Shown here piece after piece: positions 1 to 46,910 of a stretch of 46,910 nt of DNA. A program made the translations under genes and the position numbers. Each line of letters starts with the position of its first letter. Positions within the stretch are counted from its first letter, which is position 1. The notes under the pieces are model-generated. The model had not been told where the DNA came from and searched no databases. It saw only the letters and a program-made list of their open reading frames with translations. This stretch comes from a virus, in the IMG/VR virus record IMGVR_UViG_3300009509_000039, positions 1 to 46,910 of that record. One strand, 5' to 3'.

Positions 1-15
1 CTTCGCGACATTTAG
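1..15. repeat. 15-bp direct terminal repeat (left copy)
   Basis: CTTCGCGACATTTAG opens the window and is repeated exactly at 46896-46910. This is seen directly. The simplest reading is that the two ends are one site of a circular or circularly permuted genome. A genuine short terminal repeat or cohesive end is a second possibility. Confidence 0.9.
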
Positions 16-65
16 CCCAATTATTTCCAGTATTTGCGGACAGTACCTTTATACTGTAATTCTAT

Positions 66-773
66 CTATATTGCAATCTGGCGCATGATACGCGCCCAGA
101 CCCTACGTTGGTCATTCTTAGCGAAGTATCGAGCTCTTGATATAGCCAAAAATTTTATTCTAGCCGGTTGCCTATGCTCCGGGTCAAATGCCCATAGCAT
201 ATTAACCTTTTTCTTTCCTCTCCGGCCTCTCCCAAACTTATAAAGTCCAGAAGCGTACTTATGCCAACCATGAATCACGAACGGTCCGCGGTATCCATCT
301 CGACCTAGCGCCTGGAGCATTACAATATTTTTATGTCGTAGGCTTTTACCATTGTAGTCCTCGGGTTTCGGGAAAATGTTTCCGCCTTTCATACGGACTG
401 GTCTCGATACTTGCTTGGCTTTCGATTTACGCCTGGCTAGGAGAGTAGCAACGCGCGTTCTCTTGGTCTTTTTGCCTAGCTCTTGCTCTACCAATGCAGA
501 AAATCTTGGAGCTGGTCTCACACCCATGTAGGCAGTCTGGGCGTTGATTGGCATCGAGTATTTAGCCTTAGTGTATCGCATACGGGTTTCTATAAAGCGT
601 CTATTACGAACCATGAAATAGTTATTCATTACCCGTAATGATTCATCTCGAGTTCCAGCCGCTTGACTGGTAAGCATACGAGACACGGCTACCTTGAATT
701 TTTGCTTGCCGTCTTTGAAACGTTTTATCAGCTTGGCATAGTCGGCTAGATCAATCTCGAATTCGTTGGCCAT
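66..773 (-). CDS. putative phage morphogenesis / minor tail protein (gpZ-like)
   Basis: This 235-residue basic protein begins with a helical N-terminus (ANEFEIDLADYAKLIKRFKD) and continues with many Lys/Arg residues and an RFIETRMRYTKAK-type helix. The shape resembles minor tail or tail-completion proteins of the gpZ/virion-morphogenesis type, but the match is by eye only. Because the map is probably circular, the gene lies directly upstream of the small terminase gene, on the same strand, across the map joint. The ATG sits 6 nt after the -10 box of a strong promoter (780-808) with no room for a Shine-Dalgarno sequence, so translation may be leaderless. A chromatin-like or regulatory basic protein is an alternative. 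Confidence 0.5.
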   Translation of the reverse strand: MANEFEIDLADYAKLIKRFKDGKQKFKVAVSRMLTSQAAGTRDESLRVMNNYFMVRNRRFIETRMRYTKAKYSMPINAQTAYMGVRPAPRFSALVEQELGKKTKRTRVATLLARRKSKAKQVSRPVRMKGGNIFPKPEDYNGKSLRHKNIVMLQALGRDGYRGPFVIHGWHKYASGLYKFGRGRRGKKKVNMLWAFDPEHRQPARIKFLAISRARYFAKNDQRRVWARIMRQIAI

Positions 774-779
774 ATTTCA

Positions 780-808
780 ACTATAATGAAACCTAAAGTG
801 TATGTCAA
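780..808 (-). promoter_or_regulatory. leftward sigma-70-type promoter, apparently leaderless
   Basis: On the minus strand TTGACA (808-803), a 17-nt spacer and TATAGT (785-780) form a near-consensus promoter. The ATG of the gpZ-like gene follows after exactly 6 nt, which places the predicted transcription start at the A of the ATG. TGTTACA/TGTAACA sites at 821-860 lie just upstream and may control it. Confidence 0.75.
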
Positions 809-902
809 CCAACGATTTGTTGTTACACTTTAACTGATAGTATGTAACATTGGCGTAACAGTTTTATCGTGCATCAAGATAAATGACCCTATATATAAAA
901 GG

Positions 903-934
<32 letters not shown>

Positions 935-1018
935 CTATCGGTAATATATCTGTTAACGTTGTTACGCTTGTAACAAAAAAAACAAGACCAACGATAAACG
1001 CGATTATGATAATATCGC

Positions 1019-1046
1019 TTGACATACACCCATATTATTATATACT
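1019..1046 (+). promoter_or_regulatory. rightward early promoter
   Basis: TTGACA (1019-1024), a 16-nt spacer and TATACT (1041-1046) make a strong promoter reading into the early region. The predicted start near 1053 leaves a 5' leader of about 165 nt before the gene at 1218. Three 9-bp-spaced TGTAACA-type repeats (1072-1096) and further copies lie in the start of the transcript region, as expected for autoregulation. Confidence 0.7.
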
Positions 1047-1217
1047 GTTTTTAGAATCTGCCCAAAAAAGGTGTAACAGGCGTAACAACAGTAACAGATA
1101 TTTTAAAGGCATGAAATTAAAGGTGAATCGGATCGTAGCATGTTACAAAAATTCGTAGCGACTGTTAAAATGTTACACTAAACAACGTTTACTGTAACAA
1201 ATGAAGGGATACTGTAA

Positions 1218-1775
1218 ATGGAAACAAGAAAAATGATATTTGAAGTGAATGAGGATATTTACCGCCTGTTTAAAACTACATGTTTCAATATGGGCGTAAC
1301 AATGAAATCTGTAATGTCAGAGCTCCTCGACGCCTGGCTAAAAGAAAACGGAGATCCAGAGAGCCGGTTTTATCAGGCCCAGCATTTCGAGGGTTTTGAA
1401 TACGACATGGCGATCGAGGTGCTCGGAAAGATCCTAGATTACAACCCTCGAGACATAAAGCACTATGCAGATTTTGAGACACTTTTGGACCGGCTCCGGC
1501 CCTACATACACGATATGGGCGGATATTTCGACCTGAAAGACGCTAACGCGAACGTACACAGCCTGAGAAATTTTCTCCGGATTTGGGGCCTGGCCGCGGC
1601 GCCGGATGGAGGCGTCATTATCCAACCCGGCCGGAAAGACCTGGCCGGAATAACCGGCGAGAACCAGTATGGACGGATCCTTCAGGAGATAGATGAGCAC
1701 CGGACCCACAACGGTTGGATCCTGATACCTCGAGCTCGCGAGATAATAAATGAGTATGTAAACGATATAGAATGA
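1218..1775 (+). CDS. ribbon-helix-helix-like DNA-binding protein
   Basis: This is a 185-residue protein. Residues 1-43 show the pattern of a ribbon-helix-helix domain: a short beta strand (KMIFEVNED) followed by two helices (DIYRLFKTTCFNMGVT and MKSVMSELLDAWLKEN), as in CopG/Arc proteins. The rest (about 45-185) is not recognised. It is the first gene of the early operon and sits directly downstream of the TGTAACA array, so an autoregulator or master early regulator is the natural inference. A partition or copy-control role is possible, but no ParA partner is visible. A GAAGGGA sequence upstream of the ATG can serve as a ribosome binding site. Confidence 0.6.
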   Translation: METRKMIFEVNEDIYRLFKTTCFNMGVTMKSVMSELLDAWLKENGDPESRFYQAQHFEGFEYDMAIEVLGKILDYNPRDIKHYADFETLLDRLRPYIHDMGGYFDLKDANANVHSLRNFLRIWGLAAAPDGGVIIQPGRKDLAGITGENQYGRILQEIDEHRTHNGWILIPRAREIINEYVNDIE

Positions 1776-1784
1776 TAGCAGATC

Positions 1785-1834
1785 ACACATAGTGTTGATT
1801 TTTTCAAAAATAAGTGTTGACAACCACACTATGT
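1785..1834. promoter_or_regulatory. putative operator with direct and inverted repeats
   Basis: AGTGTTGA occurs at 1791-1798 and again at 1813-1820, 22 bp apart (two helical turns). The second copy overlaps the -35 box of the promoter at 1817. ACATAGTG (1787-1794) is the inverse of CACTATGT (1827-1834), which lies in the promoter spacer. This geometry fits a repressor site controlling the gene at 1852. Confidence 0.55.
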
Positions 1835-1845
1835 CCGGTTATATT
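1817..1845 (+). promoter_or_regulatory. sigma-70-type promoter, apparently leaderless
   Basis: TTGACA (1817-1822), 17 nt and TATATT (1840-1845) form a near-consensus promoter. The first credible ATG (1852) follows the -10 box by 6 nt, so the transcript would begin at the start codon. The same geometry occurs at 773, 41603 and 46758. Confidence 0.75.
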
Positions 1846-1851
1846 AATAGT

Positions 1852-2166
1852 ATGAGCAACGGAAATAAAACAAAAAAGACCTACATAATCAAGGCCGTTA
1901 ATTCCGACACTGATACTTGCTCCTGTTGCGGCCGAACAAACCTTAAAAAAGTTGCTTGGGTTTCGATGGTAGTAGACGGTATCGAAAACGACCCGGCGCC
2001 ATTTGGGACGACTTGCGCCGCCAAGGCGATAGTCAAGCCGAAGCATACCGAGGTTACCGCCGATAATATGGATGAGGCAATTTCGGAGGCTCATGACATG
2101 AGAAGCGTAAAAGAGGCAATCAAAAGAGCCGGGAAAACAAAAAAACCGGTAAGGGTTTTTCAATAG
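1852..2166 (+). CDS. small zinc-binding phage protein
   Basis: This protein of about 104 residues has a CSCCGRTNLKK motif near residues 19-29 and a further Cys (GTTCAAKA), which suggests a zinc knuckle. The C-terminus is basic (KRAGKTKKPVRVF). The reading frame is open further upstream, but the promoter at 1817-1845 implies a start at 1852. No Shine-Dalgarno sequence precedes that ATG. Function is unknown. A host-takeover or regulatory role is only a guess from its own private promoter. Confidence 0.7.
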   Translation: MSNGNKTKKTYIIKAVNSDTDTCSCCGRTNLKKVAWVSMVVDGIENDPAPFGTTCAAKAIVKPKHTEVTADNMDEAISEAHDMRSVKEAIKRAGKTKKPVRVFQ

Positions 2167-2192
2167 CCGAAAACGGCGGAAAGGGCGAGACG

Positions 2193-2456
2193 ATGAAAAG
2201 CGCGACTCAACAATCCTTCAACCCCATCAACTACAACTTTTCTTGGACCGAGGACGGTTGGTATAAGTGGGATCGTACCGAGGCCCACAAGGCGGCGCGT
2301 AGGGCTCGCGATACCGAAATGAAAGCCCACCGTAAGGCCGGCGGCCGCTGTAAGGGCTGGACGAACCGAGATCAGCTTATCCGGAGGGGCGGGATCGGCT
2401 CTGGGCGCCCGGATGTTGAATTTTTCGTCAACGTCTACATGATAAATTATTACTAA
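2193..2456 (+). CDS. hypothetical protein
   Basis: This 87-residue protein is rich in Trp, Arg and Lys, with FSWTEDGWYKWDRTEAHKAA near the N-terminus and an Arg/Ala helix after it. No family is recognised with certainty. It follows the previous gene by 26 nt and has a purine-rich ribosome binding region (AAAGGGCGAGACG). The codon use matches the neighbouring early genes, which supports it as a real gene. Confidence 0.65.
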   Translation: MKSATQQSFNPINYNFSWTEDGWYKWDRTEAHKAARRARDTEMKAHRKAGGRCKGWTNRDQLIRRGGIGSGRPDVEFFVNVYMINYY

Positions 2457-2462
2457 ACCGAA

Positions 2463-2478
2463 ACCCCCTTTCGGGGGT
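2463..2478 (+). terminator. short GC hairpin, possible attenuator
   Basis: ACCCCC (2463-2468), loop TTTC and GGGGGT (2473-2478) form a perfect 6-bp stem just after a stop codon. No U-tract follows on the plus strand, so it may slow RNA decay or act as a weak terminator rather than a full one. Confidence 0.4.
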
Positions 2479-2536
2479 CGTCCGGGTTGCCGTCCGGGCC
2501 TGACGAGGTAGGCAAGGAAAAAAGGGAGCCGAGAAA

Positions 2537-2749
2537 ATGACACTCGAAAAAATGGTAAAAATACTCGAAAAAAACGGTTTCACAAATGCAAACGAATACA
2601 ACTGGGAAGATGAAAACGGAATACATGTTTTTTCGAGAGAATGTCAAGGGGTTGGATATCAGAGGACTAGCATCGCATCTGTGAGCTATAACAAAAACAC
2701 AAAAAGCGGTTGGTTTCACGCTATCGGGAAACGCCCGATAAAAATATAG
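2537..2749 (+). CDS. hypothetical protein
   Basis: This is a 70-residue protein preceded by GGAGCCGAGAAA, a reasonable ribosome binding site. It starts with an amphipathic helix (TLEKMVKILEKNGFTNANEY) followed by probable beta strands with aromatic residues (IHVFSRE, SGWFHAIG). No known family is recognised. It sits in a run of similar-sized early genes on the same strand. Confidence 0.65.
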   Translation: MTLEKMVKILEKNGFTNANEYNWEDENGIHVFSRECQGVGYQRTSIASVSYNKNTKSGWFHAIGKRPIKI

Positions 2750-2764
2750 AAGGGAGCAAGGGAA

Positions 2765-2986
2765 ATGGAAAGCAAAAACGACCTAGACAGATTCGGACCG
2801 ATAGCGCGCGGTATCGTTTACGCGGCCGAGCGTGGCCCTGTCAACCCGTATGATTATTTCGGGCACCGCATGCGCCGATCATGGGCATACGCATACTTTG
2901 ATCGGTTGTGGTGTGCCGGTTTGCTCGAACTCGTACCGGCGCCAGAGGGTCGGAGAGGGCATCATTGGTACAAAGCTACCAAATAA
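2765..2986 (+). CDS. hypothetical protein, possible winged-helix fold
   Basis: This 73-residue protein has a pattern of short helices (GPIARGIVYAAERG, MRRSWAYAYFDRLWCAGLLE) followed by a basic hairpin (GRRGHHWYKATK). That would suit a small winged-helix domain, but this is inference. The start has a strong AGAAGGGAGCAAGGGA upstream. Confidence 0.65.
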   Translation: MESKNDLDRFGPIARGIVYAAERGPVNPYDYFGHRMRRSWAYAYFDRLWCAGLLELVPAPEGRRGHHWYKATK

Positions 2987-3004
2987 AACAAAAAGGGGGT
3001 TCCG

Positions 3005-3181
3005 ATGAAATCAGACGAGACATTGTCAAGAGAGATAATAGATGACGTTTTCGGCCGCATGGATCGCGCGCTCGAGCAGCTCAAAAACGAGGTAGGTATC
3101 CGGCCGGACGAAAAAAAACAACACTATGTCTTGACAGGCGGTTCAAATTTCGGTAACGTGGAAAATTGCAAGGACCGCTAA
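3005..3181 (+). CDS. short hypothetical protein (58 aa)
   Basis: This small open frame starts MKSDETLSREIIDDVFGRMD and ends NCKDR. An excellent ribosome binding site (AAAAGGGGGT, 5 nt from the ATG) and codon use like the neighbours support it. Residues 5-35 form one acidic amphipathic helix. Function is unknown. Confidence 0.6.
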   Translation: MKSDETLSREIIDDVFGRMDRALEQLKNEVGIRPDEKKQHYVLTGGSNFGNVENCKDR

Positions 3182-3189
3182 GATCAAAT

Positions 3190-3235
3190 CGTAACGCTCA
3201 GCCGGCGCCCATACAGCCGGATCCGGAGTGTTACG
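3190..3235 (+). promoter_or_regulatory. stable RNA stem-loop in the leader of the hexapeptide-repeat gene
   Basis: CGTAACGCTC (3190-3199) pairs with GAGTGTTACG (3226-3235), with one G-U pair on the plus-strand RNA. Inside it CCGGC (3202-3206) pairs with GCCGG (3216-3220). The structure ends 3 nt before the GGAGG (3239-3243) of the next gene. There is no U-tract. A translational control element is likelier than a terminator. Confidence 0.5.
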
Positions 3236-3251
3236 CATGGAGGCGGACGAG

Positions 3252-3741
3252 ATGACCAAAAAATACGAATTTACTGGAGAAACTATAGATATAGGCGGTA
3301 AAATATTAAACCGCGTCAGATATCTAAAAAAAGGCGATCTCGGAGGATGGATAGAAAAAGAATCGAATCTATCACACTCCGGGAACGCGGAGGTCTCCGG
3401 GGACGCGAGGGTCTACGGGAACGCGTGGGTCTACGGGAACGCGATGGTCTACGGGAACGCGATGGTCTACGGGAACGCGTGGGTCTACGGGGAACGCGTG
3501 GGTTATTTCCCCGCTACAGATTCACGGCTCCCGTCATCATATAACAACTTGCTCACACACAAAGATCGCAATCGGCTGTGAGGTACATAGTATCGAGCAT
3601 TGGCGCGAGCATTATAAAAGCATAGGCCACGCAAACGACTACACCCACGATCAAATCAAAGAATATCAATGGTTGATCGAAGTCGCGGCCGAATGGTTGA
3701 GATATCAACGCGATATCGGAGCAATTGGAGATAATAAATGA
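3252..3741 (+). pseudogene. hexapeptide-repeat (beta-helix) phage protein, interrupted by one extra G
   Basis: From ATG 3252 (GGAGG 8 nt upstream) the frame encodes TKKYEFTGETIDIGGK and then KKGDLGGWIEKE, followed by GNAWVYGNA-type hexapeptide repeats. This is a common phage family expected to form a left-handed beta-helix. At 3489-3492 a repeat unit has GGGG where the others have GGG. The frame then shifts and stops at 3581. In the +1 frame the family C-terminus continues perfectly (HGSRHHITTC, KIAIGCEVHSIEHWREHY) to a TGA at 3739-3741, which overlaps the next ATG. Removing one G restores a protein of about 162 residues. The gene may be a recent pseudogene, a phase variant, a +1 frameshift gene or a sequencing error in a G-run. 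Confidence 0.8.
3381..3507 (+). repeat. 18-bp tandem repeat, 7 units
   Basis: Units of the type GGGAACGCGTGGGTCTAC start at 3381, 3399, 3417, 3435, 3453, 3471 and 3489. Each encodes a GNAxVY hexapeptide. The last unit carries the extra G. Such an array is prone to slippage and copy-number change. Confidence 0.9.
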
Positions 3742-3947
3742 CCGCGGAGACATTCAAAAAAATTCAAGATATATTAGCCATGACCAACGCGGAAATAGCG
3801 GCCGAGCTCGGGATCTCTGTTTCGGCCGTTGAGAAATGGAGAACAGGAGAGCGGAATATTTCTCCAGGAATGGCGATCGCAATCGAACGTATGCACCGAG
3901 AAATGATCGTAAAGCGAAATTGGGGGAAATATGGCAAGCCGGCTTGA
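3738..3947 (+). CDS. helix-turn-helix transcriptional regulator (small, Cro-like)
   Basis: This 69-residue protein has a clear helix-turn-helix at about residues 15-38 (MTNAEIAAELGISVSAVEKW) followed by RTGERNISPGMAIAIERM. That is typical of XRE/Cro-type proteins that read DNA through helix 3. The ATG overlaps the TGA of the repaired frame of the preceding gene (ATGA). It is a good candidate to regulate early transcription, but its operator is not known. Confidence 0.75.
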   Translation: MTAETFKKIQDILAMTNAEIAAELGISVSAVEKWRTGERNISPGMAIAIERMHREMIVKRNWGKYGKPA

Positions 3948-4233
3948 AAAATGGGAGAGGTCGCCAAAAATTTCGGGTAACAGTTTTTGCTGTTCGTATT
4001 TTCGAAAACCTCTAAAGAGAGCTCGACACTGTAAAAACCACGTGCTCCGTGAGACGCCGTCCGGTATTTTCTGTTTTGCTCATTACACGAATTTACCCGA
4101 TTGTGAGATCGCCGGATGTAGCGAGCCGGCGATCATGGACGGATTTTGCCGGAATCACTGTTACTCCGAGGAGCCGACAGAGTTATTTTTCTGTTACTCG
4201 ATGATTTCAGAAATCGTTTTGTGGAGGCCGTAA
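3931..4233 (+). CDS. Cys/His-rich zinc-binding protein
   Basis: This 100-residue protein has two related Cys/His clusters: RARHCKNHVLRETPSGIFCFAHY and CEIAGCSEPAIMDGFCRNHC. Each fits a small treble-clef or zinc-knuckle unit of the kind found in HNH-like phage proteins, but no catalytic HNH motif is visible. The start overlaps the end of the regulator gene by 17 nt. Function is unknown. Confidence 0.65.
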   Translation: MASRLEKWERSPKISGNSFCCSYFRKPLKRARHCKNHVLRETPSGIFCFAHYTNLPDCEIAGCSEPAIMDGFCRNHCYSEEPTELFFCYSMISEIVLWRP

Positions 4234-4234
4234 T

Positions 4235-4639
4235 ATGTACGAAAAATCATACGACGGCCGTAAATGGTATCCGGTCTCGATGTTAGATCTCGAGCAATCG
4301 CTAAAGGATAGTATTTTTATTCATGGGCGCCCGGTTCCGTTCAAGACGATACTGGCCGATTTATCACAGGGTAAGCCGGTTTATACAAGAGGCGTACAGT
4401 ATCGCCGTACAGGAGAGATCAAAGGCGAACTGTACATAACGCCCATTGTACATGCAACCGCGATTTGCGGCCCATGTGGCAAGGCCGAGGATAAAACCGC
4501 GACCGTAACCGTGAGAGGAAAACCGATCGAGTGTATGATATGCCGTGAGAAATACTGCCACGCCGAAAAATCACGAGGATTGAAAACCGTTGGAGAACTG
4601 GAAAACGATATCGTTTTTTTGAGGCATCTAAAGAAATGA
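4235..4639 (+). CDS. hypothetical protein with zinc ribbon
   Basis: This 134-residue protein carries a four-cysteine zinc-ribbon pattern near residues 78-108 (CGPCGKAEDKT and ECMICREKYCHAEK). The N-terminal half has no recognised motif. It ends with ATGA overlapping the next start, which suggests translational coupling in the early operon. Confidence 0.65.
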   Translation: MYEKSYDGRKWYPVSMLDLEQSLKDSIFIHGRPVPFKTILADLSQGKPVYTRGVQYRRTGEIKGELYITPIVHATAICGPCGKAEDKTATVTVRGKPIECMICREKYCHAEKSRGLKTVGELENDIVFLRHLKK

Positions 4640-4836
4640 AAACGAAATCAGAAATAGAACAGATGCTATGGCAAGAGATAAAGGAAAACGGGTTATACGT
4701 ATCGGCAAAAAACCTACCGATGGCCGATGAGATCATAGACGCCGTGGCGTTCAAATTATATAACCAATACCGCGTTGCGGTATCACATCTGATAGAAGAT
4801 ATCGGATATATCAACCGAAAGGACAACGAAAAATGA
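4636..4836 (+). CDS. small hypothetical helical protein
   Basis: This is a 66-residue, mostly helical protein (KTKSEIEQMLWQEIKENG, MADEIIDAVAFKLYNQYR). It is coupled by 4-bp overlaps to the genes on both sides. No family is recognised. Confidence 0.6.
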   Translation: MKTKSEIEQMLWQEIKENGLYVSAKNLPMADEIIDAVAFKLYNQYRVAVSHLIEDIGYINRKDNEK

Positions 4837-5207
4837 ACAAAAACGCATGGGAAGAAATTTCCGTCAATGGCATTGCCTCTGGTAAGGCGATAGAACAAAC
4901 GGATTTTCAACTCGCAAGGGCGATCGAAAATTGCCTAGATCCTAATACAGAGGCGACGGCCATTAGAAAAGTTGTCTTGACCCTGTCGTTAAAGCCGAAC
5001 GCGGATCGCACAAAGGCCGAAATATCCCACAAGGTTGACGTCAAGCTACAATGCGATGCGCCAGGCGTTGACATAGTACAGCTCTCGAGAACCCATAAGA
5101 AAGGCTATGTCATGGTAGCCGAACAAATGAACCTCGACGAGCTAATAGAAAAAGAGAGAGAGCAAAACGGAATTGAGACACTCAAAACCGAGGAGGGATC
5201 AAAATGA
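4833..5207 (+). CDS. conserved phage early protein (replication-module associated)
   Basis: This 124-residue protein has the core IRKVVLTLSLKPNADRTKAE followed by VDVKLQCDAPGVDIVQLSR. From memory this resembles a small family annotated in Gram-positive phages as 'replication terminator protein', found next to the gene type that follows here. The similarity is by eye and the function unproven. The coding frame is coupled on both sides by ATGA overlaps. Confidence 0.55.
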   Translation: MNKNAWEEISVNGIASGKAIEQTDFQLARAIENCLDPNTEATAIRKVVLTLSLKPNADRTKAEISHKVDVKLQCDAPGVDIVQLSRTHKKGYVMVAEQMNLDELIEKEREQNGIETLKTEEGSK

Positions 5208-5908
5208 TAAAAGAAGCGATTGAAAAAATATTGGAATTGAACCGTGAGACGATTTGTGAGATAGACGGCCGCGAATATTCAACGGTCAATTTGTTTCCTA
5301 CTCATCCGATGAAATGCAGCGCGATCGTAATCCACACGTTAACCGGTCTCGTGGATTGGATCAACAATAAAAATGAACCGGATCCTTGTTTCGTATGGGT
5401 TGCAAACGAAAATACCGTTTTTGCGCTCGGGGAGCTCCAGGAAAAATGGAGACAGCGAGAACAATTCTTAAAAGTCGAGCTATTCAGTTATAACGGTTTT
5501 CCGTTCAATGAGTTTATCGACATTGAACGCTTCATAATAGAAGTACAATCGAAATTTGTAGAGACGGAAATAAGAAACAAGTTGATAAAGGCCGTCTCGA
5601 GCATAACCGGCGATCTGGTAGTACAGGCGGATGACGACGGCGCCGCCCAAACCGTTACCGTAAAAGACGCGATCGGCCGCCTGAATGACACAACAATGGA
5701 TCCGATTATTTCTTTACGTCCATATCGAACATTCAGAGAAATTGAACAACCTGAGAGCCGGTTTTTGTTGAGATTCAAACGGAATACCGGGAAATTACCT
5801 TGGATCGCATTATTCGAGGCGGACGGCGGAGAGTGGAAAATAGAGGCGATCGCGAACATAAAACACTATTTGCAACAAAAAAAGACAGGCGTTGAAATTA
5901 TCGCCTAA
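5204..5908 (+). CDS. conserved phage early protein of unknown function
   Basis: This 234-residue protein has several recognisable blocks: FEIDG-like start (ICEIDGREYSTVNLFP), HTLTGLVDWI, FIDIERFIIEVQSKFV, VKDAIGRLN, then LRPYRTFREIEQPESRFLLR and ALFEADGGEWKIEAIANIK. The PYRTF...EQPES block is, to my recollection, the hallmark of a family found in many phages near RecT and replication genes. Its biochemical role is not known. It starts in an ATGA overlap with the previous gene. Confidence 0.6.
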   Translation: MIKEAIEKILELNRETICEIDGREYSTVNLFPTHPMKCSAIVIHTLTGLVDWINNKNEPDPCFVWVANENTVFALGELQEKWRQREQFLKVELFSYNGFPFNEFIDIERFIIEVQSKFVETEIRNKLIKAVSSITGDLVVQADDDGAAQTVTVKDAIGRLNDTTMDPIISLRPYRTFREIEQPESRFLLRFKRNTGKLPWIALFEADGGEWKIEAIANIKHYLQQKKTGVEIIA

Positions 5909-5929
5909 ATAAAGAAAGGACAACGAAAA

Positions 5930-6178
5930 ATGAACGACGAAAAAAAACCGAGACAGAGCAAAACCGATTATTTCGTGATCAACGGAGATCTGGAGGCCCA
6001 GACGTTCAAGACCAAAAAAGAGCTCGACGCATGGATCAAGGAAAACCACATTGAGCCGCACAAGTCGGATCATCTCCAGGCGCGCGGTTTCGTGCAAGAC
6101 CTAGCCGGAGACGCGTTCCTGATAATCAAAGGTCGGATCGTCTGGGCTAAGTCAGTACAAAAGATCACGTTCTCATGA
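5930..6178 (+). CDS. hypothetical protein
   Basis: This is an 82-residue protein preceded by AAAGAAAGGACAACGAAAA. It may be a small alpha/beta fold (YFVINGDLEAQTFKTKKELD, AFLIIKGRIVWAK). No family is recognised. It ends in an overlap with the next start. Confidence 0.6.
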   Translation: MNDEKKPRQSKTDYFVINGDLEAQTFKTKKELDAWIKENHIEPHKSDHLQARGFVQDLAGDAFLIIKGRIVWAKSVQKITFS

Positions 6179-6384
6179 TAACGATCCGGAGGATTAAGGC
6201 CGGAGATCGATTAGTCCATAGGATCGCTCCGGCCGTTTTCAAATCCGCTCGAGCTCCGACCGATGGAATTCTAATCGAGGGCGTTGCAGAATACTCGATT
6301 TACCTGCGAGCGATCGATTTGAAACGGTTTCTCGATAGCGACCTGGAGATCGTTAGGATCGATCCGTGGAGGGAGGATTCGTAA
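6175..6384 (+). CDS. small protein with PWRED tail; paralogue of the gene at 45707-45916
   Basis: This 69-residue protein has probable beta strands (ITIRRIKAGDRL, DGILIEGVAEYSIYLR) and ends LEIVRIDPWREDS. The late-region protein at 45707-45916 shares the plan and the ending (IDEIEVDPWRED), so the two are paralogues or were acquired from related sources. Function is unknown. The stop overlaps the next ATG (TAATG). Confidence 0.6.
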   Translation: MITIRRIKAGDRLVHRIAPAVFKSARAPTDGILIEGVAEYSIYLRAIDLKRFLDSDLEIVRIDPWREDS

Positions 6385-6668
6385 TGCAAAAAGTATTAGA
6401 TCCGGCCAAAGACAAAAATTATTGTATCGATTGTCGGTTTGCCAAAGTGAAAAGCCCCATGGGTAAATATCTCATCCCGATCCAGGATACAATATCCGAG
6501 GCTGTTTGTTATAATGAAAAATTCAGAGATTCGATTGGGTTGTATCGTAAATGTCAAGACATTAGGGATCATTGGCATTGTCATCAATTCGAACCGATAA
6601 CCGACAAGGATCGAGAAAACAATTGGAGAGAGGTTTTCGACAAATGCCAAGCTGGCTTATCCAAATAA
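6384..6668 (+). CDS. Cys/His-rich small protein
   Basis: The start is placed at 6384 because GGAGGGAGGATTCGTAATG gives an ideal ribosome binding site and a stop/start overlap. The frame is open 18 nt further upstream. The 94-residue protein has CIDCRFAK, a later CYNEKF, and KCQDIRDHWHCHQFEP. This spacing suits a zinc site. A similar pattern occurs in the protein at 6926. Function is unknown. Confidence 0.6.
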   Translation: MQKVLDPAKDKNYCIDCRFAKVKSPMGKYLIPIQDTISEAVCYNEKFRDSIGLYRKCQDIRDHWHCHQFEPITDKDRENNWREVFDKCQAGLSK

Positions 6669-6925
6669 TAACGCTCGGAATTCCGGCGATCGTCGAGGCG
6701 ATTTCGAGTGCGCGCGCGAAATCCAACGCCCGGAAAGGCGAGTCGTCCAAGCTGAAAAGACAAATAGACAAGGCAAAACGCAAGGCCGCGGCCGAGGCCG
6801 CCAGAGCTAGACGTGCCGAGGACCGCGTTAAATGGCTCGAATTTCAGGAACGCTTGGCCAGGGAGCGAAGATCGGCGATGATACCGCGTAATATTCCGCC
6901 GAATCCGTATGAGGAGGATCGTTAA
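6644..6925 (+). CDS. membrane-anchored coiled-coil small protein
   Basis: Starting at 6644, the 93-residue product begins with a hydrophobic segment (PSWLIQIITLGIPAIVEAIS). A long, very basic, Ala/Arg/Lys-rich helix follows (residues about 20-75), which could bind nucleic acid or form a coiled coil. The frame is open upstream to 6572, but the hydrophobic start after GGAGAGAGG is the more natural one. It overlaps the previous gene by 25 nt. Confidence 0.55.
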   Translation: MPSWLIQIITLGIPAIVEAISSARAKSNARKGESSKLKRQIDKAKRKAAAEAARARRAEDRVKWLEFQERLARERRSAMIPRNIPPNPYEEDR

Positions 6926-7156
6926 ATGGAATTAAAAAATAGACCCACTTGTGAACATTGCGATTTCTGGGAAGAACCGGAAGAGAATGACGATACTGGT
7001 CTTTGTAGAAAATATGCGCCTGGAAGATCCGTTTCAGCAACATATGATAATCTGTCCTTTTCATCGGATATATTTACATCATGGACAGAAACCAAAAAAG
7101 ATGACTGGTGTGGTGAACACTCCAATTTTTACGTCGAGAGATCGCGAGGTCATTAA
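6926..7156 (+). CDS. Cys-rich small protein
   Basis: This 76-residue protein has PTCEHCDFWEEPEENDDTGLC and, near the C-terminus, KKDDWCGEHSNF. The C-x2-C...C...WCGE arrangement is a recurrent small phage/bacterial zinc-binding family. It follows the previous stop by one base and sits directly before the exonuclease gene. Confidence 0.65.
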   Translation: MELKNRPTCEHCDFWEEPEENDDTGLCRKYAPGRSVSATYDNLSFSSDIFTSWTETKKDDWCGEHSNFYVERSRGH

Positions 7157-8149
7157 ATGGGTAGCATACCATCCGGAATATCAGGATCGCGCGCGGCCGC
7201 CGTGCTCGGGTTGTCGAAATGGAATACCAGACTAGAGATCTGGATCCGTATCATGGAGGAGATCGAGCCTGGATTCTGTCAGTCGAACGGATATCCGGAG
7301 CCGGAGCCGGTAGACAACGCGGCCGCCCGATGGGGAAGTGCGTTTGAAAACGCTATAATCGACGTGGCCGAGGAAAAAACCGGCTATATGATCGATCTCA
7401 AGGAATTCGAGTTTATCAATCCCGTACACGATTTTTTGACCTGTCATGTTGACGGCGTTTATATTGACATGAAACCGCGTGTAATTCACGAGGGTAAGAC
7501 CACAACAGACTACACGTTTCGCGATTCATGGGGCGAGCCTGAATCCGATCGCGTACCTCGTGAGATACAATTACAAGTACAACATCAGATGTTGTGCTCT
7601 CAAATAGACGAGGCGATCGTTTCGGTTCTGGTATGGCCTAGACGAACCGAGGATTTCGAGGCGGCCGGCATGTTTCCTAACCTCGAAACGTGCAAAAAAT
7701 CAGACCTGGAACGAAAACAGGTTGTCGATCCTCTTGAATGGATCGAAGTCTTAAAAGAGATGGATTATTTCCATCAATACCGCTTGAAAGCCGATTACGA
7801 TTTACACGAATTGATGATAGAAAAATACGTCGATTTTTGGGAGACCAATATTGTCGGCCGGACGCCTCCGGATCCGGTATCCTACGACGATATTAGAAAA
7901 CTCGTAAGAGAGCCTAAAGGAACGATCGTTGCAACAGAGGAGATCGAGCGGTTGAGCTCGGAATACAAGTTGATAAACGAGGAACTCTCCAACGCGGACA
8001 AGCGAAAAGACCAGCTTAAAACAGAATTGTTGAAATATATGTCCGAGGCGGCCGAGGCTCCGATTGACGACGATTCAGTGGAAAAATGGATCCTCCGAGA
8101 TCGGCAAGGGCATAAGTTGAATCAGTATAATGGAAAAACGTTTAGATAG
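7157..8149 (+). CDS. YqaJ-type viral recombinase exonuclease
   Basis: This is a 330-residue nuclease of the lambda-exonuclease/YqaJ (PD-(D/E)XK) type. It resects double-stranded DNA ends to make 3' tails for the annealing protein. Motifs visible are GISGSRAAAVLGLSKW (8-22), the RWGSAFE helix (59-65), HVDG with Asp99, HEGK with Glu112 and Lys114 as the D/E-x-K core, and the helix QLQVQHQM (138-145). The C-terminal part (about 265-330) is a helical extension. The partner RecT is encoded at 8701. Together they form the recombination module that many phages use for replication and end repair. Confidence 0.88.
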   Translation: MGSIPSGISGSRAAAVLGLSKWNTRLEIWIRIMEEIEPGFCQSNGYPEPEPVDNAAARWGSAFENAIIDVAEEKTGYMIDLKEFEFINPVHDFLTCHVDGVYIDMKPRVIHEGKTTTDYTFRDSWGEPESDRVPREIQLQVQHQMLCSQIDEAIVSVLVWPRRTEDFEAAGMFPNLETCKKSDLERKQVVDPLEWIEVLKEMDYFHQYRLKADYDLHELMIEKYVDFWETNIVGRTPPDPVSYDDIRKLVREPKGTIVATEEIERLSSEYKLINEELSNADKRKDQLKTELLKYMSEAAEAPIDDDSVEKWILRDRQGHKLNQYNGKTFR

Positions 8150-8161
8150 CGAGGGTGGAGG

Positions 8162-8296
8162 ATAGGAACTAAACAATTTAATAGATTAAAAGCGCGTATT
8201 AAAGAATTAGAAAAAGAGAATGAAGAATTGAAAAAAGCACTATCAAAAAGAATGCAAAAGGAGCGTTCATATGATAACGGAAAGGTTTTTAGATGA
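8162..8296 (+). CDS. possible short coiled-coil protein without a standard start codon
   Basis: An open frame in phase with the exonuclease continues after its stop and encodes a heptad-like helix (NRLKARIKELEKENEELKKA) ending NGKVFR. Its TGA overlaps the next ATG (ATGA), as in real phage gene pairs. No ATG/GTG begins it. The only candidates are ATA at 8162, 6 nt after a GAGGG, or an internal TTG at 8228. The last residues echo the exonuclease C-terminus (NGKTFR), so the region may be a partial duplication. Confidence 0.4.
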   Translation: MGTKQFNRLKARIKELEKENEELKKALSKRMQKERSYDNGKVFR

Positions 8297-8529
8297 TGGT
8301 GGAATGGAATACCAGGTTACCACGAGATGAAGAACTAGAGGGTAGAGACGGATTTTTACATGGTAGATTTTTAGTTTATGCTCCATGGCTCGATCTGTAC
8401 CGCATTAACAAATTTATTCGACCTAAAAAAAATGAAAAAGAATTCCATCACGGTTACTGGGAGGGTTGGAGACCAAGAAAAAAAGGACGTGTTTTATATT
8501 GGATGAAATTACCTGACCCGCCGGAATAA
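8293..8529 (+). CDS. hypothetical protein
   Basis: This 78-residue protein is rich in aromatic and basic residues (FLVYAPWLDLYRINKFIRPK, HHGYWEGWRPRKKG). The DNA is clearly more AT-rich and less GATC-rich than the exonuclease gene before it. That hints that 8150-8740 was acquired separately. No family is recognised. Confidence 0.6.
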   Translation: MMVEWNTRLPRDEELEGRDGFLHGRFLVYAPWLDLYRINKFIRPKKNEKEFHHGYWEGWRPRKKGRVLYWMKLPDPPE

Positions 8530-8531
8530 AA

Positions 8532-8738
8532 ATGAAAACCCGAAAACATCTTAAATGTTCATGTGGAGGCTGGGCAACTTTTTATGGAACGAAAGAAGAG
8601 ATAAAAAAAACGATCGATTCAACTGGTTGGATCGATTATGACGATAGAAACAAGGGTAAGTGTCCAAATTGTAGGATCGAGGAACGAAAGGCGAGACGAA
8701 ATGACAAACCAAATAGTAATACGAGAAAAAGACGTTGA
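8532..8738 (+). CDS. small zinc-binding protein
   Basis: This 68-residue protein carries CSCGGWATFYG near the start and CPNC further on, a two-part zinc-ribbon pattern, and ends in a basic tail (KPNSNTRKRR). It overlaps the recT start by 38 nt in another frame. The AT-rich composition resembles the gene before it. Confidence 0.55.
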   Translation: MKTRKHLKCSCGGWATFYGTKEEIKKTIDSTGWIDYDDRNKGKCPNCRIEERKARRNDKPNSNTRKRR

Positions 8739-9621
8739 TCTTTTTCTCGAGAAAATCGCTCCGGCGATAATCAAAAACAAGCGGAGAGAGTATCAAACGG
8801 GCAATTTTACCGCGTCTGTTGTTGCGGCTGTCCGCGAATCTCGAGAGCTCCAGGAGTGCCTAAAGACTCCAGAGGGACAATCGAGCATGAGATCCGCGAT
8901 TTGCAAGGCCGCTGTAAACGGGTTGAGCGTCGATCCAGTTGACAATAAAGCCGCTCTGATCGCCTACAAAGGCAAAGTCGGCTATCAGATCATGAAGGAC
9001 GGATTGATCCAGCTCGCACAAGAAACCGGCCGAGTCGATATTGTAAAATCGGAGATAGTGAGAGAGGCCGATATTTTCGAGATCGAACAGACGACGGACG
9101 GCGACAAGTACAAGTTCGTCCCGGCCAGGCGCGATCGCGGTTCTGTTGACGGCTATGTAGCCGCGTGCAAGCTGAGAGATGGATCCTATCAAGTCAAATA
9201 TGTTTCGCGACAAGAGGCGCTCGAGCATGGGCGCCGTTATGCATCCAGCCACAGTATCCGGGCGCTATTAACTAATAGAGTCAAACCCGACACGATCGAT
9301 CGGGATCTAGCCGCGATCCAGGCGGACAAAAATATCGATTACAAGTTGAAAGATTCAAATTGGATCCGATCGTTCGATGGTATGGGAGTAAAAACGGCGC
9401 TCAAGGCGTTGTTCTCGAGTTTGTATCTGACCAGTGAATTTCGAAACTACATACAGACAGAAACGATCGATTCCGAGACCGGAGAGGTTCTCGACGCTAG
9501 TTATATAGATACGGAATCCGGCTACACGTCCGATGATGTAAAAAACGAGATGGAACCAGAACCGGAGCCGGCGCCTGAGGTAGAGACGGAAAATCCGGAT
9601 GATTTTTTCGCTGGTAAATAA
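8701..9621 (+). CDS. recT: RecT-family single-strand annealing protein
   Basis: This is a 306-residue RecT-type recombinase. It pairs the 3' tails made by the YqaJ-type exonuclease. Family signatures visible are ECLKTPEGQSSMRSAICKAA, NGLSVDPVDNKAALIAYKG, the core GYQIMKDGLIQLAQETG, ADIFEIEQTTDGDKYKF, GYVAACKLRDGSYQVKYVSR and the helical block near FDGMGVKTALKALF. The Glu/Pro-rich tail (about 285-306) is typical of a flexible C-terminus. The start at 8701 was chosen because it begins the family's normal N-terminus and follows GGCGAGACGA. Confidence 0.9.
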   Translation: MTNQIVIREKDVDLFLEKIAPAIIKNKRREYQTGNFTASVVAAVRESRELQECLKTPEGQSSMRSAICKAAVNGLSVDPVDNKAALIAYKGKVGYQIMKDGLIQLAQETGRVDIVKSEIVREADIFEIEQTTDGDKYKFVPARRDRGSVDGYVAACKLRDGSYQVKYVSRQEALEHGRRYASSHSIRALLTNRVKPDTIDRDLAAIQADKNIDYKLKDSNWIRSFDGMGVKTALKALFSSLYLTSEFRNYIQTETIDSETGEVLDASYIDTESGYTSDDVKNEMEPEPEPAPEVETENPDDFFAGK

Positions 9622-9637
9622 ATAAAGAGGGGAAATC

Positions 9638-10276
9638 ATGAAAGAACGACCGATCATATTTTCCGGTGAGATGGTGCGCGCGATCCTGGACGGGAGAAAG
9701 ACTCAGACGAGGCGGGTGGTAAAGCCGCAGCCGACATGGGAAGATCCAGTTAAAACCATTGAAGGCGAATGGATGGATTACGAGGACGCCCACATTGTGG
9801 ACCATGCAGCATGGGAATGCGGAGGCTTGCCCCATGGAAGGAAATGCCCCTACGGCCAACCCGGCGACCGTCTTTGGGTGAGGGAGACGTGGTGGCCGAT
9901 TGGTGGTTTTTGGTCAACACATATTGGCACTATATGCAGCGCGGAAATTAGATACCGCGCAGATGACAGGGTGCTATATCAGAGTTGTCCCGATGAGTTT
10001 AAGCGCAATTATCAAAACCCCATGGGTTGGCGCCCTTCGATCCATATGCCCCGCTGGGCTTCGCGGATCACGCTCGAAGTAACAGATGTGCGCTTGGAGA
10101 GGGTGCAGGATATTACCAGGGATGACGCCTGGCAGGAGGGTGTTTCCAATAGTCCAGAATATGATTGTGTCACCAAATTTATTTCTCTCTGGAACTTAAT
10201 AAACGCAAAACGCCCCGGTTGCTCATGGGACTACAACCCTTGGGTATGGGTTATAAATTTTAGAATTGTCAAATAA
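9638..10276 (+). CDS. ASCH/PUA-like phage protein
   Basis: This 212-residue protein starts with the family's characteristic block (RPIIFSGEMVRAILDGRKTQ followed by TRR) and continues with GDRLWVRETW, a family hallmark. Later come RPSIHMPRWASRITLEVTDV and the WDYNPWVWV end. ASCH-like domains resemble PUA RNA-binding folds. The role in phages is not established. The base composition differs from the neighbours, with few GATC motifs and different codons, which suggests recent acquisition. A strong AAAGAGGGGAAATC precedes the ATG. Confidence 0.8.
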   Translation: MKERPIIFSGEMVRAILDGRKTQTRRVVKPQPTWEDPVKTIEGEWMDYEDAHIVDHAAWECGGLPHGRKCPYGQPGDRLWVRETWWPIGGFWSTHIGTICSAEIRYRADDRVLYQSCPDEFKRNYQNPMGWRPSIHMPRWASRITLEVTDVRLERVQDITRDDAWQEGVSNSPEYDCVTKFISLWNLINAKRPGCSWDYNPWVWVINFRIVK

Positions 10277-10281
10277 TCACA

Positions 10282-12885
10282 ATGGAGACAGCGGATTTAA
10301 AGCCTCGATTGCGCGAATATATCGAGCGATCGGGAATCGATCTCGATACCCGAAAAAAGCCACCTATTCTCCGCTGTCCCTCTCCTAATCATACGGACGA
10401 GAATCCAAGCGCTAGGCTATATGATGAAAACGTTTTTTGTCCGGTATGCTCGAAATCTTGGGATATATTTGACATTGCCGGTTTCATAAATGGCAAAGAC
10501 AAATTTCCTGACAAAGTAAAGGCGGTTTGCGAAACGCTCGGCCTCGATCCTCCAAAATCCAAAAAAGAAAAAAAGATACACAAGCCGGTAAAGGTATCAA
10601 TAGATCAAGCAAAAAAAATATTCGATCGAGAAAAATTATCCGAAATCGGAAAGCGTAACGGTTGGGGAGATAAGGCGGTAAGACTCTGGCCGTATTTTAT
10701 AGACAACGATAATATAATTTTGGCCGATGTTCGTTTCGAAACGCCAGGCGGCCGTAAATCTGTTATCAGTGTTTTTTATGATGGAAAAGATCTCCGATTT
10801 TCTGGAGCTCCGATTGTTATCTACAATCAGCACCTTGCAAAGCTGGAGAAAAAAAAGCCTATTCTGATCGTCGAGGGTGCCAAGTCGGCCGAGGCGGCGA
10901 ACGCGTTATACGATTTTGTAGCTGTTACTTGGAACGGAGGCGGAAAAAAAGCTAAATTTGCAAACTGGAAAAAATTTGAAACTAGAGACGTTTACATTTA
11001 TCCAGACGACGATCAGAAAAAAGACGGCCAAACCGGAGAACTAAAAGAATGGTATGAGCAAGCGGGATTCCAAGCAGCTCTTGAGATCAAGCGACAACTG
11101 CCACAAGCGAAAATCTGTCAACCAGTCGAGGCGGCCAGGGAGATAAAACAAGACGGCGCCGATATCGTGGAGGCGCTCCAGGTTTTGACTCCGGAAGAAC
11201 TGACGGAATATATAAAAAACGGTCCACAAAAAAGACTGCTAGACGGAACAGATCCCGGAGACGTAAATTTTAAAATTCTCGGGGTAGGGGAGACCGGGAG
11301 AGCATATTATCTAGGGCGAAACGAGCGATTGATCGAGGTAAATTTGACCTCGGTAACCAGAAATCACGCGTTGAATATTGCTCCGATCCATTACTGGAGA
11401 GAGGCGTTTTCTAGCGATCAAGCGAAGACGAAAATTTCATGGGATCACGTTTTCGATTTTTTGATCGATTCGGCCGGTAAGATCGATTTTGACCTATCTC
11501 GAGTGAGAGGCCGCGGCGCATGGAGAGAGCCGGACGGCCGCTTGTGTTATCACGACGGAGAGACAACGATCGGGGAATACTCGGATCATAGGTTGTATTT
11601 ACGGAGACCTAAAAAAGATCTTGGAATCCTAGACAAACCGATCGATCCCGAGATAGCCGATCAAATAGTCAAGACGATTTTCGACATGAGTTTTGAGACG
11701 CAATCGGACGCGATCCGGTTGCTCTCGTGGTCGGTCCTCGCTCCCTTTGCTGGCGCTCTCCCGTGGCGCCCGGCCGGCCTTTTGACCGGTCCTAGCGGAT
11801 CCGGCAAGTCAACGGTCTTGAGTCTACTAGTCGAGCCGGTATCGCTGCCAGAGGCGTTTTCCGGAGGTGCAACCTCGGAGCCTGGAGTGAGACAGCGAGT
11901 TCAAAACGACGCAACCGCGATCGTGATCGAGGAGGCCGAGGAGGACACACCAAAAAAACGGCAATTCAGAGAGGATTTATTTTCTCTAATGCGCCAGAGC
12001 ACGAGCGACAATGCGCCGAAAGCGGCCAAAGGTACCGCAGACGGACAAGGTCAGTTTTTCAGTATGCGATCGATGTTTCTGTTTATTGCGATTTCGCCGG
12101 AAGTCGAAGCGGTAGCCGATGATAATAGAATTTTTAGAATAAATATGATCGATCCAGTAAACGAATTTTCGCCGATCCGAGACAAGATCGTTACTCTGTT
12201 GACAGATAAAAATTGCCGAGCGATACGCGCGAAAACCTGGAGACACTTGAAAACCATAATCAGACTGGCCGAGCGGCTCGCGCCGATGATCCAGGATCAT
12301 ACCGGAAAAGATCTGCGGTTTGGATTTTCGGAGGGAATATTGCTAGCCGCATATTGGATCGTCTGGAAAGATTTGTTGGAGCTGTCACGCGACGAAATGA
12401 AAGGATTGATCGAAGTTTTTTATGCGTTCCAGCCAGTAGAACCGAAACGAGACGAGACGGCCGAGGTACTCGATCGGCTCCTCGACGAACGCGTTCAAGT
12501 GGAGAAACCAGAGCGGCAGTTTATAACAATCCGAGAGATCTTGATCGCGTTACGAGAGCATGAGCTCGAGCCGGCGCCGGATCAACCATATGGGCGATCG
12601 TTGGTAGCCGATGATCTAGCTCATCTCCGGGATATTGCGGCGCGTTATGGCGTGGCAATACTACAGGATAACTCGATCGCGATAGCGAACAACCATCATG
12701 AAATACAGCGGATCTTGGGAAAAGGAAAAGGGTATCAGAGACAGCTATACAGGCATAAAGGGTTGATAGAAAAAAGTCGGCTCGTACGGATAGCCGGAAA
12801 ATTGAGGCGTTGCGTTATCATAGGAAACGTTCTCGAGATACGAGAAAAACCAGAGGAAAAAGAGGAGGAGAAAAATGGGTATTAA
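10282..12885 (+). CDS. replication protein: CHC2 zinc finger, TOPRIM and helicase domains
   Basis: This 867-residue multidomain protein probably acts as primase-helicase. Residues 30-60 hold a CHC2-type zinc finger (Cys32, His37, Cys53, Cys56). Residues 190-245 are TOPRIM-like, with Glu199 in LIVEGAKSAEAAN and the acidic YPDDD at 240-244. Residues about 480-680 are a P-loop ATPase with Walker A GPSGSGKST (503-511) and Walker B AIVIEEAEED (546-555). The last 150 residues are helical and basic. Phage D5-like or DUF927-like primase-helicases share this order. It is the best candidate for the phage's own replication initiator or helicase. Only 5 nt separate it from the ASCH gene. Confidence 0.82.
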   Translation: METADLKPRLREYIERSGIDLDTRKKPPILRCPSPNHTDENPSARLYDENVFCPVCSKSWDIFDIAGFINGKDKFPDKVKAVCETLGLDPPKSKKEKKIHKPVKVSIDQAKKIFDREKLSEIGKRNGWGDKAVRLWPYFIDNDNIILADVRFETPGGRKSVISVFYDGKDLRFSGAPIVIYNQHLAKLEKKKPILIVEGAKSAEAANALYDFVAVTWNGGGKKAKFANWKKFETRDVYIYPDDDQKKDGQTGELKEWYEQAGFQAALEIKRQLPQAKICQPVEAAREIKQDGADIVEALQVLTPEELTEYIKNGPQKRLLDGTDPGDVNFKILGVGETGRAYYLGRNERLIEVNLTSVTRNHALNIAPIHYWREAFSSDQAKTKISWDHVFDFLIDSAGKIDFDLSRVRGRGAWREPDGRLCYHDGETTIGEYSDHRLYLRRPKKDLGILDKPIDPEIADQIVKTIFDMSFETQSDAIRLLSWSVLAPFAGALPWRPAGLLTGPSGSGKSTVLSLLVEPVSLPEAFSGGATSEPGVRQRVQNDATAIVIEEAEEDTPKKRQFREDLFSLMRQSTSDNAPKAAKGTADGQGQFFSMRSMFLFIAISPEVEAVADDNRIFRINMIDPVNEFSPIRDKIVTLLTDKNCRAIRAKTWRHLKTIIRLAERLAPMIQDHTGKDLRFGFSEGILLAAYWIVWKDLLELSRDEMKGLIEVFYAFQPVEPKRDETAEVLDRLLDERVQVEKPERQFITIREILIALREHELEPAPDQPYGRSLVADDLAHLRDIAARYGVAILQDNSIAIANNHHEIQRILGKGKGYQRQLYRHKGLIEKSRLVRIAGKLRRCVIIGNVLEIREKPEEKEEEKNGY

Positions 12886-13180
12886 AAAAATAGTTGATAC
12901 AATCTATAAAATAAAAGAGACAGACGATCTTATAATAGATTTACAAAATGAAAGGATTGAACATTTAAAAGATAGGGAATTTTTAAAAAACGCATTGAAA
13001 AAAAACGATAAATTAAAAGCAAGAATAGCAGAGCTTGAAGATAAAAATAGTTCTATTCCAGACTTAGCCGATATGATTCAAAAATTAAAAATGGAAATAA
13101 AACAATTGGACTTAAAAATTAAAAAATACGAATCATTTAAATATGCACTTTTTGAATTACTGAAACCATTAGAAAAATAA
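12875..13180 (+). CDS. coiled-coil protein, AT-rich gene
   Basis: This 101-residue protein is almost entirely helical, with heptad-like repeats (KLKARIAELEDKNSSIPDLA, IQKLKMEIKQLDLKIKKYES). The gene is far more AT-rich than the replication genes around it. It overlaps the primase-helicase by 11 nt and touches the next start. It might be a partner of one of the two flanking helicases, but nothing shows this directly. Confidence 0.6.
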   Translation: MGIKKIVDTIYKIKETDDLIIDLQNERIEHLKDREFLKNALKKNDKLKARIAELEDKNSSIPDLADMIQKLKMEIKQLDLKIKKYESFKYALFELLKPLEK

Positions 13181-14703
13181 TGCCCCTTCGACCCTACCAG
13201 ATCGATCTATACAACGCCGTCCGAGAGGCGTTCCGAGGCCGGCGATCGGTTTTGATGCAACTACCGACCGGCGCCGGTAAGACTTTGATTTTTTCCGAGA
13301 TCGCCAAGGCGGCCGAGAAAACCGGCCGCGTTATTTGGATCTTGGTACCTCGAAACGAATTGTTACAACAGGCATCCGAGGAACTCGCAGACGTAGGCGT
13401 AAATCATGGGATCATCGCGCCAGGGTATAACGAGAGCCGAGCGTATAACGTGCATGTCGTAAGTAAGGATACGTTGATCCGGAGGTACGACAGGATCAAA
13501 CGTCCGCCTGATTTTATCATAGTTGACGAGGCCCATTTAGCCCTTGAAAGATACAAGGAAATAGCCGGCCAGTATCCGGAGGCCAGGATCCTCGGAGTAA
13601 CGGCTACGCCGGAGCGACTCGACGGCCGCGGACTATCAGAGTTATATGATGTTTTGGTAGAGGGGCCTAAACTCCAGGCGTTGATCGAGGCCGGTTTTCT
13701 ATCCGATTTCCGTTATTTTTGCCCTCCGATCGAGGGCTTGAAGGACGTACCGAGGAGAGGGACGGAATACGCAGCCGGAGAGCTCCAGGCGTGGCTAGAG
13801 CGCCGTAAAATCTACGGGCATGCCCTGGAGCACTACCGGAAGTACGCGGACGGGAGACCGGCTCTAGTCTACTGTAGATCGATTAAGGCCGCGGCCGCAA
13901 CGGCCGATCGGTTCTCGGCCGGAGGATACCGATTCGAAAATATCGATGGAAACATGACACACAAACGCCGGCGTATGCTGATAAACGCGCTCCGGACCGG
14001 AGAGATACACGGGTTGACGAGCTGCGACCTGATAACCTATGGCCTCGACGTGCCTCGAGTGGAGGCGATCATAATGCTCCGGCCAACCCTCTCGAGGTCT
14101 CTCTACTGTCAGATGGTAGGCCGCGGACTCCGGATCTCACCCGGAAAAAACGATTGTGTAATTTTGGATCACGTTGGAAACCTACTCGAGCACGGTCACC
14201 CGTTGTCACCGTACCGATGGAAATTTGACGGCCGAGACCGGCGTCGGCGCCGGAAAGCCGAGAATAACAAGATCATCGCCCGGCTATGTCCGGATCTCGG
14301 TTTCCTGTACTGCGACAAACCGACCTGTACAGGCTGCGAGCATTACAGAGGCCAAGGCAGGCGCCGAGAACTAGAGCAAGTCGAGGGTAATCTAGCCGAG
14401 GTCAAAAAGCCGGTCAAATTGGCGGCCAGGCCCGTTAATGAACGCGCAGAATATATCGATCGGATCGGCGCCGCGGTCGATATGTGTCGAAATGGAAACA
14501 CTGTGAAAATATTACCCGGCCCGATCGGAGACCTCCTCGAGATAGCGTCCGAGCTCGGTTATTCTCCAATGTGGGTTTATCAGAGATTGACCGAGGGATC
14601 GAAATTGATAAACGTTACCCTGTTACATGAGATCGCGAGACAGAAAAAATATAAAACTGGTTGGGCTTGGTATCAGAAAAAAAGGCTAGAAAGAGAGAGG
14701 TGA
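13180..14703 (+). CDS. superfamily 2 DEAD/DEAH-type helicase
   Basis: This is a 507-residue SF2 helicase. Motif I is LPTGAGKT (28-35), motif II is DEAH (116-119), motif III is VTATPERLDG, and motif VI is QMVGRGLRISPGK. The overall plan matches phage helicases of the UvsW/Ssl2/restriction-subunit type, which act on forked or recombining DNA. A four-Cys group (YCDKPTCTGCEHY) after the helicase core may bind zinc. The C-terminal 100 residues are basic and not recognised. It starts at the last codon of the coiled-coil gene. Confidence 0.85.
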   Translation: MPLRPYQIDLYNAVREAFRGRRSVLMQLPTGAGKTLIFSEIAKAAEKTGRVIWILVPRNELLQQASEELADVGVNHGIIAPGYNESRAYNVHVVSKDTLIRRYDRIKRPPDFIIVDEAHLALERYKEIAGQYPEARILGVTATPERLDGRGLSELYDVLVEGPKLQALIEAGFLSDFRYFCPPIEGLKDVPRRGTEYAAGELQAWLERRKIYGHALEHYRKYADGRPALVYCRSIKAAAATADRFSAGGYRFENIDGNMTHKRRRMLINALRTGEIHGLTSCDLITYGLDVPRVEAIIMLRPTLSRSLYCQMVGRGLRISPGKNDCVILDHVGNLLEHGHPLSPYRWKFDGRDRRRRRKAENNKIIARLCPDLGFLYCDKPTCTGCEHYRGQGRRRELEQVEGNLAEVKKPVKLAARPVNERAEYIDRIGAAVDMCRNGNTVKILPGPIGDLLEIASELGYSPMWVYQRLTEGSKLINVTLLHEIARQKKYKTGWAWYQKKRLERER

Positions 14704-14707
14704 GGAA

Positions 14708-15049
14708 ATGAAAACATTGAATGAAATAGCGGATGCCGTACACACACTTGCATGGGGCAAAGGTTGGCATAGTCATGATGAAAAAGAAGATGCTTTTATA
14801 GAACGCATGTGCAACAATTTACATGATGAAATTTCAGAGATTCACGAGGCATGGAGAAATAATAGACTACGAGATCGGTGTGATAAAGAAAAACTACCAC
14901 TTACTTATTTAGAAGAAGAACTGGCCGATATAATTATTAGAGTTCTTGACAATGCTAGAAAGCTTGAAGTTGACATACAAAAAGCGGTCGAATTAAAACA
15001 TCAATATAATATGACTAGAAGCAACCGACATGGCGGAAAAAGAAGCTAG
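14708..15049 (+). CDS. MazG-like nucleotide pyrophosphohydrolase
   Basis: This 113-residue all-helical protein carries the MazG signature: EISEIHEAW, then EEELADIIIRVLD, where the acidic residues bind Mg2+. Such enzymes hydrolyse nucleoside triphosphates to monophosphates. In phages they may lower alarmone or aberrant nucleotide levels. The gene is AT-rich compared with its neighbour. It is the last gene of the rightward early region, and its TAG stop (15047-15049) overlaps the convergent TAG of the nuclease gene in a shared CTAG. Confidence 0.8.
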   Translation: MKTLNEIADAVHTLAWGKGWHSHDEKEDAFIERMCNNLHDEISEIHEAWRNNRLRDRCDKEKLPLTYLEEELADIIIRVLDNARKLEVDIQKAVELKHQYNMTRSNRHGGKRS

Positions 15050-15393
15050 GAAATAACCTCAAACAATCCGCCCATTTGAGTTAAGATCTCTCCAAATATT
15101 TTTTGGGCCTTTGATAGTTTGCCGGTAACCTTGATTTCTTTACCCATGAAAACGGCTATTTTTTTACCTATCATTTCCGGCGTGATCTCGATCGTTTTCC
15201 ATCCGGCAAGGTCCGGCCAACCCTCCGGCGCCGCGTGTAATGGGCGCCCGTTTTCGATTATTACGATCCCGTCTTTGGTTCTGCGATATTTACCGATCCA
15301 ACCCATGCCGGAATTGATACGAAAAAGCCGCTCGGTCTCCGGATCGATCGTCGATAGGATCTCGGCTATCTTATTTTGTTCCTTGGTTCCCAT
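15046..15393 (-). CDS. VRR-NUC-type nuclease
   Basis: This 115-residue protein shows the VRR-NUC pattern: FRINSGMGWIGK, GRPLHAAPEGWPDLAGW with the catalytic Asp, IEITPEMIGKK as the (D/E)-x-K-like strand, and GKLSKAQKIFGEI then GGLFEVIS. Such small nucleases cut DNA junctions or flaps. It lies at the very end of the leftward late region, after the lysis genes, and overlaps the holin gene by 23 nt. Its stop overlaps that of the convergent MazG gene. The exact start is uncertain because no clear ribosome binding site precedes 15393. Confidence 0.75.
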   Translation of the reverse strand: MGTKEQNKIAEILSTIDPETERLFRINSGMGWIGKYRRTKDGIVIIENGRPLHAAPEGWPDLAGWKTIEITPEMIGKKIAVFMGKEIKVTGKLSKAQKIFGEILTQMGGLFEVIS

Positions 15394-15754
15394 TAAAAAA
15401 CGCGTGTGTCAAACTATCGCGCCTATCGTTCAGTACGCGCTCGATCCCGTTCTCGATCATTTCGTCGTCTTTTACGAGGTCATGATCGATTAGCCCTCGA
15501 CGCAATGCGGCGCCTTTGACTCTGATTTTAGCGATCCCTAGCTTTTCGGCCGCCTTTGGTTTTTCTGCTTTGGTGAGAGCCCATGATTCCGCATACGCTA
15601 CCGAATCCTTAATGATCTCCCGGATGATTTTTTCTTGCTGTTCTGTGATCTGTATTTTGGATTTTGTCAAAAAGTGCTTTATCAGAGCGAGGAGAACGCC
15701 GGTTAACGCCGTTCCTATGACTCCGATCAATGGTTCGATCAAATTACTTTCCAT
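15371..15754 (-). CDS. holin, LLH-like
   Basis: This 127-residue protein has one N-terminal membrane segment (LIGVIGTALTGVLLALIKHF) and a long charged helical tail (ITEQQEKIIREIIKDSVAYA), the plan of LLH-type phage holins. It would let the endolysin reach the cell wall. GGAGGG lies 6 nt before the ATG. The start overlaps the end of the lysozyme-like gene, completing a compact lysis cassette. Confidence 0.7.
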   Translation of the reverse strand: MESNLIEPLIGVIGTALTGVLLALIKHFLTKSKIQITEQQEKIIREIIKDSVAYAESWALTKAEKPKAAEKLGIAKIRVKGAALRRGLIDHDLVKDDEMIENGIERVLNDRRDSLTHAFFNGNQGTK

Positions 15755-16265
15755 TTTTTCCCTCCAGAAATTTTTTCTTGATACGGTTTAACAATCTTTC
15801 TCGTCTCATGTATCGACATTCAAGACACGATCTACCGGTTGAATAGTATGAAAATATGTGTCTCCAGTCTATCCGCTTGCCGTGATTTACTCGGCAAAAT
15901 CGGCGCCCGGCTTGGAGTGCATCTCGAGTTGCGGACGCGCAACGGAGCGTCGATTCTAGATCGAGACCGGCCAACGCTTGCCACTCTGATTTTGTGCGCC
16001 AATTTATATGGTGTTGTCCGAGACAGATCGCCCGGCCTCCGTCGCCTAATTTTTTTCCAGAATGAACATTTTTAGAAAAATGAGATTCGTAACGAAATTG
16101 AGTAACGATCGCTAAAGCCATTTCCGGATCGTTTGTCGTCTCGGATGTAGCAACCGCGATCGTTTTTACTCGCTCGTTATACTGGTCTTGCGTTTCTCGC
16201 CAATGAGGCGCCGGAGACGGGACAAGCCAAAAAACGGCCGCTATAACTAGCGCTTCGATGTCCAT
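15744..16265 (-). CDS. putative endolysin (lysozyme/transglycosylase-like)
   Basis: This 173-residue protein starts with a hydrophobic segment (ALVIAAVFWLVPSPAPHW), a signal peptide or signal-anchor. The SLT-like core follows: ALAIVTQFRYESHF, with the probable catalytic Glu in RYES, then GDGGRAICLGQHH. Such enzymes cut peptidoglycan glycan strands. The Cys-rich part (SCLECRYMRRERLLN) near the end is unusual. Position between a holin and a membrane protein supports the role. Confidence 0.7.
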   Translation of the reverse strand: MDIEALVIAAVFWLVPSPAPHWRETQDQYNERVKTIAVATSETTNDPEMALAIVTQFRYESHFSKNVHSGKKLGDGGRAICLGQHHINWRTKSEWQALAGLDLESTLRCASATRDALQAGRRFCRVNHGKRIDWRHIFSYYSTGRSCLECRYMRRERLLNRIKKKFLEGKNGK

Positions 16266-16555
16266 TATTTTATCAGTTCGATCAACAGATAGACGACGGC
16301 GACAAGCGCCGCGATCGCAGCTCCTAGAACGGTATACAGATTTGATTTACCGTTTCGTGGAGGATAAGAGGATTTTTTATTGAGCGCCGGACACGATTCC
16401 CTGTGATCGTGCATCGCATTACTAATCGATTTTGTCAGATCCTCTCGCGTTGCTAGATGCTCAAGTTTTGTCTCGAGCCGGCTTGATAGCGAGGCGATCT
16501 CTGTTGAAATCTTGTTCGTTTTGGAGTGGAGTTTTTCCAGATCATCTTTGGTCAA
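16265..16555 (-). CDS. tail-anchored coiled-coil protein (lysis module), TTG start
   Basis: GAGGAG 7 nt before a TTG at 16555-16553 gives the best start, although the frame is open to 16612. The 96-residue product begins with a coiled coil (KDDLEKLHSKTNKISTEIAS) and ends in one membrane helix (VLGAAIAALVAVVYLLIELI). The large soluble part would lie on one side of the inner membrane. An antiholin, holin partner or spanin-like role is possible. Sequence alone does not decide. Confidence 0.65.
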   Translation of the reverse strand: MTKDDLEKLHSKTNKISTEIASLSSRLETKLEHLATREDLTKSISNAMHDHRESCPALNKKSSYPPRNGKSNLYTVLGAAIAALVAVVYLLIELIK

Positions 16556-17222
16556 GGTAATTCTCCTCGAGGTAGTTGACGATCTTAGTTGTTGACCAGA
16601 GCGGAAAAACAAAACGAAAATCCGTTTGATCGTCGAGAGCTCGTTTAAACGCTCTCCAAATTGGTGTTTTAGGCGGAAATAAAATCGGAGCTCCTATCCC
16701 TCCGAGTGTAGATCCGTGGCCGTCGAAAAATCTCACGTTTGGATTTTGGGTTGTATGGCCGGCCTTGGTATGACCCATAACGCGACAGTGAATAATGCCG
16801 TTTTTGCAGAGATGATCCCGTAATAGATCCGCGAATGAATTATCTCCCTGCGCAACCGCTCCCTTACCTACTGAACAACAATACAAAGACACTATAAAAT
16901 GATCATTTGCTGCTAGTTTCGCCAGGCGTTCTGCTAGATCCTGGACATTGCTATTATTGAATCCGATCTGTATTCCAGTTTTCCATCCGTGGCAAAAAAT
17001 CGCAAGCTCTTCTAGTTTTTCATCGTTTAGAATCAAGTTGTCGAGAAATCGTTTTACATTGATATTACGATTCCAAAATGATTTATGGTTGTCGATAACT
17101 TCAACGAAAGTATTTCCGCGATTGTCAGCCCATGAGTTGCACTCCGGCCGGAAAGCGTGCGTAACATCAACGCGGTTTTTCGCGTTATATTGGCATCTAA
17201 TCGCAAGAAATGTACTTTTCAT
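16542..17222 (-). CDS. putative caspase/CHAT-like protein of the lysis region
   Basis: This 226-residue protein starts at 17222, where the ATG overlaps the previous TGA. It has LAIFCHGW with His78, followed 37 residues later by FIVSLYCCSVG with Cys115/116, then a Gly/Ser-rich loop, an amphipathic helix (NSFADLLRDHLCKNG) and a strand (IHCRVMGHT). This His-Gly...Cys order and spacing are those of the His/Cys dyad in caspase-like and CHAT peptidases. The assignment is my inference from pattern only. It might instead be an alpha/beta hydrolase-like protein. The motif GHTKAGHTTQNPNVRFF looks family-specific. No signal peptide is visible. Confidence 0.5.
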   Translation of the reverse strand: MKSTFLAIRCQYNAKNRVDVTHAFRPECNSWADNRGNTFVEVIDNHKSFWNRNINVKRFLDNLILNDEKLEELAIFCHGWKTGIQIGFNNSNVQDLAERLAKLAANDHFIVSLYCCSVGKGAVAQGDNSFADLLRDHLCKNGIIHCRVMGHTKAGHTTQNPNVRFFDGHGSTLGGIGAPILFPPKTPIWRAFKRALDDQTDFRFVFPLWSTTKIVNYLEENYLDQR

Positions 17223-17998
17223 TTGTATTTTTCCTCGATCATTTTTTCTTGCTCCTGATACCATGCTTGCGATTTTTCAAGCGCCTCTCCCTCTGTAGAT
17301 CCTTGGATTTCGAACATGGATCGTTTATGCGCCGCCTCGGAAAGCGCCATAGCTAGACGTTCGACCTTTTCTGCCTCGCGTGCACCTGGCGAAAGTAGCG
17401 CGATCCGCTCACTATCGATCGCCTCTCCGATTTCCGCGCGTTGTTCTGGATCTGCCTCTGACATAGTGATCGATTTTTCTGGACGATCGATTCCGATCTT
17501 ATCTATAACAGTACATTTCCATTTTCCGTTTTTAGTCCAATACTCGCGATCCTTATGATTCGGTTTAATTTTACCGTCTCTAGTCAATAACGTTTCGTCG
17601 TCGAGCAACTTGTATTTCTGGATCAATCCCTCGGCCTCTGTATCATCGATCAAAAATTCGCCCGGTTTCGGCTCGAAGTAGATTAGATTTTCAGGAAGAA
17701 TCCTCTCGCGCTCCCTTGCGATCGAATGAATTTTATCTATCATGTTTTGTTGAGATTGCTCGAGCTGTTTATTTAGATTTTGTATTTTTTCAGAATTGTT
17801 CTGTTTTTTTGACTCTCTTATTAAATCTTTAAACAGGGTTTCATATCTCCCTTTCTCCTCGATAAACGCGATCGTTTCGTTGTATTTATCGAGAATTTCC
17901 TTTACTTTTGTTTTTGTTGCTTCCTTGTCGATAACCGCCTCGTCAAATCCGATCACTATTTCAAGGCCGTCGATTTCTTTTGTTAGTACCGTTTTCAT
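17219..17998 (-). CDS. coiled-coil protein downstream of the tail fibre
   Basis: This 259-residue, charged, largely helical protein has a strong coiled coil at about 60-100 (KIQNLNKQLEQSQQNMIDKI). A middle beta-rich part (about 105-175) follows, and a helical C-terminus ends EEKYK. By position directly after the collar-domain fibre it could be a fibre assembly chaperone or part of the fibre tip. No family match is certain. Confidence 0.5.
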   Translation of the reverse strand: MKTVLTKEIDGLEIVIGFDEAVIDKEATKTKVKEILDKYNETIAFIEEKGRYETLFKDLIRESKKQNNSEKIQNLNKQLEQSQQNMIDKIHSIARERERILPENLIYFEPKPGEFLIDDTEAEGLIQKYKLLDDETLLTRDGKIKPNHKDREYWTKNGKWKCTVIDKIGIDRPEKSITMSEADPEQRAEIGEAIDSERIALLSPGAREAEKVERLAMALSEAAHKRSMFEIQGSTEGEALEKSQAWYQEQEKMIEEKYK

Positions 17999-18010
17999 GG
18001 TTTCCCCCTT

Positions 18011-18778
18011 CTAGTAACGAATGCACCAACGCACAGAGACGTTAATCATTCTGGTTTCGTTTGGGCTTGACGGAGCTCCTGAGATCGTTGTATTTGTATC
18101 AATCGGCAAACCTGGAGTACTTGAAATATGTTCGATTGTGACTCCTCCGGCCGTCAGATCGGTTGTCGTATAATACAAAACAGTTGTTCCGGTTTTTATT
18201 TGTGTGTGTTTATGTTCCTGTAAAGCAAACGCTTGTGTATCGGCCAAGGTCCGGCTTGCTCCTAGCGGATCGATCGTTCCAGTCGGATCAAGACCTCTTA
18301 GAACGTAGCCTCTTAAATCGGGAAATATAAGATAAATCCCGGCTGTATTTCTAAGCGTTCCGGCCGCGTCGTCTGCATGATAATAAGCCGGAGCCGTTGG
18401 ATTGCTAGGATCTCCAACATAAACGGCCGCGTCCAGTTCCGGGTATGACGCACGCAAGATCCCTTGTCCGTTGAGTGGTAACATCCGGATATTTACCGAG
18501 CTAGGATCCGATGTGTTGCCGTGCCAGGCGATAACCTCTCCAGGACTTCCTACAACATTTCGAAGAGCCTCGAGATTTTGAGACGCTCCGGCCGCCTCCT
18601 GAACAGCGTTCGGAGACAATCCGGCCGCGTCCATGAGGGCTTGCCGAGCTCCCCAAAGATCATCTATCATTTGCTTGATAAATGGAGTTCCATCCGTTGC
18701 GCCTGGACCGGTCGCGTTTAGAGCTACTACATTTGGAAAAGCGCCAGCGGTATTCGGTACGGTAGAGTAATCTAACAT
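18011..18778 (-). CDS. tail fibre protein with collar-like domain
   Basis: This is a 255-residue protein. The N-terminal 80 residues are Ala/Gly-rich and helical. From about 80 the collar domain is clear: GEVIAWHG, MLPLNGQGILRASYPELDAA, FPDLRGYVLRGLD, LQEHKHTQIKTG and the usual end SPNETRMINVSVRWCIRY. Proteins with this domain sit at the tip of phage fibres and often bind the receptor. It follows gpI in the order typical of P2/Mu-like baseplate operons. Confidence 0.82.
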   Translation of the reverse strand: MLDYSTVPNTAGAFPNVVALNATGPGATDGTPFIKQMIDDLWGARQALMDAAGLSPNAVQEAAGASQNLEALRNVVGSPGEVIAWHGNTSDPSSVNIRMLPLNGQGILRASYPELDAAVYVGDPSNPTAPAYYHADDAAGTLRNTAGIYLIFPDLRGYVLRGLDPTGTIDPLGASRTLADTQAFALQEHKHTQIKTGTTVLYYTTTDLTAGGVTIEHISSTPGLPIDTNTTISGAPSSPNETRMINVSVRWCIRY

Positions 18779-18790
18779 TGTTTTTTTCTC

Positions 18791-21478
18791 CTATACAAAA
18801 TCGACCACTAAACCACACCAAGTATGAAGTGGTTTTTGTTGCAATATCATACGGTAAAGCTCATCTCGACGCTCGGTCGGTACTTCGGCTATATCGATGA
18901 TCGGAAATTTACCTACAAAAACATCATCAAAAAACGCGTGGCCGTTTTCAACGCGGCCGCTATTTAATAAAATTCCGTTTGTTCCGTTTGGGCAAGAGAA
19001 TTCGAAATATTGTTTAGCTGGGCTATCCTCTCCTATCCATCCGATCCAATATGTTACCAATACAGGATCATAATACATAACAGACGGAATCGATCCGTTT
19101 CCGTCTCCCCATGCATAGCCCTTTATTATCGTTCCGGCCGGTTGCATTGAAAATTGTTGCTCAGAATAATTACCAAATAAAATTGGAACTGCAAATGTAT
19201 TTCCGGCGATCGCTTTAATATCGTTTAGAGATACCGGTTGACCGATCATTCTAGGCGCCTGGATTATACCGTCAAAATAATTCCCAGATCCAGGGCTTCT
19301 TGCTCCAATTGATAAAATAGGTTGCGGACTTGGAAGCGTTATATTTGGAGTAAATGTTGATCCGTTTTGATCTAAATCGATGTAGAGAAACGATCCAGAT
19401 CCATTTATGGAAACCCCAACAAAATGCCATTGATCATCATTTACAATATCGTTGGATAAAAAATAGGTTGTTCCATCATAAAAATATAAATATCCGTTTT
19501 CGTCTATTCCGAAATCGAATGTTGGAGACGACGGAGAATATTTTGATATTATCGATTGCCGTTTATTTGCAGATGTTTTTATGATCGCACTACAGGCAAA
19601 ACGATCGTCAATATTGTTTCCATGACCTCCGGCGTTTATGGACATATTAAAACCGTCAAAATCAAAACCGATGCCATATGGAGTGTTGACTTGGTTTACA
19701 TTTGTCAGAGCTCGAATTCCGAGAGCCGGCGACATAAAAAACAGTGTTGGATCCTCATAGTATTGAAAATCATCAAATTCAACATATCCATTTCCATTAC
19801 AATAAAACCTCAAATCGGTATTAATTGCATTGAAAGCAATATCTATTAATTGCCAGTCAGTAGAATCCGTTCCAGTCCATACCGTTATACTTCCTGATTT
19901 TATTACAGGTATCGACGATCCGTCCGATCGCGCGAAACCCCATAAATGATAGTACTCGTCAATATAGGTGGCCGCCTGGTATGCATACGGATCGGCTACT
20001 CCGTTGTAAGCTACCCTCAAGAGTTGCGATCCATTATGAGGATCTGTTGTTTGTTTTGTTATAATAGCGGAATTTCCAACGCTCCAATTAAGAACTCCAA
20101 CCGCCTCCATATCTCCATCAAAAAGGTCTGCCATTTCATATGATTCGATCTCGTCAAATTCAACATATCCAGCCGCGTTGCAGTTACCGAAAAAGTAAAC
20201 ATTTGGAGATCCGGAAGCGTTTATTATTATCGAAAATCCTTGCCAGGACGCGCTAGCGGTCCCGGACCATATTACATTTCCTAAAGGTTGTTCTATTCTA
20301 GGGGCAAAAGTACCGTCGCCTTTAGCCGCTCCTATCAATTGATAGCGTCGCCCGGTTATTAAGGTTCCCTGTGTTGCTCCAGGATTCGATGTTCCATTGT
20401 ATGCAATTCTTAAATTTCTAGTTCCTTTATATGGTGCTGATTGATCTTTTGTCAGTGTAGCATTGTTTACCGCTGTCCAATCTGAAACTCCGGATCGTTC
20501 CATGCTACCATCAGCAATAACTATTTTCGGCGCAAAATCGACAATATCAGATCCGGTCACATCGTAACGAGATCCGATAAACGATATATCAGGCCAACCT
20601 AGAGTAAACGAAAACAGATCTTGAACAGAGTAATTATTTTTTGAAATTACTTTTAAAGATCTTGTTCCTGTATTTTTAACCGAAGTATTTTTTATTAATT
20701 CAGTTGTTATCGGATAAGTAAAAGACGGTAACAAAAACGGATCGATCGGTGTCCATGCATCCGTATTATGAGCCTCCATATTTCCATCGATCAAAATATT
20801 TTGAAATCCATCGGCCGGACCTCCAACGAAAAAAATAAATCTCCAACGATTAGGATCGTCCGGAATTTCATATATATAAATATCTCGATCCAGTTGTAAA
20901 AAATATCCGGCCAACGCCTTTGAATTTCCGGCAAATGAAAAATCGCCTCCGGCCACCATAGCATAATCAGGAGATTGTATGTAGAGATCTCCGTTTACTA
21001 TGAGATAGCCTCCAGAAAATCCGGCGTAAGCAAGGATCGGGCCTCCTTCATTATAGCCAGCATATGCGTTATATCCTCCGGCATACATTTGATAACGAGA
21101 CTGGAGGATCGGCCTCGGATCGAACGCTGGATCATTGGCTGTTACTATCAAATCGAAACCGGCTTTGTCTAATCGATCTTGTAGATCGTCGAGCGATCCC
21201 GTTCCTGGCGTGGCATATTTGATCGAGGCTATTTGAGAGCGCCTTAAAGCCTCTGATAGATTTTCGTTTTTGATTATTCCATATTCTTTTTCTAAATCAT
21301 CAAGTAATGGAGTGTTATAAGGATCTCTAATATTTGCTAATGTTCTCAAAAAATCAAATACGAGGCCGGCATTTTCGCCCATCGCATCTAACAATTTATC
21401 AAAATCTCCGTCTTTTTTTGGTATCCAGATCGGGCCATCCGGCAAAAGCGCCTCGTATAGTGCGCGAATATTAGACAT
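18791..21478 (-). CDS. baseplate protein gpI/YmfQ-like with inserted lectin-like modules
   Basis: In this 895-residue protein, residues 1-125 match the Mu gp48/YmfQ type (LYEALLPDGPIW, DLEKEYGI, a long helix). Residues 130-215 are a Gly/Tyr-rich linker. Carbohydrate-binding-like modules follow: a first half at about 230-290, complete ones at about 320-447 and 452-577, each opening with an (I)DGxME...W motif. A LamG/concanavalin-like domain covers about 590-765. A second half-module lies at 780-855. The last 38 residues (ERRDELYRMILQQKPLHTWC) return to the YmfQ fold. The modules therefore appear inserted inside a normal baseplate protein, probably adding host-surface binding. Typical family members are only about 200 residues. 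Confidence 0.8.
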   Translation of the reverse strand: MSNIRALYEALLPDGPIWIPKKDGDFDKLLDAMGENAGLVFDFLRTLANIRDPYNTPLLDDLEKEYGIIKNENLSEALRRSQIASIKYATPGTGSLDDLQDRLDKAGFDLIVTANDPAFDPRPILQSRYQMYAGGYNAYAGYNEGGPILAYAGFSGGYLIVNGDLYIQSPDYAMVAGGDFSFAGNSKALAGYFLQLDRDIYIYEIPDDPNRWRFIFFVGGPADGFQNILIDGNMEAHNTDAWTPIDPFLLPSFTYPITTELIKNTSVKNTGTRSLKVISKNNYSVQDLFSFTLGWPDISFIGSRYDVTGSDIVDFAPKIVIADGSMERSGVSDWTAVNNATLTKDQSAPYKGTRNLRIAYNGTSNPGATQGTLITGRRYQLIGAAKGDGTFAPRIEQPLGNVIWSGTASASWQGFSIIINASGSPNVYFFGNCNAAGYVEFDEIESYEMADLFDGDMEAVGVLNWSVGNSAIITKQTTDPHNGSQLLRVAYNGVADPYAYQAATYIDEYYHLWGFARSDGSSIPVIKSGSITVWTGTDSTDWQLIDIAFNAINTDLRFYCNGNGYVEFDDFQYYEDPTLFFMSPALGIRALTNVNQVNTPYGIGFDFDGFNMSINAGGHGNNIDDRFACSAIIKTSANKRQSIISKYSPSSPTFDFGIDENGYLYFYDGTTYFLSNDIVNDDQWHFVGVSINGSGSFLYIDLDQNGSTFTPNITLPSPQPILSIGARSPGSGNYFDGIIQAPRMIGQPVSLNDIKAIAGNTFAVPILFGNYSEQQFSMQPAGTIIKGYAWGDGNGSIPSVMYYDPVLVTYWIGWIGEDSPAKQYFEFSCPNGTNGILLNSGRVENGHAFFDDVFVGKFPIIDIAEVPTERRDELYRMILQQKPLHTWCGLVVDFV

Positions 21479-23054
21479 AGGTCACGCCTCCGGATTTTGA
21501 CAGCTCTCCCATGCTTAAATTATAAAACGATAAAAACAACCCTGACTCTATTCCAAATCCAACGCCGGAGGCCGATCCGCCCACCGGATCCAAAATATCT
21601 TGGACCACTCGAGAGATCGTCAAATCTGTTATTGTGTCTCTTCTAGTAGCCGGAGGATCTGTACCTTCAATATATGGTGTTATATCGCGTAAGTATTCAT
21701 CGATTGCGGTTTCTATTTTTGTTTTCGTTTCCGCCTCGATCGAGGCGTCAACTATCAAGCCGCGGATCTCTGTGAAAATAACGGTTCTCGTTATTGATTC
21801 CACAATCAACGTTTCGTCTGTCATACCGAGAGTCGGCCGTGATTTTCCAGTATCCGGATCATAGCTGATATATTGTCTTACATCATCCAATAACGATTGA
21901 GGCGCTATCCCATCTGGATCGATCGTCGCATCAGCCTCTACAAAAACCGTTCTGTCTCCAGGTAAAGATGTTTCGGTTATATCTATATCGTCAAATTCAC
22001 AAAAACCTGTTGCTGTAGCACTACAAACAAACGCTATACCTCCGGCTTGCGCTATAAATTCTCTCTCAAAATATTGCCATGAAGAGCTTGCAACACCGAT
22101 CCACATTGCCGCTGTAACGGAGCTATTTGTTACTATCGGAATATTTACACCGTCTCCCTTTGCCCAGCCGGAAATTTTATATTTTACAAATTCTGTCAAC
22201 GAAAATTGTACAGCTCCAGGGTATGCAGTACCGTTATATTCGATTTTTAGGGCTTTCAATCCTGTATGTGGAGCGGATAAATCTTTTGTTAATGTAGCGT
22301 TATTTATTGGCGTCCAATCAGAGACGCCTGAATCCTCCATGTTTCCATCTTTAAACGTTGGTATAGTAAACAATGGAGCTCCGGCATATGGAAACGCTCG
22401 AAAACAACCGGGCGTCTCCTCGGCCCATGTCCGATAGTCAACCCCGTTTCCGCCTCCTCCCACGGTCTGGATCTCTAGGGAGATTCTCCGACTATACGAT
22501 TGATCCAATTCTCGATCGATCCCGAGGTTGGGCACGTCTGGATCGTCCGCGCCCTTGGTAACCGTGGCCGTCGTATCCGCGCCCGGTATCTGAGAAACGA
22601 TCGAGAGGGTCTCTCCGTTGTTTATGTTTCCGGCCGTTCCGGTTTCGATGCATGTAAGGATCAATGTTGCGATGCCTCCGGCGATCGTCTCGGTTGTATC
22701 CGATGTATAACGCAATCCGGTCGAATCACTTGTAAATTCCGTTCCGGATTGTATTATTGTTCCATTAGTTCCAGGTAATTCCGCCTCGATTTTAGCCGCC
22801 TCGGCCGGCTTGCGTTTAACTCCGTATTCATCGCCTAGTTTGTCAAGATCGTCTTTGGTTGCGGTTATTACTAAATTCTGTTTTGCTCTCTCGACGGCTA
22901 GTTTGTAAAGCGTTGTAAAACCCATGCCCTCAATCGTCGCCAAGACCTTCATAAATGCCTTATCGATAACCGGGGACGTTTGGTTCAATTTCGCCTCGTA
23001 TGAGGCTATATTTTGATCGATAATTTCTTGTGTTGTCGGTATATTTAGAGCCAT
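21471..23054 (-). CDS. baseplate protein gpJ-like with inserted lectin-like module
   Basis: This 527-residue protein matches the P2 gpJ/Mu gp47 baseplate family. Typical blocks are DDLDKLGDEYGVKRKPAEAA, GTEFTSDSTGLRY, AGNINNGE, GIDRELDQSYSRRI and GNGVDYRTWAEETPGCFRAF. At about residues 228-363 (21966-22373) a module starting FKDGNMEDSGVSDW and ending FCEFDDIDI interrupts the usual continuation. After it GDRTVFVEADATIDPDGIAP resumes the family fold. The insert is closely similar to the modules in the neighbouring gpI-like protein. Confidence 0.85.
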   Translation of the reverse strand: MALNIPTTQEIIDQNIASYEAKLNQTSPVIDKAFMKVLATIEGMGFTTLYKLAVERAKQNLVITATKDDLDKLGDEYGVKRKPAEAAKIEAELPGTNGTIIQSGTEFTSDSTGLRYTSDTTETIAGGIATLILTCIETGTAGNINNGETLSIVSQIPGADTTATVTKGADDPDVPNLGIDRELDQSYSRRISLEIQTVGGGGNGVDYRTWAEETPGCFRAFPYAGAPLFTIPTFKDGNMEDSGVSDWTPINNATLTKDLSAPHTGLKALKIEYNGTAYPGAVQFSLTEFVKYKISGWAKGDGVNIPIVTNSSVTAAMWIGVASSSWQYFEREFIAQAGGIAFVCSATATGFCEFDDIDITETSLPGDRTVFVEADATIDPDGIAPQSLLDDVRQYISYDPDTGKSRPTLGMTDETLIVESITRTVIFTEIRGLIVDASIEAETKTKIETAIDEYLRDITPYIEGTDPPATRRDTITDLTISRVVQDILDPVGGSASGVGFGIESGLFLSFYNLSMGELSKSGGVTYV

Positions 23055-23059
23055 TTTTT

Positions 23060-23509
23060 TTACACCTTTAAATATGCCGGATCTAGTTTTTGAGAGATCC
23101 AGTTTGATCCGTTTTTCTTTACAAGTAGAATATCAAGATCTCGGCCTGGAGGCTGTATTAAAATGACCGATTGTAACCAGTTTGTCCGTGGATTATTTAC
23201 GACGGCCGCGATTTTGGAGGCGATTCCGGATCTGGTCATCCATGATAACGCGTTTTCAGCCGCCGATCTGGTATCGTTAAGAGACGCTAGGGTTATTGGC
23301 TGCCTAGCTTTCTCGAGATATTGAGATCCTATTTTTTCGTTTGGATCCTGGAAAAAAATGTTTCCACACCAATTAGGTTCAGTAAACAGCGAAATCATAG
23401 CCGCGTTTTCGATACCTTGATCCATGACCGGTTGACCACCCTTAAACGTGAGATCGGCGCCGTTTTCGTCGAGTGTCAATTTCGGATCGCCTTGATATCG
23501 ATCTGTCAT
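23060..23509 (-). CDS. baseplate wedge protein, Mu gp46-like
   Basis: This 149-residue protein matches the small GP46/gpW-of-P2-type baseplate family: an N-terminal strand region (LDENGADLTFKGGQPVMDQG), ENAAMISLFTEPNWCGN and SYLE-type helix (GSQYLEKARQPITLASLN), ending with VILIQPPGRDLDILLVKKNG. It is encoded directly upstream of gpJ, the normal order. The wedge it forms connects the hub to the sheath. Confidence 0.78.
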   Translation of the reverse strand: MTDRYQGDPKLTLDENGADLTFKGGQPVMDQGIENAAMISLFTEPNWCGNIFFQDPNEKIGSQYLEKARQPITLASLNDTRSAAENALSWMTRSGIASKIAAVVNNPRTNWLQSVILIQPPGRDLDILLVKKNGSNWISQKLDPAYLKV

Positions 23510-23883
23510 TGTGCTTTTACTTTCGTCTGGCCGGCCGCGGTTATTTCAACCGGAGAACTCCCGGAGAGAGTAGGAGGAGGCGGATTTGAATTTGTCCCGG
23601 TCCACGCCATAGTTCCTGAATCGCTTTCTCGATCAACATGGAGTGCCTCCAGTACTTTGTTTGCAGTCGGGTTGATAGTACCTGCCCCGGTCACGGAACC
23701 GGCTACACAACCGCCTCCGGAGCCTCCGGAGAACGTAAACGCGATCGGTCCTGAATATATCCCTGCGCCGGCCAAAACCTTTGTTGACGGTAACGTTGTA
23801 ATTACAAATATCCCTCCGGTTATGACGGATCCGGATCCGTGTCCTATTGTGCAACCTTGAACGGCGATCAATTCCAACGTCAT
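23506..23883 (-). CDS. putative PAAR-like spike tip protein
   Basis: This 125-residue Gly/Ser/Thr-rich protein has alternating short strands (CTIGHGSGSVITGGIFVITT, GSGGGCVAGSVTGAGTI), a tail PPPPTLSGSSPVEITAAGQT, and no helices. This and its place between the spike and gp46 suggest a PAAR-like or related tip that sharpens the tail spike. It overlaps both neighbours by 4 bp (ATGA). The family assignment is by context plus composition. Confidence 0.55.
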   Translation of the reverse strand: MTLELIAVQGCTIGHGSGSVITGGIFVITTLPSTKVLAGAGIYSGPIAFTFSGGSGGGCVAGSVTGAGTINPTANKVLEALHVDRESDSGTMAWTGTNSNPPPPTLSGSSPVEITAAGQTKVKAQ

Positions 23884-24284
23884 GGTAGCACCGTTAAATT
23901 ACCGTTCAGATCCCAGATCCCGGCCGGAGATAATTCCGCATATCCAGCCGAATTTTCCGCGCGGATAGTCCCGTCTTTTTTCAGTGTGACTTTTGCTATT
24001 TTAATACCTCCGGCGCTCGAATAAATTTGAAAATCTCCCTCGCTCATTTCGCGCGCGATCCCGTCGTCCGCTGCGAACGCTACTAGCCAGGCGTCTCCCA
24101 ATTTGGAAATCAAGACATTGGCGTTATTTGGAGGATTTTGATCGATCCCGGCCTGAGAAACGAATTCGACGGTTTGAATATCGTCCGGATCGGAGATCTC
24201 GACCTGGAGGAGTAAAACCGGCTTGTCTCCGTCTCTGTTTACGGCGACCTGGCGCCCTGTTACACGGCCGATCATCATAGCCAA
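23880..24284 (-). CDS. baseplate spike protein (gpV/Mu gp45-like)
   Basis: This 134-residue protein starts with an OB-fold-like region (GRVTGRQVAVNRDGDKPVLL then LQVEISDPDDIQTVEFV). It continues with WLVAFAADDG and then a C-terminal beta-repeat stretch (VTLKKDGTIRAENSAGYAEL, GIWDLNGNLTVLP) as in gpV-type central spikes. It is shorter than P2 gpV. The tip function may be provided by the next gene. Confidence 0.72.
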   Translation of the reverse strand: MAMMIGRVTGRQVAVNRDGDKPVLLLQVEISDPDDIQTVEFVSQAGIDQNPPNNANVLISKLGDAWLVAFAADDGIAREMSEGDFQIYSSAGGIKIAKVTLKKDGTIRAENSAGYAELSPAGIWDLNGNLTVLP

Positions 24285-25600
24285 GGCTCCTGTATGGGTT
24301 CGCCCGTAAAGGCCTGTGGTGGTATGAGCTGGAGCGTTGCTCGAGTGCCTCCGGTTTCGAACACGAATTCAACTTGTTTTATCAGAAAATCGAAACCGTC
24401 TGGAATATGTAGACTCGGCGCCTTGACCGTTACTATCGTATTTTCCGCCCACAAATCGCCGTTTGGTGCGTACCACTTGTCAACCGGAAACGGGATCGCG
24501 AGCGTCTCGGCTAGCTGTTTGGAGCGTCGCCAATCGGCCGCCTGTTGGATATTTCCGATCGTCGTTTCGTCCGAATTGAACGCCGTAAATCGAGATTTAG
24601 GTACTGTGTTGTCTTTTGAGGTAGCCGTTTTTGAATTTTTCTTTGCGGCCGATTTTCTAGCCGGAGATTTTCCGATCGCGGTATATGCATTAAACCGAGC
24701 TCGGCCGTCAAACCGAGCTGTAAACGATTGCGTTAACGGTAACCCCTCCTCGATCGTTCCTACGGACTCAACCGGTAAAAACGGTATCGCGGCCGCGAAA
24801 CCAGAGGCCGGAGGCGCCGTTACCGCCCTTGTAAACAACAATTCTCCTCGAGGCGTCGAGGTCATAAGAATACCGCGTTGCGAGGCTAATTTATTCAAGT
24901 GCGAAAAGATCGTTTCTTCCGGACTGGCAGTTACCCGGTCAAACGGTTCATCCTCGATATTCTCATCGAATACAACCGAGATCCCAAGCGGCTCAACTAG
25001 ATCTTTTGCACGTTGTTCGAGCGTTACTTTATTAGCCTCATATGGAGGCTTTGTAACGCTATCAACAATATCGATCGTTTTCGAAAATCCCTCCAGTGTT
25101 TTTTTGATTCCATCCGGAGCGACAATGTTTTCAATATTGTAAAGGTATCCGTCGATAACCTGTTTTTCTCCAAGGTAGCATTGAGCCGGGCGATATTTGA
25201 ACGGCTTTAAGAGATCGTTCATTTTCTTATCATCTGAATTGAACGCTAGAGACGCGGTCCAACCGTCCGCGCATGTGTCCATGGTGCGAAGCACTCTACC
25301 AGATTCAACAACTAATTCGTTACCATCAATAACGATCGTGAAATCGTCTTTTTCCTTACCGGCCAGAGTAGGGACACCGAGATCCAGGATTTTTGCAACC
25401 TCGGTTTCGAGGGTATCGCCTGGAATTTGGATAACCTCTCCAGGATAAATCAGGTTTGGATCTCCGCTCTTGAGTGTTGTTTTATTCGCTTTCCAGATTT
25501 CGCGCCAGCGCCTACCGTCGCCGTACGCCTCTTTAGCTATGTTCGATAAATTATCGCCCTGTACGACGGTATAAGGCGCGCCTGGTATCGCCCTAGACAT
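24275..25600 (-). CDS. LysM-containing baseplate hub protein (Mu gp44/gpP-like)
   Basis: The start at 25600 follows GAGAGG. The frame is open three codons upstream. The 441-residue protein begins with a LysM domain (about 8-62: YTVVQGDNLSNIAKEAYGDG, NPNLIYPGE-like end). A gpD/gpP-type hub fold follows (VIDGNELVVESGRVLRTMDT, WTASLAF, VIDGYLYNIE, a late WYAPNGDLWAENTIVTVKA). The hub forms the centre of the baseplate and carries the spike. In many relatives LysM sits on a separate small tail protein, so here it may be a fusion that also binds peptidoglycan or organises assembly. Confidence 0.8.
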   Translation of the reverse strand: MSRAIPGAPYTVVQGDNLSNIAKEAYGDGRRWREIWKANKTTLKSGDPNLIYPGEVIQIPGDTLETEVAKILDLGVPTLAGKEKDDFTIVIDGNELVVESGRVLRTMDTCADGWTASLAFNSDDKKMNDLLKPFKYRPAQCYLGEKQVIDGYLYNIENIVAPDGIKKTLEGFSKTIDIVDSVTKPPYEANKVTLEQRAKDLVEPLGISVVFDENIEDEPFDRVTASPEETIFSHLNKLASQRGILMTSTPRGELLFTRAVTAPPASGFAAAIPFLPVESVGTIEEGLPLTQSFTARFDGRARFNAYTAIGKSPARKSAAKKNSKTATSKDNTVPKSRFTAFNSDETTIGNIQQAADWRRSKQLAETLAIPFPVDKWYAPNGDLWAENTIVTVKAPSLHIPDGFDFLIKQVEFVFETGGTRATLQLIPPQAFTGEPIQEPWL

Positions 25601-26939
25601 AAACCACAACCTCTCGTCCAGATGGTAGCAATAAAATATCTTTGTCTTTTAGCTCGTTTGACTCGATAAATAGATCGAAATTCGAGTCATTATCTCCTAG
25701 ATCTCCATACTCTGTTATTGTGATTTCGATCGGCGCTCGAGGCCGGTCGAGCGTAAACCGTTTTTCTATCTTGAGATCATATGCAGAAACCAACAGGTAT
25801 TGGATCGCATATGCGACGACTTGCGCCGCGTCCGAGTAGCTCTCGGACTGCGAAAAATACTGTTGATCGATCGTGTTCACTCCAAACGTTTTTTGGATAT
25901 TATCCAGAGCGTTAGTAATATCCTGTAAAATTTGAGCTAGACGATTTGCCGTTTCTACCGCCTGCGCTCTAGTCTGTAATCCTCCTGACGATATTGGGGT
26001 AATGGTCGCGATCTGCGCCTGAGATATAAGGCAAGATGACAACGCAAGCTCTGCAATCAACGCTTGATTTTTGGCCTCCGTTGTAGGTTTATCCGAAACC
26101 GTTGTATCCGATCCGCCTGGCAACAGTGCAAAGGCGCCTATCTGGAAATTGTCATAATCGGATAACCGAGAATCAATCGAGGTTTTCGCCTTGTAAGGTG
26201 TCTGGATCAACGCCTGGATCTGACCGGCCAACGCGCGCACTTGTAAAACCGTGGCGTTTAGGGTGTCGTTTATTCCGTCTTGGATCGCGTTGAACGTATT
26301 GTCAACCGCGTCAACGGTTGCGGCAAGCGGACCGAGAGCGAAATCAGATAGGTTTTGAACGCCCCTAACGCCGGTTCTAACTCCCTCTCTAAATGTTTCC
26401 GTCCCTTGGTTTACTCCGTTTACAAATTGTTCAAGGGCGGACGTATTCAGATCGTTCGATTTTCCATCGACGATCCCGGCGAGCTCGCGAGCTGTTTTTA
26501 GTGTCGTCTCGTCTATCGGCTCGATCCACTCTGTATTGATCTCCGTTACGTTTCCTGAAACGGTAGGCTCGTCATTTTGGGTAACTGTCATCAACTGGAG
26601 ACCCAAAAAACCATGTACAGGATGGTCGATATCCCACAATCCGCGCTCGTCACAAGCCGCATAAAACGCGCGCGCGTTGACGTCGTTATCCGGACCGTCA
26701 AAATAAAACGTTATTGAATACCTCGAACTGTTAGTATCAAGATCTTGGACGAGATTACCGCGCACTTTTGGATAAGCGAAAATTGCAAGTTTTTTATCCT
26801 TGGATCTTGGAGATCCAACCCAGCGTGCTTCGAATTCGTTTCCGTCTGGACTGGTAAATTTTATCTTGTCTTTTAGGCGTTCCTGCCAGTTGTCCGGACC
26901 ACCTAAAAATATATCAACAATTTTGTCTAACAGTCCCAT
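25593..26939 (-). CDS. DNA circulation protein N-terminal domain-like tail protein (Mu gp43-like)
   Basis: In this 448-residue protein, the first 130 residues match the DNA_circ_N family of Mu-like tails (GNEFEARWVGSPRSKDKKLA, RYSITFYFDGPDNDVNARAF, HPVHGFLGLQLM). Residues 130-400 are mainly long helices. The C-terminus (PSGREVVVYV) follows an ALIKILNG-like tail. It is encoded between the tape measure and the hub, the normal position. Its exact role in the virion is not settled even in Mu. Confidence 0.78.
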   Translation of the reverse strand: MGLLDKIVDIFLGGPDNWQERLKDKIKFTSPDGNEFEARWVGSPRSKDKKLAIFAYPKVRGNLVQDLDTNSSRYSITFYFDGPDNDVNARAFYAACDERGLWDIDHPVHGFLGLQLMTVTQNDEPTVSGNVTEINTEWIEPIDETTLKTARELAGIVDGKSNDLNTSALEQFVNGVNQGTETFREGVRTGVRGVQNLSDFALGPLAATVDAVDNTFNAIQDGINDTLNATVLQVRALAGQIQALIQTPYKAKTSIDSRLSDYDNFQIGAFALLPGGSDTTVSDKPTTEAKNQALIAELALSSCLISQAQIATITPISSGGLQTRAQAVETANRLAQILQDITNALDNIQKTFGVNTIDQQYFSQSESYSDAAQVVAYAIQYLLVSAYDLKIEKRFTLDRPRAPIEITITEYGDLGDNDSNFDLFIESNELKDKDILLLPSGREVVVYV

Positions 26940-29110
26940 TATTGCGCGCCTAATACCTCAGTTTTTATCGGAGGTGCTCCGGTTGTTTTGCTCTCGAAAG
27001 TTGTTCCCTTTGGAGCTCCGGCCAATGTGATCTTGCCCTCGAGGCCGATCTTTTTCATGGATTCGACCTCGGCACGGTTCGGCGCCTCGATGGCTCCAGG
27101 CTTAAGCGGACTCCCGGCCTCTTCGGAAAATACTCCTAACCCTTTATGAGCCTCGGCCTGGAAAACAGAGGGCAATAAACCTGTATCAAGACCGTTTGGC
27201 ATGCCCTTGGGCATACGGCCTGGTAGGTTCTCGTTTATTTTTTTTGCTTTATTCTCGAATTTTAAAACATCGATTCCTATAGCGTCCATCCATGAATTCC
27301 ATTCCTCTTTCCAACCCTGTATTTTTTCGCTTAGAAAATCGAATATCTTGCCGAAAAATTCCTTGATCGGCTCCCAATTTTTTATTATCAGACTAGGGAT
27401 CGTTACCATCGGCATAAATATCGTACCGATCGCAGCGATAAACGGATTGTCTAGTAATTCACTCCACCAATTCCATAGTTTTTCGAACAACCTTCCGAAT
27501 ACGGCGCCAATATTTTTTACCCCGTCCCACAAAACCGAGAACATCGCGCCGATCTTTTCAACCCAAAAATCGGCCGCCTCGGAAACAACCTGTTTTACCC
27601 AATCCCAATGCTTGATCAATAAAACGATCCCGGCGACCAGAGCTCCAACCGCAACGACGATCACGCCGATCGGGTTGGCCAGGAATAACGCGTTTAGAAC
27701 GCTCATACTGGCCGAGGCGGCCATTATTCCCTTGGTTAATGCCATGAATCCCGCTACGGCCTCCATGATAGCCACGGCCGTCATGGCTACCTTGAAAGCG
27801 ATAAATCCGGCCGTTATGCCGGCGATGATCGGAGAAAGGTCTTTTAGTGTTGGTATCAGTTGATCGTTGAGCCAAGACCAGAAAGCTTGAATATCGTCGA
27901 TAACGTTTTTGACGTCGAATTTTCTTACCGCCTCGATCGCTGCGTCTATCGCGCCTGGAGCCTTATCCTTGAACGCATCTATAAATTTAAAACCTACTTC
28001 TATAGCGGACGATTTCAACGCCTCGAGCCTATTTCCTAGGCTTTTTCTCATATCCTCGGCCATTTCCGAGGCCGATCCTCCGGCGTCTATCATTTTTTGC
28101 CGGTATGCGTCTATTTTTTCTCCTCCCAAATCCAAGAGAGTAGCCATACCGGCGATCGCTCGTTTCCCGAAAATCGTATTTAATGCGGCCGCGCGCTGGG
28201 CTGTACCCATGCCCTCCGTTGCCTTGGCCAGATCTCCCAAAATAGTAACCGGATCTTTAAGATTTTTCGTTAATGGATCGATAGCCTCTACTCTTAAAGA
28301 TTTCATCTTATTAATCATTTGTTTAGTGGGAGCTGCCAGATTTAAAAACGCATTTTTTAAGGTTGTTCCGGCTTTCGATCCTTTTATACCGGCCGATCCG
28401 ATCAATCCTGCCATAGCCGCGAAATCCTCTAGCGATCCTCCTGTCGCCGTCAAGACCGGGCCAGCATCTTTCATGCTCTCGTATAAATCCTCCATGTTTA
28501 CGTTTGCGGTTGTGATCGTTTTCGCGAAAACATCGTTTACTCGTGATAAATTTTTTGTAAGTTGCGCCGTATCGTTGGTCATAAGACCGAACGCTCCTAG
28601 AGCATCAGAGGCTATATCGGTAGCTCGAGATAGATCCATTTCGGCCACGGTAGCCAGATCAACGGTTTTGGGTAGTAGCGCGATCGCCTGTTCGGAAGTA
28701 AATCCGGCCATGGCCAGGAAATTCAATCCTCGAGCCGCCTCGGCCGCGGTAAATTGGGTCTCTGCTCCTACCTTGCGCGCCGCCTCGGCCAGTTCATCAA
28801 AAGCCTTTGTTCCTCGTCTTATGCGTTCCGGGAATTTTGCCGCGGCCGATGTTACCGCTTGATCGAAATCGATAAACTCCGTTACTACTTCTCCAACGCC
28901 TTGCCGTAACGCCATTACACCACGTTGAACAGCTCCGGCCGTGAGTATCCCACCAACTATTTTTTTGAAACTTAGAGCTCCAGAGGACGCACTTTTAAAG
29001 GAACTTCTCGCTCGATTTCCAAAATTTCCGGCTCTTGCGGACATTCGATCGAACGCTTTTGTAACTTGATCACGAGCGGTAAACGCTGTACTAACGGCAT
29101 AATCAGGCAT
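26939..29110 (-). CDS. tail tape measure protein
   Basis: This 723-residue protein sets tail length and holds the ejection machinery. The N-terminal 330 residues match the TP901-type tape measure core (ETQFTAAEAARGLNFLAMAG, AEMDLSRATDIASDALGAFG, GSAGIKGSKAGTTLKNAFLN). Hydrophobic stretches at about 425-500 (FIAFKVAMTAVAIMEAVAGF, IGVIVVAVGALVAGIVLLI) are typical and probably insert in the host membrane. The start ATG overlaps the TGA of the frameshifted chaperone product. Confidence 0.88.
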   Translation of the reverse strand: MPDYAVSTAFTARDQVTKAFDRMSARAGNFGNRARSSFKSASSGALSFKKIVGGILTAGAVQRGVMALRQGVGEVVTEFIDFDQAVTSAAAKFPERIRRGTKAFDELAEAARKVGAETQFTAAEAARGLNFLAMAGFTSEQAIALLPKTVDLATVAEMDLSRATDIASDALGAFGLMTNDTAQLTKNLSRVNDVFAKTITTANVNMEDLYESMKDAGPVLTATGGSLEDFAAMAGLIGSAGIKGSKAGTTLKNAFLNLAAPTKQMINKMKSLRVEAIDPLTKNLKDPVTILGDLAKATEGMGTAQRAAALNTIFGKRAIAGMATLLDLGGEKIDAYRQKMIDAGGSASEMAEDMRKSLGNRLEALKSSAIEVGFKFIDAFKDKAPGAIDAAIEAVRKFDVKNVIDDIQAFWSWLNDQLIPTLKDLSPIIAGITAGFIAFKVAMTAVAIMEAVAGFMALTKGIMAASASMSVLNALFLANPIGVIVVAVGALVAGIVLLIKHWDWVKQVVSEAADFWVEKIGAMFSVLWDGVKNIGAVFGRLFEKLWNWWSELLDNPFIAAIGTIFMPMVTIPSLIIKNWEPIKEFFGKIFDFLSEKIQGWKEEWNSWMDAIGIDVLKFENKAKKINENLPGRMPKGMPNGLDTGLLPSVFQAEAHKGLGVFSEEAGSPLKPGAIEAPNRAEVESMKKIGLEGKITLAGAPKGTTFESKTTGAPPIKTEVLGAQ

Positions 29111-29740
29111 TGTCGATCACGTCTTTGTATGTCTGATTTAGTCGCTTGTGATATTCGTTCCAGAATTTCATCTCTCGGTATCTCATTTCTTTTAATTCCC
29201 AGGGTTGAACGCCTCGATAAAATAAATTTTCTAACCACGTTTCGACCCTGGTTACACTTGTAAAAAAATGTATCCGAGACACTCAGCGATTCCGTTGTCT
29301 CGGCCTCGCATATTGATAAACGGTTGCGGTCCATAACCGGAGAGCGCGCCCAGATATGAATATAGCTTGGAGGCGTTCCCGGATCCTTTTTCGTCTTTGA
29401 CGGCCGTTTTAGCGCGGCCGGTAACCTCTTTATATTTTACGGTTCGGCCGTGATCGTTTTGATCGTCCGCCTTGATTCCTTTTACCTCTCTCTGTAAATG
29501 TTGGTAGACGTTTATCGTTTCGGTTCCGTCCGGATCTGTCTCGATCTTGATCTCGATCAATCCCTCTTGAATCGCCCTTGTCAATTTTCGCTTTGTTTTG
29601 GTGTATGCGGCCTCTTGAGTATCTCCGTCCTGAAAATCTGAATCAACGATATCGTACCAGTCGAGGAGCTCTTGTAAAATTTCCTCGGCCCTAGCCGCGT
29701 CTATTAATTTGTCATTCAATGAAACTATGTCCGCGTTTTC
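29103..29740 (-). CDS. tail assembly chaperone, -1 frameshift fusion product
   Basis: A -1 shift at 29267-29261 extends the chaperone by 52 residues, starting TSVTRVETWLENLFYRGVQP and then WELKEMRYREMKFWNEY, to a TGA at 29105-29103. This stretch has no start codon of its own nearby. It shows the aromatic/helical pattern (PWE...M...E..FW..Y) known for the second part of such chaperones. The total is about 212 residues. Its stop overlaps the tape measure ATG, as in known systems. The minor fusion product would bind the tape measure during assembly. Confidence 0.8.
29252..29740 (-). CDS. tail assembly chaperone, zero-frame product
   Basis: The frame is open from 29773, but GAGAGGGGATAAGG before the ATG at 29740 makes the 162-residue form starting ENADIVSLNDKLIDAARAEE the likelier product. 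It is the equivalent of P2 gpE/Mu gp41, a chaperone for the tape measure, encoded between tube and tape measure. The last codons GGA TAC ATT TTT TTA CAA GTG TAA contain the slippery site described separately. Confidence 0.75.
   Translation of the reverse strand, partial: ENADIVSLNDKLIDAARAEEILQELLDWYDIVDSDFQDGDTQEAAYTKTKRKLTRAIQEGLIEIKIETDPDGTETINVYQHLQREVKGIKADDQNDHGRTVKYKEVTGRAKTAVKDEKGSGNASKLYSYLGALSGYGPQPFINMRGRDNGIAECLGYIFLQV
29261..29267 (-). promoter_or_regulatory. programmed -1 frameshift slippery site T TTT TTA
   Basis: On the minus strand the in-frame heptamer T TTT TTA lies 2 codons before the zero-frame TAA. It has the standard X XXY YYZ form in the correct phase. Slippage allows re-pairing of both tRNAs and opens the 52-codon extension. 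Confidence 0.82.
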
Positions 29741-29769
29741 CATTTTCCTTATCCCCTCTCGTTTTTTAA

Positions 29770-30147
29770 TCATGCAATGAACGCCGTCCAGTCCTCTTTT
29801 GGATCAACTCGAACGGTCGTCCTGTTTTCCTGTGTCGTGTTGTTTTCGACCTCGATCGATCCCTCGCATTTGTACTCATCGCCGGCCGCATTGGTATATG
29901 AAACCTTTACGTCCGCGATTTGCTCGGCAAACGACTTGAGATTTTCTCGCTCGGCCGCATTGGTTATCAAAACAATCCCCTCTCGAGCCGGGATCCTTCT
30001 GACCATTTTTTTCATACTAGGACCGCTTGTCGGGATCCTTGTTACCTCATAGTTCGTCATTACTTCCGATATGTCCGCGTCCGCTGCGACATTAAAGGAA
30101 ATACCCTCGATTGTGAGTTTTCGGAGCGTTCCTGTTACATCAGGCAT
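29770..30147 (-). CDS. tail tube protein (Mu gpM-like)
   Basis: This 125-residue protein follows the sheath genes and resembles contractile-tail tube proteins of the Mu type: GTLRKLTIEGISFNVAADAD, then RIPTSGPSMKKMVRRIPARE, AADVKVSYTNAAGDEYKCEG and ENNTTQENRTTVRVDPKED. It forms the inner tube through which DNA passes. The stop overlaps the first possible start of the chaperone. Confidence 0.8.
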   Translation of the reverse strand: MPDVTGTLRKLTIEGISFNVAADADISEVMTNYEVTRIPTSGPSMKKMVRRIPAREGIVLITNAAERENLKSFAEQIADVKVSYTNAAGDEYKCEGSIEVENNTTQENRTTVRVDPKEDWTAFIA

Positions 30148-30161
30148 TTTTTATCCTCCTC

Positions 30162-31727
30162 TTATGCCGCTAGTAAAACGTCTAGCGCCGCGTCAAATTG
30201 TACCAATGTATCGATTATATTCCCCTCTCCCGATAGTAGGATCGGGAGTATCGAGTTAAACCCTGTTCCGCCCGGCCGGATCGTTACGTATCCTCCGGAT
30301 TGGAGTTTTTCGATCGTGAATTCAGAATTGAAAATCCAGGCGTGATCTCTAAACGAATTTGTCAGAGCGATCAAATCGTCGATCACGGCTGAAATATCGC
30401 GGGTCTTTTGACGGTCGATCGAATTTGCAACCTTGGTTACATCATCGACTATGATTATTCCCTGCCATTTTTCTTGTGAGAAATTCAACTTGATATTGTA
30501 AAGAATGTTTTGGATTTTCGAGATCGAAATCATTGAACGGTATCCGTTGCTAGCGATAGGAACCGAAACCGGATTATATACCGTCAATGCGTTCTGCATA
30601 CGTACAACGCCATTTAATCCGGTAGTTGGAGAAATTCCGTTTATTACTGCAAGGTTCCGATTATCATAATCAGAGGTCCATTGGTCCGATAATATACCTG
30701 GAATAATTCCCGGCATTATTTGATTGACCACCGTTTCTCCGCCTCGATTTTGGTTTACCCTTGCCAAAATACCGATCGCGTTGGCCGCGATTTCTTGTGG
30801 ATGATTTGGAGATCCAGGAACACATATAACTCCGTTTGTTCGATCTGTCTCCCTATAAAGAGATGCCAACGCTAAAACGTTAGACAGTCCAATCGATCCT
30901 CCAATATGATCTCCCATGTACGACCTAAAAGGCCTTGCCACCGTCTTTGAGTAACATCCGGTAAATCCGTTTCCTATTCCGTTGTACTCCGATAGATCCT
31001 CGACTACATCCAGATCTGAAACGTAACCATGTACTATTTCCGTAAAATGTTTTTCATTTTTGAGATCGCCAGTTCCTAGAACCGTATTCATTGCTGTTAA
31101 AATGTCTGGGTGAGTTCCGGATCCTCCGATCATTCCGATAATGGCAACTGATACTCCGGCCGGCGTTTCTTGTCCGTATTTTAAATTAAACTTAATTGTT
31201 ATATGATCTCCCCACCAGTCACCAGCCGTTTTAGCGGTAATATCGACCTGTCCGGAAATCGTCCCGGTTGCGGTTACTGGTAAATTCGTATCGTTATTTA
31301 TTGCGTCAACTATTTCGTCTCTTATATCATCAACCGTATCTCCAGATTCTACCGCTACCGGTATATAATCTCCTGCAATATAAAGATGCAACGTTCCAGC
31401 CGCCGTCGATGGGGTAGTTATCAAAATATTTCCCGCTGATTTAACCGGAGCTGTACCCTCTGATAATGGCATATACCATGTCTCTATTCCCTGAGAAGCC
31501 TTAAACGTCTGAATCGCCAATCTGTGGATCATATATCCGGCTCCGGTTTTCGCGGCCGCGTCCTCTGGGCTTGTTATCAAAAATACCGAGGACGGAACAG
31601 GAAGCGCCGGATCTTGACTGCCTATAATCAATATTTTCCTCGGCAAGTTTTGAGCTGCCGACTGGAACTGAACGTTTTCTACGGCTGCCCCCACCGCGGC
31701 CGCCTGGCTTGTTGCGTCTAATGACAT
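30162..31727 (-). CDS. tail sheath protein, second copy
   Basis: This 521-residue contractile sheath protein of the Mu gpL type is a clear paralogue of the gene immediately upstream. Both share ITSQAAAVGAAV-type N-termini, QNLPRKILIIG, HRLAIQAFK-like segments, DTVDDIRDEIVDAINNDTNL, GCYSKTVARPFRS, GSPNHP and SIKIQNILYNIKLNFSQEKW-like C-terminal blocks, ending LDVLLAA. Divergence is greatest in the middle domain, which faces outward in known sheaths. Gene order sheath-sheath-tube suggests both are made at late times. Confidence 0.85.
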   Translation of the reverse strand: MSLDATSQAAAVGAAVENVQFQSAAQNLPRKILIIGSQDPALPVPSSVFLITSPEDAAAKTGAGYMIHRLAIQTFKASQGIETWYMPLSEGTAPVKSAGNILITTPSTAAGTLHLYIAGDYIPVAVESGDTVDDIRDEIVDAINNDTNLPVTATGTISGQVDITAKTAGDWWGDHITIKFNLKYGQETPAGVSVAIIGMIGGSGTHPDILTAMNTVLGTGDLKNEKHFTEIVHGYVSDLDVVEDLSEYNGIGNGFTGCYSKTVARPFRSYMGDHIGGSIGLSNVLALASLYRETDRTNGVICVPGSPNHPQEIAANAIGILARVNQNRGGETVVNQIMPGIIPGILSDQWTSDYDNRNLAVINGISPTTGLNGVVRMQNALTVYNPVSVPIASNGYRSMISISKIQNILYNIKLNFSQEKWQGIIIVDDVTKVANSIDRQKTRDISAVIDDLIALTNSFRDHAWIFNSEFTIEKLQSGGYVTIRPGGTGFNSILPILLSGEGNIIDTLVQFDAALDVLLAA

Positions 31728-31742
31728 TTTCCGATCCTCCTC

Positions 31743-33314
31743 TTATGCTGCTAGTAGAACGTCGATCGAGGTATCGAAATCTACTAGGGTGTCAATGATG
31801 TTTGCCTCTCCCGACAAAATGATCGGAAGCGTTGCGTTAAATCCGTTTGTTCCCGGTCTTATCGTTATATACCCGCCTGATTGCAATTTATCGATCGTAA
31901 AGGCGGCCGTGTAGATCCATCCATGGCTTTCAAATGAAACGGCCAACGCGATCAAATCGTCCACAATGGCTGATATATCGCGCGCCTTTTGACGATCGTT
32001 TGTATTCAATACTTTTGTAACGTCATCAACAATATAACAACCTGTCCATTTTTCTTGTGAGAAATTAAGTTTTATGTTGTATAAAATATTTTGCAGTTTT
32101 GCGATTGAGATTTGAGATCTATAACCATTACTTGCAATCGGAACCGAATCCGGATGGTAGAACGTCATTATGTTACCGAGCTTTACTGTATTTCCTTGTG
32201 AAGTAGTAACTCCCAATCCGTTTTTGACGGCAAGATCCCGATTGTCGTAGTCGTCCGTCCATCTATCCGTTGAACTCTGGCCGGGATAAATATCCGGTAA
32301 AATTTGTCCAACGTAGGTTTGAGCCGGAATATTATTTGCTATCCTGGCCATTATTCCAATAGTGAGAGCTCCGATCTCGGCCGGATGATTTGGAGATCCA
32401 GGAACACAAAGAAAACCATTTGTCCTATCCGTATCTTTTACAAGGTTCGAGTATGCTATACCTCCGATTAAACCAGCCGATCCAGGAACTACGAAACCGA
32501 TCAATGATCTAAATGGCCTGGCTACTGTTTTCGAGTAGCAACCTACGAAATCGTTTCCCTCTCCATTGTATTCTGACAAATCCGCGTTCGTTTGTATTTC
32601 GTCATAATAGCAATGGCTAATATCTGTGAAAAATTCTTGGTTAGAACTATCTCCGGATCCAAGCGCCGCCTCGAGCGAAGCCAACATATCCGGAATAGTT
32701 CCGGCGCCTCCGGCCATGGCCGATGTTCCAAAATTTACTCCGGGAGGATTCTCCTCTTGAAAACCGAGGTTGAAATCGAATGAAATATGATCTCCCCAAA
32801 ACGCTCCATCTGATTTCGAGGTCATATCAACTTGTCCGGATATTGTTCCGGATGCCGTTACTGGTAAATCAGTATTGGAGTTTATTTCTAAAACCAAGGC
32901 ATCTCGAATTTCGTCAACCGTATCGCCGTTTCTCACTGATACCCTAACAGGCAATCCGGCAACGTAAAAATTTACGGTTCCGTTTCCACTCGCCGGATTT
33001 AGGATCGTAATGTATCCGGTTGACGCGGCGCCTCCTACCAAAATCGGTTGAGGCAAAACATAAACCGGTATCCCTCGAGCTCCCTTGAACGCCTGAATCG
33101 CAAGTCTATGAAGAATCGTTCCAAATCCCCAGATCGATCCGGCCTCCTCGGCACTCGTTATGAGATACGTTTGATTAGGAGTAACGGCCGGAGGATCCTC
33201 CTGTGGTCCTATTATGAGAATTTTTCGCGGTAAATTCTGGGCGCCAGTTTGAAATTGAACATTTCGAACGGCTGCCCCTACCGCGGCCGCTTGGCTTGTT
33301 ATATCAAGCGCCAT
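31743..33314 (-). CDS. tail sheath protein, first copy
   Basis: This is a 523-residue sheath subunit that surrounds the tube and contracts at infection. It has the same blocks as its downstream paralogue: QNLPRKILIIGPQE, AFWGDHISFDFNLG, GCYSKTVARPFRSLIG, GSPNHPAEIGALTIGIMARI, RWTDDYDNRDLAVKNG, LQNILYNIKLNFSQEKW and IDVLLAA at the end. Only 15 nt separate the two genes. Both reading frames are intact, so neither copy looks like a decaying duplicate. Confidence 0.87.
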   Translation of the reverse strand: MALDITSQAAAVGAAVRNVQFQTGAQNLPRKILIIGPQEDPPAVTPNQTYLITSAEEAGSIWGFGTILHRLAIQAFKGARGIPVYVLPQPILVGGAASTGYITILNPASGNGTVNFYVAGLPVRVSVRNGDTVDEIRDALVLEINSNTDLPVTASGTISGQVDMTSKSDGAFWGDHISFDFNLGFQEENPPGVNFGTSAMAGGAGTIPDMLASLEAALGSGDSSNQEFFTDISHCYYDEIQTNADLSEYNGEGNDFVGCYSKTVARPFRSLIGFVVPGSAGLIGGIAYSNLVKDTDRTNGFLCVPGSPNHPAEIGALTIGIMARIANNIPAQTYVGQILPDIYPGQSSTDRWTDDYDNRDLAVKNGLGVTTSQGNTVKLGNIMTFYHPDSVPIASNGYRSQISIAKLQNILYNIKLNFSQEKWTGCYIVDDVTKVLNTNDRQKARDISAIVDDLIALAVSFESHGWIYTAAFTIDKLQSGGYITIRPGTNGFNATLPIILSGEANIIDTLVDFDTSIDVLLAA

Positions 33315-33317
33315 TTA

Positions 33318-33953
33318 TCAGCCTCCAGTCAAAACGCCGGCTTTGCCGTAGTCGTCTTCATTGGGTTGGATCTCGGTATCGAATACCGGAGGTACAGCGG
33401 CCACACCTAGATCTCCCTCCACTTGCTCATCAAGCGTACAAGTAAACGGTATGAGACCGGTTAAAACCACGAGAGATCCTCTCTCCAATGGTGCATCTTT
33501 CTGGATCGATTCGATCCAGCGATTAGCAACAACAAACGGCAATTGTAAATCGATGTTTCTGGCGTCCATCAAAATTTGGTAAACATGATCCGCGAGCTCG
33601 TTTAAACTCTTGTCGGCCAGATATGCCGCATTTTTCGCGGCCGCGATCGCGTTCGAGATTTGTACCGGAGTAGAGGCCGGATTATCAATAACGGATAGAT
33701 CGCATTCGGCCGATTTTGCGACGGTCAAAAAAATATTGAACGTCATATTATGACGGACCGGGCCTCGGAGAGTACCTCCAGATTTCGGAAATTCTCCACT
33801 TGCAAAAAAAACCTCCACAAGCCGGTTATCGTCGATTACCGCGTCCGATCCTTTTGCCTCGGCCTGATAACCTACAACGCGAAACCTGCCGGCCGCGGCC
33901 GCTCCTAGCACCGTTGTCAACGCATCATCAATTAGTCTGAAATTCATTGTCAT
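33318..33953 (-). CDS. putative tail terminator / Mu gp37-like protein
   Basis: This 211-residue protein lies just upstream of the sheath genes, the slot for tail terminators and related neck proteins. It has a helix-strand plan (FRLIDDALTTVLGAAAAGRF, MTFNIFLTVAKSAECDLSVI, SLNELADHVYQILMDARNID). The C-terminus is Gly/Asp-rich. The start overlaps the previous stop (ATGA). The assignment rests on position and general pattern. Confidence 0.55.
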   Translation of the reverse strand: MTMNFRLIDDALTTVLGAAAAGRFRVVGYQAEAKGSDAVIDDNRLVEVFFASGEFPKSGGTLRGPVRHNMTFNIFLTVAKSAECDLSVIDNPASTPVQISNAIAAAKNAAYLADKSLNELADHVYQILMDARNIDLQLPFVVANRWIESIQKDAPLERGSLVVLTGLIPFTCTLDEQVEGDLGVAAVPPVFDTEIQPNEDDYGKAGVLTGG

Positions 33954-34354
33954 GGTGGCGTCTGTTGTGCTTTCGTCAGGTACAGCCTAATAAAGCCGAT
34001 CGAGGCTCCCCCCTCTGGAGGGAGATCCCCTAGATAATACGATTCTTTGGGCGCGTTGTATTCCGGCCGGATCGGTATACGGACGATCCAACTTTCGCCG
34101 GCTTGTGGAATTCTTGCTAACGATGTTCGGCGCAAACTGACAACCGGATTGTTGATAACTATTATGTTACCAGTATCCGGATCCATACGGGTAGTATCAT
34201 ACATAACCTGACCGACAAGATCCAACGTTGGATCGTTGGCCGAGGTCGTGTAAGTGTTACCATCTGGATCTACGAGCTCGACCGGCAATCCCCACTCTCC
34301 TTCGAGTGTGTATTTCAGATCTGACTCTACCAGTTCGCGCGCGTTTATCGTCAT
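33950..34354 (-). CDS. putative head-tail connector protein
   Basis: This 134-residue beta-rich protein (YTLEGEWGLPVELVDPDGNT, LVGQVMYDTTRMDPDTGNII, ESWIVRIPIRPEYNA) is in the slot of gpFII-like attachment proteins between the head genes and the tail terminator. Its size and predicted strands fit a neck protein. No decisive motif is visible. Confidence 0.5.
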   Translation of the reverse strand: MTINARELVESDLKYTLEGEWGLPVELVDPDGNTYTTSANDPTLDLVGQVMYDTTRMDPDTGNIIVINNPVVSLRRTSLARIPQAGESWIVRIPIRPEYNAPKESYYLGDLPPEGGASIGFIRLYLTKAQQTPP

Positions 34355-34665
34355 TTACTCGGAGGATCCTTTTTCTTGGAGGTAGTCTCCGAAACTACCG
34401 GCTCCGGTTCGGCCGCCTTGGTTGTCGCTGCGCTCCGGATCGCTCTCTTGGTCGCGATCTTATCGGCTTTCGCCTTTTCCCTGGCTGCCTTGGCCGCGGC
34501 CTCTAGCTTCTTGTTTTCCTTCTCCGCGGCCGCCTTTTTTTCCGCGTATACTCGGCCGGCCTCCTCGATCTTGGATTTTGCGGAATCATCGAGGAGGTTA
34601 TCCGGAATTTCGTCCGAGTAGCGGCCGCGGCCCTTATAAACCGTTACGCCTTTTGGGAGCTTCAT
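34351..34665 (-). CDS. Ala/Lys-rich helical protein
   Basis: In this 104-residue protein, a short N-terminal fold (VTVYKGRGRYSDEIPDNLLD) precedes a long Ala/Lys/Glu helix (AEKKAAAEKENKKLEAAAKA) and a polar tail. The N-terminal part resembles that of the next protein (NGKTYKHGDEIPINELSEKA), so the two may be related small head proteins. Function is unknown. It overlaps both neighbours by 4 bp. Confidence 0.55.
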   Translation of the reverse strand: MKLPKGVTVYKGRGRYSDEIPDNLLDDSAKSKIEEAGRVYAEKKAAAEKENKKLEAAAKAAREKAKADKIATKRAIRSAATTKAAEPEPVVSETTSKKKDPPSK

Positions 34666-34856
34666 TTCTTATCTCCCTTTTTTTCTGTCGGCTTGTCGGC
34701 CGGCTTGGGTTTCGGTTTTTTGACGGTTCCGATATCATCCGAGTAAAGCTCCCTTGCTTTCTCGCTCAGTTCGTTTATCGGGATTTCGTCTCCGTGTTTG
34801 TATGTCTTGCCGTTGATCCGTATGCAACGGCGCGTAGGCAACCATTGATTAGACAT
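34662..34856 (-). CDS. small Lys/Pro-rich protein after the major capsid gene
   Basis: This 64-residue protein starts SNQWLPTRRCIRINGKTYKH, then GDEIPINELSEKARELY, and ends with a Lys/Pro tail (PKPKPADKPTEKKGDKK). It is encoded between the major capsid and neck genes. A role in head completion is inferred from position only. Confidence 0.55.
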   Translation of the reverse strand: MSNQWLPTRRCIRINGKTYKHGDEIPINELSEKARELYSDDIGTVKKPKPKPADKPTEKKGDKK

Positions 34857-34873
34857 TTTCTATCCTCCCTCTC

Positions 34874-36085
34874 TTATGCGGCGCCCGTGTAAACGAAAAA
34901 CGCGTCCGTCATAATCGGCGCGAAAATCGGAGCCGTCTGTGTTCGGATCGTGACGTTTTTCTTATCGTTCGACGGGTACGCGTCACAGTAGAACATTCCG
35001 GGGTTGATTTTCCCTCCACCCTTTATCATGGGTGGCATTGGCGGCGTGGTCATGGCCATACCGAACATTTCTTGATACCATGCCGCGTCTTGAGCCGTTA
35101 CCGGGAGCCGCTCTGACGGCCCGAAATACCGATCGCAGCGCGCGCCGGAGTACGCAAACAATACCTGATCCTCTGGCATGTAATGAACGGGATTTCCGGC
35201 TGCGTTCGTGTAAATGTCGTCATAGGTAAACAACCAAATCTCATGACCTTTCGGAGTCAAAATCCGGCCTCGAGCGGTCATCCCGGATTCGATAAATTTG
35301 TTGAACCTCGGAGGGACAGCCATTTTCGAATCGATCGAGATGATATCGAAAAATCTCCGGTTGTCCGCCTTTGCCTGGACGTCCTGATTTTGGAGCAATC
35401 CGTTCATTGCATCGCCACCGACTACGGCCATATCGATCGAGACCTTACCGGTCTGCCTTACCTGGAGCCAAGCCGCGTCGCAATCGCCCAGAATATCCGC
35501 GGTAACGGTTGTCCATGGAGTACCGAGGCCGACAGTATTTCCTGGATCGCGCCTGAAATCGTATTGGAGATCCGGATCTGTGGTCCCTATGATCGCATCC
35601 ATAAATCCGGTCAAGATCGATTGCGCGGACAATACCTCGTACATGCGGACAAAACGCCTTACATGCTCGTTATGGTCTGCAAGCGCGAGCTGTCGCAACC
35701 TATCCCATTTGGAGCGGCCCTCATACGGGTTTTCTCCGGCTCGACGGTTGAGAAGCCTTGACGCAGTGTAATTTGACTCCTCCTCGCCAAGTGGAAACAC
35801 TCGAGAAAAACTCGAGTGCCGCTCGGACTGTGCCTCTCTCTGGAGGGACCCCAAATGTCTTGTGACAGCTCCGGATCTCGGGATCAACGCCCCGATCCTC
35901 TCGTTGCCCTTGATTATGTCGATATCGACGTCCAAGGCGTTCGGGCTGTATTTAGTCATTCCTACCGGCTCACCAAAAAACGCCTGAAATCCGGTAGGAA
36001 CCGCGATATACTCGCGATTGTCGAACAATTCGACCATATAACGCGAGTATTGATCTACTGCTAAGGGTGTTGGGCTGTAATCCAT
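34874..36085 (-). CDS. major capsid protein (lambda gpE-like)
   Basis: This 403-residue protein matches the phage capsid E family. Blocks include EYIAVPTGFQAFFGE near the start, IGALIPRSGAVTRHLGSLQR, the RLRQLALADHNEHVRRFVRM helix, VSIDMAVVGGDAMNGLLQNQ, EIWLFTYDDIYTNAAGN and YMPEDQVLFAYSGARCDRYF. It is preceded by the decoration protein and the protease/scaffold gene, the lambda order C-Nu3-D-E. A GGAGGTAAC sits before the ATG. Confidence 0.9.
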   Translation of the reverse strand: MDYSPTPLAVDQYSRYMVELFDNREYIAVPTGFQAFFGEPVGMTKYSPNALDVDIDIIKGNERIGALIPRSGAVTRHLGSLQREAQSERHSSFSRVFPLGEEESNYTASRLLNRRAGENPYEGRSKWDRLRQLALADHNEHVRRFVRMYEVLSAQSILTGFMDAIIGTTDPDLQYDFRRDPGNTVGLGTPWTTVTADILGDCDAAWLQVRQTGKVSIDMAVVGGDAMNGLLQNQDVQAKADNRRFFDIISIDSKMAVPPRFNKFIESGMTARGRILTPKGHEIWLFTYDDIYTNAAGNPVHYMPEDQVLFAYSGARCDRYFGPSERLPVTAQDAAWYQEMFGMAMTTPPMPPMIKGGGKINPGMFYCDAYPSNDKKNVTIRTQTAPIFAPIMTDAFFVYTGAA

Positions 36086-36098
36086 TTTTTGTTACCTC

Positions 36099-36521
36099 CT
36101 AGTTCTCATACTCGGTTACGTCGATCGTTTCCTCGGTCCAGATCGCAAAGAGTGTCAAAACGTCTCGCATTTGAAGCGAGAAAGCAGTGTTGACCGTATC
36201 GAGTGTAAGGCCGCCCTCCATGACAACCTGTCCCTCGTCTACTATCGCGTGACCTCGGAGTATCGGAACGTTCTCCACGTCTCCGGCTACTATCTCGGCC
36301 GCCTCTAGGTCTGCGAGCAAGATCCCTTGTGGCACGTGAGCGGCTAGGGTTACCGGCGCCCAGAGGCCCGTTGCCGCGTCTTTCCAGAGGAGCGTATTTC
36401 TGACAAGCGGAGTTGTTCGTCCGCCGTCCTGTGCAATCGTACCGGTTGTTCCAGTTGCGATCTCATTGCCGGCCAAAACAAACGGTTTGTTATCGATATC
36501 TAGTCTTGTTTGTACTGGCAT
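36099..36521 (-). CDS. head decoration protein (lambda gpD-like)
   Basis: In this 140-residue protein, the run of LLWKDAATGLWAPVTLAAHV, PQGILLADLEAAEIVAGDVE and NVPILRGHAIVDEGQVVMEG is typical of the gpD/HDPD trimer fold that staples the expanded capsid. It lies directly upstream of the capsid gene. Confidence 0.82.
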   Translation of the reverse strand: MPVQTRLDIDNKPFVLAGNEIATGTTGTIAQDGGRTTPLVRNTLLWKDAATGLWAPVTLAAHVPQGILLADLEAAEIVAGDVENVPILRGHAIVDEGQVVMEGGLTLDTVNTAFSLQMRDVLTLFAIWTEETIDVTEYEN

Positions 36522-36523
36522 GA

Positions 36524-36934
36524 TTAAACCTCCATATCCCGGCCGAGGCGCCGTCTCATGTCATTTACGGCCGCCTGGTGATCGGCCTCGCTCCGTATGA
36601 TTCCATCCGTCGAGAGCTCGTCTCCCGCGGCCGCGTGGATGTCTCCGGCCGCCTCGCTTTCGACAACTGCGGACGCCGAGGCGTTCTGTTCCTGGATCGC
36701 ATCGTAAACGGCGACGGCGCTTGACAGTGCGGAAACGTCGGTTTCTCCGTTGATCACCTTGATCGCTAGCTCTCGGATCGGCCCCTTGTACGTATCGCTT
36801 TGCAGATACGGCAAGACCGCCGTTACTCGAGCCTCGATCGATTTCGCGCCATTTGTAAACGCCTCCATGCGGATACTCTCGATCTCCGCTGATAGCGTCG
36901 GATTTTCGGCGCACAGTCTTGTAAGTTCAGACAT
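36524..36934 (-). CDS. scaffold protein from an internal in-frame start (Nu3-like)
   Basis: Met429 of the protease gene (ATG 36934-36932) is preceded by a perfect AGGAGG (36948-36943) with 8-nt spacing. Independent translation would give a 136-residue protein starting SELTRLCAENPTLSAEIESI, which is the scaffold domain alone. Lambda makes Nu3 from within gene C in the same way. Confidence 0.78.
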   Translation of the reverse strand: MSELTRLCAENPTLSAEIESIRMEAFTNGAKSIEARVTAVLPYLQSDTYKGPIRELAIKVINGETDVSALSSAVAVYDAIQEQNASASAVVESEAAGDIHAAAGDELSTDGIIRSEADHQAAVNDMRRRLGRDMEV

Positions 36935-38218
36935 TTTTGGATCCTCCTGTTGTGTCTGTTGTTTAATTGCGCTCGATTGGCGCGCTTGTTTTTTATCCAT
37001 CTCCGCGATTTTATCGCGGTACTTGTCTATATGAGCTTGTACGGCCGCACGATCTTTTTGCGGTATGTTTACTCCTCCTCGAGCTCCCTGCATTGCAGCG
37101 TTTGCAGCGAATACCCCACGCCTAACAGCTTTCAACGTTCCGCCGTCTACATCTACAAACGGCAACTTGTACGCGCCAAAATTATCGGCGTCGGCCGAGT
37201 CATACCAGAAAAACGCGTTTTTATATGACGCACTTGGTTTTTCTGTAGAGCCTGTTTTTTGTCTTACTCGTTTTATGGCGGCCGTAGAATCCCATGGTTT
37301 GTCAACTATTTCCAGGTTTTTAAATGGCGTGGCCGCAGCGTCGATATTCGCTCCGGCCCCATCCATGTCTTCATCGTCGTAATCTTTTTGATTTTTTGGA
37401 GCTGCTAGGTTTTCAACGCCGTCTATCATTCCGGCAGTCAATGCGTCCGGTTTTGATCCGTCCGGATCTTTGGCTATCAAAACGGCGCCCTGTCCAAAAT
37501 CGGATATTACCTTTTTATCGGTAACTCCTCGACCCTCGGCTACACGCGAGATAAAAACGCGCTCCAACGCGTCTAAGCGCTCTTGTATTCTCTCAATCCC
37601 TTTTTGTGTAGTAACATCCGGGTTTTTATTCGGCGCATTTTTGGATATTATCCTTACCTCTTTAATGCCGTTCTTTTTGTCGTACTCGGTCCAATCGGTT
37701 TGTACCATCTGCACACCGATCGATCCGGTTTCAACACTTGGAGAGGTCGCGATAATTTCTGAGGCGGCCGAGGCGATCCAGTATCCGGCGCTTGCGATCA
37801 TACCGTGGTTTTCGGCTATGACTCGTTTCGACTTGGCGAGTTCGCGCAATGCGATCCATACCTCGTCTAATCCGGTGACCACTCCGCCGGGCGTATCCAT
37901 AACCAGACGAACGGTTTTTATTTCGTCCGATTCGGAGATTCTATCGATCGCGTTTATGATCGATGGGTACGACGTACCACCATAACGGGATCGCATAAAA
38001 GCGCTGGGCTCACGTTTTGACAACGGGCCTTGTATGTCGATTTTTGCTGTATCTCCGTCTATCGATAAAATATCGGTTGGATCGTTGTTGTCATCGGGAG
38101 CCAAAAAAATAAAAGACGATGGATCGTTTTTAGATAAATCTAGCGTGTAATCATGAAAAACCACATTATTAATGTAGCTGTCTAAAAAATCTGGCTCACA
38201 CGCGAAAAGGATATCCAT
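36524..38218 (-). CDS. S49-type prohead protease fused to a WYD/GARGG domain and a scaffold
   Basis: This 564-residue protein starts with an S49/ClpP-like protease at residues 1-260, with TPGGVVTGLDEVW, catalytic Ser143 in IASAGYWIASAA, GSIGVQMVQTDW and the likely partner Lys193. Residues 308-404 form a separate domain (SYKNAFFWYDSADADNFGAY, LPFVDVDGG, GARGGVNIPQKDR) that is more often seen at the end of HK97-type proteases. Residues 429-564 are helical scaffold. As in lambda gpC, the enzyme would mature the prohead and then degrade the scaffold. An AAGGGGAG precedes the ATG. Confidence 0.87.
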   Translation of the reverse strand: MDILFACEPDFLDSYINNVVFHDYTLDLSKNDPSSFIFLAPDDNNDPTDILSIDGDTAKIDIQGPLSKREPSAFMRSRYGGTSYPSIINAIDRISESDEIKTVRLVMDTPGGVVTGLDEVWIALRELAKSKRVIAENHGMIASAGYWIASAASEIIATSPSVETGSIGVQMVQTDWTEYDKKNGIKEVRIISKNAPNKNPDVTTQKGIERIQERLDALERVFISRVAEGRGVTDKKVISDFGQGAVLIAKDPDGSKPDALTAGMIDGVENLAAPKNQKDYDDEDMDGAGANIDAAATPFKNLEIVDKPWDSTAAIKRVRQKTGSTEKPSASYKNAFFWYDSADADNFGAYKLPFVDVDGGTLKAVRRGVFAANAAMQGARGGVNIPQKDRAAVQAHIDKYRDKIAEMDKKQARQSSAIKQQTQQEDPKMSELTRLCAENPTLSAEIESIRMEAFTNGAKSIEARVTAVLPYLQSDTYKGPIRELAIKVINGETDVSALSSAVAVYDAIQEQNASASAVVESEAAGDIHAAAGDELSTDGIIRSEADHQAAVNDMRRRLGRDMEV

Positions 38219-38262
38219 TATTTCGACTCCCCTTGGTTTATTTTTTCAATTTCGCCGTACAT
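38218..38262 (-). CDS. possible tiny leader ORF (14 aa) coupled to the protease gene
   Basis: ATG 38262 opens a frame MYGEIEKINQGESK ending in TAATG, so its stop overlaps the protease start. The frame is open upstream without a better start codon. It may act only for translational coupling. No protein function can be inferred. Confidence 0.3.
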   Translation of the reverse strand: MYGEIEKINQGESK

Positions 38263-38278
38263 GTCAACTATTTTTTTT

Positions 38279-38476
38279 CTAAACTCCCGTGTCTTTTTGC
38301 TCTATTACTTTAACGTTTGTCGTCTCTCCATCGTCTTGTTTTACGTACCAAATATTTGTTAGTTCCTCTATGATAAACGATCCTTTTGGACAGTCGGTTT
38401 TTATGATCTTTGGATCGTGATCGACGGTAACGATCAACTTTCCGCGCCCCATATCAGTTGCTCCGGTTATAGCCAT
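38279..38476 (-). CDS. small hypothetical head-region protein
   Basis: This is a 65-residue beta-rich protein (RGKLIVTVDHDPKIIKTDCP, GSFIIEELTNIWYVKQDDGE). The start overlaps the end of the fibre-like gene upstream. It lies in the head module, but no family is recognised. Confidence 0.6.
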   Translation of the reverse strand: MAITGATDMGRGKLIVTVDHDPKIIKTDCPKGSFIIEELTNIWYVKQDDGETTNVKVIEQKDTGV

Positions 38477-39417
38477 CAGGTCACCTCCAATGGGCTGTAG
38501 TATTCAGATCGCCAGTTGACTGTTTGGCCAACGTTTCCGGCTACTACAATTTCAACGTTGTTTCCATTTATCTGGAAACTGGCCTGCCAACCTGTGGCGC
38601 TCTCGCGTGTAAATACAGTTGCAATTGCACCCTGAAAAACTGGCGCTGCTCCGGCCTCTCGATATACGCAAACGCGCCGCAAATATGCAGCGCGATCGGC
38701 CGTATCGGTACGACGTCCAACTATCCTTGCATCGATGTACATGCACGTATTATCCGGTATCGGTATGATCGCAATCGGTGTCAGTGTCGCGTCTGTAGTC
38801 GTTACCGTATCGGTTGTCCTTACCAGACCTCGAGGCGTATTTACATCGATCGTTGTTACAACACGAGAGACGTTTAGATTTCCCTCGTAAACAAAATGAG
38901 CTATACGCGTAGAAACCGAGGTTGTTACCGCGTAAACCTTAATTACTATTCTATCATCGGCCAGCAATGGGATCGCCGTCGTAACAGTGTAATCAATGTT
39001 TATTTCAGCGACGGATAGCGCGTTAACCTCGTTTGTATTGACGGTAAATAACAGCGTTTCCGCTCCGGCTACCGATCTCTTGAAAACCTTATATCGAAAC
39101 CAACTAACGCCAAGCGCGTTATCCACGTAATGAAACATTTTAAACGACCAGACGCCGGCCGGAATTTCTAACACTCCGGGATCGTCCTGAATCGTCACGT
39201 ACGAATCGATTAAGACCTCTCCGGTTCCGTTCGATACCGAAACGGAATCGTCATCCTGTGGATTTAATCCTGGATTTCTAAGCGCGGATTCGTAACCTCC
39301 AACGTTCGCGGGATTGCTTGAAAAATAATATGTCTGCGAATTCGATCCGGATGGTCCTGGAGGTCCGATATTTCCGCCTCCGTTACCGATATACGGGATA
39401 CACGGTTGGCCGATCAT
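38476..39417 (-). CDS. putative head fibre/decoration protein with collagen-like start
   Basis: In this 313-residue protein, a short GPPGPSG collagen-like stretch near residue 18 precedes a beta-rich part (about 55-200). A C-terminal domain (TPIAIIPIPDNTCMYIDARI, then YLRRVCVYREAGAAP, TGWQASFQINGNN, VNWRSEYYSP) follows, of a type I have seen in phage structural proteins. Its position inside the head module, between the portal and the protease, suggests a head fibre or decoration rather than a tail fibre. This is inference. Confidence 0.55.
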   Translation of the reverse strand: MIGQPCIPYIGNGGGNIGPPGPSGSNSQTYYFSSNPANVGGYESALRNPGLNPQDDDSVSVSNGTGEVLIDSYVTIQDDPGVLEIPAGVWSFKMFHYVDNALGVSWFRYKVFKRSVAGAETLLFTVNTNEVNALSVAEINIDYTVTTAIPLLADDRIVIKVYAVTTSVSTRIAHFVYEGNLNVSRVVTTIDVNTPRGLVRTTDTVTTTDATLTPIAIIPIPDNTCMYIDARIVGRRTDTADRAAYLRRVCVYREAGAAPVFQGAIATVFTRESATGWQASFQINGNNVEIVVAGNVGQTVNWRSEYYSPLEVT

Positions 39418-39677
39418 ACGTCTACCCTGACCTTTCCAACTACCCTTATAGCCTTGACGTAAACATCAACTCCGGCCGAGGCCGATATTCCTATGCTTGG
39501 AGTGTTTATCGGTTGCGCGTCCGTATTGTCTACCGGCGCCGGGTTTCCGGTCATTCGGTATGTTTGGAGGTATTCCGCGTTACCGTCTACGATCCAGATC
39601 TGACCGTTCGTTATGTTCGTTGCGACCTTTACCCATGTACTAACCGGAGTAATGTCTACTATTACCGGATCGGCCAT
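39414..39677 (-). CDS. small beta-rich structural protein
   Basis: The start is set at 39677, 2 nt after the portal stop, because GGAGG lies 8 nt before it. The frame is open further upstream inside the portal gene. The 87-residue protein (VIVDITPVSTWVKVATNITN, GQIWIVDGNAEYLQTYRM, VDVYVKAIRVVGKVRVDV) looks like a small beta-barrel. It is probably a virion or head-assembly component by position. Confidence 0.6.
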   Translation of the reverse strand: MADPVIVDITPVSTWVKVATNITNGQIWIVDGNAEYLQTYRMTGNPAPVDNTDAQPINTPSIGISASAGVDVYVKAIRVVGKVRVDV

Positions 39678-39678
39678 T

Positions 39679-41331
39679 TTAGGCGCCTCCCTTTTCCGTA
39701 AACGGCGACGGGGGGAGCTCGGCAAATTCGCGCCTTAGTTGCGCGCGGTTGGCAGAGCCGCTCGAGCCGTTCAATTTTCGTGCTACATGATCGAGGGTTT
39801 GTGCTCCCATCTCGACATAACCGCGATCGGCTTTTTGAGTTTTCGCCGGATCTATGTTCGGCATCGGTACACCGATCAAGTTACATTTTAGCCACGCCTG
39901 GCGCAAAACGGGATCGCTCCAACCCGGAGCCATGACGCGCCCGGCCGCGATTTCCTCGGATAGCCAAGCCTCGTAAACAGGATCGATAAAATCGGCTTTC
40001 AACTCGTCTCTCCAGATCGCGGCCACTTGCCAAAACAAAATCAACGCGGCTCTCGAGGCCGAGTAATTTTGTTCGAATTTCATTAATAAAACTTCCATCG
40101 GCATATTTGCCGAGGCGGCCAACGTCGATAAAAACGCGGACACAAACGCCGGGTAACTCTCGGCCGGCGCCGTGTTTTTAAATCCGTCGAGTAGCTCTCC
40201 CTCTTGTAGCGAGAAAATCCCGAGCGATCCAGGTTCCTTCATGGTCGCTTCCGGTAGCGCTACATACTGCAAATTATCCTGGAGAGACAACCCGGCGCCA
40301 GAGGCGGCCGGAGCGATCTGATTATCATCGTTTGATATAGGACCGGCAGCTTGTCCTAACGTCAAGCCTTCGATCGGATTCGACGCCGGGTTGTCTTTGC
40401 TCGGCTTGACGTACATGGCAATATTAGACTGATTGATCGCTTTTTTGATTTGTGCGCTTGTGAAATCGGTTAAATTTTCGAATTCTTGTAGTGCGTGAGA
40501 CAACCGGCTATAACCGCGGCCCTGGTCGAAATACTCCGGCATGTATCCATGAATCATGAAACGCCGTTTCGATTTCGGTCCCCATGCCGGGATCGTTTTT
40601 GGCACGTACTGATTATTAATAAACTGTAAAATCTGATAACCGATCTCTCGTCCGGCCGCGTCTCTGATTATTCCATCCTCCGAGACCTGGATACCGTAGG
40701 TTGACGTTATCGCGTCTCCTCGGATCTGGCCTGGATCGATAAATCCAATTTGTAACGGATTTTGGAGACCTCCGTTTTTCGTGTAGAACAATCTTACGAA
40801 ATAATCGTTGTCTCTCTGTTGGTAGATCTCAACAAGGCGTTGAGCCTGGTAAAAATTAAAATTCTCCGAGCGGATCGATTTTTTTGAGCTCGCCCAGAGA
40901 TGAAACCGCTCGTTTACTTGCTTTGACCATTCCTCGGCTGCCTCCGGAGCGATCCCGAGTATCGACGCGGCCGGCTCGGCCTCTAGCCGTAAACCGACAT
41001 TAACAACGGTATCGGCAAATCTCTGGACAACCGCTCGAGCCGGTAACGATTCGTGATAAGCGTTGCGCGCGTTGGCTCTCAGATACCAGTGATTTAGAGT
41101 AGGACTCCAACCGGTTCGTGCGAGACCGTAACGCCATTTGGATCCCTCGGATCCGTATCCGTAACCGTATCCGGGATCGATCGCGATCTGTGCGCCTATT
41201 TCGGACTCTCGTCCTGTTGCCCTCGACTCTGAACGCTCTCCACTAATCGATATTGGCTTGGAAATCCGAGCTCGAAAATCGAGATACTCTCGCGAGTATT
41301 TGTTACTGCCCATATGTTCATATATGTTCAT
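39679..41331 (-). CDS. portal protein (lambda gpB family)
   Basis: This 550-residue protein forms the DNA-entry ring of the capsid. Blocks seen include ANARNAYHESLPARAVVQRF, DFRARISKP-like start, LVEIYQQRDNDYFVRLFYTK, QIGFIDPGQIRG, GRGYSRLSHALQEFENLTDF, TSAQIKKAINQSNIAMYVKP, NMPMEVLLMKFEQNYSASRA and WLSEEIAAGRV. It overlaps the gpW stop by 4 bp (ATGA). Size and order (gpW then portal) are as in lambda. Confidence 0.9.
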   Translation of the reverse strand: MNIYEHMGSNKYSREYLDFRARISKPISISGERSESRATGRESEIGAQIAIDPGYGYGYGSEGSKWRYGLARTGWSPTLNHWYLRANARNAYHESLPARAVVQRFADTVVNVGLRLEAEPAASILGIAPEAAEEWSKQVNERFHLWASSKKSIRSENFNFYQAQRLVEIYQQRDNDYFVRLFYTKNGGLQNPLQIGFIDPGQIRGDAITSTYGIQVSEDGIIRDAAGREIGYQILQFINNQYVPKTIPAWGPKSKRRFMIHGYMPEYFDQGRGYSRLSHALQEFENLTDFTSAQIKKAINQSNIAMYVKPSKDNPASNPIEGLTLGQAAGPISNDDNQIAPAASGAGLSLQDNLQYVALPEATMKEPGSLGIFSLQEGELLDGFKNTAPAESYPAFVSAFLSTLAASANMPMEVLLMKFEQNYSASRAALILFWQVAAIWRDELKADFIDPVYEAWLSEEIAAGRVMAPGWSDPVLRQAWLKCNLIGVPMPNIDPAKTQKADRGYVEMGAQTLDHVARKLNGSSGSANRAQLRREFAELPPSPFTEKGGA

Positions 41332-41603
41332 CGCCGTCTTAGGCTTATACTAACGATCGCGCCTCCACGCAACTTACGCCAGATCTGATCGATCTGCGTC
41401 TCCAGGAGTCGGATCCATTTTCTGAGATCGTCGAGACTCCGGCGCTTTGTCTGCTGCGATCCCTCGTTACTGTCGAATTTATAGCTTTCAAGGGGATTGG
41501 CTAGGAGCTCGTCAAGTTGAGCCTCGGCCGCGGCAAGCTGATTTTCCTTTACTGTCAGCCTTTCCTCGAGGTACGCGCGCCGCGTGGCGGATAGATATGC
41601 CAT
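41328..41603 (-). CDS. head-tail joining protein gpW-like
   Basis: This 91-residue helical protein (RRAYLEERLTVKENQLAAAE, AQLDELLANPLESYKFDSNE, DLRKWIRLLETQIDQIW) has the size and helix plan of gpW-type neck proteins that bind under the portal. It is the first gene after the regulatory array. Its ATG follows a -10 box by 6 nt, with no ribosome binding site, so it is predicted to be leaderless. Confidence 0.75.
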   Translation of the reverse strand: MAYLSATRRAYLEERLTVKENQLAAAEAQLDELLANPLESYKFDSNEGSQQTKRRSLDDLRKWIRLLETQIDQIWRKLRGGAIVSISLRRR

Positions 41604-41609
41604 ACATAT

Positions 41610-41637
41610 ATAGTATTGTATTATATTCCGATGTCAA
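41610..41637 (-). promoter_or_regulatory. promoter P3 for the head operon, apparently leaderless
   Basis: TTGACA (41637-41632), a 16-nt spacer and TACTAT (41615-41610) on the minus strand lie 6 nt before the gpW ATG. The promoter starts three bases after the T-run of the terminator at 41641-41678. Confidence 0.72.
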
Positions 41638-41640
41638 TAT

Positions 41641-41678
41641 AAAAAATGGCCTCTCGGACGGGCAAAGGCCGAGAGGCC
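41641..41678 (-). terminator. rho-independent terminator T3
   Basis: On the minus strand GGCCTCTCGG (41678-41669) pairs perfectly with CCGAGAGGCC (41657-41648) around an 11-nt loop. A and TTTTTT follow (41647-41641). A 10-bp GC-rich stem with a U-run is a strong terminator. Confidence 0.88.
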
Positions 41679-41700
41679 AAGCAAGGAAATTGGGCGAGAC
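41641..41700 (-). ncRNA. predicted short RNA 2 (about 60 nt)
   Basis: Promoter P2 should start transcription near 41700 and terminator T3 should stop it near 41641. The RNA would be mostly the T3 hairpin with a 22-nt 5' tail. A 22-codon frame beginning at 41702 runs through the hairpin, but an ATG at or before the start point makes translation doubtful. No homology to a known sRNA is visible. Confidence 0.5.
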
Positions 41701-41706
41701 ATTACA

Positions 41707-41734
41707 ATTATATGGTATTTACAGGATTTGTCAA
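41707..41734 (-). promoter_or_regulatory. promoter P2
   Basis: TTGACA (41734-41729), a 16-nt spacer and TATAAT (41712-41707) match both consensus boxes exactly. The -35 box begins six bases after the T8 run of terminator T2. It has no gene of its own, only the short RNA before T3. Confidence 0.78.
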
Positions 41735-41740
41735 CTATTC

Positions 41741-41783
41741 AAAAAAAATCGGCCGCCCGTGCCTGGGAGTTACACGGACGGCC
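41741..41783 (-). terminator. rho-independent terminator T2
   Basis: On the minus strand GGCCGTCCGTG (41783-41773) pairs with CACGGGCGGCC (41761-41751). The only non-Watson-Crick pair is a G-U that is allowed only in the minus-strand RNA. GA and eight Ts follow (41748-41741). This orients the terminator clearly leftward. Confidence 0.88.
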
Positions 41784-41814
41784 TTTACCAGAAAAAAAAG
41801 GTTTCCGATGACCA
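41741..41814 (-). ncRNA. predicted short RNA 1 (about 74 nt)
   Basis: Promoter P1 should start near 41814 and T2 ends near 41741. The RNA would carry an internal T8 run (41799-41792), which is single-stranded and could bind Hfq-like proteins, and then the T2 hairpin. There is no convincing ORF. The function is unknown. Confidence 0.5.
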
Positions 41815-41820
41815 GTCTTT

Positions 41821-41848
41821 ATAATACTCGATCTCGGTCGATTGTCAA
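41821..41848 (-). promoter_or_regulatory. promoter P1
   Basis: TTGACA (41848-41843), a 16-nt spacer and TATTAT (41826-41821) lie on the minus strand. The first two bases of the -35 box are the last two Ts of the T8 run of terminator T1, so terminator and promoter physically overlap. Confidence 0.72.
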
Positions 41849-41876
41849 AAAAAATACTCCCGGCCGAAACCGGGAG
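41847..41876 (-). terminator. rho-independent terminator T1
   Basis: CTCCCGG (41876-41870), loop TTTCGG and CCGGGAG (41863-41857) on the minus strand are followed by TA and eight Ts (41854-41847). It would end transcripts arriving from the terminase gene. Confidence 0.85.
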
Positions 41877-41877
41877 A

Positions 41878-41903
41878 GCGGCCGAGAGGGGGGACTTGGC
41901 CGC
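41878..41903 (-). terminator. additional hairpin T0 after terL
   Basis: GCGGCC (41903-41898) and GGCCGC (41883-41878) form a 6-bp stem around a C-rich 14-nt loop, starting 6 nt after the terL stop. It has no U-run of its own and leads directly into T1. It may stabilise the terL mRNA end. Confidence 0.5.
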
Positions 41904-41908
41904 GGCTT

Positions 41909-43870
41909 TTATTTTAGCCGTTTCGTCTTCTCTGTCAACTGTCGCAAAACTTCGCGCCTGGTAATCTGCTGTAGCTGCGATGGGTGAGCTCCACGCGCCT
42001 TGTAAGCAGCTCGTAGATCCAGAACGGCGCTCTCTAGGTAGACATCATGAGCGGCCAGGTTAAGCACGCGACAATCAAGCGCCTCGTTTCGCCGGCCTCC
42101 GGCGTAATACGATCCGTCTCGTCTCTTTTCCTCGGCCGTCAACATTTTAAAATATGCCTCTGGATAGTCTCTCGGAAAATCACAAAAACCGGGTTTCTGC
42201 GGTCCGTCGTCTACCCTCTCGACTTTAAGATTTCTGTAAACTATGTTTTTGTAGTAATTTGTGGAAATCGAATATAGCACGGTATCTCCTACCCTCCGAG
42301 GTCGATACCGGTCGAAATTAAAAACACTCTTTTCGTCTTCTCCTCGGCCGGTTTTTTTCAGCATGCCGTAACCTTTAGTTGGAAATGTATTACGCCAGCC
42401 CGAACAAAAACGATAAACTACGTCCGTGTATTCTCCGTCTCCGGAATCGATAAAAATAACGACCGGAGAAAAAATCATTCCGTCGTCCCTCGAGTACTGA
42501 AAACTAGTTTTTATTGCCCACTCCCGGAGCGACTCCCAAGCGCCGCCATCAACCGCATCGGTCGAACCGTAAAAAATCTGATAGTCTACACTCCAGGTTT
42601 TGTATCCGGCTCCGTGTCCGCATATTTCCATCTCTATTCGTGGAGGGTTGCTCTCGTCCGTCTCGGATCCTCTCTGGACGTCTGCGCCGGCTGTCAGGAA
42701 CAAAACGCCGTCTTGAACCTGTTTGGCTAAATATGTACCGCGTGCCTCGTATACCTTTTCCGGTTTCGGCCTGGCGCCGATCTCTCGATACGGCAAGCCG
42801 AGATACAAATTTCGAAACGATCTCATCTCGTCCGGGTTTTCCTCGGCTTTCATGTATATTTGATAAATTTCGTGCCAGGTGAGCATGCCGATCGGGCTGT
42901 ATAATGAGGATATATGATACGATCGGAACGTCTTACTAAACGATTTAGATGTAGGCTCCCATCGGCCGTTTTTTAGCATGCTCCCTTTGTTGTTGTTTCG
43001 GATCGGCTCTCTGCAAAATTCGCAAAGGTAATAAACATCGTTCAACCAACCGGCCTTGGTATCTCCCTTAAATCCCCACTCCGAGTCTAAATTCCACTCC
43101 AACGCCTGGTACTTTCCGCAAAACGGACAAGGGACAAAAAATTTTCTCTGGTCTCCCTCCTCGAATTCGCGCCAAATCAACGATTCATCGTAGGTGGTGG
43201 GTGTCGAAAAATCTAAAACCTTTCGCCTGTGACCCCATGAATTTGTACGGGCATAACTAACGGCTAACCAGTTACCTTCACCGGTCCGCAACAAAACCGG
43301 AGCTCCGTCTATTTCATCGCGGATCAAAACTCGTTTATCGCTCGATCGTAGACTTGACGGGGATTGTGCCGAGACCATCTCGAGACAACCTCCGGCGTAC
43401 TCTTTTACAAAAATCGTATCTCCGGATCTCCGAGAGCGCCGATCCTGGCCTCCGGTTTGGGCATAGATTTTTTCTCGAATTCCGCAACTATCGATCAACG
43501 GCTCGAGGCGCTTTGTTGCCCATTTTTTTAAGAGTGGCTCCGTTGCCGAAATAAACATTATCTCGGCTGGACTCTCGTCTATCCAATACGCGATCACGTT
43601 TTCCGCGGCCGCGGTAAGTCCGATTTGCGCGCCCTTCATTACCGCCGTATGTTGTACCGGAGAAAACGGTCCCATGTTATCCATGATCTCTACACTGTAA
43701 GGTGTACGAGAATTACTCCAAAATCCAGGAAACGGAGTATTCGGAGGTAAGATCCTTTTATTCTCGATCCAGCTCGCGATCGAGTAGTTCGGAGGCTTGA
43801 TCGGCTTTTCATCGTTGAGAGTAAGCAGATAATCACAATCGGATTTATGATATATTTGATCGTGGTTCAT
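41909..43870 (-). CDS. terminase large subunit (lambda gpA family)
   Basis: This is the ATPase-nuclease that packages DNA. The frame is open to 44014, but the upstream part covers the preceding lipoprotein gene, so the start MNHDQIYHKSDCDYLLTLND at 43870 is chosen, giving 653 residues. Visible motifs are the Walker A-like HTAVMKGAQIGLT, Walker B VLIRDEID, a four-Cys cluster (CPFCGKYQ and CEFC), and the nuclease half with FLTAGADVQRG and VIFIDSGDGEYT. The family usually sits immediately after the small subunit. Here eight genes lie between. No strong ribosome binding site is seen. Confidence 0.9.
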   Translation of the reverse strand: MNHDQIYHKSDCDYLLTLNDEKPIKPPNYSIASWIENKRILPPNTPFPGFWSNSRTPYSVEIMDNMGPFSPVQHTAVMKGAQIGLTAAAENVIAYWIDESPAEIMFISATEPLLKKWATKRLEPLIDSCGIREKIYAQTGGQDRRSRRSGDTIFVKEYAGGCLEMVSAQSPSSLRSSDKRVLIRDEIDGAPVLLRTGEGNWLAVSYARTNSWGHRRKVLDFSTPTTYDESLIWREFEEGDQRKFFVPCPFCGKYQALEWNLDSEWGFKGDTKAGWLNDVYYLCEFCREPIRNNNKGSMLKNGRWEPTSKSFSKTFRSYHISSLYSPIGMLTWHEIYQIYMKAEENPDEMRSFRNLYLGLPYREIGARPKPEKVYEARGTYLAKQVQDGVLFLTAGADVQRGSETDESNPPRIEMEICGHGAGYKTWSVDYQIFYGSTDAVDGGAWESLREWAIKTSFQYSRDDGMIFSPVVIFIDSGDGEYTDVVYRFCSGWRNTFPTKGYGMLKKTGRGEDEKSVFNFDRYRPRRVGDTVLYSISTNYYKNIVYRNLKVERVDDGPQKPGFCDFPRDYPEAYFKMLTAEEKRRDGSYYAGGRRNEALDCRVLNLAAHDVYLESAVLDLRAAYKARGAHPSQLQQITRREVLRQLTEKTKRLK

Positions 43871-43880
43871 TATTCTGGTT

Positions 43881-44099
43881 TTATCGGCATCCCGTCTCAC
43901 ACTCCGCGCCGCCGTCGAGCTCGCAACACTCCCAAGTACGTTCGAGCGGATCGTAAATCTCGGAGCAATCCATAACCTCGCTCCAATCTCGATCTCCGTC
44001 GCATATTTCCACAACCTGACCAGAGCATCGGAGATCGTTCGTTTTGCAGTCGTCGTGATCGCAGGCGAGCAAAATTAATGCCACCAGTAATTTTTTCAT
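43881..44099 (-). CDS. small Cys-rich lipoprotein
   Basis: In this 72-residue protein, MKKLLVALILLAC is a compact type II signal with a lipobox LLAC, so Cys13 would be lipidated. The mature part is Cys-rich (CKTNDLRCSGQVVEICDGDR, WECCELDGGAECETGCR), a C...C.G.V..C...W...C pattern seen in secreted disulfide-rich domains. An outer-membrane protein for superinfection exclusion, or an o-spanin, are candidate roles. The ATG overlaps the stop of the metallopeptidase gene. Confidence 0.65.
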   Translation of the reverse strand: MKKLLVALILLACDHDDCKTNDLRCSGQVVEICDGDRDWSEVMDCSEIYDPLERTWECCELDGGAECETGCR

Positions 44100-44665
44100 T
44101 TGATCCCCTCGAGATACTGTATCGCGCGGATCCCGGCGTAAGTCGCATACGCGCCTTTGTCTACTAATTTTTTATACACATGCAGTCTGATTTTCACGTT
44201 TTCGATATCGTGCGAGTTGCATCCGTAATTTTCGAGCGATTCGGCCACGTGCTTTATGTTCCAGGAATATCCTAAATAGGTTATCAATTCGAGGCTGGTT
44301 GAATACGCGTCGGCCTCGTAGTTTGCCCGTTTCGCAGTGCTCGTAAAATATCGCCAGTGCCACGTGTTGATCCCGTCCTGACTCTGTTGGTGTGCGTGTT
44401 GGCATTCATGGGCGATGCACTCGATTTGCTCAGATAGATCCCATAGCTCGTTAGGAATTCCGATTTCAAACGGTAGATAAACGTTGTGTCCAACTATCGT
44501 AGCATACCGCTCGAGCCACTCGTTTTTTTCAGTCACGCCCAAACGAGACAAAAACATATTCAAGATCACCATTTCGATCGATTTCGGCCGATACCGTGGA
44601 GTGAGCCGGAAAATTCCAAACATGTAATCCGCGTAGTCCTGTAATATTTTTTTTGTGAGTTTCAT
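44096..44665 (-). CDS. putative zinc metallopeptidase (HExxH)
   Basis: In this 189-residue protein, IECIAHECQHAHQ carries HECQH at 86-90. A downstream NYEADAYSTSLE helix offers Glu117/Asp119 as third ligand, so the gluzincin-like plan HExxH...E is complete. No signal peptide is visible. It is translationally coupled to the lipoprotein that follows. The substrate is unknown. It could process a virion or host protein. AGGTAGGTG before the ATG may act as ribosome binding site. Confidence 0.68.
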   Translation of the reverse strand: MKLTKKILQDYADYMFGIFRLTPRYRPKSIEMVILNMFLSRLGVTEKNEWLERYATIVGHNVYLPFEIGIPNELWDLSEQIECIAHECQHAHQQSQDGINTWHWRYFTSTAKRANYEADAYSTSLELITYLGYSWNIKHVAESLENYGCNSHDIENVKIRLHVYKKLVDKGAYATYAGIRAIQYLEGIK

Positions 44666-44675
44666 TTTATTTCAC

Positions 44676-44807
44676 CTACCTATCCACAAAAACAGTCAAC
44701 AAAATCACCATTAAGATCCAGACGGCCGCCAAGATCAACGCGATTCTACGATCTCGTCTCTGGCGATCTGTTAGCCAGGGTTTATTAATCTTATCATTGG
44801 TTTTCAT
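44676..44807 (-). CDS. single-helix membrane microprotein (43 aa)
   Basis: ATG 44807 overlaps the TGA of the methyltransferase (ATGA). The product starts MKTNDKINKPWLTDRQRRDR and then has one strong membrane helix (IALILAAVWILMVILLTVFV) ending VDR. The positive N-terminal part predicts cytoplasmic N-terminus. It could be a holin partner, a small inhibitor or a superinfection factor. Sequence gives no closer call. Confidence 0.65.
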   Translation of the reverse strand: MKTNDKINKPWLTDRQRRDRRIALILAAVWILMVILLTVFVDR

Positions 44808-45502
44808 AGCGGCAGCACCTCCTGTGCGAGGCGCCTCGCCGCGATCTCGCAGTACTTCTCTTCTATCTCGATTCCTATCGCGCGGCGTCCGAGTTCCTTG
44901 GCGGCAACCAACGTCGTCCCGCTGCCCATGAAGGGATCGAGGATTGTTTCACCGGGGTCTGTAAATTGTTGAACAAGATTAATCATGAGCCCTATCGGCT
45001 TGGGCGTAGGATGCCCGCGGCGGTCTCGCTCGGTGAGATACTCCCAAAAGGCGGGACGTCCGCGCCCGTTCCACCGCTTTTTAACCGTGGCAGAGTGAAA
45101 AATAGCGCACGCCTCGCCGCACATTGCAGGACGATCGCCGGTAAACTGTGGAGTAGCGTCGGGCTTGCGCCACACGCCGGCCCGCACATACTCTTCTGGT
45201 TGAGCGGCTGCGTATGTTCCGATCTGCTCAAAGGCACACCAAATAATAGCCCACCGCGCGGCAAGCCCAACACACCAGGCGGCTATCTGTGCCTCGATCC
45301 CGTCCACCCCCGCGAAATCAATTAACCGGGTCTGGACAGACCCGGTGCGAGCCCCATCGCTGGTACGCTGCGTGTATGGCGGATCTGTAATCACGTGATC
45401 CACCGGCTTAAGCTCGGGCAGTATATCGCGACAGTCGCCGTGATATATGGTTATCCCTTTATGTTGGTAATACGGTTCTATCATTTTTGGTTTCTTTATC
45501 AT
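44804..45502 (-). CDS. DNA (adenine-N6 or cytosine-N4) methyltransferase
   Basis: This 232-residue enzyme has the beta-class motif order: ITIYHGDCRDILPEL and TDPPY (motif IV) near the N-terminus, and DPFMGSGTTLVAAKELGR (motif I) near the end with GIEIEEKYCEIAARRL. TPKPIGLMINLVQQF lies between them. It would methylate phage DNA against host restriction. The target is unknown. The gene is more GC-rich than the AT-rich small genes upstream, suggesting a separate origin. A second start six codons later is possible. Confidence 0.87.
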   Translation of the reverse strand: MIKKPKMIEPYYQHKGITIYHGDCRDILPELKPVDHVITDPPYTQRTSDGARTGSVQTRLIDFAGVDGIEAQIAAWCVGLAARWAIIWCAFEQIGTYAAAQPEEYVRAGVWRKPDATPQFTGDRPAMCGEACAIFHSATVKKRWNGRGRPAFWEYLTERDRRGHPTPKPIGLMINLVQQFTDPGETILDPFMGSGTTLVAAKELGRRAIGIEIEEKYCEIAARRLAQEVLPL

Positions 45503-45704
45503 TTATTCGCTTCCATATTCTTTTACACATTTTACAATGCCTTCCTTTGTAAAAATCATTTTTCTCATCTTCCGTTAACGACCTTGGCATAGAGCGCCAG
45601 CATAACGAATATACGCTTGTAATCAGGCTGTCTTTAACCCTTGGTACTGCATGGTATATTCCTCTCCAATAAAATCGTTCCCATTTTATTTCGGCTGTTT
45701 TCAT
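45459..45704 (-). CDS. small Cys/Trp-rich protein
   Basis: The ATG at 45704 follows GAGAGGAACTGATA and is preferred over the open frame to 45740. The 81-residue product has WERFYWRGIYHAV, SVYSLCWRSMPRSLTEDE and GRHCKMCKRIW, a possible zinc site. The end overlaps the methyltransferase gene by 44 nt. The DNA is AT-rich. Function is unknown. Confidence 0.6.
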   Translation of the reverse strand: MKTAEIKWERFYWRGIYHAVPRVKDSLITSVYSLCWRSMPRSLTEDEKNDFYKGRHCKMCKRIWKRINDKETKNDRTVLPT

Positions 45705-45706
45705 TA

Positions 45707-45916
45707 TCAGTTCCTCTCGGTTGGATCGTCTTCTCTCCAAGGATCTACCTCGATTTCATCTATATTGGTTAGGGCGAATTTGGCTAGATCGTCGATACGG
45801 CAATAAATTACACTCCTACCTCTAATATCAAAAATATATCCATCCGCTGGCGCCTCCGTTTTTGATATTGTTCCGGACCACAATACTTGACCCTTGTAGA
45901 CTTTTTTAATTCTCAT
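45707..45916 (-). CDS. small protein with PWRED tail; paralogue of the gene at 6175-6384
   Basis: This 69-residue protein (MRIKKVYKGQVLWSGTISKT, APADGYIFDIRGRSVIYCRI, IDEIEVDPWREDD) shares its strand pattern, size and PWRED ending with the early protein at 6175-6384. Both sit in runs of small genes. The two lie in opposite transcription units, so the protein may be needed both early and late. Function is unknown. Confidence 0.62.
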   Translation of the reverse strand: MRIKKVYKGQVLWSGTISKTEAPADGYIFDIRGRSVIYCRIDDLAKFALTNIDEIEVDPWREDDPTERN

Positions 45917-45920
45917 TTAA

Positions 45921-46082
45921 TTACTTTTTCCTTTTCAGAAAAATTATCTGTTCGGATCCGTTGCACTTTATTGTTATGAAATAATATTTTTTAGACTCAC
46001 TTAAATTTATTTCGAACTCAAGATCTCTTAGATTTAACTTGACTGGAAATTTTGTATTATCGATAGGATCTTTTTTATTCAT
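45921..46082 (-). CDS. short hypothetical protein (53 aa)
   Basis: ATG 46082 overlaps the end of the small terminase gene (ATGAATAA). The product MNKKDPIDNTKFPVKLNLRD, then LEFEINLSESKKYYFITIKC and IIFLKRKK, looks like a small beta-sheet protein. The gene is very AT-rich. Confidence 0.6.
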   Translation of the reverse strand: MNKKDPIDNTKFPVKLNLRDLEFEINLSESKKYYFITIKCNGSEQIIFLKRKK

Positions 46083-46758
46083 ACGTCTCGCCTATTTCCT
46101 TTTTCAACTTAGCCAGAGACGGCGCGCCGACGAATCTTAGAAAATCGTCCATCAATCTTTTTATGTGATTCAATGTTTTGTAAATTTCGCTTTCTACAAA
46201 TTGGTTCAACTCTAAAATTTTAGCCTCGTCATCAACTCCAAAAATCGAGGCCGCGGCCGGAGCTACACGATCGCCAAACGTTTTGAGCTCGTTTGTGTCT
46301 ACAAGGTACAAGCGAAATATAAATTGCTTGATTATATCCCTCGAGATTAGCTCCCTGCGCTCTTGATCGTTTTTGAGTTGTAAGGATCGGATCTGCTCGA
46401 TGGTTTTCAGGCGATCGGTGGATGTCTTGGAGAGACCGTCTAAATTCAACGGAATTTGGACGCCGTCCACGTTTTCTAAATTATTTGCTCTCTTTTCTAT
46501 CTCAGCCGTTACCGCGGCGCCTATTTCCGCGTTTGTTTTGCGCTTGCCAGTGGTTGGACGTCTTCCCGGACCACGTTTTTTGGGTCGCTGATAATCGGCC
46601 CGGTTCTTTGCCTTTTCCAAATAGTATGCGTTGGTCGGGTGAGTAGGGTCAATTTTGTTGTCTTGGACACATATTCTTTCTTGCTTTATTGCCTTTGTTA
46701 TCGCGGCCTTGGAAACCTCACAGAGGTCTGCAAATTCTTTCCTATTTAAGCTGTTCAT
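46075..46758 (-). CDS. putative terminase small subunit
   Basis: In this 227-residue protein, residues 1-40 hold a helix-turn-helix (NRKEFADLCEVSKAAITKAI) as in Nu1-type small terminases, with a basic linker (RPKKRGPGRRPTTGKRKTNA) like an AT-hook. A long helical oligomerisation region (about 75-210) follows. It would bind the packaging site, which may lie in the 217 bp of non-coding DNA between this gene and the gpZ-like gene. The ATG follows a TATAGT -10 box by 6 nt and lacks a ribosome binding site. Confidence 0.72.
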   Translation of the reverse strand: MNSLNRKEFADLCEVSKAAITKAIKQERICVQDNKIDPTHPTNAYYLEKAKNRADYQRPKKRGPGRRPTTGKRKTNAEIGAAVTAEIEKRANNLENVDGVQIPLNLDGLSKTSTDRLKTIEQIRSLQLKNDQERRELISRDIIKQFIFRLYLVDTNELKTFGDRVAPAAASIFGVDDEAKILELNQFVESEIYKTLNHIKRLMDDFLRFVGAPSLAKLKKEIGETYE

Positions 46759-46764
46759 TTTCTT

Positions 46765-46793
46765 ACTATAACACGGGGGTTAACCGGAGTAAA
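46765..46793 (-). promoter_or_regulatory. promoter of the terminase operon, apparently leaderless
   Basis: TATAGT (46770-46765) lies 6 nt before the ATG, identical in sequence and spacing to the promoter at 773. The -35 position holds TTTACT (46793-46788) after a 17-nt spacer, a weak box that suggests activation or tight control. A palindromic GGTTAACC (46778-46785) sits in the spacer. Confidence 0.55.
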
Positions 46794-46862
46794 CTTAACC
46801 AAAACCTCTTTTTTTATGTGCAATTATTGCACTCCTGGCCCATGGGGTGTGAAAATTAACCC
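46778..46862. promoter_or_regulatory. TTAACC repeats and GTGCAAT palindrome upstream of the small terminase
   Basis: TTAACC occurs at 46780-46785, 46795-46800 and 46857-46862. GTGCAAT-T-ATTGCAC (46818-46832) is a perfect 7-bp palindrome with a one-base centre. The region is non-coding. The elements may be operators or part of the packaging recognition site. Confidence 0.5.
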
Positions 46863-46895
46863 CATTTTTACAGTATTTATGTGCGATTGGTTGGG

Positions 46896-46910
46896 CTTCG
46901 CGACATTTAG
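46896..46910. repeat. 15-bp direct terminal repeat (right copy)
   Basis: This copy is identical to bases 1-15. If the ends are joined, TTGGGCT (46891-46897) and AGCCCAA (14-20) form a 7-bp inverted repeat with an 11-nt loop spanning the joint. It lies between the end of the gpZ-like gene and the terminase promoter. Confidence 0.9.

Follow-up and report, generated by a model that had tools for sequence, protein, structure and literature searches.

Genes and features at the terL/gpW junction

The DNA analysed here, which we refer to as the window, spans 46,910 bp, makes up one complete IMG/VR record and has a GC content of 47%. Its late region occupies the minus strand and includes terS (phrog_57), terL, a gene at the gpW position, the portal gene, and genes for a protease, the major head protein and the tape measure. 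The gpW-position gene has no Pfam or PHROG match. The same 15 nt occur at both ends of the window (1-15 and 46896-46910; cttcgcgacatttag), which suggests a circular or terminally redundant genome. Elsewhere, between two small early genes, the window carries a Type II hammerhead ribozyme (RF02276; 2456-2517 on the plus strand, 46.9 bits against a gathering score of 37).

The gap between terL and the gpW-position gene is 305 bp long. Direct reading combined with a consensus scan gives, on the minus strand of this junction, the order P0-T1-P1-T2-P2-T3-P3, where P denotes a promoter and T a terminator (Table 1). An earlier note, made from the letters of the sequence, had described T1-P1-T2-P2-T3-P3 in a gap without a gene, and this arrangement is indeed what we see. 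The note counted three promoters and two short RNAs. The two RNAs it predicted from P1 and P2 find support in the anatomy of their units and in the recurrence of such units in relatives, but its count was too low: it missed P0, with which there are four promoters and three predicted RNAs. Its remark that each T-run leads into or overlaps the next -35 box is accurate, as the T-run of T1 overlaps the -35 box of P1 and those of T2 and T3 stop 6 and 3 nt short of the next one. So is its observation that the G-U pair of T2 fits a leftward RNA, the complementary strand having a dG of only -16.7 as against -24.8 on the minus strand.

Table 1. Features of the terL/gpW junction, with the predicted RNAs and the neighbouring genes.
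Feature	Position	Strand	Description
terL, terminase large subunit, gpA type	41909-44014	-	PF05876, PF20454, phrog_15
P0 promoter	41938-41911	-	TTGACA-16-TAAAAT; 11/12 consensus; within the last terL codons; predicted RNA start ~41904
R0, predicted RNA	41904-41849	-	~56 nt; two adjoining hairpins, the first with a C/U-rich loop (uCCCCCCu); fold -28.8 kcal/mol
Terminator-like hairpin	41878-41903	+	tail GGCTTTTATT; same DNA as the 5' hairpin of R0
T1 intrinsic terminator	41876-41847	-	GC-rich stem 41876-41857; T8 41854-41847; dG -14.5
P1 promoter	41848-41821	-	TTGACA-16-TATTAT; 11/12 consensus
R1, predicted RNA	41814-41741	-	~72-77 nt; T2 preceded by a pyrimidine tract; ACUCCCA in the terminator loop
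T2 terminator	41783-41741	-	12-bp stem 41783-41751 with one G-U; T8 41748-41741; dG -24.8
P2 promoter	41734-41707	-	TTGACA-16-TATAAT; 12/12; the window's only perfect match
R2, predicted RNA	41700-41641	-	~60 nt; 5' end unpaired and pyrimidine-rich, then T3
T3 terminator	41679-41641	-	stem 41679-41647 with 11-bp perfect outer stem; T6 41646-41641; dG -22.3
P3 promoter	41637-41610	-	TTGACA-16-TACTAT; 10/12; -10 end 6 nt from the gpW ATG
gpW-position head gene, 91 aa	41328-41603	-	first gene of the predicted P3 operon; homologues between terL and portal in relatives
Portal, lambda family	39679-41331	-	PF05136, phrog_21

T1, T2 and T3 each have a GC-rich stem followed on the same strand by a U-run, as is characteristic of intrinsic terminators, and all four promoters fit the sigma-70 type, which calls for TTGACA- and TATAAT-like hexamers 16-18 nt apart. 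The spacer is 16 nt in P0-P3 and 17 nt in three other promoters that precede genes in the window (808-, 1817+ and 46793-). Four promoters of at least 10/12 consensus lie in the gap, against a mean of 0.039 in shuffled sequence, and none of 3000 dinucleotide-preserving shuffles reached four. Four of the five TTGACA-N16-TAnnnT sites on either strand of the 46.9 kb fall in this one gap, and the exact promoter-terminator-promoter (P-T-P) arrangement has two matches in the window and none in 100 shuffles. The alternation of promoters and terminators in the gap is real, and far above chance.

Other readings of the gap fared poorly. A protein-coding gap was rejected: the two plus-strand ORFs that span it have no PHROGs or Pfam match, and the sole ATG-started minus-strand ORF of at least 8 codons contained in it consists of 22 codons after P2, with its stop beyond T3. 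No ATG-started ORF is enclosed by a promoter and its own terminator in any of the three units, and the gap is without a gene as the earlier note had stated. In a comparison with Rfam 15 nothing reached the gathering score, be it in the gap (best E value 0.79), in 18 relatives or in the unrelated contig L230 described below, a search of six relatives returned no tRNA or tmRNA, and the DNA of the gap has no homology to INPHARED phages. Near-identical tandem duplication of the units was likewise discarded, the gap having no tandem repeat and merely short common words.

A conserved promoter at the start of the head operon

Relatives were collected by portal and TerL searches of IMG/VR, and their proteins are at most ~60% identical to those of the window. 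The two GTDB genomes that contain a relative are metagenome-assembled genomes labelled Zixiibacteriota and Desulfobacteraceae. We compared 95 distinct terL-gpW junctions. In 43 of them a promoter of at least 10/12 is placed with the end of its -10 box 4-11 nt ahead of the gpW start codon, where shuffling gives a mean of 0.44 such junctions and a maximum of 2. With the cut-off at 9/12, a P3-like promoter is found in 12/19 junctions at a portal identity to the window of at least 55%, in 16/28 at 50-55% and in 23/30 at 45-50%, and then in 1/8 at 38-45% and 1/6 below 38%. Taken together this is 51/77 at 45% identity or more versus 2/14 below, and the placement of P3 is therefore a feature of the clade, a group of lambda-like uncultivated phages. 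This conservation strongly supports the earlier note's view that P3 drives the head operon.

In 63 junctions the best promoter has a score of 9 or more, and in 35 of these the distance from the -10 box to gpW is 6 or 7 nt, so that the mRNA of the head operon is predicted to have no leader or almost none. For the window, the P3 mRNA should begin at the gpW ATG itself and is predicted to be leaderless, there being no Shine-Dalgarno sequence at this closely placed start. The window's apparent operon-head genes (773-, 1852+, 41603- and 46758-) have this geometry in common, with the end of a -10 box 6 nt before the ATG and no Shine-Dalgarno sequence, unlike many internal genes of the window, where one is present. 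Separately, operator-like TGTGCCA words are repeated around P3 in L025, L026 and L071; the word is absent from the window.

Upstream units in relatives

Promoters and terminators also accumulate upstream of P3 in the relatives. In this region of 33 gaps measuring 90-520 nt, the coding strand has 12 promoters and the opposite strand has none, the expectation being 1.4; terminator-like hairpins number 12 and 10 by strand versus 1.2 in shuffles. The earlier note had suggested looking for the same alternation in related phages, and shorter forms of it exist: in L004 (TerL 58% identical) P3 is preceded by two promoters and a single clear terminator, L038, L025, L026 and L055 have one promoter-terminator unit each at the junction, and L028 has two apparent units with weak -10 boxes. 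L002 and L003, whose TerL is ~60% identical to that of the window, have no upstream units. L025 and L026 (portals 81% identical) both keep a CCCC-loop hairpin in the 5' part and the UUCUCU tract after it; the stem of that hairpin has changes on both sides, and the terminator stem is altered.

The same slot can hold other things. In L037, L042 and L086 it is taken up by small ORFs that come with a promoter and terminator of their own, and the terL/gpW gap grows to ~1-3.5 kb in L024, L027, L052, L090, L094 and L095. On these comparisons the upstream promoter-terminator units are lineage-specific, and since both the number of units and the content of the slot vary, the array is best seen as a local expansion within an insertion-tolerant slot that lies in front of a conserved promoter.

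The junctions of relatives have further features of their own. In L004, L038, L083 and L096 the TGA stop codon of terL lies inside the TTGACA -35 box, and promoter and terL end therefore overlap. Right after the terL stop of L057, L058, L071, L106 and L180 there is a recurring GC-rich stem without a T-run, whose loop is purine-rich and Shine-Dalgarno-like (for example AAGGAGGAGGAA). The terL-gpW gap of L021 (~2738-2870) contains a tRNA-like element with CGGTCGG..CCGACCG ends and a T-arm-like GGAGGGTTCGACTCCC, for which ARAGORN made no call.

Predicted short RNAs

The three units upstream of P3 would each yield a short RNA, R0, R1 and R2 (Table 1). The 5' hairpin of R0 is more stable than expected (z -4.5); a general class of two-hairpin RNAs was nonetheless not borne out, as L025, L026 and R0 alone have a 5' hairpin that reaches significance. 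What recurs across lineages is the exposure of C/U-rich stretches resembling the anti-Shine-Dalgarno sequence: over ten RNAs of the family, exposed 4-mers of this kind sum to 35.3 versus 22.8 +/- 4.1 in shuffles, with 0/150 shuffles reaching the observed value, although for the window's R0-R2 alone the exposure is not significant (p 0.27).

Pyrimidine tracts in the 5' parts of the RNAs are enriched across lineages relative to other gaps (combined p 7e-8, post hoc), a result that is exploratory because the test was made after the pattern had caught our attention. For 22 P-T-P units that form an independent set, CT against AG tracts gave p 0.22 and the comparison with flanks p 0.001, so that the idea of such a tract in P-T-P units of phages generally was upheld only in part. 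Complementarity of R1 and R2 to the phage's own start sites is marginal (~0.05 and ~0.07 against genome segments). The duplex between R1 and R2 is strong, with 0.5% of shuffles reaching the same energy, but we dropped this pairing as evidence because it involves mostly bases within the terminator stems. Taken as a whole, the anatomy of the units makes it likely that short RNAs are made at the terL/gpW junction.

Similar arrays beyond the clade

A scan of IMG/VR for the pattern TTGACA-17-TAnnAT-(40-70)-T6-(0-14)-TTGACA returned at least 74 distinct matches; among the matches listed, the T-run of 27 is preceded by a hairpin at or below -9 kcal/mol. Single P-T-P units with hairpins thus occur in many phage contigs. 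Chains are a different matter: over 5.2 Mb, both strands counted, three links are found in the window only and two in L230, an unrelated uncultivated phage contig. At 2100-2410 of L230, terminator-like hairpins alternate with TTGACA/TTGCAA promoters and there is no ORF. Like the window, L230 has ~300 bp without an ORF and T-runs directly before -35 boxes; unlike the window, it has 17-nt spacers and promoter copies that are similar to each other, and its array ends in a terminator-like hairpin where that of the window ends in the promoter of a gene. A P-T-P unit is also common to the phage contigs L184, L201 and L236. The 5' part of its RNA (AACGTTCCAATAAGTAGCC) is similar in the three, the terminator stems differ, and the copy in L184 directly follows a capsid-like gene.

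The earlier note knew of no described phage element with this layout. We found no published description of such an array in a phage in the open-licence literature, to which the search was confined, but the layout does have parallels in the shorter versions of relatives and in the similar array of L230.

Discussion

The layout of the array, its improbability by chance, the conservation of P3 and the recurrence of upstream units are properties of the DNA, and from them we infer how transcription, termination and RNA function and targeting would proceed at this junction. We propose, with a probability of about 0.5, that the junction carries tandem minimal sRNA genes upstream of a conserved leaderless head promoter. 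P3 would be the head-operon promoter, its -10 box set for transcription to start at the gpW ATG, and before it would stand three tandem non-coding RNA genes (P0-R0-T1, P1-R1-T2 and P2-R2-T3), every one of them started by a host-type promoter and closed by an intrinsic terminator of its own. T1-T3 would stop transcripts arriving from the terminase operon, and the head operon would therefore depend on P3; termination between the packaging and head operons, which the earlier note had predicted, is supported. The near-consensus P0-P2 would make RNAs of 55-75 nt, whose exposed C/U-rich stretches would most likely pair with purine-rich translation starts in phage or host mRNAs. Pairing of this kind is the way in which LhrC, RNAIII and CU-rich sRNAs like them act.

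Operon insulation together with a head promoter is well supported. Insulation could also be the entire purpose of the array, with stacked terminators blocking read-through from terminase, P3 driving the head genes and the short RNAs from P0-P2 being functionless by-products. Relatives repeatedly show terminator-like sites ahead of P3, the enrichment of hairpins on both strands of the gaps suits a barrier, and so does the opposite-strand hairpin at 41878-41903. Yet a single terminator would suffice for this, and promoters upstream of P3 lie on the coding strand only. Near-perfect promoters that make no mRNA are not expected to persist unused, and P2, the window's only perfect consensus promoter, has no open frame that ends before its own terminator. 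The array of L230, moreover, has no gene promoter at its end. We regard insulation as the sole function as possible, if somewhat unlikely.

An antitermination relay appears improbable. Here a late phage factor loaded at P0-P2 would let polymerase pass T1-T3, so that all promoters feed the head operon late, and the short RNAs would be the product of the default state, as at lambda pR'-tR'. A promoter closely before a strong terminator is the layout of the lambda late promoter, and stacked promoters would add up. However, with no terminator-like site between it and gpW, P3 would lie outside such control; a scan covering part of the proteins turned up no recognisable antiterminator; and relatives, all of which have to express head genes, vary in their number of units between none and three. 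It is very doubtful that the slot is a hotspot for promoter-gene-terminator cassettes and that the window's units are such cassettes bereft of their gene: the ORF-bearing slots and long gaps of some relatives fit this, but three consecutive near-consensus units without ORF remnants, the tight 55-75 nt spacing in each unit and the conservation of a non-coding unit in L025/L026 do not.

Returning to tandem sRNA genes as the preferred reading, a late-stage translation switch is conceivable as a speculative and quite improbable extension, in which the C/U-rich RNAs would block Shine-Dalgarno-dependent starts of host or early phage genes while the presumably leaderless terS and gpW mRNAs would escape because they have no Shine-Dalgarno sequence. 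If the RNAs do act on Shine-Dalgarno sequences, leaderless phage operons would gain a reason to exist. More broadly, the comparison brings out a clade-wide feature of phages whose bacterial hosts are uncultivated, a predicted leaderless promoter that opens the head operon, and the variable putative small-RNA slot beside P3 offers a comparative system in which the same junction has zero, one, two or three units.

Several known systems invite comparison. At lambda pR'-6S RNA-tR', a promoter gives a short terminated RNA at the head of the late genes; this is one unit with a longer RNA, under Q antitermination control and before the lysis genes, whereas the window has three units and a separate, terminator-free P3 before gpW. 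The morons of lambdoid phages are extra promoter-terminator cassettes inserted between late genes. The small genes in the terL/gpW slot of some relatives resemble them, but a moron has a protein gene between its promoter and terminator and the units of the window have none. The Pas sRNAs are encoded by prophages of E. coli and, like the RNAs predicted here, are phage-encoded, short and end in an intrinsic terminator, but their copies are dispersed (PMC13192938), unlike the array of the window.

The closest described analogue appears to be LhrC, with a resemblance that is one of anatomy and not of membership. LhrC is a multicopy sRNA of Listeria monocytogenes with C/U-rich (UCCC) motifs in loop A, the linker and the terminator loop, and these CU-rich motifs were shown to block a Shine-Dalgarno sequence (PMC4132741). 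A short length and a terminator are common to LhrC and the window's predicted RNAs; exposed C/U-rich motifs, which also mark the LhrC type, are significant for the 10 family RNAs taken together and not for the window's three alone. R0-R2 differ from each other in sequence. LhrC belongs to a bacterial chromosome and is induced by stress, whereas the predicted RNAs of the window belong to the late region of a phage, where they would be made just before an operon that probably begins without a leader.
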